Shown here: piece by piece, positions 1 to 41,615 of the stretch
Layout: every line of letters begins with the position of its first letter
Numbering within the stretch: position 1 is the stretch's first letter
Assembly: GCA_963170185.1 (NCBI GenBank)
Contig: CAUJGS010000023.1
Span: 1 to 41,615, forward strand
From: Bdellovibrionota bacterium
GTDB lineage: Bacteria > Bdellovibrionota > Bdellovibrionia > Bdellovibrionales > JAMPXM01
Direction: 5' to 3'
DNA: 41,615 nt
Translations under genes and position numbers: made by a program
The notes under the pieces: generated by a model
What the model was told of the DNA's origin: nothing
Databases searched by the model: none
What the model saw: the letters and a program-made list of their open reading frames with translations, nothing else

Positions 1-79
1 CATTACTAGTCGCTTTTGAAATTTCATCCGATGTCCTTTCGCTGATCAATTCTTCGATCAATCACCACATCGAGAAAGC

Positions 80-104
80 GACTCACATGTGTTTTAAGTG
101 AGTC
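80..104 (-). terminator. Hairpin downstream of the outer-membrane protein gene, possible terminator
   Basis: A perfect 7-bp inverted repeat (GACTCAC at 80-86, GTGAGTC at 98-104, 11-base loop) lies 26 bases past the stop of the minus-strand outer-membrane protein gene. The strand leaving it leftward reads only CTTTCT, so the U tract is weak. It could end transcription or protect the 3' end of an abundant mRNA. Nothing else is recognisable in bases 1-129. Confidence 0.4.
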
Positions 105-129
105 ACCCCTCTCGAATGTGTGTGGTTGC

Positions 130-1167
130 TTAGAACACGTAAGTCAAAGCAGCCGAAGTCAGGAAGCTTGTTCCGTTGACGTTACCGTTAGTCGCAGCTG
201 CGAGAGTACCGTCAAGAGTGAAGCCACCGTGTTTGAAACCAAGACCCGCAGCAACTTTTGTGTCGTTTGCGTTCTTAACAGCTTTGTCGCCAGGCGCCGC
301 AGCAGTTTCGTTCTTTACCGAACCAAGCAAGAAACCTTGTTGGATCGATCCACGAACTGTCATCCACGAGAACATGTCTTTTTCGATACCGATGAAGACT
401 GGGAGCGAGAGCGTGTCGATTTTCTTGCCGCCAACATCCGCGTTTCCAAAGCCAAGACCTGCACCGTAGTAGATTTCCGCTACTGGGCGATGGTTCACGG
501 CAAGCGTGATCGCGAGATCTTTGCGCTCTGTGCTTACGCCAGCAGTTTCAACTTTCGACATTCCGTAGCCGATATCAGCCGAGTACGAGAGGTCGCCGTT
601 ACGCATCAGGTAGCCCGCGCCGATAGCTGGACCGCCTTCGAACTTGCTTCCTGTTTTTTCTGCCGAACCGATAGCTTCTACGTTCACGTAGAACTCTTGG
701 TTCTCTTGAACCATACCGAAGCGACCGATAACAGTCGTTTGCTTCGTGTCAGCAGGTCCGTTTTCCGAGTTCGAAAGAGAGAGCGATACCGCCCAGTCAC
801 CCGAACCGTAGAACAGATCTACTGGGTTTTCTTGTTGCAAGAAAGTAGCAGTCGTGCGGAGCGAGCGTTGGTTTTCGCTCATGTGGCCGAGGTAAGCACC
901 CCATTTTGCCGAGTCGCGAGCGATAACAAAACCACCCTCTGCTTTACCCGCTGCTGTTCCAGTTGGTCCGAACTCGTAAGTGACGTACTGACCGAGTTTA
1001 TGGATGTAAGCAGGCTGAGTGAAAATCGTCTGTGTGTCGACAAGACCGATTGCACCCTGAAGCGAGTTTACGCGCGCTTTTGAAGCCATTGCTTCGTTAG
1101 AAGAAACCACCGCGAGCAATGCTGCTGCGGCTGCTGCCAATTTAGATACTGTGTTCACTGATTTCAT
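130..1167 (-). CDS. Outer-membrane beta-barrel protein
   Basis: A 345-residue exported protein, probably a small outer-membrane barrel. The N-terminus is a signal peptide with an Ala-rich core ending near SNEAMA. The rest alternates polar and hydrophobic residues with many Gly, Tyr and Thr, as in transmembrane strands, and contains phrases such as GAGLGFGNADVGG. The last residues are LTYVF; a C-terminal Phe is the usual signal for the Bam assembly machinery. The start is the ATG at 1167, with AAGGAG eight bases upstream; an in-frame GTG three codons earlier sits too close to that site. Its own promoter, with a perfect -35 box, lies between it and the preceding operon. No specific porin family can be assigned, so substrate or structural role is unknown. 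Confidence 0.8.
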   Translation of the reverse strand: MKSVNTVSKLAAAAAALLAVVSSNEAMASKARVNSLQGAIGLVDTQTIFTQPAYIHKLGQYVTYEFGPTGTAAGKAEGGFVIARDSAKWGAYLGHMSENQRSLRTTATFLQQENPVDLFYGSGDWAVSLSLSNSENGPADTKQTTVIGRFGMVQENQEFYVNVEAIGSAEKTGSKFEGGPAIGAGYLMRNGDLSYSADIGYGMSKVETAGVSTERKDLAITLAVNHRPVAEIYYGAGLGFGNADVGGKKIDTLSLPVFIGIEKDMFSWMTVRGSIQQGFLLGSVKNETAAAPGDKAVKNANDTKVAAGLGFKHGGFTLDGTLAAATNGNVNGTSFLTSAALTYVF

Positions 1168-1207
1168 CGAACTCACTCCTTATTCCGTGAAAGGTTCGTT
1201 GGAGTGA

Positions 1208-1236
1208 ATCGCATCGAATTGTGGAAGGCCTGTCAA
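1208..1236 (-). promoter_or_regulatory. Candidate sigma70 promoter of the outer-membrane protein gene
   Basis: Reading the minus strand, a consensus TTGACA (1231-1236) is followed after 17 bases by TGCGAT (1208-1213), a 3/6 match to the -10 box. It lies after the stop of the upstream operon at 1255 and about 40 bases before the ATG at 1167, consistent with independent expression. Confidence 0.5.
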
Positions 1237-1254
1237 GCAGTGCTGAAGCAGTGC

Positions 1255-2382
1255 CTATTTTGCGGGCTGATTAAAGAAGTTCCGAATCGTGACTCGTTTC
1301 ACTTGCATTCCCGCGTAAGCCCCGCCAGGTATGGGGTTCAGAGCTTCGTCGAACGAACTCTCGCAGCGCTTCCAGAGAATCGAATCCAGCGCTCCCAATG
1401 TCTGAACGAGCGAAACTTCATGAGCCACATCGTCCGTTTGGCTCAGCACCAAACCAGATTTTGGCGCCATTCTCTTCAGCCGATCATTCCACCGCTCGGA
1501 ATTACAGGCCAAGAAACCCAGAATCTTCGGAGTCTTCTTCGCCAGAGAAAGCTTCGACGTGAGCTCCTCCAACCCCGGTTTATTCCGGCGATAGTATGGG
1601 TAATCGATCGCTCCATCCTTCAAGCGAGCAGGTGAAAAATCAGGCCCTCCGCCATCTCGCGCATGTCCTATGTAAAACAAGGCGTCCGCCTCTTCTATAC
1701 CTGACATGAATGCCCGCTTCGCCTGGGCTGACTTCTCTTCTTGCTCTTTTACAAACGCGCGGTTGATGCGATCACTCGAGCTATACGCACTAGCGACGAT
1801 TCTCAGCTTCACTTTGTGACTCGCGCCGCTGGGACCTTTAACTACTTTCTCCAGAATGTCGGCATCTTCTTCCGAACGCTTAAAGCCGCACACCGCTACG
1901 TTGGAGTTACAGGGCGTCACCAAACGATCAATCAACGATTGTCGAGAAATCACATCATCGACTGTGCGCTCATAACTCGCGTCGTAGTATCCGAATACGA
2001 TACGCACATCGATTTCCGGCTTTGAATAAAAATTCTCCCATGTTTTTTGGCAACGCGCGAGGGGAGATCCTTCTTGAGCGGTCGTCTCACCCGCCGTACT
2101 TGCATGGCAGTCCACGCAATTGTGTTGGTCGTATCGCAAATAGTCCAAAACCGTGTCGGCACTCTCAATTAGGTTCAAGTGTCGTTGCAAAACCTCAGCC
2201 TGCATCTGTTCGTCGGTTTTTCTCGGAGGCTGGGCGCTCGAAGCTCTAGGCGGAGTGGAGGCCCCCGTCTTTTGCTGCGCTCGTACCTGAGCTTCTGAAT
2301 CAGGAGTCGCCACAATGATCAACGCCGTCAGCGCAGACAAAACCAATGGTGATTTAAGAGGTTTCGAGAAAGAGACGCGCAT
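1255..2382 (-). CDS. Exported protein with CXXCH motif and caspase/CHAT-like His/Cys pair
   Basis: A 375-residue protein I cannot name. Residues 1-31 form a signal peptide, followed by a Pro/Ser/Thr/Gln-rich linker. CVDCH at 89-93 is a c-type haem attachment motif. The C-terminal half resembles the clan CD (caspase, CHAT, gingipain) fold: a strand VRIVF near 126, a hydrophobic strand running into GHA (His240), and ILGFLACNS with Cys293. That is the usual order and context of the catalytic His and Cys in that clan. Further cysteines are C109, C158, C165 and C340. The ATG overlaps the upstream gene's TGA by one base, so the two are almost certainly one operon. Peptidase activity and haem binding are inferences from motifs. 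A c-type cytochrome domain alone would usually show a distal Met, which I cannot place. Confidence 0.6.
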   Translation of the reverse strand: MRVSFSKPLKSPLVLSALTALIIVATPDSEAQVRAQQKTGASTPPRASSAQPPRKTDEQMQAEVLQRHLNLIESADTVLDYLRYDQHNCVDCHASTAGETTAQEGSPLARCQKTWENFYSKPEIDVRIVFGYYDASYERTVDDVISRQSLIDRLVTPCNSNVAVCGFKRSEEDADILEKVVKGPSGASHKVKLRIVASAYSSSDRINRAFVKEQEEKSAQAKRAFMSGIEEADALFYIGHARDGGGPDFSPARLKDGAIDYPYYRRNKPGLEELTSKLSLAKKTPKILGFLACNSERWNDRLKRMAPKSGLVLSQTDDVAHEVSLVQTLGALDSILWKRCESSFDEALNPIPGGAYAGMQVKRVTIRNFFNQPAK

Positions 2383-3305
2383 CAGGGACTCTCTTTTTTT
2401 CCCAGTTGAAGTGCACGTGCCTCGATCGACTCGCAGAGTTTGCGAGTCACTTCGCTCTTATCAAGGACACACGATATTCCATTTTTCGCTCCGGCGACCT
2501 CACGATACGTGGCCGCGAACTCTCTATCATCCATAGCGGCAAGCTGCCGATAGACACGCTCACGAACCTGATAAGGGTTCACCTTGATCGCCGTCTTCAA
2601 AAAGCGATAACGGTCTTTTTCCGGATATTCATTAATACGAAACCAATCGACGGAATGCATCCGTATCTCATAGACGTCATTCGCAAGAAGCTTCTCAAGA
2701 TCTTGAATCGAAGGCTTACCGCCCGACTCCTGCATCCCGTCCGTCAACGCTCCGATGGCCGCAAGACGGTCCGCCGACGGCACCTTGCTGTCTTGCAAAA
2801 ACTTGATTTCGTTCTTCACCACATCACTATTCAACTCACCGGCCTTCGCTTTTAACCGAAGAGAAAGCGCGCGCATTTTCCCGTCCATGCCAAAACCGCG
2901 CTGCTGCTGCGAAAGAATCCCAAGCACAGTCTTCGCATCACCGGCGCGAAACGCCTTGTTGCGACTCAACATTTCGATGGAACGTATCCAACGTCCTAGC
3001 TCGAAACCGGAGGCGGCCGGAAGCCAAGCTCCCGATTCGGCGATGAACTTGTCGAGTTCTTTTTCGCTCAGCGACCGAATCAGCGAGGCCTTCCGCCCAG
3101 CCGTCACTTCATCGTCGTCTAGCTGGATCACGAGTTCATCAAACTGAGTCGGCTTTGCAGTCGCCGTCGGCTTCGGATCAGCGGCAAACGCGACAGGGAT
3201 CGCGATCAGAAGCATGGTCAGCACAACGCCGACCACGACTGAACCCGACGTGAGGGTCAGAGACTTTAGCACCTTTATAAACTGTAAATTTCCTTGTGAT
3301 TCCAC
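2382..3305 (-). CDS. Exported helical protein, operon partner of the CXXCH protein
   Basis: A 307-residue protein of unknown function. Residues about 12-41 are a long hydrophobic signal sequence ending AFA, followed by a short Pro/Thr/Lys linker. The rest is predicted to be almost entirely helical, with repeated charged/hydrophobic blocks that look like HEAT- or armadillo-type repeats (for example DVYEIRMHSVDWFRI). Two late cysteines (in SCVLD and KLCES) could form a disulfide in the periplasm. The reading frame opens with GTG at 3305, preceded only by AAAGAG two bases upstream, so the true start may lie a few codons downstream. Its TGA shares a base with the next gene's ATG. I infer that the pair acts together in the periplasm, with this protein as scaffold or partner. 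Confidence 0.65.
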   Translation of the reverse strand: MESQGNLQFIKVLKSLTLTSGSVVVGVVLTMLLIAIPVAFAADPKPTATAKPTQFDELVIQLDDDEVTAGRKASLIRSLSEKELDKFIAESGAWLPAASGFELGRWIRSIEMLSRNKAFRAGDAKTVLGILSQQQRGFGMDGKMRALSLRLKAKAGELNSDVVKNEIKFLQDSKVPSADRLAAIGALTDGMQESGGKPSIQDLEKLLANDVYEIRMHSVDWFRINEYPEKDRYRFLKTAIKVNPYQVRERVYRQLAAMDDREFAATYREVAGAKNGISCVLDKSEVTRKLCESIEARALQLGKKESP

Positions 3306-3314
3306 AACTCTTTA

Positions 3315-3327
3315 TCGGAACTTCCGA
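3315..3327. promoter_or_regulatory. Perfect inverted repeat between divergent genes, possible operator
   Basis: TCGGAA-C-TTCCGA is a perfect 6-bp inverted repeat around one base. It is in the 60-base gap between the exported helical protein (leftward) and the Smr gene (rightward), where promoters for both must lie. No known regulator site is recognised. Confidence 0.3.
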
Positions 3328-3365
3328 TTGAATTTCGAGGTCCGGCCCCGCTAAAATCGTGAGAT

Positions 3366-3617
3366 ATGGGAAAGTCGGACCAGAAGAAAGTCCAGATGCC
3401 GACACTTGATCTGCACGGCTACGTCGTAGCTGACGTTGTGGATGCCGTGGATCGCTTTTTAGTAAATTGCCAACGCAAAGGCGTACGCAAGGCCCGTATC
3501 ATCACGGGACGCGGTACAGGAGCGGTACGCAATGCCGCTCTCGACTGGCTGAAACGCGGGGGCTTTCCCTACTCCACGGAAAATGAGGGGTCTTTTGTCG
3601 TTCATCTAGACGACTAG
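3366..3617 (+). CDS. Small Smr-domain protein
   Basis: An 83-residue stand-alone Smr (small MutS-related) domain. The family hallmarks are the LDLHG motif at residues 14-18 and the loop TGRGTG near 47-52, followed by a helix (VRNAALDWL) and a closing strand (GSFVVHLDD). Smr domains bind or cut branched DNA or act as RNA endonucleases on stalled-ribosome mRNA. No MutS2 part is present, so this is the short form. The ATG at 3366 has only a weak ribosome site (GTGAGAT). It is 35 bases upstream of orn on the same strand, so a shared transcript and an RNA-related role are reasonable but inferred. Confidence 0.85.
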   Translation: MGKSDQKKVQMPTLDLHGYVVADVVDAVDRFLVNCQRKGVRKARIITGRGTGAVRNAALDWLKRGGFPYSTENEGSFVVHLDD

Positions 3618-3652
3618 AAACTCCATCGAAAAAATCGACTGAAAGGACCACG

Positions 3653-4168
3653 ATGACGAAGATGTTATGGCTCGATATGGAAATGACCGGTCTCGATGTG
3701 GAAAAGGAAGTTCCTATCGAAGTCGCCGCGATCATCTGCAACAACGAGTTTCAAGAGCTAGAAACCTATCATGCAGTCATCAAACAGCCCCAGGAGTTCT
3801 TGGATCGCATGGATCAATGGAACCAAGAGCACCACGGCGCCTCGGGCCTCACCGCAGCCGTAGCAAACGGTAAGGCACCGGCCATTGTCGAACTGGAACT
3901 GATGCAGTTCGTGGATCGCCACTTTCAAGGCGAGCCCGCCGTCTTATGCGGGAACTCCATCGGACAAGACCGCCTCTTTATCAATCGCCACCTTCCGCAG
4001 CTGGCAAAGAAGCTGCACTATCGCATGCTTGACGTGACGTCATGGAAGGTCGTTTTTCAGAATATCTTTGGAATCAAGTTCGAGAAAATGAACTCCCACC
4101 GAGCAATCGACGACATTCGCGAAAGCATCGACGAGCTTCGTCACTATATGAAGTTTGTTAAGCCGTAA
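3653..4168 (+). CDS. orn: Oligoribonuclease
   Basis: Orn, the 3'-5' exoribonuclease that degrades 2-5 nucleotide RNAs, and pGpG, to mononucleotides in the cytoplasm. At 171 residues it is close to the usual 180. The DEDDh catalytic set is complete: Asp8 and Glu10 in WLDMEMTGLD, Asp106 in GNSIGQDR, His149 and Asp154 in SHRAIDDIRES. AAAGGA five bases before the ATG at 3653 fixes the start. It follows the Smr-domain gene and faces ahcY across a strong two-way terminator. Family assignment is secure. Confidence 0.97.
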   Translation: MTKMLWLDMEMTGLDVEKEVPIEVAAIICNNEFQELETYHAVIKQPQEFLDRMDQWNQEHHGASGLTAAVANGKAPAIVELELMQFVDRHFQGEPAVLCGNSIGQDRLFINRHLPQLAKKLHYRMLDVTSWKVVFQNIFGIKFEKMNSHRAIDDIRESIDELRHYMKFVKP

Positions 4169-4200
4169 GGCCCTCAGCGGTTTTCATAGCCCGGAAATAA

Positions 4201-4233
4201 AAAAGCCTGTCGGGATCCACCGACAGGCTTTTT
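4201..4233. terminator. Bidirectional rho-independent terminator between orn and ahcY
   Basis: AAAAGCCTGTCGG (4201-4213) and CCGACAGGCTTTT (4220-4232) form a perfect 13-bp stem with a 6-base loop. The A-rich left arm and T-rich right arm give a U tract in both directions. It sits 32 bases after the orn stop and 29 bases after the ahcY stop, so it can serve both convergent genes. Confidence 0.9.
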
Positions 4234-4261
4234 CGTACACGTCTATTCGTGACCACTACGC

Positions 4262-5680
4262 TTAGTAACGATAGTGCTCAGGCTTGAATGGACCTGTTTT
4301 TTCCATACCCAAGTACTTCGACTGCTTGTCCGAAAGAACAGTCAGCTGCACGCCGATTTTCTTCAAGTGCAACGACGCCACTTTTTCGTCGAGTTCTTTA
4401 GGAAGACGGTACACCGCGATCTGCTTGTACTTCTCACGGTTTGTCCAGAGTTCCATCTGAGCGATGACTTGGTTCGTGAACGATGTCGACATCACGAAGG
4501 AAGGGTGTCCTGTCGCGCATCCGAGGTTCACAAGACGACCCTTCGCCAAAACGATGATCTCGTGACCATTCTTCAGCGTGTGGATGTCGACCTGAGGCTT
4601 TACTTCGCGCATAGCAGAGTTCTTGTTGAGCCAAGCCATGTCGATTTCGATATCGAAGTGCCCGATGTTGCACACGATTGCGCGATGCTTCATCGCGGAG
4701 AAGTGTTTGTCGGTGATGATATCGCAGCAGCCAGTTGCCGTAACGAAGATGTCGCCGATCTTTGCCGCTTCTTCCATCGTCGTGACTTCGAAACCTTCCA
4801 TCGCGGCTTGGAGCGCACAGATTGGGTCGATTTCAGTCACGAGAACACGCGAGCCGTACGAACGCATCGAGTGCGCGCAGCCCTTGCCTACGTCGCCGTA
4901 GCCAGCAACGACGACGACTTTACCCGCAAGCATCACGTCTGTTGCGCGCTTGATCCCGTCGGCCAGCGATTCACGGCAGCCGTAGAGGTTATCGAATTTC
5001 GACTTCGTTACCGAGTCATTGACGTTGATAACTGGAAGCTTCAGAAGACCTTTAGCAGCCATCTTCTCGGCATTGTGAACACCTGTCGTCGTCTCTTCCG
5101 AGATTCCGAGAAGCTGCTTCACGCCTTCAGCAAAGCGCGCTTCGTGCATCATATTTGTGAGGTCGCCACCGTCATCCAAGATGAGGTCGTAGCCTTCTGG
5201 TCCCCAACCGATGATCGTTTGTTCAACACACCAGTTGTACTCCTCTTCCGTTTCGCCTTTCCAAGCGAAAACCGGAATACCCGCCGCCGCGATCGCAACC
5301 GCCGCGTGATCTTGAGTCGAGAAGATGTTGCAGCTCGACCAACGAACCTTCGCACCAAGCGCCGTCAGCGTCTCGATAAGAACAGCCGTTTGAATTGTCA
5401 TGTGGAGACAGCCCGTGATACGTGCGCCCTTAAGAGGTTGTTTCGCGCCATACTCTTCGCGCAGAGCCATGAGGCCTGGCATTTCTGTCTCAGCCAGGCG
5501 GATCTCTTCGCGGCCCCAACGAGCGAGCTCTTCGAAGAGCTTCGCGTCTTCCATCGCGGCTTTGCAGACGCGGTAGTCCGGTTTTCCATCTTTGGTCTTC
5601 GCGACGTTCGAAAGTGCATTCGTCATTGTTTTAGTCCCAGTCGTTGTGGTGGGCGCGCTAGTGCCTGCATCAAGTGCCAT
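4262..5680 (-). CDS. ahcY: Adenosylhomocysteinase (SAH hydrolase)
   Basis: AhcY hydrolyses S-adenosylhomocysteine to adenosine and homocysteine using bound NAD, clearing the product that inhibits methyltransferases. The 472 residues match the bacterial family. Typical blocks are [49 protein letters not shown], the Rossmann NAD loop GYGDVGKG, and the C-terminal [17 protein letters not shown] eight bases before the ATG at 5680 supports the start. The first 18 residues are Ala/Thr-rich and look like an unstructured extension. No SAM-cycle gene is next to it, and the 124-base upstream region shows no SAH riboswitch that I could recognise. It ends at the terminator shared with orn. Confidence 0.97.
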
Positions 5681-5730
5681 TTCACAAGCCTTTCCATCTT
5701 AAATATTTAACCAAATAGTTGATGCAAGAC

Positions 5731-5758
5731 CGTATGCGAACGCCCGCCCTGCGGTCAA
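5731..5758 (-). promoter_or_regulatory. Candidate ahcY promoter
   Basis: On the minus strand TTGACC (5753-5758) is followed after 16 bases by CATACG (5731-5736), a weak -10 match. It lies about 50 bases before the ahcY ATG in the gap after map. The -35 is good; the -10 is poor, so this is only a candidate. Confidence 0.3.
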
Positions 5759-5804
5759 GCCAGCGGTCGACTATGTGGACGCTTTCGTTGGCTGAAACAG
5801 CCTA

Positions 5805-6560
5805 TTAAGGAACGGTCAGGATCTCAGGTCCGTTTTCGGTGATCAGCACCGTGTGCTCAAACTGGGCAGAAAGGCACTTATCCGAGGTGATGTACCAGAA
5901 GATTTTCGAGTTCGGGATAGCAAACTCAATCATTTCCGCGTCAGTCTCGTTTAGCATTGGTTCAACAGTGATCGTGCCGCCCGGCAATAGACGGTCGCCA
6001 CGCCCCTTTTTCCCAAAGCTAGGGACAAACGGGTCTTCATGGAAGCCCCGACCAATACCATGGCCCCCGATCTCTTCCACGACGTAAAAACCGCTCTTGG
6101 TTGCAAACTTATTGATGGCAAAGCCGATATCGCCCGTCGTACCAAACGGCGTGATCGCCTCGATCCCTTTTTCCATGGCCTTTTTGGCCGCTTCCGTGAT
6201 CTTACGAGCGTTCTCTGAAACTTCGCCTACATAGAACGTGGCCGAGGTGTCGCCGTGAAATCCGTCGAGAAGGCATGTGACATCCACGTTCACAATATCC
6301 CCCTCTTTCAAGACCTCAGCACCGGGAACACCGTGACAGATCACGTGGTTGACCGACGTACAGATCGACTTCGGATACCCTTTGTAACCAAGCGGAGCGG
6401 GCTTGGCACCATGGCTGAGAGTGAAGTCATGGGCGATCTTGTCGAGCTCATCTGTCGTGATCCCGGGGCGAACAAACTTTCCGGTGTGCTCCAGACAGCG
6501 CGCCGCGAGTTTTCCCACTTTGGCCATGAGCTGGATTTCTTCTTTGGTCTTGATGGTCAT
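5805..6560 (-). CDS. map: Methionine aminopeptidase, type I
   Basis: Removes the initiator Met from new proteins in the cytoplasm. With the ATG at 6560 the protein is 251 residues, and all five metal ligands are visible: Asp93, Asp104, His167 (GGHGIG), Glu200 (VEPML) and Glu235 (QFEHTVLIT); His76 is the conserved substrate-side histidine. It opens with MTIKTKEEIQLM, the normal type I start. An in-frame ATG 12 codons upstream (6596) is possible, but only 9 bases separate it from the terminator T tract of the preceding gene, and it has no ribosome site. The downstream start leaves room for a promoter. Neither start has a clear Shine-Dalgarno, so this choice is moderately sure; the identity is secure. 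Confidence 0.95.
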   Translation of the reverse strand: MTIKTKEEIQLMAKVGKLAARCLEHTGKFVRPGITTDELDKIAHDFTLSHGAKPAPLGYKGYPKSICTSVNHVICHGVPGAEVLKEGDIVNVDVTCLLDGFHGDTSATFYVGEVSENARKITEAAKKAMEKGIEAITPFGTTGDIGFAINKFATKSGFYVVEEIGGHGIGRGFHEDPFVPSFGKKGRGDRLLPGGTITVEPMLNETDAEMIEFAIPNSKIFWYITSDKCLSAQFEHTVLITENGPEILTVP

Positions 6561-6604
6561 GTGCCGATTTCTATCACACTCTTCGGCCAAAAACATCTTT
6601 GGTC

Positions 6605-6639
6605 CAAAACAAAAAACCCCGACCTTGAGGGCCGGGGTT
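6605..6639 (-). terminator. Rho-independent terminator of the SWIB gene
   Basis: AACCCCG (6615-6621) pairs with CGGGGTT (6633-6639). An A/C mismatch and two further G-C pairs extend the stem inward. On the minus strand the hairpin runs straight into TTTTTTGTTTT (6605-6615). It lies 30 bases past the SWIB stop and separates that gene from map. Confidence 0.85.
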
Positions 6640-6669
6640 CCGTTTTAAAGGCTTATGAGGCCTTCAAAA

Positions 6670-7029
6670 TTACTTCGACAGGTGCTTCGAAGCGAACTTT
6701 GTGAGTTCGAACATTGTAACTGTCTTTTTGCCGCCGAAGATTGGCTTCAGCTTGTCGTCAGCGTGGATCATGCGACGGTTAACTTTGTCTTGCAGACCAT
6801 GCTTGTGGATGTAGTCCCACATTTTCTTTGCAACTTGTGGACGAGGAAGTGGCTTCGAACCAACGATTTCAGCGAGTTGTGCGCTTGGAGTCAGCGGAGC
6901 CATGAACGCCGCGTTTGGCTTGCGCTTTGTTTTCGCTTTTTTTGGAGCGGCTTTTTTAGTCGCTTTTTTTGGAGCGGCTTTTTTAGTCGCTTTTTTCGCT
7001 GCTTTCTTCGTGGCTTTCTTCTTTGCCAT
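6670..7029 (-). CDS. SWIB-domain protein with histone H1-like Lys/Ala tail
   Basis: A 119-residue DNA-binding-type protein. Residues 1-37 are a basic tail of Lys, Ala and Pro with repeated KKAT and KKAAP units, like histone H1 or the tails of bacterial histone-like proteins. Residues about 40-119 form a SWIB/MDM2-type domain (PLTPSAQLAEIVG, RPQVAKKMWDYIHKHGLQD, RMIHADDKLKPIFG, MFELTKFASKHL). SWIB proteins occur in eukaryotic chromatin remodellers, chlamydiae and some other bacteria, with or without such a tail. The likely role is binding the nucleoid or regulating transcription; this is inferred. AAGGAG eight bases before the ATG sets the start. It has its own terminator and a palindrome-rich upstream region, so its expression may be specially controlled. 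Confidence 0.92.
   Translation of the reverse strand: MAKKKATKKAAKKATKKAAPKKATKKAAPKKAKTKRKPNAAFMAPLTPSAQLAEIVGSKPLPRPQVAKKMWDYIHKHGLQDKVNRRMIHADDKLKPIFGGKKTVTMFELTKFASKHLSK
6933..6997. repeat. 27-bp tandem repeat encoding the basic tail
   Basis: Two identical 27-bp units (6933-6959 and 6960-6986) plus the start of a third lie within the Lys/Ala/Pro tail of the SWIB gene. Each encodes nine residues, so unit gain or loss would keep the frame and change tail length. Confidence 0.8.
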
Positions 7030-7034
7030 CGTTC

Positions 7035-7139
7035 TTACTCCTTAAGGCCGTTTATTCGGCACTTGTATTGTTCTAGTTCTTCCCTCGACATTTCCCTAGA
7101 GAGTTTCACTAGGTAATTTGCCTTTATCAGTCTCGACAC
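7035..7139 (-). CDS. Possible small ORF (34 codons) leading into the SWIB gene
   Basis: A GTG-started frame of 34 codons ends with TAA five bases before the SWIB ATG, its stop overlapping the SWIB ribosome site. The predicted peptide is charged and helical (SREELEQYK near its end). It uses several codons that are uncommon in the neighbouring genes (AGA, ATA, CTA, AGG). No Shine-Dalgarno precedes the GTG. It could be a leader peptide, a small protein, or a chance frame in a regulatory region; the palindromes in it favour the last view. Confidence 0.2.
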   Translation of the reverse strand: MSRLIKANYLVKLSREMSREELEQYKCRINGLKE

Positions 7140-7371
7140 CTTGGATGATGAGCCGACTCTCAAGCGCTTGTCCAAAGAAAAATGCAAAAAAATTAAAAAT
7201 TCTCCTAGGGGAACCCCGGAAACCCTCCCCACTGGCCCCCCAGAGAGCACCTTTCCTATGACCTTCGGACCCCATTTTCCAGTCCGGCGAAGAGACGTTT
7301 TCCCTAGGAAAACGACGGCTCCGACCGCACCACTCGCTCCAGATTCCCTAGGGAAATCACCGCTCCTAGGG
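7091..7371. promoter_or_regulatory. Cluster of CCTAGG-centred palindromes upstream of the SWIB gene
   Basis: Six sites share the core (C)CTAGG or a close variant, with TTC/GAA-like flanks. They lie at 7091-7103, 7104-7115, about 7200-7212, 7300-7313, 7344-7355 (a perfect 12-bp palindrome, TTCCCTAGGGAA) and 7363-7371. They cover the gap between the SWIB gene and the MFS gene and run about 65 bases into the MFS 3' end. A run of A/T (7183-7199) lies among them. The arrangement looks like a multi-site operator. Confidence 0.4.
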
Positions 7372-8614
7372 CGGATACCGTCGCAACCACCGCAAGCGTC
7401 GGCTGAAGCCCTACGGCATCCGCACCAGTTCCCAAGACGAAGTGCATGAGCATGGCCGCCCCGGCTTGGTACAAAACGCATCGCCCCGTCACCTTTTGCG
7501 TCTCTCGCCCAAAGATCTCCGCGATTCTTGTCATGGCCATCGGGTAACCGACCGCCACAGGAAAACCGAAACCGACAAGAGCCAGTAGTCGAACATCGAT
7601 AGGGATTTCCGCCGTCGCCGGTAGCGCGACCGAAATAAATCCGATCAAAAGAAACGGAAGATTCAGCCACGCACTGACTTTTAGCACCCGGCTTGCCGAA
7701 AACACATTGGGTAAAAACCCTAGCGAAAACCTGGCAATTGTCATCGCCGCGAAGTAGGCAGCAAGCCAACTACTTGCCGCCTCGGCCGAAACACCCCACT
7801 CACGACGTGCCAGCAACGCCAGACGCGACGAGACGGAAATTTCGGCAACCACCAAGAAACCAACAAGGACCGCCGCGATCTTGGCTGCTCTCGCCAAAGC
7901 TTCCGGCGTCATACTCGGATGCGATATCTGCTCAGGTCGCTCCACCGAAACCTGAGGCATATCATTGGGGCCGCGCACATTGTCTACCACAGGTGGCGTC
8001 TCCGCTTTGCGCCGACGCTTCCATCCGCGCAAACGCTCGATCGCCAACCGAATCACGACAACGAGCCCCACCCCTACCGCCGGAATCGCCGCCACAAAAA
8101 GCGCCAAGCGCCACCCATAAGGCTGAAGCGTTGCCACGATAAGCGGAGCTAAAAATGAAGCCGTCCCGTACATCGCATGTAAAAAACCAAGCGAACGAGC
8201 GCGATACTTGGCTGGCGCTTCCTGCACGGCCGCATTCTGCCCAACGCCGACTCCGCCAAACCCGACTCCCAAAACAAAGGCCGCTGTCAGCAGCACCCAA
8301 TAGGAATTTGCGCTCGCGGCGATCAGGGCTCCTCCGGCCATGATCAGCGTGTAGATTCCCACAAGCCTCAGCGGTGGTGTCTCGGCAAGAAAACGCCGAA
8401 ACGCGAGGTTGTGGACCACGGAAGCAAATGAGGAGAGAAAAAAGAAGAGGCCTCCCATTGTGTCGGAGACCGAGAATTCATTTAGGAGGTCAGGAAAAAC
8501 AGGGCCTCTCGAATTGTCGATGATTCCCAAAGAAAACAACGACGCCCAGGCGAAAACCACCGGGATCAACCAAGTCTTAAGCGAAGCCGCGCGCTCTGCC
8601 GAAAGTCCAGCCAT
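7304..8614 (-). CDS. MFS transporter
   Basis: A 436-residue integral inner-membrane protein with two blocks of about six hydrophobic segments, split by a charged cytoplasmic loop at roughly residues 190-245 (RLRGWKRRRK onward). That is the two-bundle layout of the major facilitator superfamily. Typical features are a Gly-rich segment (VLGVGFGGVGVGQNAA) in the fourth or fifth helix and a short basic motif after helix 2 (RRF). Substrate cannot be told from sequence; it is not obviously a drug exporter. It is divergent from the J-domain gene, with 14-47 bases between them. Its stop codon lies inside one of the CCTAGG palindromes. Confidence 0.85.
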   Translation of the reverse strand: MAGLSAERAASLKTWLIPVVFAWASLFSLGIIDNSRGPVFPDLLNEFSVSDTMGGLFFFLSSFASVVHNLAFRRFLAETPPLRLVGIYTLIMAGGALIAASANSYWVLLTAAFVLGVGFGGVGVGQNAAVQEAPAKYRARSLGFLHAMYGTASFLAPLIVATLQPYGWRLALFVAAIPAVGVGLVVVIRLAIERLRGWKRRRKAETPPVVDNVRGPNDMPQVSVERPEQISHPSMTPEALARAAKIAAVLVGFLVVAEISVSSRLALLARREWGVSAEAASSWLAAYFAAMTIARFSLGFLPNVFSASRVLKVSAWLNLPFLLIGFISVALPATAEIPIDVRLLALVGFGFPVAVGYPMAMTRIAEIFGRETQKVTGRCVLYQAGAAMLMHFVLGTGADAVGLQPTLAVVATVSALGAVISLGNLERVVRSEPSFS

Positions 8615-8661
8615 ACAGCCCCAAGCCTATGGCGCAGCCATGTTTTGTCAATCTGGCCTTC

Positions 8662-9273
8662 ATGCCGTCTCAAAAAGAACCGTTAGAGATATTGAGAAAG
8701 GAGATTCAAGCCGTGGCCAACAACGCGTTCTTCGATGTCTTAGTCGACCAGATCATTCGCGATGTTCGCAGTGAGTTCGACGGCATCTCTCCGAAAGAGA
8801 ACCACGGCTCGACAAAGCCGACCGGCCAAGATGATCTCGTGTCTCGTCTCCTCGATTTTCGCATTCGCCGGCAAGACGATGATCGGCGCCAATTGCCCAA
8901 GCTTCGTGCAGCAACATCGCCGCGAACTGAAAAGTCCGAACAGCTGCTTCGTCTTGAAGCTCTGATGGGCAGCAAGAGCCAGGATCTCGATATACAGTCG
9001 GCTTCACCAGGATTCTCCTCGGCCGCAGCCGAAGTGGCCTTCCAGGTGATCGCAAGAAATGGTGCTAAGTTTCACGTCAGAGATTTTTCCGGAAAACACA
9101 TTCTGCCTGAAGCGCTTAAGCGCGAGCGACGCCGCCTGCTTTTAAGCCTTCACCCAGATCGCCACCCTGAGAGCGAACAGAAAGCCGCGCACGCACGTTT
9201 TCTAGAAGTCGCCGACGCCTTTACCACTCTTGCCGAAACGGCCATGGCCGACATCGACGATTTCGCCGCCTAA
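8662..9273 (+). CDS. Protein with C-terminal J domain
   Basis: A protein of about 203 residues ending in a J-domain-like helical hairpin: a basic helix (LKRERRRLLLSL), the HPD tripeptide (then RHP), and a following helix (ARFLEVADAFTTLAE). J domains stimulate DnaK ATPase. Most DnaJ proteins carry this domain at the N-terminus; here it is C-terminal, and the upstream 150 residues are charged and resemble no family I know. The upstream part shows no zinc-finger or Gly/Phe region. The start is uncertain: ATG at 8629 lies only 14 bases from the divergent MFS start, while ATG at 8662 leaves more promoter room; neither has a ribosome site. It converges with the long exported-protein gene, with six bases between stops. 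Confidence 0.75.
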   Translation: MPSQKEPLEILRKEIQAVANNAFFDVLVDQIIRDVRSEFDGISPKENHGSTKPTGQDDLVSRLLDFRIRRQDDDRRQLPKLRAATSPRTEKSEQLLRLEALMGSKSQDLDIQSASPGFSSAAAEVAFQVIARNGAKFHVRDFSGKHILPEALKRERRRLLLSLHPDRHPESEQKAAHARFLEVADAFTTLAETAMADIDDFAA

Positions 9274-9279
9274 TTCCCA

Positions 9280-12200
9280 CTAAGAATTAGAACCTAGTTC
9301 CGGCGCCTTGAAGTCCTCTTCGATCTCGTTGAATTGCAGTTCTTGATCAAGCTTCTTAAGAAACTCACAGGCGCGCGCGGTGACAGGTTGATCGGCGCGA
9401 CCAGCCAGACACAAGCTTGTCTGCCCCATGTCGACCCAACGATCTGCGCGTACACCCTGCCACGCACCAAATGAGTCGATCTGCGGCATCCAGCCAAAAA
9501 ACTTGCTCGCAAAGTTCATGATCTTAAGACTTCCGACTCTCTTGTTCTCGACCGAAACCATTTTTTCGACAAGACCGAGTCTGGACGGTAGGACATCCGA
9601 GAAATAATGGAGCGTCAGGAATGCCACCTCAGGATCAAGCGTACCCTTGACAGGCTTTGGCTTTTGCGAATTCGCAAGTACCATCGTGATCACCACCGGT
9701 TTACCGCTGCCGCCAAACGAATGAGGCGGTAGCTGCGTCGGCAAGGCGGGCTTTGCTTCCTTCGCTTTTTCCGCCGCGGGTTTGATCTCCGCGACATCCA
9801 ACTCCAGTTCCCAGAACTGATTCTTTATCTCTTCAGCGTTGCCAGCCAAAAGGACATATCCGTAAAGCGCCTGCACATGTCTCACTTTGTCGGCGGACGA
9901 CATCGAGTTCGCCATTTCCAAATACCGCACTAGCTCTCGCCCAGAAGGATCATTTGTAAGCTTACTAAGAGCCCGTTTGGCATTTGCCTCAGCGGCCGCC
10001 AAATCTTCGGCAAGACCCGTTGTTTCCAGGTAACGCTCGAGATCCATTTTGAACGTTTCACTTAGTCCACGTTTTTTGTCGCTTCGATTCAGTTCGCGCA
10101 GTTCACGTACGAACTCCGTGAAGCCGATGATCGACATCTGAGCGTCGACATCGCGCCGGAAATCCAACAGCGAAAGTCCTTCGGCACTTTTTAGTCGGCG
10201 CCAAACATCCGAATTCAAAGATTCGTTTAACACCCGCTGCAAACGCAACTCGAAGTCGCTACGACTGCGATCCGGGTTGCGACTGAGTTTCAGAAACTCT
10301 TTACCTGGAAAGAAAAACTTCACGATCGCGGAGCCGTCAAACCCAAGCGAAAATCTTGTGGGTTTACGACTGTACGACGCCAACGCGGATTCCGACGCCG
10401 AGAGCGCGACCTGCATCAAATCTGGGTTTCCCTCGCCAAACCGAAGCGGGGCCAGTATCTGCTCGACAGGCGCCGCCGAATCCTTGCCAAGAGTTTTTAA
10501 AAGATCTCTCACCTTCGACACTTCAGACAGCGGATTCAAACCAACAGGACGCGAGTTCATGCTTCTTTGCAAAGCACCCGCCGCTTTCAAGCGATCGCTG
10601 TAAACAAAAGTCGTTAAGGGCGACGGATTCGGGTCGGTTTCGCGAAGACTCTCAACCCGACCAGAAGAAAGACCAAGATCGAAGTACGGCCCTTTAAAGA
10701 TCGCCATTTTCGCCTTCGAGTAAAGCCCGTTACTCACGTGAGACGCGTCTTCCTTATGAAGCGTCTTGCTGGAGGCTCGGAACAAAAACGAGGCCGCAAG
10801 AACTCTGGGTTCCAATAACGACGGGCGCTCTGGTTTTTCCACGACTTTCAACGACGAGATCGCCAGAGCGACATCGGTCTTAGGCAAATACAAAACTGGC
10901 TCGACATGGTCCGTCCACATCATGAGACCGAAACGATAATCCGGATTTTGATACTGAACCAACAAAGGATAAAAGATCGAGGTGTATAGCAGCGCCCTTG
11001 TCACACAGTTACCACCCTCACCTGGCGAACCAATAGCCAGCAAAACTGACTCTTGCAGATCCTTATGAGCGGCCACGTAGGGCGAGATGTACCCGCGCAA
11101 AACCGCGATCGCTTCGTCATCGACCTTGTTAAGGCCGCGCTTTTTCATATAGCGCTGAAATCGAGCCGTGATGTCGTCTCGGAGCCGTAAAAAATCGGCC
11201 GGAGAAGCTGGAAACCCTTGATCATATCGCTTTCCACTAGCGCGTATGTGCCGCTCGGAGTAGGCGATCAACTCGGCGTATTTCTTTGCGTGTTCGACGG
11301 AGGAGTAAGGCGCATACACGAGCGACTTCGCCATCGCCGAGAGTCCATCAATACTTAAAGACTCCGAACTCATCGCTTGAAACCGAGAACTCTCCTTTAA
11401 AAGGACGTCACCGGGGTTCTGCATCCGCTCACGAGCCGCCTGCACCAAGGCCTGATCTTCGGTGAGTGTGGGTTTGCTTTCGACAGTCTTCGCCAAGACG
11501 ACGGCGTGTCCGCCGACACTTGCCGCTCCCGCTTTCGCAATCGTCGAAGCGCCGTTCCACTTTGCGATCAACGCTCTCCCCAGTGAGGCCTTCGCCATGA
11601 CCTGAATCGCGCCACGGAAAAACACAGCTCCGCCCACGAGGTTCACGGGGTTTAGAACATCAACTCCCTGAGCATCACGAAGGGCTTTGGCGACCTTTTT
11701 TGAGAGCTCATTTGCGTGAGGCAACAACTTTTCGCGGACCTTGGCATCGACGGTTTTGTCATGCGCGATCAGCAATAAAAAATTAGAAAGCGAGGCCAGG
11801 ACCTCGAGATTGTCTTGGTCGCGCACCATATGACCCAAAACGGCCGCCAGCTGCACAAGTCTCACTTCAAAAGTCTTTTCGCTCTCCAAGCTTTCGATCG
11901 ATCGCATTCCGGCTAGGGTGAAGTCATGAAACCCCTGCTCCAACATAAGCTTCATGTATCGGACGCGAGGACTCTTCGGGGCATGGGTCAAATAATCCGT
12001 TCGAACCTGCACAGAGGACTTTTCGTTTCGTCCATGCTCGGGAGAAGTCGACCATGATTCGTCAGCACGTGTCCACCATGCGCGATATTCGCGAATCGCA
12101 CTAAGACGCTCCTCGATCGGCAGCGAAAGCGATTCCATGAGAAATCGCGAAAGTTTCGGCGAGCTTTTGAGATCGCGCTCGAGTTTCTCTAAATAAGCAT

Positions 12201-12393
12201 TTTGCACAAGAAATGTGAGTCGAGCCTGAGGCGTCAAAAGCACCTGATATTTGCCCCAGGGACGATCCGCTGAAGCTTTGCCTTCAGCTACCGACGAAGT
12301 CTGTGCGTCCCTAGTTTGGGAAACGGCTGTCTGAGGGATCGCGATGGCCGCCGCCTGCAGCACCACAAATCCGAACTGAGCGACTTTTCGCAT
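9280..12393 (-). CDS. Large exported protein with transglutaminase-like core
   Basis: A 1037-residue protein with no family name I recognise. Residues 1-25 are a signal peptide. Most of the chain is helical and charged. In the middle, GEGGNCVTRALLYTSIF (Cys463) and TDHVEPVLYLPKTD (His496) match the Cys and His boxes of transglutaminase-like cysteine peptidases, which read roughly G-x-C-x-x-x-A and H-x-x-x-x-x-x-L-P; Asp507 could complete the triad. A hydrophobic stretch near 249-300 may be a membrane segment or buried core. A Pro-rich linker follows near 890. GGAGG seven bases before the ATG confirms the start, with a GC-rich hairpin just upstream. It follows ettA but is 196 bases away, so it is probably separately regulated. 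A peptidase or cross-linking role in the envelope is inferred. Confidence 0.65.
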   Translation of the reverse strand: MRKVAQFGFVVLQAAAIAIPQTAVSQTRDAQTSSVAEGKASADRPWGKYQVLLTPQARLTFLVQNAYLEKLERDLKSSPKLSRFLMESLSLPIEERLSAIREYRAWWTRADESWSTSPEHGRNEKSSVQVRTDYLTHAPKSPRVRYMKLMLEQGFHDFTLAGMRSIESLESEKTFEVRLVQLAAVLGHMVRDQDNLEVLASLSNFLLLIAHDKTVDAKVREKLLPHANELSKKVAKALRDAQGVDVLNPVNLVGGAVFFRGAIQVMAKASLGRALIAKWNGASTIAKAGAASVGGHAVVLAKTVESKPTLTEDQALVQAARERMQNPGDVLLKESSRFQAMSSESLSIDGLSAMAKSLVYAPYSSVEHAKKYAELIAYSERHIRASGKRYDQGFPASPADFLRLRDDITARFQRYMKKRGLNKVDDEAIAVLRGYISPYVAAHKDLQESVLLAIGSPGEGGNCVTRALLYTSIFYPLLVQYQNPDYRFGLMMWTDHVEPVLYLPKTDVALAISSLKVVEKPERPSLLEPRVLAASFLFRASSKTLHKEDASHVSNGLYSKAKMAIFKGPYFDLGLSSGRVESLRETDPNPSPLTTFVYSDRLKAAGALQRSMNSRPVGLNPLSEVSKVRDLLKTLGKDSAAPVEQILAPLRFGEGNPDLMQVALSASESALASYSRKPTRFSLGFDGSAIVKFFFPGKEFLKLSRNPDRSRSDFELRLQRVLNESLNSDVWRRLKSAEGLSLLDFRRDVDAQMSIIGFTEFVRELRELNRSDKKRGLSETFKMDLERYLETTGLAEDLAAAEANAKRALSKLTNDPSGRELVRYLEMANSMSSADKVRHVQALYGYVLLAGNAEEIKNQFWELELDVAEIKPAAEKAKEAKPALPTQLPPHSFGGSGKPVVITMVLANSQKPKPVKGTLDPEVAFLTLHYFSDVLPSRLGLVEKMVSVENKRVGSLKIMNFASKFFGWMPQIDSFGAWQGVRADRWVDMGQTSLCLAGRADQPVTARACEFLKKLDQELQFNEIEEDFKAPELGSNS

Positions 12394-12408
12394 GGCTAAT
12401 CCTCCGCC

Positions 12409-12423
12409 GCCGGGTCACCCGGC
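12409..12423 (-). promoter_or_regulatory. GC-rich hairpin just upstream of a ribosome site
   Basis: GCCGGG-TCA-CCCGGC is a perfect 6-bp stem with a 3-base loop, entirely G-C. It lies three bases upstream of the GGAGG of the 1037-residue exported protein, in the 5' leader of that mRNA, where it could limit ribosome access. Confidence 0.35.
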
Positions 12424-12541
12424 CCATAAGGAGAATCCACACCGCGTACCTTTTAAGTCTTGCCTGGGAAGCCATTAACACTGAGTAGGGACGCCACGAT
12501 CGTCGATAAAATAGACAGAAGCCCGCCATTGGCATGCGCTG

Positions 12542-12566
12542 CTTTCGATGCGAGGGGCATCGAAAG
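12542..12566 (-). other. Stem-loop after ettA
   Basis: CTTTCGATG (12542-12550) pairs perfectly with CATCGAAAG (12558-12566) around a 7-base loop. It starts 24 bases past the ettA stop on the minus strand. No T tract follows, so it may be a processing or pausing hairpin rather than an intrinsic terminator. Confidence 0.4.
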
Positions 12567-12589
12567 ATTGGCCCTGCGTCGCTGCGTCC

Positions 12590-14275
12590 TTATTGGATTT
12601 TTTTGTAGCGGAAGCGTTTTGGCTGAAGAGCTGCTTCGCCTAGGCGCTTTTTGCGATCTTCTTCGTACTCCGTGAAGTTTCCGGGGAAGAACGTGACAAC
12701 GCCCTCGCCTTCAAACGCCATGATGTGCGTGCAGATACGATCAAGGAACCAGCGATCGTGCGAGATCACAACCGCACATCCACCGAACTCAAGCAGAGCT
12801 TCTTCCAAAGCTCGCATCGTGTTCACATCGAGATCGTTTGTCGGTTCGTCTAGCAACAGAAGGTTGCCGCCGGTTTGAAGGACCTTTGCTAGCTGCACGC
12901 GATTTCTTTCTCCACCGGAAAGATCGCCGACTTTCTTTTGTTGAGTGTCCCCATGAAAGTTAAAGCGCGAAACATACGCACGTGATGGCATTTCTTTGGA
13001 ACCAACCATCATCAAGTCGTTTCCACCCGAGATTTCTTCCCAAACCGACTTCTTCGCATTGAGCGTGTCGCGCGACTGGTCGACATAGGCAAGCTTCACC
13101 GTCGAACCGACTTTGAAGTCGCCGGAGTCTGGCTTTTCTTGTCCTGTGATCATGCGGAAAAGCGTCGTTTTACCAGCGCCGTTGGGACCGATAATGCCGA
13201 CGATGCCGCCTTTAGGTAAGGAGAACGAAAGATTGTCGATCAGAACCTTGTCGCCATAGGACTTCGATACGTTCACAGCTTCGACGACGACATCACCCAA
13301 CCGAGGTCCCGGCGGAATGTAGATTTGAAGATCCGCCAGTTTTTCAGGAGTGGCTTCTTTTAAGAGGTTTTCGTAGTTCGAGATACGAGCTTTCGACTTC
13401 CCTTGACGAGCACGCGGGCTCATACGCACCCACTCAAGCTCTCGCTCAAGTGTCTTTGCGCGCTTCTCGCTCGCTTTTTCTTCGTTCGCCATACGACGCT
13501 CTTTTTGCTCAAGCCATGAAGAATAATTCCCTTTCCAAGGAATCCCCTCACCGCGATCGAGTTCCAAGATCCAGCCAGCGACATTGTCGAGGAAGTAACG
13601 ATCGTGGGTCACAGCGATGACCGTACCTGGGAACTCCGCCAAGAAGCGCTCAAGCCAAGCCACCGACTCGGCATCAAGGTGGTTCGTCGGTTCGTCCAAT
13701 AGCAAAATGTCAGGATTCGAAAGCAAGAGGCGACACAAGGCGACCCGACGCTTTTCACCGCCTGAGAGATTTGTCACTGGCGACTCACCCGGAGGACAGT
13801 TGAGCGCATCCATCGCCTTTTCAAGCTTCTGGTCGACTTCCCAGCCGCCTTGCGCCTCGATTTTCTCCTGCACCACACCTTGGCGCTCGATGAGCTTTTC
13901 CATTTGCTCTGGTGACATGTCTTCAGCGAACTTTTCCGAAATTTCCGCAAACTCTTTCAAAAGCTTCGGCAGTTCGCCGAGTCCGTCCATGACGTTTTCT
14001 TTGACGGTCTTTGCCTCATCAAGCTGTGGTTCTTGCGGCAGATAGCCGACTTTGAAATCGCGCGCCGGGAACGCCTCACCGACAAAGTCATGATCGATTC
14101 CCGCCATGATTTTCAACAGCGAAGACTTACCCGATCCGTTCAAACCCAAGACGCCGATTTTCGCGCCGTAGAAGTAAGAGAGGTAAATGTCTTTGAGAAC
14201 CCAACGGCTGGGAGGATAAACCTTCCCGACACCTTTCATCGTGTAGATGATCTCGTGACCTGTAGTTTGTGACAT
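12590..14275 (-). CDS. ettA: Energy-dependent translational throttle protein EttA (ABC-F)
   Basis: An ABC-F ATPase that binds the ribosomal E site and gates the first elongation step according to ATP/ADP level. The 561 residues hold two ABC domains: first Walker A GLNGSGKS at 44-51, signature LSGGE at 170-174, Walker B LLLDEP at 191-196; a charged linker (about 250-310, the P-site tRNA interaction region); then Walker A GPNGAGKT, LSGGERNR and LLLDEPTNDLD. The C-terminus (YEEDRKKRLGE then KRFRYKKI) is the diagnostic EttA ending. There are no membrane segments. AGGGAG precedes the ATG at 14275. Its upstream gap holds the divergent start of a small helical protein. Confidence 0.95.
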   Translation of the reverse strand: MSQTTGHEIIYTMKGVGKVYPPSRWVLKDIYLSYFYGAKIGVLGLNGSGKSSLLKIMAGIDHDFVGEAFPARDFKVGYLPQEPQLDEAKTVKENVMDGLGELPKLLKEFAEISEKFAEDMSPEQMEKLIERQGVVQEKIEAQGGWEVDQKLEKAMDALNCPPGESPVTNLSGGEKRRVALCRLLLSNPDILLLDEPTNHLDAESVAWLERFLAEFPGTVIAVTHDRYFLDNVAGWILELDRGEGIPWKGNYSSWLEQKERRMANEEKASEKRAKTLERELEWVRMSPRARQGKSKARISNYENLLKEATPEKLADLQIYIPPGPRLGDVVVEAVNVSKSYGDKVLIDNLSFSLPKGGIVGIIGPNGAGKTTLFRMITGQEKPDSGDFKVGSTVKLAYVDQSRDTLNAKKSVWEEISGGNDLMMVGSKEMPSRAYVSRFNFHGDTQQKKVGDLSGGERNRVQLAKVLQTGGNLLLLDEPTNDLDVNTMRALEEALLEFGGCAVVISHDRWFLDRICTHIMAFEGEGVVTFFPGNFTEYEEDRKKRLGEAALQPKRFRYKKIQ

Positions 14276-14413
14276 GAAACTCTCCCTTAAATTTTTAAAG
14301 CCCGCGCAGTCTGCTTCATAGACAGGCGCCTAGTCAATTCTCAGGAGATATCTCTTAAACTTCTCACCAACCGCAGCTTGCCAAACACCCTCTTTTCGGC
14401 CCAGAATTCTGGT

Positions 14414-14647
14414 GTGACGAATAGTGAGAAATCCGCAAAATCCGATAAGCTCAAAAGTACCCTCTCGGAGCTTGAAAACGCCCTCACGAGCTGGAACAAC
14501 ACGGATCTTCTCGACCAACCGGCAGATGCTACAGGAATAGGCGCTGTCGCCCCTCGCCGCCCAGCCAGCACCGAAATTCCCGACGACATGCGCCGTAAGA
14601 CACGCGAACTTCTCGATCGCCTAAAATCACAGATCGACGAGCTGTAG
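14414..14647 (+). CDS. Small helical protein of unknown function
   Basis: A protein of about 77 residues, charged and helical at both ends (SAKSDKLKSTLSELENAL; then MRRKTRELLDRLKSQIDEL), with a Pro/Ala loop between. Heptad-like spacing of Leu in the last 20 residues suggests a short coiled coil. No signal peptide. The GTG at 14414 or a TTG at 14378 could start it; neither has a ribosome site. Its stop is 26 bases from the convergent bolA stop, and it is divergent from ettA. I recognise no family. Confidence 0.6.
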   Translation: MTNSEKSAKSDKLKSTLSELENALTSWNNTDLLDQPADATGIGAVAPRRPASTEIPDDMRRKTRELLDRLKSQIDEL

Positions 14648-14672
14648 ACACCGCTTCGCCAGGCCTTTGTGC

Positions 14673-14990
14673 TTAAGGTTTGCGACGCCCCATACAGGCT
14701 GGAGAAACAAAACCGTCGCGAGCACCTTTTTCTGCTTCTTCTTGCGTGATCGCACGGATCGACAGTGCATGCAGACCACTTTTGAACTCGTCAGAGAAGA
14801 GCCCCTGCACACGGCGACTTCGCTCGACGCGCGAAACACCTAGAAAATCATCTGCAATCAAAAGAAGTTTGAAATGAGTTTCCGAGCCAGCAGGCACGGC
14901 GTGCATCGAGGACTCATTTTCCAGCCCATACTCGGCGTTCGGAAAATGTGCCTCTAGAATTTCTCGCATCCGTTGTTCGCGACGTCCCAT
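14673..14990 (-). CDS. bolA: BolA family protein
   Basis: BolA proteins pair with monothiol glutaredoxins in iron-sulfur and redox handling and affect morphology under stress. The class features are present: MREILEAHFPNAEYGLENES, the loop MHAVPAGSETHFKLLLI with the conserved His, DDFLGVSRVERSRRVQGLF, GLHALSIRAIT, and a C-terminal FVSPACMG resembling the end of E. coli BolA. The frame opens further upstream with TTG at 15026, but that codon overlaps a good -10 box (TATATT, 15026-15031), so I prefer the ATG at 14990, giving 105 residues, the usual size. A glutaredoxin is encoded 23 kb away; it has the dithiol CPYC site, not the monothiol form. Confidence 0.92.
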   Translation of the reverse strand: MGRREQRMREILEAHFPNAEYGLENESSMHAVPAGSETHFKLLLIADDFLGVSRVERSRRVQGLFSDEFKSGLHALSIRAITQEEAEKGARDGFVSPACMGRRKP

Positions 14991-15025
14991 GACGCCAATA
15001 TGCCATTCCACGGCAATCAGGTTCA

Positions 15026-15031
15026 AATATA
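15026..15031 (-). promoter_or_regulatory. Candidate -10 box of bolA
   Basis: TATATT on the minus strand, a 5/6 match to TATAAT, 35 bases before the preferred bolA ATG. No clear -35 lies 16-18 bases upstream. Confidence 0.35.
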
Positions 15032-15034
15032 TTC

Positions 15035-15307
15035 ATGTGCCATCGAGCCGATCGTTTTTTAAAAGTGTTGGGATTCTCGACAGCTCTTAAGTCGCCGGCC
15101 AAGCAATGCCGCCCGCGAACTCCGAGAAAAGCCGAGTTCACCTGTAAGCGCTTCCAAATTCGTCCAGACTTTAGACAGCTTGACGCCCCCGATTTCATCA
15201 AAATCACGGCCGACACCGCGAAGGCTCCAAAACTTGCAAACTTCCTAATTCGCGAAATCGATCAGGGAGTTTTACGACGTGTTCAAACGCGACATCTCGA
15301 CAAATGA
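15035..15307 (+). CDS. Possible small ORF before the M23 peptidase gene
   Basis: A 90-codon frame that fills the gap between bolA and the peptidase gene. Its second half has codon choice like that of neighbouring genes and a plausible protein sequence (PDFIKITADTAK, FLIREIDQGVLRR); the first half is basic and Cys/Pro-rich and less convincing. No ribosome site precedes the ATG. It would overlap the GTG start of the peptidase gene by 29 bases. If it is not real, this 250-base gap contains only the divergent promoters. Confidence 0.3.
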   Translation: MCHRADRFLKVLGFSTALKSPAKQCRPRTPRKAEFTCKRFQIRPDFRQLDAPDFIKITADTAKAPKLANFLIREIDQGVLRRVQTRHLDK

Positions 15308-16688
15308 CCATCAAACAAGCATGAGCCTCGCTCAAAGCCAAAGGACGTCTATCCGGACGGCCCTCATGTCTGTTTCGTTATTTGTTTCGATGCTCACCCT
15401 AGGCGTAGCCGCACACGCTCAGGAATCGCCGACACGCCCAGCGGCTTCAAAACCAGCCGCAAGACCAACCACAAAGCCTGCGGCGAAACCGGCAGCCAAG
15501 CCCGCGGCGAAACCCACGGCCTCACGCCAGCCCTATCAGGAACCGGTTGAACAGACGATGAAACGTCTGGATGACTCACAGACGATTCTAAAGTCCTACG
15601 CCGAGCATTTCTCGCAAAACTGGAATTCGTTTGATGCCGACGCCTTACCGATGATCCTCGAGGGGCTTGCGACCGAAACTGTCTTGGCGGAAATCATCCG
15701 CTCTGTTTATACCGAGTCTCTTCGTCAAGGCTGGCGAATGACGGATCGTTACAACATCTTCCCAATCCACCAGTCGGCGATGAATTCGCAGCTCAAGGAT
15801 TCATTGAAGTTCAACGCCAACGGCGCACGAATCGCCGTATTTGGTCTTCGCATGGGAAAGCGGGTTCGGGGCATTATTCTCACGTCGCACTACCAACCAA
15901 CACTCCCCGGCGAGTTGGAGCGGCAGTTCCGTACAAACCAGATCCACGAAACACTTCTGTCAGCTCGTCAGACGTTTAACGTCTACGCCAACGAACTCAT
16001 TGAGCGTATGATGAGCCGAGATCCACGAGTTAGCGAATACCTTCCGCTAAAGGGCTCGGCGGATTCCTGGGTTCTAGGCTGCGAAAAGGTCATAAACGAA
16101 AAATTCTGCGTCAACGCGCGCGTATTTGACTCGGCCGACACAAGAACCGACATTTTCTACGACACACTCATGGGCCACGTGGAAGAAGACCCCCGCCTGC
16201 GTGCGATCAAAGCAACCAGACTCGCTTGGCCAGTTAAAGATTCGTACATCTCGCGCGGATTTAAAATCGAATGCTCGCGCTGTGACCGAAACCACTACGG
16301 ACTCGACCTCGCGACACCAAGAGGCACACTCATTCATTCCATTCAGTCGGGCGTCGTTTTAAAACTCGGGACACTGTCTGGCTGGGGGCGCACGGCCGTG
16401 ATCGAACACACCCTTCCAAACGGTGATCGTTACGTTTCGCTCTACGCACATCTTCAGCAATTTAAAAAAGGCCTCAAGGTTGGACAAAGCGTCGAGCGCG
16501 GTGAAATTATCGCGCGAAGCGGAAACACAGGCGTGTCGACAGGACCTCATCTTCATATGGAAATTCGATACGCTCAGGAAGGCCGCGATTCGATAGACAC
16601 GCTTCGCCAGCCGCGAAGCCAGGTCGAGCGACCGCTCGACCCGCTGAGAGTTCTCGACGTCTTCAATATCTTTGTCGACGGCGAATAG
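15279..16688 (+). CDS. Exported M23-family (LytM-type) peptidase
   Basis: A 469-residue periplasmic protein. After a 30-residue polar start comes a hydrophobic segment ending AAHAQ, a signal peptide. A low-complexity linker of Ala, Lys and Pro repeats (about 55-80) follows, as found in proteins that span peptidoglycan. The C-terminal third is an M23 domain: HYGLD (His339, Asp343) and HLH (His424, His426) are the Zn ligands and catalytic His, with GWGRTAVIEH, YAHL, VGQSVERGEIIARSGNTG around them. All catalytic residues are present, so it is probably an active endopeptidase cutting peptide cross-links rather than an EnvC-type activator. GGGAG nine bases before the GTG supports that start; an ATG at 15321 is an alternative. 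Confidence 0.92.
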   Translation: MFKRDISTNDHQTSMSLAQSQRTSIRTALMSVSLFVSMLTLGVAAHAQESPTRPAASKPAARPTTKPAAKPAAKPAAKPTASRQPYQEPVEQTMKRLDDSQTILKSYAEHFSQNWNSFDADALPMILEGLATETVLAEIIRSVYTESLRQGWRMTDRYNIFPIHQSAMNSQLKDSLKFNANGARIAVFGLRMGKRVRGIILTSHYQPTLPGELERQFRTNQIHETLLSARQTFNVYANELIERMMSRDPRVSEYLPLKGSADSWVLGCEKVINEKFCVNARVFDSADTRTDIFYDTLMGHVEEDPRLRAIKATRLAWPVKDSYISRGFKIECSRCDRNHYGLDLATPRGTLIHSIQSGVVLKLGTLSGWGRTAVIEHTLPNGDRYVSLYAHLQQFKKGLKVGQSVERGEIIARSGNTGVSTGPHLHMEIRYAQEGRDSIDTLRQPRSQVERPLDPLRVLDVFNIFVDGE

Positions 16689-16692
16689 TCTA

Positions 16693-17298
16693 TTACGGAA
16701 CGCGCTTATAAACCGTCGTGATCTCTTGATAGAAGGTCGGATCCGCATCGTCCGTCTCAACTCCAGTGATCACCGATTCAATCGCGTTGTAGGACATTGT
16801 CGAGAGAATCTTGCGTGTCGTACCCAAACGCTTCAGCGTGACATTGTGGAACGTCGGAAACCCTGCCGCATCAAATGTGATTGTCAGCGCCTGGTTTGCC
16901 GGCTCGACGAAGTCGATTGCAACCGCACCGTCAAAGTTTTTGTCCATACGCGAACGGTAGGTACCGTCTGCATTCTTCAAAAAATAGCCCGTGCTTGCGA
17001 CTTTGCGCTCCGAAGATACGAAGTTGTCATACATGATCGAGTCCGTTGGAAGGCCCGTGGTCTGGTCTTTGAGGAGAACCATATCTCGGCACGTAAGCGT
17101 TCCCACGACACAGTACTTGTAGCTCTTGTCGACTTCCAGATTCTGAAGAGCCGCTTTGACCTCATCGGTTTCCGCCTGCAACACCTGCGCTTCCACACGA
17201 CCGGCCGCAATGAGACCGCGCCGCGATACGGGTCGGCTCGGCCCGTTAACTCTTGAAAACTGTGGCAAAATCTCGATGAACGCCGGATTCATCGGCAT
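16693..17298 (-). CDS. Protein of unknown function
   Basis: About 201 residues, with no signal peptide or membrane segment. An N-terminal helix-rich part (VEAQVLQAETDEVKAALQNLEV) is followed by a beta-rich region with two nearby cysteines (YCVVGTLTCRDM), a polar loop (LKNADGTYRSRMDKNFDG), and strands up to TTVYKRVP. I recognise no family. The frame is open to a GTG at 17346, inside the inverted-repeat region upstream of the divergent padR gene; the ATG at 17298 is the more natural start, but no ribosome site decides. It converges with the M23 gene, with four bases between stops. Confidence 0.65.
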   Translation of the reverse strand: MPMNPAFIEILPQFSRVNGPSRPVSRRGLIAAGRVEAQVLQAETDEVKAALQNLEVDKSYKYCVVGTLTCRDMVLLKDQTTGLPTDSIMYDNFVSSERKVASTGYFLKNADGTYRSRMDKNFDGAVAIDFVEPANQALTITFDAAGFPTFHNVTLKRLGTTRKILSTMSYNAIESVITGVETDDADPTFYQEITTVYKRVP

Positions 17299-17330
17299 TT
17301 TTTTTAAGAGCCTGTAAAATTCTTCGCAAA

Positions 17331-17344
17331 GTACCTTGCGGTAC
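17331..17344. promoter_or_regulatory. Inverted repeat upstream of padR, possible PadR operator
   Basis: GTACC-TTGC-GGTAC is a perfect 5-bp inverted repeat, followed at 17348-17353 by another GTACAT half-site. It lies 27 bases before the padR ATG, in the promoter region shared with the divergent unknown gene. PadR regulators usually repress their own operon through palindromes rich in GTAC/ATGT, so autoregulation is a reasonable inference. Confidence 0.4.
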
Positions 17345-17370
17345 ACAGTACATGGTGATACAAAGAACTA

Positions 17371-17691
17371 ATGAATACGCAGTTCCACAAAGGCGTCGTC
17401 GAAATGTGTGTCCTAGCCTTGGTCTCCAAACAAGACCACTACGGCTATGAACTCGTGAACGCGATCTCGACTCAGATTCCGATTTCCGAAGGCACCATCT
17501 ACCCGATCCTACGACGACTCACGCAAGAGGGTTATTTTGAAACCTATCTCGTCGAAAGCAACGAGGGCCCACCTCGAAAATACTATCGCATGACCAAATC
17601 GGGCCGAAGCTTCACGCAGTCTCTCATTAAACAGTGGGAAGACTTCACCGACAGTGTCGACAAAATCATTCATTTGAAACCGAAGAATTAA
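17371..17691 (+). CDS. PadR-family transcriptional regulator
   Basis: A 106-residue winged-helix repressor of the PadR family, short subgroup. The family pattern is clear: KGVVEMCVLALVSKQDHYGYELVNAIS, then ISEGTIYPILRRLTQEGYFETY (recognition helix), then the wing with PPRKYYRMTKSGR. It heads a three-gene set, with the next start 17 bases after its stop. PadR next to a HAAS/DUF1700 membrane protein and a DUF4097 protein is a recurrent arrangement thought to sense envelope or membrane stress. Its own operator is probably the inverted repeat just upstream. Confidence 0.92.
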   Translation: MNTQFHKGVVEMCVLALVSKQDHYGYELVNAISTQIPISEGTIYPILRRLTQEGYFETYLVESNEGPPRKYYRMTKSGRSFTQSLIKQWEDFTDSVDKIIHLKPKN

Positions 17692-17707
17692 GGGAGAAGA
17701 CTTAAAA

Positions 17708-18331
17708 GTGGTCCACACTATCAAAACTCAACAAGACTATCTTCAAGAGCTTAAAGCACACTTAAGTCCCCTGCCGGATTCCGAAAAGGCCGATATTCTT
17801 CGCGATCAAGAGGAGTTTTTCCGGGAAGCCATCGCCAATGGCCGAACAGAACTCGATGTGATCGGAAGCCTCGGCGAACCCAAGCAGCTGGCACGTGCAC
17901 TCATCGCCGAGTCACGCTTGGCTGCTACGGAAATTCTGATGAAACCAACTGACGACGGTAGCAAGAGCCCCGTATCGGATCAGCTCAAAGCGGCTCTGCG
18001 AGCAGTCCTCGCGATCGTGACCCTTGCACCGTTTAATTTGATTTTTGTGCTCGGACCTTTTTTAGGTCTACTTGGTTGCTTGTTGGCCGGGTGGGTGGTT
18101 GGCGCCGCCTTTTTGATTGCGGGCGGCGCCTCCATCTTTTTTATCTTCACCGAGTTAAACACGGCGGCCGCAAGCATCTGGGCTCACGCCTCAAGTGTCT
18201 TCTTCGCCCTTGGCGTCGCGGCGGCAAGTGTCGCGTTTTTGGGATTCATGGCATGGGTCTCAAGCCTAGTTGCGCAACTCACTGTTAAATACCTGCGTTG
18301 GAATCTTCAAATCATTCAGGCCAAAGCCTAA
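17708..18331 (+). CDS. HAAS-domain (DUF1700-type) membrane protein
   Basis: A 207-residue protein. Residues 1-60 match the HAAS domain: QDYLQELKAHLSPLPDSEKADILRDQEEFFREA, with IGSLGEPKQLARALIAE following. After a polar linker come three to four hydrophobic segments (about 95-190). The family is usually the middle gene of PadR/DUF1700/DUF4097 sets and is regarded as a signalling or sensor partner. The start is GTG at 17708, with GGGAGA about ten bases upstream. Function beyond the module is unknown. Confidence 0.85.
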   Translation: MVHTIKTQQDYLQELKAHLSPLPDSEKADILRDQEEFFREAIANGRTELDVIGSLGEPKQLARALIAESRLAATEILMKPTDDGSKSPVSDQLKAALRAVLAIVTLAPFNLIFVLGPFLGLLGCLLAGWVVGAAFLIAGGASIFFIFTELNTAAASIWAHASSVFFALGVAAASVAFLGFMAWVSSLVAQLTVKYLRWNLQIIQAKA

Positions 18332-18361
18332 CCCGATCGATCATCAGAAAGGCCTCTTACA

Positions 18362-19357
18362 ATGTTTCTCATGAAAGTCAGCACCGGAAGCCTCGTTCTC
18401 AGCGTCGCCCTCTTTACCGCGAGTTACCTTACTTCGCTTCGCTTACCCGAAGCCGGACAGTACAGTTTCCCCGAGTCAATTGCTCGTCATTACTCGGCCG
18501 CCACCGGAGGCAGCACCGAGTTCGGCCAGATGGCTTCGTTTGACGAAAAGGTTTCGCTGCAAAACGGCTCGGTTCAAATTCGAGAGATCGAAATCGAAAC
18601 GACCTCTATCAAAGTCGAAGTTGAAACTCACCAAGATCCGACCATCAAAACGATCGATGTCATGCTGCAATCGCAGCGCGCCGAAAAAGACCGCCCCGTG
18701 TTGATCGACACCAGCCGAGGCCAGGTCTTAAGATTGATGACAAACGAGCTTTCGAGCTCCAATCGCCGAAACTCCTTTATGGTTTTCAATTTCGACGACG
18801 AAAAAACAAAGCGACCAAGAAGCTCGCTTCTTATTCGCATCCCTCAAGAGATCGAGGTCCTGAAGGTTCGCACCGTCTCGGCCAACCTCTACGCCAGCGC
18901 TCGCCCCAAACAGCTTCAGTTTCAATCAAAGTCCGGCAACCTCGTTTTAAACAATCTAAACCCCGGCACGACGCCGCCGCGATTTATCGAAAACCTCAGT
19001 GTCGAAACCGTCAGTGGAAAACTAAAAGGGCCTGGCGACTTTCAAGCTTTGAAGTTCAATAGCGTCTCCGGCGACGTGAAGCTCACAAGCTGGGGTACTG
19101 AAATCGAGTCGATTTCCTCGCAAACGATATCTGGAGACTTCGAAGTCGATCTACCAACGACAGCAAGCCTGCAAGCGATTGACGCCAGCATCAGCTTTGA
19201 TTCCAAAAGCGGCACGCTAAAGGTCGACGACCAAACACAGAAAACACGGTCTCTTACTATGGGAAAGGGCCGCGCCTCGGTCTCCGTGGTTTCGGTATCA
19301 GGCGACTTGGAAATCTCCACCGACGACCGCGACTCGTCAGACGAAGACGGCGATTAA
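18362..19357 (+). CDS. DUF4097-family exported or anchored beta-helix protein
   Basis: A 331-residue protein with an N-terminal hydrophobic segment (residues 4-27, signal or anchor). The body is made of repeated short strands with the typical DUF4097 rhythm of S-x-x-G-x-L/V (KSGNLVLNNL, VSGKLKGPG, VSGDVKLTSWG, ISGDFEVDLP, VSGDLEIST), which should fold as a beta-helix or beta-solenoid. It ends in an acidic tail (DDRDSSDEDGD). AAAGG nine bases upstream supports the ATG at 18362. It closes the PadR module and converges with the helicase gene. Confidence 0.85.
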   Translation: MFLMKVSTGSLVLSVALFTASYLTSLRLPEAGQYSFPESIARHYSAATGGSTEFGQMASFDEKVSLQNGSVQIREIEIETTSIKVEVETHQDPTIKTIDVMLQSQRAEKDRPVLIDTSRGQVLRLMTNELSSSNRRNSFMVFNFDDEKTKRPRSSLLIRIPQEIEVLKVRTVSANLYASARPKQLQFQSKSGNLVLNNLNPGTTPPRFIENLSVETVSGKLKGPGDFQALKFNSVSGDVKLTSWGTEIESISSQTISGDFEVDLPTTASLQAIDASISFDSKSGTLKVDDQTQKTRSLTMGKGRASVSVVSVSGDLEISTDDRDSSDEDGD

Positions 19358-19380
19358 GCTAAAAAGACACCGCCGACAGG

Positions 19381-21573
19381 CTAAGACTTTGGCTTCGGCA
19401 GAGTGAAGGTTTTTTGAAAACGATTTTTGGAGAACTCTTGGGCTTTGTCCTTGGCCTGCTCATTGGCGAGCTTTTCTAGCTCGGCCATCTCTTCCGGAGA
19501 CCGTTCGGGCTGCGCCTGCAGAGCCGCCGATCGCTGATCGAGCTTAGCAAACAAAGCACCCAGTCGATTGGCCCGTTCGGCTTTGGCAAGCGGCCTAGCG
19601 CCGTCGTCATAGCGACGTATCAACCCTTCTGGAATTTCTTGAATGAAACGAGAAAGCGTCACCGGCGCAAGTCTCCCGAACCGACGACGAACCTTCGCCG
19701 CTGACAAGATGAGATGCTGGCGAGCACGTGTTACGCCCACGTAAAACAGGCGGCGCTCTTCGGAAACATCTTCTCCCAAGGTACGATGCGGAAGCAGATC
19801 CTCTTCACACCCGATTAAACAAACAGCATCAAACTCCAACCCCTTGCAGGCATGCAGCGTAAGAAGCTGGATTTTTTTATCGAGCTCCTCTTCTTCATTG
19901 GCGTCGGAATCCCGAAGTTCCATAGAATCCATGAACTTCGAAAGTGTTTTGATAGTGGGAGCACCTTCTTCTCGCGCAAGATAGGAATCCAAAACCCGCG
20001 CCAAGACCTCGATCACCATCCAGCGCTTTTCAAAGGCTTCGCTCTCTTTATGGAGCGTTCGAATATGTTCGCGGTATTTGATTTCATCGAGATACGCCAG
20101 TAGGCGTTTTCCAGGCGAGTCACCCTCCGTCCCCGTCGGAGTCAGAATTTTTTCCGGAAGACCATCCAGCGACTCAAAGAGTTGCTCGATCGCTTCGCCA
20201 ACTCGGTCTTGAATCCCCGCCATCTGCCATTTTCTGGCCGCGACGTGAAATCTCACGCCTTGTTTGTCGGCCCACTCCGTAATGCGGTCGACAGACGTTT
20301 CACCGATCCCACGCGGCGGCGTCGAGAGAATCCGACGAAAAGCGACTTCGTTGGGAGAGATCGAGCAGCGAAGATAGGCCAAAACATCTTTGACCTCTTT
20401 GCGATCAAAGAAGGCCGTACCACCGGTGATTGCATAAGGAATCCCGTCGCGACGAAGCTCACCCTCTAAAAGCCCACCCTGACCGTTTGAACGATACAAG
20501 ACGGCGATCTCACGCGGTGTAATTCCCTTTTCAAGGAACTCGCGAACCCGAAGCACCGTTTGGCTCACTTCCAGTTCCTCTGTTTCATAGGAGAAAAACT
20601 CTGGTCGCTCGCCCGGATCCGCATCGGGATCGGGCCTTAGCTGTTTGCCATGTCGTTCCGTGTTGTTTGCGATAATCGAGTTTGCAAGCTCCAAGATCAC
20701 CGGCGACGAACGATAGTTGCGTTCAAGACGAACGACCTTGGCCCCTTTGAACTCCTTTGGAAACTCCAGAATATTTGCGACCCGCGCCCCGCGCCATCCA
20801 TAGATCGACTGATCGTCGTCGCCGACGACCGTGATATTTCCGGTCTTGCTTTGAATCTCACGCACCAACTCGAGCTGAGCACCGTTGGTGTCTTGAAACT
20901 CGTCGACCATCAGAAAGTCGAACATGGAGCTTAAATCCTTATGCAAAGCCTCGTCTTGTCTTGCCGCTATCAACGGGCGGATAAGAAGATCGGAGAAGTC
21001 GGTCACACCCAAAAGCTCAAGCCGACGACGGTATTTTGGAAGAACCGCCGCCGCGATGACCTCGTAGTCGTCTTCTTCATTGTGACCCATCTTTTCAGGA
21101 CTGCGTCCCGAGATCGCCGCTTCTTCACGCCAGGTGTTCATCATTTCCAAGATGCGATCGATGCGAAAACTGTCTTTCGATGGAAGTTTCGTGTCCTTTA
21201 GGATCTCTCGCACAATGCCCTCGGCATCCGACGAATCGATCACACCGAAACCGCTTGGAAGAGATAACTTCTTGTGATGCTTGCGCATCCACTGAAGACC
21301 GAAACTGTGAAACGTTCCGGTCCAAATCGCTTTGGCTTCGTCGCCTAGTCGCACACCGACTCGGTGCTTGAGTTCCCGCGCGGCCTTGTTGGTGAACGTG
21401 AGAACACAAACGCGTGCTGGCTTCACGCCGACTTCATCCAAAAGTCGTCCCGTGCGCGAAACCAAAACAGTCGTTTTACCAGAACCCGCACCGGCCAGAA
21501 TAAGAAGTGGCCCTTCGGTGTGATTCACGGCTTCGATTTGCTCGGGATTTAGACCCTTTAACCATTTCGACAC
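19381..21573 (-). CDS. UvrD/PcrA/Rep-family DNA helicase
   Basis: A 730-residue superfamily 1A 3'-5' helicase. Motif Q region LNPEQIEAV, Walker A AGAGSGKTT (27-35), motif Ib TGTFHSFGLQWMR, Walker B VDEFQDTN, motif III GDDDQSIYGWRGA, motif IV RLERNYRSS, motif V LHACKGLEFDAV and motif VI VGVTRARQ are all present. It unwinds DNA in repair or at stalled forks. It has a Lys/Gln-rich C-terminus and no clear tudor-like tail, so I do not choose between UvrD, PcrA and Rep. The start is GTG at 21573 with a distant GAGAG; the next methionines are far downstream. It lies 46 bases after the TauE/SafE gene. Confidence 0.95.
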   Translation of the reverse strand: MSKWLKGLNPEQIEAVNHTEGPLLILAGAGSGKTTVLVSRTGRLLDEVGVKPARVCVLTFTNKAARELKHRVGVRLGDEAKAIWTGTFHSFGLQWMRKHHKKLSLPSGFGVIDSSDAEGIVREILKDTKLPSKDSFRIDRILEMMNTWREEAAISGRSPEKMGHNEEDDYEVIAAAVLPKYRRRLELLGVTDFSDLLIRPLIAARQDEALHKDLSSMFDFLMVDEFQDTNGAQLELVREIQSKTGNITVVGDDDQSIYGWRGARVANILEFPKEFKGAKVVRLERNYRSSPVILELANSIIANNTERHGKQLRPDPDADPGERPEFFSYETEELEVSQTVLRVREFLEKGITPREIAVLYRSNGQGGLLEGELRRDGIPYAITGGTAFFDRKEVKDVLAYLRCSISPNEVAFRRILSTPPRGIGETSVDRITEWADKQGVRFHVAARKWQMAGIQDRVGEAIEQLFESLDGLPEKILTPTGTEGDSPGKRLLAYLDEIKYREHIRTLHKESEAFEKRWMVIEVLARVLDSYLAREEGAPTIKTLSKFMDSMELRDSDANEEEELDKKIQLLTLHACKGLEFDAVCLIGCEEDLLPHRTLGEDVSEERRLFYVGVTRARQHLILSAAKVRRRFGRLAPVTLSRFIQEIPEGLIRRYDDGARPLAKAERANRLGALFAKLDQRSAALQAQPERSPEEMAELEKLANEQAKDKAQEFSKNRFQKTFTLPKPKS

Positions 21574-21619
21574 GCGAGAAAACTCTCTTTAAAAAAACGA
21601 ATCAAATTCGGATTAAAAA

Positions 21620-22408
21620 TTAGATGCCGATCACGTACATGAGCGATCGGATCGTCAAGCCTATGAGAAGCGTGCCCACGACCGCAAGTTTGATTCGCTG
21701 CGGAACTTTGGATTGAAACTGAAGACCAATCTGAGAAGTCAAAATTGCTGTAAATGCAAGCAGACCGACCACTGGGTAAGAAAAGAGAACATCGCCCGGC
21801 TCCGCATTCGACATCTCAAAGATAAACGCCGACGCACTCGCCAGCGCCGAAAGGGCGATCACACCTATCGAAGTCGGAACGATTCTCGACAAATCGAGCT
21901 CGCGGATCCGGTTGAGGTACGGAAGCACCACGACGCCCGTGCTCACACCAGTAAACCCACTGGTAATACCAGCCGCAAGGCCGACGCCAAAATCCCAGGG
22001 CTTTGCGAACTCACGACGGCTATTTACTGTTTTAAAAAAAACCTGATAGGCCATCCAGCCCGTTGCGAGACCAAATCCAGCTATCAAGGTTTTTCCCTCC
22101 ACGTAAGACGAGAAGTTCGCCGCCAATGCGCTTCCGATCATCGCCATACTTCCAAGCCTTAGCACTCGACGCCAATCCATTTCGCCACGAAGGATCACAC
22201 GAAGCGAGTTCACGACGCCGACTGGAGCAAGCGACACCAGGGACGACGCGACGGCTTGTCTTGGTTCCATTAAAAACAGTAACGGTAAAAGCGGCACAAT
22301 GATGATTCCACCACCAAGACCAAATAGCGACTGCGCAAGCCCAACAAGCACGCCAATAGCGATGACATAGGGCCAAGCGGCGTGGATGTCTTGAATTGCT
22401 AAATCCAT
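21620..22408 (-). CDS. TauE/SafE-family permease
   Basis: A 262-residue inner-membrane protein with about eight hydrophobic segments. The TauE/SafE (DUF81) signature is seen in both halves: LVGLAQSLFGLGGGIIIVPLL near the N-terminus and AAGITSGFTGVSTGVVVLPYL in the second half. Members export sulfonates, sulfite or other organic anions; substrate cannot be told. The start overlaps the preceding gene by ten bases, with GGAG ten bases upstream of the ATG, so translation is probably coupled to the EEP hydrolase gene. Confidence 0.9.
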   Translation of the reverse strand: MDLAIQDIHAAWPYVIAIGVLVGLAQSLFGLGGGIIIVPLLPLLFLMEPRQAVASSLVSLAPVGVVNSLRVILRGEMDWRRVLRLGSMAMIGSALAANFSSYVEGKTLIAGFGLATGWMAYQVFFKTVNSRREFAKPWDFGVGLAAGITSGFTGVSTGVVVLPYLNRIRELDLSRIVPTSIGVIALSALASASAFIFEMSNAEPGDVLFSYPVVGLLAFTAILTSQIGLQFQSKVPQRIKLAVVGTLLIGLTIRSLMYVIGI

Positions 22409-23454
22409 GTCGCCACGACTCCGAAATGATCCGAAGCGCCCGTCTCCCCAGCTTTGGGCTGCCCGAAGACATCGACTTGGCTCACATCACGGACGCTGCC
22501 GCGACCGAAGAGATAATCAATTCGCCGAGGCAGGAGATCGAACTGGCGATACACGTCCCGCAATGCGCGATTGCCATAGTCAGGAAGCGGAAAATCAAAC
22601 CCCTTCATCCGCTGCAGGCGGTGGTTCGCTTCATTTTTTATCGGATCCCACGTCGCCTCGTCGTTTCCGGCTTTCTTCGCAAGATCATAAAAACCAGCCA
22701 ACTCAAGAGAGCGGATGGCACCACCGGTGGCAACCGAGTTGAGGTCGCCGCCAATGACAACGCCGTCATGTTCCGCATTCACACGTTCCACGAGCTCCAA
22801 GATACGATCCACTTCGGCAATTCGCCGATCTCGACTGCGATCCAGATGTTCGAGAACATCTTGCGCCTCGGCCCGCCCTACTCTCCCTGCCTCGACCGCC
22901 TCACTGAGAAGTCGCAGCAGCTCGGGGAAACGCTCAAACCCATGATGCAGGTGAGTGTTGACGACAAGTACCCGCCCCAGCCGTTCATGTCGAACGGACA
23001 AAAACTGTGCGTATCGCTGCTCATCGAAGTGGAGACTGAAATCTTCTCCGGTGACACCCAGACCACCGCTAAGCTTACGACTGCGCGGAAACTTTTCGAC
23101 ATCGTCACGCAACCTCGCCGCCCGTGCTTCGCCACGCATGAGAATCCCAAGCCCTGTTGAAAGATTGCCCGGAACCCCGCGCGACAGCACCTTCAGGCCG
23201 CTTTGATCCACGCGCCCATAAAACTGACCACCTAGTGTCGAGACGAGGTCTTTTCCTTTTTGTGAAACTGGATTTAGCTCTTGGAGCAAAACGACATCGG
23301 CGTCGACCTCCAAAAGGTCCTTCAAGGCCGTTCTCCATCTGGCTTCGCGGTCATCGCGATTCTCGAACTCCCGAAAGCCAAAGAGGCCATGAAAGGCCCC
23401 TTGACCAGCAAGTCCATGCCAGACGTTGAAAGTCGCTATGCGAAAAGGTCTCAC
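22399..23454 (-). CDS. Endonuclease/exonuclease/phosphatase (EEP) family hydrolase
   Basis: A 351-residue metal-dependent hydrolase of the DNase I-like fold. The conserved boxes are in order: FNVWH near residue 9 (Asn), LLQELN (Glu metal ligand), VVNTHLHHG (His), GGDLNSVA (Asp and Asn), and a C-terminal SDHFGVVATWI (Asp and catalytic His). Members cleave DNA, phosphoinositides or other phosphodiesters, so the substrate is open. No signal peptide is seen. The start GTG overlaps the stop of the preceding zinc-ribbon gene (GTGA), and the end overlaps the permease gene, making a three-gene coupled set. Confidence 0.88.
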   Translation of the reverse strand: MRPFRIATFNVWHGLAGQGAFHGLFGFREFENRDDREARWRTALKDLLEVDADVVLLQELNPVSQKGKDLVSTLGGQFYGRVDQSGLKVLSRGVPGNLSTGLGILMRGEARAARLRDDVEKFPRSRKLSGGLGVTGEDFSLHFDEQRYAQFLSVRHERLGRVLVVNTHLHHGFERFPELLRLLSEAVEAGRVGRAEAQDVLEHLDRSRDRRIAEVDRILELVERVNAEHDGVVIGGDLNSVATGGAIRSLELAGFYDLAKKAGNDEATWDPIKNEANHRLQRMKGFDFPLPDYGNRALRDVYRQFDLLPRRIDYLFGRGSVRDVSQVDVFGQPKAGETGASDHFGVVATWI

Positions 23455-23990
23455 GGGCGATTGTGAATCAACTGACGGACACCCGACTCGAATGCCACTT
23501 CAATGCGGTCCGCCGTCGAGACTGTGACAAACCCAAGACCGAATGTCGGGTGCTGAACAGCGGCTGCCACTTGGAAGTTCGTTTTCATACCATATGGCTG
23601 GACACCGTTTGTCCCGATCTGCGTCTTCAAACTCTCGTATTGGCGAGCGTAATCGGCACGTACTTCGGCCTCTTTGCGAGCTGCTGTTTCTGCCTTGCGC
23701 TCCGCCGCCGCGACTCGTCTCTTCTCAGCTGCCGCCACTAGACCAGCCGTATTGCGCGGCTTCTTGGTTTTAGCTTTATCCGTTGAACTGCCGGCTGAGT
23801 CGTCTGACATGCTTCCCTCTCCGAGTCTGAGCGTTTTAGAACGTCCACACACCTCGCAACGAAGCTTGGCAGCCGTGGTGCTCAAATGCGCCAGGACTTT
23901 AAAAAATCTCTCAGTCTCACAATGGGAGCACGTGAGCGAAACACTTCGTGCGACAGCGGGGAGTTCTTGAAAAACGGTCGATTGCGACAT
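23451..23990 (-). CDS. Zinc-ribbon protein with basic linker and C-terminal beta domain
   Basis: A 179-residue protein with no name I recognise. Residues 21-48 carry two CxxC pairs (Cys21/24, Cys45/48), a zinc-ribbon arrangement. The middle is Lys/Ala/Glu/Arg-rich and helical (about 70-115). The end, HPTFGLGFVTVSTADRIEVAFESGVRQLIHN in part, resembles the small tudor-like beta barrels that close some UvrD helicases and CarD-like proteins. This suggests nucleic-acid or RNA-polymerase contact, by inference only. It leads the set with the EEP hydrolase and permease. Confidence 0.7.
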   Translation of the reverse strand: MSQSTVFQELPAVARSVSLTCSHCETERFFKVLAHLSTTAAKLRCEVCGRSKTLRLGEGSMSDDSAGSSTDKAKTKKPRNTAGLVAAAEKRRVAAAERKAETAARKEAEVRADYARQYESLKTQIGTNGVQPYGMKTNFQVAAAVQHPTFGLGFVTVSTADRIEVAFESGVRQLIHNRP

Positions 23991-24058
23991 GAGGCTCTAC
24001 TCTACCCTCGAATAGGCCCCTCGTCACCAGCCATCTTACGGTATGAAAAGATATATCC

Positions 24059-24493
24059 TTAGGCCAAGCGAATGGTCTGGCGGCCCGAAGGGGACTCAAT
24101 GACCAGATAAACCTTGGTGGAATCCTGCATCGTATGCGAGCCCGCGCTCATGGTCTGCGGCAGCAGGACCTCGGGCTCGACCCCTAAGACCTTGGCGATC
24201 TTGGCTACCGTTTTAAAGCGAGGTCGGTCGGTCTTATATTTCAGAGTGTGGATATTGGGTTGCGCAATCCCCAAGGCGTCGGCCAATTCGCTGTCGCTCA
24301 TGCCCTTGCTTTGCAAAGTCAGAACAAGGCGCTCACCAAACGCCGTCAGGCCACGCTCCACGGCAGCCGCACGAACCGTCTCTTTTTTGACATCTTTGCG
24401 CGCGCCACGCGAAGCCGTCCGCGTGGATACGACGATGGATTTCGTTTTTGATGTCTTGGTTTCTCGCGCCGAGCGAGCCGCTGTTCGAGCCAT
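24059..24493 (-). CDS. XRE-family DNA-binding protein
   Basis: A 144-residue protein with a basic, Thr/Lys/Arg-rich N-terminal tail (1-45) and a helix-turn-helix of the XRE/Cro type at about 55-110: GERLVLTLQSKGMSDSELADALG, then IAQPNIHTLK, then FKTVAKIAKVLGVEPEVLL. The C-terminal 30 residues form a short beta strand pair. AGAGGA about nine bases before the ATG supports the start. Its upstream region holds a -10-like TATAAC and an adjoining inverted repeat, which fits autoregulation. It is 65 bases from the zinc-ribbon gene. Confidence 0.88.
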   Translation of the reverse strand: MARTAARSARETKTSKTKSIVVSTRTASRGARKDVKKETVRAAAVERGLTAFGERLVLTLQSKGMSDSELADALGIAQPNIHTLKYKTDRPRFKTVAKIAKVLGVEPEVLLPQTMSAGSHTMQDSTKVYLVIESPSGRQTIRLA

Positions 24494-24519
24494 GGTTGCA
24501 AATCCTCTTTGATTAATAA

Positions 24520-24548
24520 ATTCCTGTTATATCTAACACGAGCGTTAG
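24520..24548 (-). promoter_or_regulatory. Candidate promoter and operator of the XRE gene
   Basis: The minus strand has TATAAC (24526-24531, a 5/6 match to -10) immediately downstream of the inverted repeat CTAAC-6-GTTAG (24533-24548). The repeat therefore fills the spacer between -35 and -10. No strong -35 is seen, as is usual for a promoter controlled at the spacer. Confidence 0.4.
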
Positions 24549-24622
24549 ACGCAGAAACGCTAAGATTGCGCTAAGGAGATTGGCCTCATCTGCCAAATCT
24601 CAGATAAGCGAGAATAACAGAA

Positions 24623-25555
24623 TCAGTTTGGCTTGCGATAAACCGTAAGCGGAGCGCCGATCGGCTTCTCCACAGTCTCAGCGCCGTCTATGAAGTACGG
24701 CCCTTCACCTGATTCAAGTCGGCGTTGAAACGCGATCAAAGATTCCTCGTTCTTTGGTTCCACGTCGAAGCCCGCAGGCGTGTAGTGATGCCCAAAGTTT
24801 CTCGCTTCTTTTTTCTTAAAGAACTGCGACCAGAGCGCCGTGTCCACCTGCACCCGATACGTCAGTGTGTGCGAATACGAGTGTACAGGAGTAAACGCGG
24901 TCAAGACCTCGAAGTCCCCATAGTGGGCATGTAACCGCACCGCGGGCGACGTCCACTGGGTCATGCCACATACCTTCTGAACGTTGGCGTACCAGAGACC
25001 AAAACCTTTCGAAAGAAATCCTATGCCGTAATACTGGTGCTCTTTCGGAAGAATCGAATTCACCGAGCACAAGTTATGAGCCACCCACTCGCCCTTGTCC
25101 GACATTGTGGGAATGATGATGAAAAGCGAAAGTGGCGTCCACTCTTCTTCCCGCACGGCCGCATCACCTTGCACACCCAACGCCTCTCGCACCGCTGGCG
25201 AGAGCGAAGATGTCCTCGCCGCAAACCCGGCAACAAACCCCGGAACGATCGCGCAATCGTAAAACACCCAGCGAGGCATCTCCATGCCACTTGGGCCAAA
25301 GGCCTTCGTCTCCAGGCGCAAAATTCGATCGGCAAACTTCACCTGATCCATTTCGAGCGGGTTTTTATAGAGAACTTCGTGAGGAAACCAGTCGAGTGAC
25401 TCGTGATATTTTCCAGGTTCAGGGATGCGGTTCTCGGGCCGCACAAATACATATGGACGGATATCATCGCTGCGCATCCACGCCAGCTTCTTTTGAAGCG
25501 TGGGACTATCAAACAGAGGATGTGATGTGTGAGAACCCTTACCCATGCCGTTCAC
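24623..25555 (-). CDS. Protein of unknown function, third gene of the fumC unit
   Basis: A 310-residue protein without signal peptide or clear membrane helices. It is rich in aromatic residues and His, with distinctive segments: WFPHEVLYKNPLEMDQ, MPRWVFYDCAIVPGFVAGFA, LSLFIIIPTMSDKGEWVAHNLCSVNSIL, YYGIGFLSKGFGLWYANV, and ARNFGHHYTPAGFD. The beta-rich, aromatic pattern suggests a small-molecule-binding enzyme, but I cannot name a family. The GTG at 25555 lies nine bases after the LOG-family stop; an ATG three codons later is an alternative. It is probably translated from the same mRNA as fumC and the LOG gene. Confidence 0.7.
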   Translation of the reverse strand: MNGMGKGSHTSHPLFDSPTLQKKLAWMRSDDIRPYVFVRPENRIPEPGKYHESLDWFPHEVLYKNPLEMDQVKFADRILRLETKAFGPSGMEMPRWVFYDCAIVPGFVAGFAARTSSLSPAVREALGVQGDAAVREEEWTPLSLFIIIPTMSDKGEWVAHNLCSVNSILPKEHQYYGIGFLSKGFGLWYANVQKVCGMTQWTSPAVRLHAHYGDFEVLTAFTPVHSYSHTLTYRVQVDTALWSQFFKKKEARNFGHHYTPAGFDVEPKNEESLIAFQRRLESGEGPYFIDGAETVEKPIGAPLTVYRKPN

Positions 25556-25564
25556 TCGCTCTTC

Positions 25565-26104
25565 TTAAAGTTGCTCAAGAAGCCGAAAGGCCTCTTTGCT
25601 AGTGCGCGCGACAAGATAACTCTCCAGTCCGCCTGGGCGGATCACCTTTTTCAGCGCAAGATCTTTGTAAGACTCCAAGGTAGCGTCCCAGAACCCGTCG
25701 ACGTTGACAAACACGATGGGCTTATCAAGCTCACCGAGGCTCTTCCAAGTGATCACTTCTAGCGCTTCGTCGAGTGTGCCAAAGCCACCCGGGAAAACAA
25801 AAAACACGTCGCTTTCGTCCAAGAACCAGCGTTTGCGATCAAAGAGATCACGCACGATCACAAGTTCGGTTAAGCCTTTGTGCGCAACTTCGTGTCCTTC
25901 GGCCAAGCCTTTGGTGATCGCCCCACGAACTTTCAAATCGCGCTTCAGCGCCTGATCCGCGAAGTAGCCCATGAGACCCGCTTTGCCGCCACCGTATAGC
26001 AATTCTCCGCCACGAGCCTTGAGCTCGTCGCAGAAGATCTCAGCCTCTCTTAAAACATTTTCCGGGAGGCCGTTGTTTGCGGAACAAAAGACGCAGGCTC
26101 TCAT
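25565..26104 (-). CDS. LOG-family (TIGR00730-type) nucleotide 5'-monophosphate phosphoribohydrolase
   Basis: A 179-residue Rossmann-fold protein. The family motifs [10 protein letters not shown] (near residue 37) and PGGFGTLDE (near 105, with the catalytic Glu) are intact, as is the N-terminal [12 protein letters not shown] proteins cleave nucleoside monophosphates such as AMP or cytokinin nucleotides to base and ribose 5-phosphate. The ATG overlaps the fumC stop (ATGA). The physiological substrate here is unknown; nucleotide salvage is the usual bacterial guess. Confidence 0.92.
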
Positions 26105-27501
26105 TTTTTGATCGGTCCAAGCATGTCTTCGGGACGCACGAGCTGATCAAATTTTGCCGGATCAAGAAGCCCCAGCTTCTCGGCTGCGATTTTAAGTGTC
26201 GTGTCGTTTTCGTGCGCGTACTTCGCCACTTTCGCCGCGTTGTCGTACCCGATGTGCGGGTTAAGAGCCGTCACCAGCATCAACGAGTTATCGAGGTGAC
26301 GCTTCACTTGGGCGTGGTTCACTTCGATGCCGCTCACGCAGTGTTCTTCGAAACTCAAACACGCGTCGCTCAAGAGACGAATCGAGTTTAAGACGTTGAA
26401 CACGATCAATGGCTTAAAGACGTTTAGTTCAAAGTGCCCGTTCATGCCGCCGACGGCGACAGCCATGTCGTTTCCGACAACCTGCGCGCAGACCATGGTC
26501 ATGGCTTCGCTCTGAGTGGGATTCACTTTTCCTGGCATGATGCTGGAGCCTGGTTCGTTTGCCGGGAGGTTCAACTCGCCGATCCCAGAACGCGGGCCTG
26601 AGCCCAAGAGACGAATGTCGTTGGCGATCTTCATGAGCGCACAAGCCGCTGTCTTAAGCGAACCGGAAAGCTGAACCAATGGGTCATGTGATGCCAGGGC
26701 CGCAAACTTGTTTGGTGCCGAAACAAAAGGAAGCTTCGTTTCTTTCGCGATCTGTGCCGCCGCCTTCACCGCGAAATCCGGATGCGTGTTAAGCCCTGTG
26801 CCAACGGCCGTACCGCCAAGTGCCAGTTCATAAATATGTCCAAGATCACGTTCGAAACGAACGATGCATTGATCAAGCTGAGTGACGTAGCCCGAGAACT
26901 CTTGTCCAAGAGTCAGCGGTGTTGCGTCCATCAAGTGCGTGCGACCGATTTTTACGATCGACTTGTACTCTTCGGATTTTTTCTTCAAACCATCGCGCAA
27001 GACTTTGAATGCCGGAATCAAGTGCGCGTTCACACGTTCCGCGACCGCGATGTGCATCGCTGTCGGAAAAGTGTCGTTGGAGCTTTGCGCCTTGTTCACG
27101 TCGTCGTTGGGGTGAACACCTTTAGTCCCGCGCGCTCCGCCCATGATTTCGATGGCACGGTTGGCGATAACCTCGTTCGTGTTCATATTGGTTTGCGTGC
27201 CCGAACCGGTTTGCCAAACCACCAGAGGAAACTCGCGGTCGAGTTTGCCTTCGATGACCTCGTCAGCCGCCTTGATGATGGCCTCACCCTTATCTTTTGC
27301 CAAAAGACCGAGCTCCATGTTCACCATGGCTGCGGCTTTTTTTAAGATTCCGAGTGCGCGGATCATTTCACGTGGAAAACGATCGCCACCGATTTTGAAA
27401 TGTTCCAACGAACGCTGCGTTTGTGCGCCCCAGAGGCTTGCCGCCGGAACCTTGATATCGCCCATCGAGTCTTTTTCAATACGGAATTCGCCCTGTGACA
27501 T
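26101..27501 (-). CDS. fumC: Fumarate hydratase class II
   Basis: FumC interconverts fumarate and malate in the TCA cycle; it is the iron-free class. The 466 residues match the family. Landmarks are [60 protein letters not shown], and the catalytic loop [13 protein letters not shown] with the conserved Ser. AAGGAG seven bases before the ATG at 27501 fixes the start. A perfect palindrome (27511-27522) overlaps that ribosome site. The LOG-family and unknown genes follow with ATGA overlap and nine-base spacing, so fumC heads a three-gene unit. Confidence 0.97.
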
Positions 27502-27510
27502 GCCTTACTC

Positions 27511-27522
27511 CTTCGTACGAAG
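27511..27522 (-). promoter_or_regulatory. Perfect 12-bp palindrome overlapping the fumC ribosome site
   Basis: CTTCGTACGAAG is self-complementary over its whole length and shares three bases with the AAGGAG of fumC. It could be a regulator site. As RNA it would form a poor hairpin, because no loop is left over. Confidence 0.25.
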
Positions 27523-27554
27523 CCCCGAAGCTTAGTCGAAGACAAGGCGGCGTG

Positions 27555-28340
27555 TCACTTCCGTACCAGATGCGTCACGCTGGCCTGCGCCGTCGGAAAG
27601 ATGACCATTTCCTGGATATTGACATGAGGCGGCCTTGTGACCGACCACGCGATGCAATCGGCGATATCGTCGGGCGCCAGAGGCTCATAGCCCTCATATT
27701 CCTTCCGAGCACGATCCGGGTCCTTGTAGCGAACAAGCGAGAACTCTGTCGAAACCTTGCCCGGCTCGATATTCGTGACCCGAACACCACTTCCCTGAAG
27801 ATCCAGCCTCAAACCCTCGGTAATCGCCAAAACCGCCGCCTTGGTGGCACAGTAAACCCCGCCTCCCGGATAGGTCCAACGGCCCGCCACCGACCCGAGG
27901 TTCACCAAGTGCCCGCGGTTTGGTTTGATGAAATCTAAGGCAAAGCGCGTGACATAGAGAAGTCCCAGAACATTGGTTTCGATCATCGTCTCCCAGTCTT
28001 CGACTTTGGCTTCGGGCATGGGATCGACGCCCTTTGCAAGCCCAGCATTGCTCACCAAAACATGAAGACGTTTGAGAAGATCTTGGATCTTTAAGTCCTT
28101 CTGGCTTTGAAAGGCCGAGCGAACGGCTTCGCGATCCGTGATATCAAGAACCATCGTACCGACGCTTAGGCCCTTTGATCCGCCAAACTCCTTTTCAAGC
28201 TCCGCTTGGAGTTCGCGAAGGCGCTCTTCTCGTCTCGCGACCAAAATCAGATCAAAACCCTCTTTCGCGAGCCGACGCGCCGTCGCTTCGCCAATTCCAC
28301 TGCTAGCGCCCGTAATCAATGCGACCTGACGTGCTGTCAC
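27555..28340 (-). CDS. Short-chain dehydrogenase/reductase
   Basis: A classical SDR of 261 residues. The NAD(P)-binding TGASSGIG is at 10-17, SNAG replaces the usual NNAG near 97-100, and the catalytic Ser150, Tyr163 and Lys167 (YCATK) are in place. The ending with a cap (ITEGLRLDLQGSGVRVTNIEPGKVSTEF) is typical. It resembles the YdfG/serine 3-dehydrogenase-like group, but the substrate is open. The start is the GTG at 28340, which has AAGGGAG seven bases upstream; a GTG nine codons earlier lacks a ribosome site. It lies 30 bases after pbpC, so it is probably the third gene of the alpha-2-macroglobulin unit, perhaps by read-through. Confidence 0.9.
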   Translation of the reverse strand: MTARQVALITGASSGIGEATARRLAKEGFDLILVARREERLRELQAELEKEFGGSKGLSVGTMVLDITDREAVRSAFQSQKDLKIQDLLKRLHVLVSNAGLAKGVDPMPEAKVEDWETMIETNVLGLLYVTRFALDFIKPNRGHLVNLGSVAGRWTYPGGGVYCATKAAVLAITEGLRLDLQGSGVRVTNIEPGKVSTEFSLVRYKDPDRARKEYEGYEPLAPDDIADCIAWSVTRPPHVNIQEMVIFPTAQASVTHLVRK

Positions 28341-28370
28341 TGGAAACTCCCTTCGAATCTGCGACACCTT

Positions 28371-30467
28371 CTATCGCACGACAAAGCTAACTTCGTCGAC
28401 CTTTTCTCCTTTTGGACCACGAAGCTCCACACGGTGGCGGCCTTTTTCAGGCGTCCAGAGACTCACACGACTGGCCTCGGAGAACTTTCGCCCGTTCACA
28501 AAAAACGCATAGCCGCGCCCGGCGCCGGTGGCTCGAAGCGGAACCTTTTGCGAACGCTTTGGAATATCGGGATCAAGGCCGATCAACATTTCTCGAACCG
28601 GGTACTCGATCTTCACCAGGCTCTTTTTCGGCAAAGGTCGGTCCGGAGTTTGATACTCCATACGCGGATCTTCTGGCTTTCGCTCCTGATGAAGCGCCAG
28701 CATCAGACTTCGCCAAAGTGGCGCCGCACCGGAAATACCGCTGACGTTCCACATCGGGCTTCCGTCGAAGTTCCCGACCCAAACCGCGACCGTGTACTCG
28801 CTTGTGAAACCCACGCACCAGTTGTCTCGCATGTCTTTGCTCGTGCCTGTTTTTACCGCCGCCGGAAACGGAAGTTGCAAAACACTTCGCACGCCAAACG
28901 TGAACCGACGATTCTCCGGAACCGAGAGCGATTCAAAAATCCGACGCTTCGTCATTTCCGAGTAGATCTCTGCCGGCCCTTCTTCGCCCATCTCCGGGCG
29001 ACTATAAAGCGAAAGGTGACGATACCCGTTTGCCAGCTCCCATAGCGACGCATCGACCGTTCCCAGTGCCAAGCTTGGCCCGTACATGTCGTCATCCAAG
29101 AGTTTCTCAAACCCAAGACGTTTTAAACGATTCGTCACGCGACGTTCGCCGACGAGATCCAGAGTTCGCACCGCCGGGACATTGAGACTTGAGGCCAAAG
29201 CTTCGGCCGCTCCCACCGCACCTCGAAACTGATGATCGTAGTTTCGCGGTTGATACACTTGGCCAGATCCCACCGCTATATTCTCTGGAGAATCCATCAA
29301 GAGCGTTGTCGTGGTGATGAGGTTATTCTCAAATGCTTCGGCGTATATAAATGGCTTGATCGTCGAACCAAGCTGACGCCTTGCAAGCACGCCATCGATT
29401 TGCACGGCTGTCGAATACCCGCTTCCGCCGTTGGCCACGTAAGCCAGCGGTTTTCCGGTTCGGGTTTCCAAAACCAAAACGGCGGCGTCACCGACATTTT
29501 GATTTTTTAGCTCGAGCAATTGTTCCCGCATTTTTTCGACAGCAAGTCGTTGAATCCGAATATCCAAAGTCGTCGGAATTTCCGACCGTTTTCTATCCAA
29601 TCGCGCCTTGCCCCAACCGCCGGCATTCGAAAGCACGAACTTGCTTGAAACAACCGGAACAAGATTGCGCTCACGAACTAATTTCAGTGGTTTATCGAGA
29701 TTGCGATCCACAAGATCTTGCGCCTCGGCGCAACGATCAACCCGCAGCAGGCCACAAGCTCGGCGCCCTACTTGTCTGGCTTCAGCGTTTGGCGAACGAA
29801 TGAGAGCCACAAGAATCGCCGACTCCGTGTCCCCCAAAGCCGATGGAGCCTTTCCAAAAAGCCCACGACTGGCAGCCGAGATCCCTTGAATCTCACCGCG
29901 ATAACTCACGCGATTCAAATAAGCTTCCAAGATTTCAGCCTTCGACCACTTGATCTCAAGCGCGAGCGCACTTGCCATTTGATTGAGCTTCCACACCAGC
30001 AGCTCCGGCGCACTTGCTCCGCTTGGTCGGCCTCCCAGACTTTTTACGAGCTGCATGGTGATCGTACTAGCGCCGCGGGTATGCGAACTGGTTTCTCCGG
30101 TGAATACCTGCGCCACACGCTTTACCGATTGAACACCGGCCGCGACGAGGGCTCTTAGGTCGACTCCCCAGTGTTGGTAGAACCTGCGGTCCTCGGCCGA
30201 GAGCAGGGTTTTCACCAAGACAGGAGAAACCTGTTCCAAGCGCACCCAATCAAGACTGCGCCCCGTTTTACCCGTGCGGATCGATTCTAAAACAACGCCG
30301 TTGCGATCGACCAACCACTGATCCGAAGGACGATGCTGTGCTCGCACGTCGTGAAACTCAAGCGTTGTTCCCACCCGCATCGCCACATTGGCCGCAAACA
30401 CTGCGACACCGCCAAGAATCAGAATTCCTAAGCTGACCTTGGCGGCATAAAACAAGCCTCGCCTCAT
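28371..30467 (-). CDS. pbpC: Penicillin-binding protein 1C
   Basis: A bifunctional peptidoglycan synthase of 698 residues. One N-terminal membrane helix (8-30) anchors it. The GT51 glycosyltransferase domain shows Glu92 in SAEDRRFYQHWGVD and GASTITMQLVK near 132-142. The transpeptidase domain shows the SxxK box (Ser368, Lys371 in GSTIKPF), SLN (427-429) and KTGT (539-542), so both activities look intact. The final 90 residues match the C-terminal beta domain specific to PBP1C. The ATG overlaps the alpha-2-macroglobulin stop (ATGA). This pairing is widespread, and the macroglobulin is thought to trap proteases while PBP1C repairs the breached wall. Confidence 0.96.
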   Translation of the reverse strand: MRRGLFYAAKVSLGILILGGVAVFAANVAMRVGTTLEFHDVRAQHRPSDQWLVDRNGVVLESIRTGKTGRSLDWVRLEQVSPVLVKTLLSAEDRRFYQHWGVDLRALVAAGVQSVKRVAQVFTGETSSHTRGASTITMQLVKSLGGRPSGASAPELLVWKLNQMASALALEIKWSKAEILEAYLNRVSYRGEIQGISAASRGLFGKAPSALGDTESAILVALIRSPNAEARQVGRRACGLLRVDRCAEAQDLVDRNLDKPLKLVRERNLVPVVSSKFVLSNAGGWGKARLDRKRSEIPTTLDIRIQRLAVEKMREQLLELKNQNVGDAAVLVLETRTGKPLAYVANGGSGYSTAVQIDGVLARRQLGSTIKPFIYAEAFENNLITTTTLLMDSPENIAVGSGQVYQPRNYDHQFRGAVGAAEALASSLNVPAVRTLDLVGERRVTNRLKRLGFEKLLDDDMYGPSLALGTVDASLWELANGYRHLSLYSRPEMGEEGPAEIYSEMTKRRIFESLSVPENRRFTFGVRSVLQLPFPAAVKTGTSKDMRDNWCVGFTSEYTVAVWVGNFDGSPMWNVSGISGAAPLWRSLMLALHQERKPEDPRMEYQTPDRPLPKKSLVKIEYPVREMLIGLDPDIPKRSQKVPLRATGAGRGYAFFVNGRKFSEASRVSLWTPEKGRHRVELRGPKGEKVDEVSFVVR

Positions 30468-33400
30468 TCAATCACCCAGTCTGCAATCGGTGCTTCACCA
30501 AAGTTTTCGGGCGTGTACATCGCTTCGACCCGTGTCGGCGGAAGCTTGAATACTCCCGTGCTGTTTAAACGAACGCGGTATTTCGTCTGATAAGTCCCCT
30601 TCATCAGGTATCCGACGTAGCTCGTGAAGTGACTAAACGAACGCTCCTCGAATTCTGTCGGCCACGCCGAGACTTCGCCAGGTTTTGGCTTCGCAACCGA
30701 CGTTCTCGCCATGATCTTCGACGACCCATCAAGCGAACCACCCAAAAGTGTCGCACCCGCGGGAACCGGATCTCTCACCACGACCCATGGATGGTCGTAC
30801 TTTGCTGTGATCGTCAGAGTTACCTCTGCAATGTCGCCGTTCTTCCACTTGATACCGGTCGCTTGAAGCTGACCAGTGTCGCTCACCTTCGCCACTCGGC
30901 GTGAAACCAAGTAACCAAGGTCACGCGGACCCTTTAGCGGAATCGCCGCCTTCATCTGTGCAAGTATCCAAGGCCTGCCGGCCCCTTTGTGCTCCATCTT
31001 CATTTCAACAGGCTTTGTTTGACTGCCTTCCGGCCAGTTCAACAAGAAACTCGAACCCCGAGGCTCCTTACCCCAGTCGAGCGCCGCGTTTGATCCCGGC
31101 GAATTGATGTGGGTGTTGCCGGTGACCTTTTCCTTTTCAAATATCGAGGCAAAACGATGAAGGTTCAGCGTACCAACCGCATTGGCCATCGTCGAATCCC
31201 AGACGCCGCGCTTTTGTCGGGCCTGAATTCCGCGAGCCATGCGAGGCGCTTCGTCCGACCAAGTTTTGTCTCCCGCCGCGACCGCCTCAAGAATCATGTC
31301 GAAGACAGCTTGCGCTTCGGAATCGAGACTGGAGAACAAGACCCAACGAGCCTCCCAGTCCATCGGATTTTGCAAACTCAAGCCCGTTCCTTGGTAGTTG
31401 AGACGCGCGCGCACGATCGTTTCAGCTTCCTTCATCACTTGTTCGCGATTCGGGAACGTCGCCTCACGGCGTGCGAGTGTCGCAAGGGTCGCCACGGCAT
31501 GTGTCGACCATGTGTTTGGCTGAATCAGTAGCGGCTTCACATACTCAACCTTAAACCGCCCCCAGCGAGACATAGCATCGATGACCAATATTTTTCCCTG
31601 ATCGCGATGTGTCTGCGCCGTGTGCTCATCCCACCAACTGCGGCACGAATAGTTGCCGTTGAGCCACGACTCAAGACCACCCAACACGCGGCTAAGCGAG
31701 TCCGGCGGAATGTTTTCCCCTGACATTTTCACCAAGGTCAGAATGTAACGGGACAGCTGCGGCGATCCACACATCGACGTCGGGAAGTACTTCAAAAGCC
31801 CCAATCCATCCATATAAGACGGCATTTCTTGTATGAGCTTTCTCAAGTCCGCTTTCGATTCGGTCGCAACCGCTTTTGAAGCCAATTGCTCGTAACAGGT
31901 GTACGGGTACTCTTCCATATAGGTACGAACGCCAAGAAGACTTGCGACAAGCGACGACTTCGCGTCGATGGCAACCCCGCCACGATTCGGCATCGCCTCT
32001 TTAGGCTGCTGAACCGTGAGCTTGCCGCTTGGTTGAAGCTGTAAAAGTGTCGCCTGCTGCACGGAAGCCGGCACCGCTTCGTCGACCCGAGTTTTTATCT
32101 TCAAGGCGTCACGCGCCGTGCCCGAAACGTCTTTGGCTACAATCTCGTAGCTCAACGCCTTGATACCCGGAGGAACTGTCACCGGCACATACATCGTGCG
32201 CGACTGATTGGCCGCGAGGTCAAAGGCGGCAGGTTTGCCAAGCTTCGCGGCTTCTGGACTCTTTACCTCCAGATCAACCTTCATCGCCTTCGATGTCGTA
32301 TTGCGCACCGTGAGCGCGTTTTGAATCCGGTCGCCATCGCGAACCACCGGTGCAAAGCCCGAGTACAAGATCAGGTCTTTGGAACTCGTAATCGTGGCGG
32401 CGCCCGAACCAAAATGGTTGGCACCGCTGATCGCAATCGCATGAATCTTAAAGCGTGTGATCGAATCATTGAGATCAAACTCCACGTCCGCTTCACCAGA
32501 GGCGTTCAGCTTGAGCGCCGGAATCCACTTTAGAACAGGTTCAAAGAGCTCACGACTCTCCATCGACTCTCCGCCGCCCCCGCCGGGAGGACGCGCTTTC
32601 GAGCCGTAGTGACGTTTCCCAACGACCTGCACTTGGCTTGTCGAAGTTGAAACAGCCCAACCTCGTTCGTTCATCATTCCCGATAAGAGTTCAACCGACC
32701 AGTTCTTGCGTAAGAGCGATAGCGCTTCGTCCACAACCGCTATCGTCACTTCGCCATCTTTCAAAGGTTGACCGTCGGCGCGAACGACCTTGATTTTCGA
32801 TTTCACCTTCTGGCGAGCCTGGTAGCGTGGCTTTTCTGGCGTCACGGTGACTTTTAATTCGTGGGACTTCCAGCCGACAAGAATCTTAGCCGCACCCATC
32901 TTCACTGTCGGGCGCGCAAGGTCCAAAAGTGCCGTTGGCTTTGGATTGCCAACACGCCCACGAATGGCAACCGCCGAGACAAAGACGTTCGGCGCAAAGT
33001 CCCCGCGAATCGGAACTTCAAAAACCGGGTTCTCACGTTTGATGTCGCGAACAAACGCCTCGACGACTCCCTCGCGCTCCACCGTCACCAAGACTTTGGA
33101 TTCCGGGAATGGCGTGCGAAGAACAAACTTCGCCTTCTCGCCCGCTTGATAGTTCGCTTTTTCCGGCAGCAGATCGACGCGGTCGCTATCGGAAGGATCC
33201 CACCACCACATCTCCGACTCTTCGTACACGCTGACACCGACATTGGCCAATGTCGGACGTCCCTTGGAGTCCAGCACGCGAGCCTGCAACGTCACGGAAC
33301 CCGTCGGAAGTTTTTTGGCTTCGCATACGAACTCTCCTTTGGCATCCGACTGACCTTGGCAAATCGCCCCTAACGACACCGTTTTTTCTGAAGAGTCGTA

Positions 33401-36313
33401 AGAATAAAATCCGCCGACGACACGTTTTCTATGCGAGGTGTACTCGGTTCGATAAGCTTCGACCACGTACTTCACGCCAGGAACTTTCTGACCGTTCGGT
33501 CGAACAACGACACCACCGACGGTGGCGTTGCCGGCCTTTGCCAACCAAGTTTCAGACTTAAGGCCCACGATTAAGTCGCTTGGAAGCAAGCGCACGGTTC
33601 CGCGACCTGTCTTCACTTCGCCGTTTGGATCTCGGTATTCCATCTCGACGTTCAACGAACGAACCGCCATCACCGTAGGCAGACCGTTGATCATGATCGA
33701 AGCCCCACCGTTTCCATCCAGTTTCAAAGACTGGTTGGAAACGAAGTTCAGATCCGCTTCCTGATTGGAGTCTTGTGATCTGACCGAAGTCCCTAGACGA
33801 ACCGCCTTCGAGTAGAAGGTGTAGTCGCTTGCGCCAGGAAACTCCGGGCGGAACGAATCGCGCTCAAGCGCCGCGCGAATTTTTACCGGAAGCTCGCGCG
33901 CGGGTCCTCCGGCAAGATAGTTGGCCGAGAGGTCGACTTTCGCCGCACCCGGCTGAACCAGGTTTTCACCTTGAATCTTAACCGTGCTCTCCATCAGCGG
34001 AAGTCGGTACTCTTCGACCACGAAGTTTCCGACCGACTGAGCATCCCAATCGTAATCGTTATCGCCGTCGGTTCCGGTTGCCTTTTGCCGCATCGGTTTT
34101 TGCGAAAGCTTGATCTCATAAAAACCAAAGCTTGCTGTTTTTGGAATAGCAAACTGCGAAGCCACCGTTCCCGTCGCCGGATCAAACTTGATCGGAAGCT
34201 CAAAGACTTTTCCGGTGGCGTTGTGAGTGATCGTGATCCGCTTAGGCATGCGGTCTTGCGGGAACATGCGGAAACCTGTTTCCGTGCGATCACGCAAGAA
34301 AACTTTGAAGTTCAACGTTTCGCCCGCCTGAATCACGGCGCGATCCAAAACCGCGTGCGCCGAAATCGGACCCCATGGAGCACGAACGTACTCCGAGTTC
34401 AGATTGAAACGATACTGCTCGATTCCTTTATTCCAGCTTGATGAAACGAAACTGAAGTCATTCCCCGACTTCGCGAACACAAAGAGCTCGCAGCGCTCGC
34501 CATAAGTTCCTTGCTTGTCATCCCACGCGCACGGAAGCTTTGCATTCGTACGGAAAATCCCTTGCGCGTCGGCTTTGCCTTGAACAACGGGATTGCCGTC
34601 ACCATCGACAATCGTGATATCCGCGCCTGGAACGACTTGAGCTTTGTCCAAAGTCGTAACCCAAACCAGCGACGAGTCGCGCCCACGCTTAAAATGCACG
34701 GACAGGTTCGTCACCAAGGCCGCCGAAGCGACGTACATCGTGCCGCCCTCCAAAAGCGCCTCGCCTAGGCGCGGGCTTTGTACTTCGACGATGTGAAGTC
34801 CCGGCTCTTTTAACGGAATACCGATCAACTCGAAATCGCGATCCGTTCCCGGACGCGGCACTTGAAACGACTTCGCAGCTCGTACGTCGGCAAATGCCGA
34901 AGAACTTAGCGTGCTACGTGGGTCATCGCCGTAACCCCAGTTCTTGTCATTCACGATGCGGTAGTACTCGATGATTTCTTTCGGAGTCGACTTCGAGCTA
35001 AAATTGATCGTCTTCGCCGGATAACCAACCGTTGCCGCCGCCAAGTGCTTTTCAACATTTCGCACGGAAACCGGAAGAACCGGATCCGCATTGAGTTCAA
35101 GAATCCCGAAGGGTGCGGCGAACTTCACGAGCGGCGAATACTCATCCGTCTTAACCACGAGCGGAAACTTCGGCTGATTCACCAGACCGCGCCCGGTTTC
35201 GTCTTGCAAAGACTTTGGCAAAACCACTTTGAATTCCACTTGAGCAGGAAACGGAGCCTTGAACGTGAGCGATGTGATGCCAGACTCCGGATCGACCTTT
35301 TCACGATTCTTTGGATCGTCGGCCAATTCGACCGGCTTCCAAACTTGTCCCTTGGGGCCTACAAGCTGCGCACCCGCAAGTGCTTTACGCTTAATCGAAG
35401 CCGTGAAGTCCACACGCATATCGAGAATTGGGTTGCAAGGCCGTTCGGGATTCACGCGCTCACAGCTAAACTTCGCCGTGAACTCCTCCATGACAGCGAA
35501 TTGCTGCTTGAACACATCGCTTGTCGGCACCTTCGCTGTCGAAAGAATGCCCTTTGGCCACACGATCACGACCTGACTCGCTTCAGGAAATTTGGTCAAT
35601 CCCGCAAGCACGACAAATCGGTCAAACGGCTGACCCACCGGAAATGCAGTCCCTTTTGCAGGAACTTTTTCAAGAAGCTCGCGGTACTTGCTCCATTGCC
35701 AATCGCGTTCGATCACCGCGCGCAAAACCTGCTCGCGTTCTGCGCCCAAAATCACGCGCGACTTGATCTGGCTTGCGATCGACTTGCTAGACTCAAAGTA
35801 CACCTGGCTTTCAATGGAGGCCTTGTCCATCGGCGAGTCGAACTCAAAAACAAAGTATTGACCAGGTTCGATGTGTCCGTACTGAGGCGTGTAGCGCAAG
35901 ATCGTCGGTCCACCCGTCGAAAACTCGTAGAGACCAGAATGTTTGAGTGTCGCACCAGCCAAAGTCGACGTCGTCTTTACCACCACCTGGCAGCGCACAC
36001 CCGTTGGCAGCGGTTTGTTGAAATCATACGAATAAACTTTCGAATCAACCCAGCGACCTGAACCCGGGTAGTTTCCAGCCTTGGTCTCGCCGCCAACCTT
36101 ACACGAAACCTCCACCGGAGCCGTCGCCTTCGGATCTCCCATCGGCACCATCTCGTGGGAAAACTTCACCAAGACCTGCTGCGCCCCTCGTACCGCCCCA
36201 CTTGGTGTCACCGACAAGATCTCTTGCGCCGAGGCTTCTGCTCCAAGGAACATCGTCAATCCGGGAATCAGCCCCAAAAGGACCGTGACCATAAAACGTG
36301 CGATCAAACGCAT
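30464..36313 (-). CDS. Bacterial alpha-2-macroglobulin family protein
   Basis: A 1949-residue periplasmic protease trap, the largest gene in the window. A signal peptide ends at AEASAQ; there is no lipobox Cys, so unlike the E. coli YfhM lipoprotein it should be soluble or exported by signal peptidase I. A series of beta-sandwich (macroglobulin) domains fills the first two-thirds. A Gly/Pro-rich patch (PPGGGGGESMES) just before the conserved ELFEPVLKWIPAL block is a plausible bait-like loop. The thioester motif is CYEQ (Cys1473) in YPYTCYEQLAS, matching the reactive C-x-E-Q. GGAGG six bases before the ATG fixes the start. It is coupled to pbpC. Protease trapping is known for the family and inferred here. 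Confidence 0.95.
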   Translation of the reverse strand: MRLIARFMVTVLLGLIPGLTMFLGAEASAQEILSVTPSGAVRGAQQVLVKFSHEMVPMGDPKATAPVEVSCKVGGETKAGNYPGSGRWVDSKVYSYDFNKPLPTGVRCQVVVKTTSTLAGATLKHSGLYEFSTGGPTILRYTPQYGHIEPGQYFVFEFDSPMDKASIESQVYFESSKSIASQIKSRVILGAEREQVLRAVIERDWQWSKYRELLEKVPAKGTAFPVGQPFDRFVVLAGLTKFPEASQVVIVWPKGILSTAKVPTSDVFKQQFAVMEEFTAKFSCERVNPERPCNPILDMRVDFTASIKRKALAGAQLVGPKGQVWKPVELADDPKNREKVDPESGITSLTFKAPFPAQVEFKVVLPKSLQDETGRGLVNQPKFPLVVKTDEYSPLVKFAAPFGILELNADPVLPVSVRNVEKHLAAATVGYPAKTINFSSKSTPKEIIEYYRIVNDKNWGYGDDPRSTLSSSAFADVRAAKSFQVPRPGTDRDFELIGIPLKEPGLHIVEVQSPRLGEALLEGGTMYVASAALVTNLSVHFKRGRDSSLVWVTTLDKAQVVPGADITIVDGDGNPVVQGKADAQGIFRTNAKLPCAWDDKQGTYGERCELFVFAKSGNDFSFVSSSWNKGIEQYRFNLNSEYVRAPWGPISAHAVLDRAVIQAGETLNFKVFLRDRTETGFRMFPQDRMPKRITITHNATGKVFELPIKFDPATGTVASQFAIPKTASFGFYEIKLSQKPMRQKATGTDGDNDYDWDAQSVGNFVVEEYRLPLMESTVKIQGENLVQPGAAKVDLSANYLAGGPARELPVKIRAALERDSFRPEFPGASDYTFYSKAVRLGTSVRSQDSNQEADLNFVSNQSLKLDGNGGASIMINGLPTVMAVRSLNVEMEYRDPNGEVKTGRGTVRLLPSDLIVGLKSETWLAKAGNATVGGVVVRPNGQKVPGVKYVVEAYRTEYTSHRKRVVGGFYSYDSSEKTVSLGAICQGQSDAKGEFVCEAKKLPTGSVTLQARVLDSKGRPTLANVGVSVYEESEMWWWDPSDSDRVDLLPEKANYQAGEKAKFVLRTPFPESKVLVTVEREGVVEAFVRDIKRENPVFEVPIRGDFAPNVFVSAVAIRGRVGNPKPTALLDLARPTVKMGAAKILVGWKSHELKVTVTPEKPRYQARQKVKSKIKVVRADGQPLKDGEVTIAVVDEALSLLRKNWSVELLSGMMNERGWAVSTSTSQVQVVGKRHYGSKARPPGGGGGESMESRELFEPVLKWIPALKLNASGEADVEFDLNDSITRFKIHAIAISGANHFGSGAATITSSKDLILYSGFAPVVRDGDRIQNALTVRNTTSKAMKVDLEVKSPEAAKLGKPAAFDLAANQSRTMYVPVTVPPGIKALSYEIVAKDVSGTARDALKIKTRVDEAVPASVQQATLLQLQPSGKLTVQQPKEAMPNRGGVAIDAKSSLVASLLGVRTYMEEYPYTCYEQLASKAVATESKADLRKLIQEMPSYMDGLGLLKYFPTSMCGSPQLSRYILTLVKMSGENIPPDSLSRVLGGLESWLNGNYSCRSWWDEHTAQTHRDQGKILVIDAMSRWGRFKVEYVKPLLIQPNTWSTHAVATLATLARREATFPNREQVMKEAETIVRARLNYQGTGLSLQNPMDWEARWVLFSSLDSEAQAVFDMILEAVAAGDKTWSDEAPRMARGIQARQKRGVWDSTMANAVGTLNLHRFASIFEKEKVTGNTHINSPGSNAALDWGKEPRGSSFLLNWPEGSQTKPVEMKMEHKGAGRPWILAQMKAAIPLKGPRDLGYLVSRRVAKVSDTGQLQATGIKWKNGDIAEVTLTITAKYDHPWVVVRDPVPAGATLLGGSLDGSSKIMARTSVAKPKPGEVSAWPTEFEERSFSHFTSYVGYLMKGTYQTKYRVRLNSTGVFKLPPTRVEAMYTPENFGEAPIADWVIE

Positions 36314-36401
36314 GAGAAGCCTCCGAGATGAAAATTCAACCAGTCGTCCAATATGGAAAGCCGTATTGGACCTATGAAAAGCGCTGGCGTCGATGTCTGT
36401 T

Positions 36402-36505
36402 GCGTCGCTTCAGCCTCCGGCTTCCGCTGCCCGCCGTGCAGAGCACGGGCGGGATCGAGCGTCGCTTCAGCCTCCGGCTTGAAGCTGCCCGCCGTGCAGA
36501 GCACG
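36402..36505. repeat. Two copies of a REP-like palindromic repeat
   Basis: A unit of about 46 bp occurs at 36402-36447 and again at 36459-36505, nearly identical. Each copy has a small hairpin (AGCC-TCC-GGCT) and an element ending GCCGTGCAGAGCACG. In copy 1 the second part folds as CCCGCC/GGGCGGG with a one-base bulge; in copy 2 GCTTCA pairs with TGAAGC around the first hairpin. They lie in the 268-base gap between the divergent macroglobulin and EVE genes, where REP elements are typical. I see no third copy in this window. Confidence 0.6.
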
Positions 36506-36581
36506 ATTGGCTTTGAAGAATGCCTCCTAGGCATGCTAGCTGTCTTCTGAGCAAAGAAGTCGCAACCGGGAGCTTAAAACT

Positions 36582-37103
36582 GTGTCCAAAGCCGCAAATC
36601 AGCCACAATACTGGCTTCTGAAGTCCGAGCCGGAAACCTACCCGATTGAACAATTCAAAAAGGATAAAAAAACGCTCTGGACGGGCGTCAGAAATTTCCA
36701 GGCCCGGGGTTTCATGATTGGAACACCTTCTACACCGCCCAAAAAAGCTCCTGCCTACGAACCGATGAGAGTCGGCGATTATTTTTTGTTTTATCACTCC
36801 AATGCCGAGCCCTCGGCCTGCATGGGCATCGGTCGAATCGAAAAACTGAATCAAGTCGACCCGACACAGTTTGATAAAAAATCCGACTCGTTCGAACCCA
36901 AGGCGACCAAAGAAAAACCGGTTTGGTTTTGCTGTGAGTGCTCGTTCGTCGAGCAGTTTAGTACGGCCGTGAGCTTGGACATGATTCGAAATGAAAAGTC
37001 GCTCTCCAAAATGCTTCTCTTGGCACGCGGAAGCCGCCTTTCGATTCAACCCGTGCGCCAAGACGAATTTGAAACGATCCGCAAAATGGGTCGGCAGAAA
37101 TAA
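36582..37103 (+). CDS. EVE-domain protein
   Basis: A 173-residue member of the EVE family, related to human THYN1. The N-terminus YWLLKSEPETYPIEQF and W-x-GVRNFQAR, then GDYFLFYHSN, IGRIEKLNQVDPTQF, and the C-terminal LLARGSRLSIQPV are typical. EVE domains resemble YTH and ASCH/PUA-like folds and bind modified bases in DNA or RNA. It starts with GTG at 36582, with GGGAG nine bases upstream. It leads a run of translation and tRNA-related genes, with the dus gene 37 bases downstream, so an RNA-modification context is suggestive. Confidence 0.92.
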   Translation: MSKAANQPQYWLLKSEPETYPIEQFKKDKKTLWTGVRNFQARGFMIGTPSTPPKKAPAYEPMRVGDYFLFYHSNAEPSACMGIGRIEKLNQVDPTQFDKKSDSFEPKATKEKPVWFCCECSFVEQFSTAVSLDMIRNEKSLSKMLLLARGSRLSIQPVRQDEFETIRKMGRQK

Positions 37104-37140
37104 CAAGAGTCCTAACGAAAGAACTAGTGAGAGTAACTGC

Positions 37141-38151
37141 GTGATCGCCCTTTCGACCGGATCAAAATCTCAAGTGATTGCGCTCGCCCCTATGGAGGGC
37201 GTGGTCGATGACATCACACGCGATCTTTTGACGAAAATCGGCGGCATCGACCTCGTCGTTACGGAATTCATTCGTGTCCTAGGCCTCACCTTGCCGGATC
37301 ATGTTTTTTACCGCGATGCTTCGGAACTGAAAACCGAGGGTGCAGGAAAATCACACACCGCCGCAGGCACACCACTTCTTGTTCAGCTCTTGGGCTCGGA
37401 CCCCGAATCGCTTGCCGCCAACGCCCGCGTAGCACTCTCGCTTGGAGCAGTCGGCATCGATCTCAACTTCGGTTGCCCAGCTAAAACCGTAAATCGTCAC
37501 GACGGCGGAGCCACGCTCTTAAAAGACCCCACCCGCATCGAAAGCATCGTGCGAGCAGTTCGCGAGGCGATTCCAAACACGCACTCCGTTTCGGCCAAAG
37601 TACGCTTAGGTTTTCACGACAAGAGTCTTCACCGAGAGATCGCCCAAGCCGCGGAGGCCGGTGGAGCAAGCTGGCTCACCGTTCATGCTCGCACACGCGA
37701 TGAGGGTTACAAGCCTCCCGCACACTGGGAGTATATCGGCCTTATGCGTGAAGCGGTCGGAATTCCAGTGATTGCCAATGGCGAAGTCTGGACACCAGAA
37801 GACTACCATCGCATGCGGGAGGTCTCTGGCTGCGAGCACGCGATGATCGGCCGAGGTCTGCTTGCTCGTCCAAGCCTTGCTCTAGAGTGTAAGGGCGAAA
37901 GCGACCTCTGGCCCTGGGAAAAGGTCTTCCCCTTTGTCGTCGACTTCGTACACGCCTCCAATCAGCCGCCAAGAGGCCAACCCGCCGGAGGCCAAAGCCG
38001 CGGCTCGCGATTCGCTTCAGCTCGCTTAAAACAATGGCTCAAAAGTTTGCAAAAAACTTATCCGGAAGCCGCCGCGCTCTTTGAGAGACTCAAAACTCGC
38101 GATACTATAGAACCTAGTGACCTCACCACACTGCAAGAGGTCGGAGTATGA
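37141..38151 (+). CDS. tRNA-dihydrouridine synthase
   Basis: A 336-residue FMN enzyme that reduces uridine to dihydrouridine in tRNA. The family boxes are clear: ALAPMEGVVDDITRDL, PLLVQLLGSDPESLA, DLNFGCPAKTVNRHDGGATLL with the catalytic Cys, TVHARTRDEGYKPPAHWE, IPVIANGEVWTPED, and MIGRGLLARPSL. The PMEG start and a C-terminal helical domain resemble DusC more than DusA or DusB, but I leave the subgroup open. The GTG at 37141 follows GAGAG; an upstream in-frame extension would run into the EVE gene and is not needed. Its stop overlaps the glutaredoxin ATG. Confidence 0.93.
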   Translation: MIALSTGSKSQVIALAPMEGVVDDITRDLLTKIGGIDLVVTEFIRVLGLTLPDHVFYRDASELKTEGAGKSHTAAGTPLLVQLLGSDPESLAANARVALSLGAVGIDLNFGCPAKTVNRHDGGATLLKDPTRIESIVRAVREAIPNTHSVSAKVRLGFHDKSLHREIAQAAEAGGASWLTVHARTRDEGYKPPAHWEYIGLMREAVGIPVIANGEVWTPEDYHRMREVSGCEHAMIGRGLLARPSLALECKGESDLWPWEKVFPFVVDFVHASNQPPRGQPAGGQSRGSRFASARLKQWLKSLQKTYPEAAALFERLKTRDTIEPSDLTTLQEVGV

Positions 38152-38423
38152 ATATGTCTAGCACACCAAAAGTCGTCGTTTACTCAAAAGACTATTGCCC
38201 CTACTGCGACCGCGCCAAGGCTCTGCTAAAATCCAAAGGCGTCGCTTTTGAGGCGATTGAACTTCAAAATCACCCAGGGGAATTCGAAAAACTCAAAGCA
38301 CGCACTGGCTTGATGACGGTTCCGCAGATTTTCATCGGCGAAGAACTTGTTGGTGGTTACTCGGACCTTGCGGATCTTGATCGCGACGGCACTCTGGATA
38401 AAAAGTTGGGTCTTACGAAATGA
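38148..38423 (+). CDS. grxC: Glutaredoxin, dithiol type
   Basis: A 91-residue Grx3-type glutaredoxin that reduces disulfides with glutathione. The active site CPYC is at 17-20; the TVPQIFIGEELVGGYSDL block holds the cis-Pro and glutathione site. The first ATG (38148) overlaps the dus stop (ATGA), with GAGG seven bases upstream; a second ATG two codons later has GGAG seven bases upstream and is about as likely. It ends by overlapping the SUI1 gene. Confidence 0.93.
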   Translation: MNMSSTPKVVVYSKDYCPYCDRAKALLKSKGVAFEAIELQNHPGEFEKLKARTGLMTVPQIFIGEELVGGYSDLADLDRDGTLDKKLGLTK

Positions 38424-38779
38424 GCAACTCGAAACTCGTTTGGTCGGATGACCCAAAAGACCGCGCGAAACTCGATGCGGAAGCCGGCAAAGCCAAAACC
38501 AAAGAAGCCTCTGACGAGTTTGTGAAAAGCACGAACTGGGTCGCGGTGTTTCGCCTAGAAAAAAGTGGTCGTGGCGGAAAGACCGTCACCGTAATCGATC
38601 AGCTTCCCAAACAAGAGATCTTCCTTCGCGATCTCTGCAAGGAGCTGAAAAACAAGTGCGGAACCGGCGGCACCTACTCAATCGAAGGAAAAGAAGGCTT
38701 GATCGAAATCCAAGGCGACAAACGAGACGCCATCAAAGCCATTTTCACGAAAAAGGGCTATCGCTTTAAGGGGATGTAA
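38420..38779 (+). CDS. SUI1/YciH-family translation factor
   Basis: A 119-residue protein with the SUI1/eIF1 fold in the second half: VFRLEKSGRGGKTVTVIDQLP, LRDLCKELKNKCGTGGTY, IEIQGDKRDAIKAIFTKKGY. Bacterial YciH homologues bind the 30S subunit and discriminate against wrong start codons. The N-terminal 45 residues are charged and disordered. Its ATG overlaps the grxC stop (ATGA), so dus, grxC and this gene are probably translated from one mRNA. No terminator is seen after it. Confidence 0.93.
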   Translation: MSNSKLVWSDDPKDRAKLDAEAGKAKTKEASDEFVKSTNWVAVFRLEKSGRGGKTVTVIDQLPKQEIFLRDLCKELKNKCGTGGTYSIEGKEGLIEIQGDKRDAIKAIFTKKGYRFKGM

Positions 38780-39022
38780 TCCACTTCGTCCACGCCGTGA
38801 ACGCCAGAGCGAGCCTCTTCTTGAACGTCCAATTCGAGACATGTCGAATGTTTTCGATAGTGTCGATATCCTCGACGACCTAAGCTCGAACGTTTAAAAA
38901 TGTGCCGACCATCTCGTCCAAGCAAGTTCGGCGCAGAGCGATTGTGAAACAACGCCCATCTTCTCAAATCGAAGCACGGCCCATCACCTGCATCTCTTGA
39001 GTTCTTGAATACGGAGGTCAAG
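38780..39022. other. Gap between the SUI1 gene and the small exported protein
   Basis: No convincing gene on either strand. A 5-bp inverted repeat GTCGA-TATCC-TCGAC lies at about 38858-38872. The stretch must contain the promoter of the next gene, but no consensus box stands out. Confidence 0.4.
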
Positions 39023-39319
39023 ATGAAACGCTCCCAGCGCTACACCTCAAAACTGATCACAGGCGCATTGGCTACCGCAACCGCCGTGACGCTGTTGATA
39101 GGTCTCTCCACACTGGCTCTTGCACCCGTCAACCAAGCATTTGGCCAAGGATCGCCGTCTTGTGAATCAGCCCATGTGAGTTTACATGAAGCGAAGTCCT
39201 GGGTGGCTCGCTACGAACCGCTTGCTTCGCGTGGAGGCTTCTATCGCAAGGCCTACGAACAGGCTTTAGGCGAAAGCACGTCAGCTCATTCAAAACTCCA
39301 AGCGGCTTGCGGACTCTAA
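39023..39319 (+). CDS. Small exported protein of unknown function
   Basis: A 98-residue protein. Residues 1-40 form a long signal peptide (basic start, LATATAVTLLIGLSTLALA core, ending near AFG). The mature part of about 58 residues is helical with two cysteines (SCESAHV and AACGL) that could form one disulfide, with YEPLASRGGFYRKAYEQAL between. GGAGG five bases before the ATG at 39023 sets the start; an upstream TTG is not needed. I know no family. It is next to the MAPEG remnant, but on the other strand. Confidence 0.75.
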   Translation: MKRSQRYTSKLITGALATATAVTLLIGLSTLALAPVNQAFGQGSPSCESAHVSLHEAKSWVARYEPLASRGGFYRKAYEQALGESTSAHSKLQAACGL

Positions 39320-39342
39320 AAACGATTGCCTAGGAACGATTA

Positions 39343-39619
39343 CTAGGAAACCGCCGAAAGCGCGAGCTGTCCCCACATCGCGACAATCGTCAGCCATGCA
39401 AGCGCAATGGTCAGGCTATTGGCCTGACCGACCTGCATGTGCGCCAAACACGTGATAAAAAACAAGAGCGGAACTTGATACTGCTTTAAACTGATTGTCG
39501 TAATGTCGACCAACAACAACGATCGCCTCCGGAGGCGCCTCTCCGATTTGCGCGCGATAGAACTTCGCTTTTACCACGTCCTCCGCTGAAGGCGTTTTCA
39601 GCCTAACTCCGTTTTCCAT
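39343..39619 (-). pseudogene. Frameshifted remnant of a MAPEG-family membrane protein
   Basis: Two frames together read like a MAPEG (MAPEG/YecN-type) protein. The first, from ATG at 39619, gives VVKAKFYRAQIGEAPPEA and VGRHYDNQF, which match the conserved loop and the R-x-x-x-N of the family. The second, offset by one base near 39485 (around TTTAAAG), continues KQYQVPLLFFITCLAHM and LTIALAWLTIVAMW, matching the P-x-LF and LAW helices, and ends at TAG 39345. The usual first membrane helix and the final R-x-x-H helix are missing, so the gene is truncated as well as frameshifted. It overlaps the 3' end of the methyltransferase gene. A perfect 8-bp hairpin (39409-39429) lies within it. A sequencing error could explain the shift, but not the missing ends. 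Confidence 0.5.
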
Positions 39620-40308
39620 AGATGCACAAGACCCGTCCCGCGAATCGGCTCCAGCTGTTCCCAGCAAAACCCAAGCTCTTTGCTTAACGCCGTTAGCGCA
39701 CCCGCACGGTCGATGCCGTGATCCGCAAGATCACGAAGTAAAAAAATCGCCTCACCCGTCTCAGGTTTAAGACAGAAGTCGACGACACGAACAAAGTCTT
39801 CAAACCCGGCGTCTAAAAAGAAACGCGAGTGAGCTTTCACTTTGTTCGGCGGCAGGCGGCCTTGGCTTGCCTCAAAATACGGCGGGTTCGACAAGATCAG
39901 ATCAAATCGCGACCGAAAACCCATGGCTTCGTCTCTCAATACCTCTTTGAAATTTTCTCGTACAAATTTGGCGCTCAAACGCTCGCGTTCACTTGAATCC
40001 AATTCCGAAAGCAATGTCTCGAGATTGATCTGGAAATGCTCCCGATACTCTTCTTGGATCTCAAGAAAGGTCCAGCTTCGCACAAAACGCGGCGTGAGCA
40101 GATTTCCAAGCCGTAACCGCTGACGAAGTCGTCTCTCGGTTTCCAGGCCCACAACTCCACACCCCGAACAGAGATCAAGAGCTTCGAAGGCCTTCGGTGC
40201 CGCGGCGTTACTCCCCGCCCACTTTTCCATAACGATCCGGCTTGCGCGATCGGCCAGCTCGATAGAGTCATGAGAAAACGGAGCACCTGGCGGTTGTGAG
40301 TAAGACAT
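39598..40308 (-). CDS. TrmN6-like tRNA (adenine-N6)-methyltransferase
   Basis: A 236-residue SAM-dependent methyltransferase. The SAM site is ALDLCSGCGVVGLE (about 43-56), and the amino-methylating motif is NPPY (141-144) in FDLILSNPPYFEAS. The arrangement and length resemble YfiC/TrmN6, which methylates A37 of tRNA-Val; a protein or rRNA target is possible, since many NPPY enzymes look alike. GGAGG five bases before the ATG at 40308 sets the start. The end overlaps the ATG of the MAPEG remnant downstream. Confidence 0.88.
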   Translation of the reverse strand: MSYSQPPGAPFSHDSIELADRASRIVMEKWAGSNAAAPKAFEALDLCSGCGVVGLETERRLRQRLRLGNLLTPRFVRSWTFLEIQEEYREHFQINLETLLSELDSSERERLSAKFVRENFKEVLRDEAMGFRSRFDLILSNPPYFEASQGRLPPNKVKAHSRFFLDAGFEDFVRVVDFCLKPETGEAIFLLRDLADHGIDRAGALTALSKELGFCWEQLEPIRGTGLVHLWKTELG

Positions 40309-40418
40309 CTAGCCCTCCTACAAGGTAATCACCAACCGGGGCAATCGCTACATGAGGCATTGAGGTTTGCGACGCCTAGGGCCCTTTCGACACTGAAATA
40401 TTTTGGCCTACCACTTGC

Positions 40419-40431
40419 GATAACAATTATC
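40419..40431. promoter_or_regulatory. Inverted repeat in the promoter region of the edge gene
   Basis: GATAA-CAA-TTATC is a perfect 5-bp inverted repeat in the 212-base gap between the methyltransferase gene (leftward) and the exported coiled-coil gene (rightward). It is the only clear structure in that gap apart from the two ribosome sites. Confidence 0.3.
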
Positions 40432-40520
40432 TGGCTGATCTCGCACCGCTTTTAGGGGAAAAACCTCGGCAAGTTCGGTTGCGTTTCGCCACCACCACAA
40501 CACATAAGAAGGGGTATCAC

Positions 40521-41615
40521 GTGTCCAAAACCATGGCTCTCTCCCTCATCGGCGGTCTGATTGGGTCGTCGTTCGCGCCGTATGCGACGGCAGCGGAAAG
40601 CACACCTCAATTCTTCACAGCTCCAGCGCCAGCTCCGCTGGTCGCAGCCGTGAACTCCACTCCGCTGGCGGGACCCGTCGTAGCGACCGTGATTTCGAGT
40701 TCAAAGGACTGGCGCCTTCTGGATCTCGGTTCTTCGTGTGTGGCGACAACTGCCGTTCAAGTTGATGGCATCAACCATCACCTCGAAGTCAAAGTTTTAA
40801 AGGCTCCTACTTCACCTCTTGAGCTTTCGATTCGCGCAGAAGCGGCGGCGACTCCTGCGATCGGCTACAAGGCCGCTTTGGATCGCGCAAAAACACAAGT
40901 CTACACCTTCGCTAAAATCACTTCGAACTCCGGCGAAGAGGTTTTCTGGAATATCCCACGCGGCTCGGAAGCTCTGATCAGCTACCTTAAGCGCGAAATG
41001 AAATTCGAAGCGCAAGCGACGGACCAAGCTGGTCTTCCAGGAAAAGTCGCGACGTTCTCGCTTCGCGGAAGCAGCGCCACGATCACAGACCTCGGCAAAA
41101 AATGTGCGGCAGGTCTTTCAGTTCCTACGGCTGCGGACATGGCGTTTGAAAAAGCATTCTTGCCACAAGCTGTCGCTAGCGTCGATCTCGCTCGCGTCAC
41201 ACCAGCTCGTGCCGATGCTTTGAAACTGCAACTCGAAGTCGCTCGCGCGGCCTTCTTGGATTCAGCGGTCACGCAAACAGAGATCGAGCGCCTCAATGCT
41301 CGTTTCCTTCGCGAGATCAACGAACTTGCTGGCCTTCGCCGCAACCTCGACCGCCTCACTCAACAAGAAGTGAAGCGTCTTGAAACTGAGCGCGCAAATG
41401 CTCAAGTCGCGATCCAAACAGCATCTCAGGAAATCCAAACCCTGAAGCCACAAGTTGCAACAATCGAGTCGCAACTCGTGACAGCAAATGCTGAGTACGA
41501 AGCTGCTTACAACCGCATCTCTTCGCACTTGCCAGAGTACAACCGCCTCGTTTCGGCCGTACGCACGCAAGAATCGCGCGAGTCGGACGCGCAAGACCGT
41601 CTCTCACAAGCTGAG
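40521..41615 (+). CDS. Exported coiled-coil protein, incomplete at the right edge
   Basis: A frame open from GTG at 40521 to the end of the window, 365 codons with no stop. AAGGGG six bases upstream sets the start. Residues 1-25 form a signal peptide ending near ATAAES, followed by a Pro/Ala-rich linker. Residues about 55-215 form a beta-rich domain with two cysteines (SSCVA and KKCAA). From about 245 it becomes a long helix with heptad spacing and many Glu, Gln, Arg and Leu (LRREIN-like, QTEIERL, LKPQVATIESQL), that is, a coiled coil continuing past the edge. I know no family. It looks like a periplasmic or surface structural protein. Confidence 0.75.
   Translation, partial: MSKTMALSLIGGLIGSSFAPYATAAESTPQFFTAPAPAPLVAAVNSTPLAGPVVATVISSSKDWRLLDLGSSCVATTAVQVDGINHHLEVKVLKAPTSPLELSIRAEAAATPAIGYKAALDRAKTQVYTFAKITSNSGEEVFWNIPRGSEALISYLKREMKFEAQATDQAGLPGKVATFSLRGSSATITDLGKKCAAGLSVPTAADMAFEKAFLPQAVASVDLARVTPARADALKLQLEVARAAFLDSAVTQTEIERLNARFLREINELAGLRRNLDRLTQQEVKRLETERANAQVAIQTASQEIQTLKPQVATIESQLVTANAEYEAAYNRISSHLPEYNRLVSAVRTQESRESDAQDRLSQAE

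Follow-up and report, generated by a model that had tools for sequence, protein, structure and literature searches.

A candidate exported caspase-fold peptidase encoded with a HEAT-repeat partner in Bdellovibrionota

Two coupled genes on the minus strand of a 41,615 nt stretch of DNA (hereafter the window) from a Bdellovibrionota bacterium (JAMPXM01; assembly GCA_963170185.1, contig CAUJGS010000023.1) probably encode an exported two-component cysteine peptidase of clan CD, in which a HEAT-repeat solenoid, P0002, would bind a caspase-fold enzyme, P0001, and control it or present its substrate. We assign this reading a probability of roughly 0.6. The gene for P0002 comes first and is followed by that for P0001 (Table 1). 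Both reading frames, their one-base overlap, the CVDCH motif and the residues His240 (in GHAR) and Cys293 (in ACNS) had been pointed out in an initial annotation of the sequence, and all of them are present as it described.

Table 1. Features of the gene pair in the window.
Feature	Position	Strand	Details and basis
Caspase-fold enzyme gene P0001	1255..2382	(-)	375 aa, ATG start; ORF, homologues, model
HEAT-repeat partner gene P0002	2382..3305	(-)	307 aa, GTG start; predicted exported or membrane-anchored (hydropathy); model, homologues
TGATG, P0002 stop and P0001 start sharing one base	2380..2384	(-)	ORF calls, sequence
Signal peptide-like N-terminus of P0001, residues 1-31	2290..2382	(-)	By eye and hydropathy
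CVDCH, P0001 residues 89-93	2104..2118	(-)	CxxC only in nearest orthologues, His in none
Predicted caspase-haemoglobinase core domain, P0001 residues ~111-372	1267..2052	(-)	AlphaFold2 model and structural matches
GHARDGGGPDF motif, P0001 residues 239-249	1636..1668	(-)	Conservation; secondary structure
Predicted catalytic His240 codon, after strand 3	1663-1665	(-)	Within GHARDGGGPDF
Cys293 codon, predicted nucleophile after strand 4, in ACNS	1504..1506	(-)	Conservation; weak profile alignments

The fold of P0001 was assessed on an AlphaFold2 model built from a 60-row alignment (pLDDT 90.3, pTM 0.89). The model has the order b1-a1-b2-a2-b3(His)-a3-b4(Cys)-a4-b5-a5, its second strand element being a hairpin. 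The published clan CD core (PMC4357240) comprises four strands and helices 1-3, ordered as in caspases, and the same order is found in the P0001 model. Model residues 208 (His240) and 261 (Cys293) directly follow strands 202-206 and 255-259, which corresponds to the placement of a clan CD dyad, with a conserved His ending strand 3 and a conserved Cys ending strand 4. When the 1000 best Foldseek chains from the PDB were re-aligned with VIA-align, the best 50 of the 1000 rows were all clan CD proteins. The top match was SAVED-CHAT (186 residues aligned at 3.4 A, Z 10.9), and legumain (6l4w, 8.6), gingipain RgpB (8.3), C11 (8.1), metacaspase, caspases (Z about 7) and MALT1 were also among them; most of the Z values, at 7-8, lie in a range that the tool flags as possibly reflecting a common arrangement. 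Foldseek alone gave weak E-values (best 4e-3) with GTPases mixed in, and a GTPase identity was set aside because none is present in the best 50 VIA-align rows. A viral structure library yielded no significant match. The caspase-haemoglobinase fold suspected earlier for residues 120-375 is supported by both the model and its matches, and P0001 can, at the level of predicted structure, be considered a well supported caspase-fold protein of the clan CD kind.

Searches of P0001 against Pfam, NCBIfam, PADLOC and PDB-sequence profiles, however, returned no convincing match, and the C14, C25 and CHAT families, the candidates named in the initial annotation, gave no profile match above cut-off. The CHAT profile PF12770 matches neither P0001 nor any of 30 relatives, the C14 profile PF00656 leaves P0001 and its relatives below the Pfam gathering cut-off, and gingipain C25 and separase C50 do not match P0001 at that cut-off. 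The best sub-threshold E-values among relatives are 0.091 for C25, in one homologue, and 0.016 for C50 (PF03568), in two. PF00656 does find other genes in the phylum, none of them at the listed places of the enzyme family. Comparison by hhalign with locally collected C14 and CHAT profiles, the latter of only three sequences, was not significant; the weak local alignments put Cys293 on the motif Cys of both families. In the literature we found no paper on Bdellovibrio caspase-like proteins or on a pair of this enzyme with a HEAT protein, and neither cysteine proteases nor caspase-like ones are mentioned in the main text of a 2025 predation proteome. Judged by its sequences, the enzyme family appears to be undescribed, belonging to no named family of the Pfam, NCBIfam or PDB-sequence profiles searched.

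A whole-protein search of 40 related genomes recovered homologues in 21, which carry up to four copies each. Across 29 aligned homologues from this search, His240, Arg242, Gly244, Gly246, Cys293, Cys158 and Cys165 are invariant, and Cys111 and Cys340 are nearly so. A motif-guided scan across the genomes of 84,980 species yielded 66 loci, most of them in Bdellovibrionota, with Bdellovibrio bacteriovorus kdesi (L108) included; outside this phylum it found two loci in Elusimicrobia (L096, L099) and three in Verrucomicrobia (L121, L123, L124). In alignment A3 of the motif-scan homologues, conservation of GH[AS]RxGGGPD is by construction, because this motif was the search pattern; Cys293, which lies outside the pattern, is kept in all 60 rows. 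Finally, a profile search of the phylum covered 369 genomes and detected the family in 102. All 22 distant homologues taken from this search, with no motif filter, keep GH and Cys even where the motif otherwise drifts to GHGG, GHMN or GHSGLGGN, and the conservation seen in these sequences and in the whole-protein homologues, like that of Cys293 in A3, is free of motif-search bias. His240 and Cys293, on whose conservation the peptidase reading had been made to depend, are kept in every alignable homologue. Viral contigs gave no match.

On the tree, the two Elusimicrobia homologues group with a Bdellovibrionota sequence, which suggests transfer between phyla. The window's own genome also encodes a distant paralogue on contig C37 (L164:2112-3428, plus strand), an exported-looking protein of 439 aa with YAGHSGLGGN and FFFESCSSY and without a Pfam match. 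Similar proteins of 420-540 aa are present in several Bdellovibrionota and probably constitute a second undescribed caspase-fold family.

P0002 alone has no profile match, Pfam HEAT_2 included. A profile made from 11 relatives, with P0002 left out, nevertheless finds it at 1.2e-9; HEAT_2 matches 14 of 28 members of the partner family, and HEAT and HEAT_2 are above the Pfam cut-off in some relatives. The model of P0002 is an all-helical solenoid of 14 helices (pLDDT 88) which matches ARM/HEAT proteins with Z 11-12.6, values that on their own are weak for helical solenoids. With tandem helical hairpins arranged as a solenoid in the model and Pfam HEAT matches in the family, P0002 is, at the level of predicted structure, a HEAT-repeat solenoid. 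The earlier description of the partner as helical repeat-like can therefore be sharpened to a HEAT solenoid by model and family profiles, and the scaffold role suggested with it is one that the protein may have. The P0002 family has a conserved Cys pair of its own.

The two families are closely linked in genomes. Among 80 distinct enzyme loci, the HEAT gene lies directly upstream in 32, mostly overlapping, and the HEAT part is fused in frame at the N-terminus in three more (L086, L093, L114), so that it is upstream or fused in 35. On the tree, the fusions correspond to at least three separate changes. Conversely, when 359 genomes were searched with the partner alignment, 36 matches were strong (E below 1e-17), and 34 of them adjoin an enzyme gene or share its reading frame; the partner family is thus almost exclusively tied to the enzyme. 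Of the other two, a contig end truncates the first (G252), and the second has no adjoining enzyme. The latter is a lone HEAT-partner gene (G011:C669:1200-1838, L184) in a genome that holds three enzyme copies. Co-occurrence of the two genes in other genomes, proposed earlier as a check, is therefore borne out, the genes being kept together and at least three times fused. About half of the enzyme loci, Bdellovibrio included, have no HEAT neighbour, so that some members do not need the partner. One clade lacking the HEAT gene has an exported trypsin-family (S1) protease encoded directly upstream of the caspase-fold gene (L103:4771-5805, L120:4874-5863, L117:4805-5767; Pfam Trypsin 5e-14 to 1e-19).

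Both proteins of the pair are likely exported. The P0001 N-terminus reaches a peak hydropathy of 2.28 over 15 residues, and an A-x-A-like site, seen by eye, precedes residue 32. Among the enzymes, 41 of 59 have a hydrophobic N-terminus, and among the partners 14 of 27 do, compared to none of the internal controls, and the conserved cysteine pairs 111/340 and 158/165 of the P0001 family fit export. The signal peptide proposed for P0001 and the export proposed for its partner are thus supported by the hydrophobic N-termini together with the conserved extra cysteines.

In five related genomes the pair is divergent from Smr-orn and next to ahcY, with map also present in four of them. As the locus keeps its place among the housekeeping genes ahcY, map, orn and Smr across the family, the pair is vertically inherited and does not belong to a mobile island. 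A role in a defence system was rejected, given the housekeeping synteny and the absence of a PADLOC match for either window protein. The window also encodes an exported protein of 348 aa with the look of an outer-membrane barrel and no Pfam match (130-1176, minus strand), for which nine related loci showed no counterpart close to their enzyme genes.

The initial annotation had read CVDCH as a c-type haem motif and had proposed redox control of the peptidase. Haem binding is favoured by the perfect CVDCH of an exported protein and by a cytochrome c assembly protein encoded in the genome. However, CxxCH occurs in only one of the 60 A3 homologues, the window protein itself, and the nearest orthologues (about 42-56% identity) have CYECY, CLDCF, CADCL and CMDCG instead; the segment is missing from most homologues and its His is in none. 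The conserved CxxCH of a c-type cytochrome is thus absent from the family, and since the motif is unique to the window protein we dropped the reading of a haem-binding, redox-controlled peptidase, which we consider very improbable. CVDCH is a one-species accident rather than a family feature, and the CxxC of the nearest branch may be a disulfide or a metal site. Accidental attachment of haem to P0001 may still occur, because the genome has the assembly protein.

In the mechanism that we favour, P0001 would be the catalytic subunit, its predicted dyad formed by His240 after strand 3 and Cys293 after strand 4, and would probably be held together by conserved disulfides. The P0002 solenoid would bind it and either control it or present substrate, the layout of alpha-solenoid and caspase-like domain being split over two coupled genes; the site of action would be the cell envelope, the periplasm or the outside of the cell, and haem would have no role. 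The analysis shows the reading frames, the predicted folds, the conserved dyad, the close linkage of the genes and their natural fusions, whereas proteolytic activity, substrate, physical binding, regulation, the disulfides and the location are what we infer. Alternatively, the HEAT protein might resemble a securin or a prodomain and be the inhibitor or substrate of the enzyme instead of a scaffold or sensor, as it is made first from a coupled gene and is N-terminal in the three fusions, like a prodomain. We think this unlikely, since a solenoid that is conserved, Cys pair included, points to a binding domain with a stable fold, and since in separase and TPR-CHAT a solenoid joined to a caspase domain serves activation or scaffolding.

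The chemistry itself might be different. Some legumains and the GPI8 subunit of GPI transamidase are caspase-fold transpeptidases or ligases, and one His-Cys dyad serves both hydrolysis and transpeptidation. P0001 might therefore join or anchor exported proteins instead of degrading them, while the HEAT protein would guide the acceptor: both proteins look exported, the dyad of P0001 fits either chemistry and a legumain-type peptide ligase (6l4w) is among the top structural matches. SAVED-CHAT, a protease, matches better though, and the neighbourhood of the pair showed neither a sorting signal nor a gene for a dedicated substrate, so that we regard ligation as improbable. We also doubt that P0001 is a caspase-fold pseudo-enzyme used for binding; the family has no sequence link to proven peptidases, as would suit this view, but His and Cys persist in members whose GHARxGGGPDF is otherwise altered.

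In layout the pair resembles separase and TPR-CHAT, which combine an alpha-solenoid with a caspase-like domain (PMC4626109, PMC9729208). CHAT proteins (SAVED-CHAT, TPR-CHAT/Csx29 of Craspase) share the caspase-haemoglobinase fold, with the best match at Z 10.9, and TPR-CHAT also the solenoid; unlike them, P0001 is unrecognised by PF12770, appears exported and has its partner on a separate gene outside a defence locus, and the pair has HEAT instead of TPR or SAVED. Separase (C50), an intracellular eukaryotic enzyme, resembles the fused members in its N-terminal alpha-solenoid and C-terminal caspase-like part, and two family members touch PF03568 at a sub-threshold E of 0.016, whereas in the window two genes encode the two parts and no sequence match reaches significance. 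Among secreted bacterial clan CD enzymes, C11 (clostripain-like) and C25 (gingipain) are likewise exported and have the same fold (Z 8.1 and 8.3), but no profile match exceeds the cut-off (C25 0.09, one member) and the pair has a HEAT partner. C14 caspases and metacaspases share the fold (Z about 7), and the Cys is aligned in a weak profile match, yet the PF00656 genes of the phylum lie elsewhere than the listed places of this enzyme family.

To our knowledge, where caspase-like enzymes are regulated and have alpha-solenoids, as separase and Craspase do, they act inside cells. The family described here, its export being predicted from sequence features, would move the solenoid-caspase layout outside the cytoplasm, splitting and fusing it repeatedly. 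Tentatively, and with somewhat less than even confidence, we view it as an extracytoplasmic, HEAT-controlled clan CD protease that is widespread in Bdellovibrionota and perhaps acts on prey proteins or on those of its own envelope. If true, the pair would be a bacterial envelope counterpart of the separase/TPR-CHAT design, and the family, which has a lone copy in the model predatory bacterium, would offer a testable route to the solenoid control of caspase folds. It would also add an extracytoplasmic protease class to a phylum that is studied for its prey-digesting enzymes.
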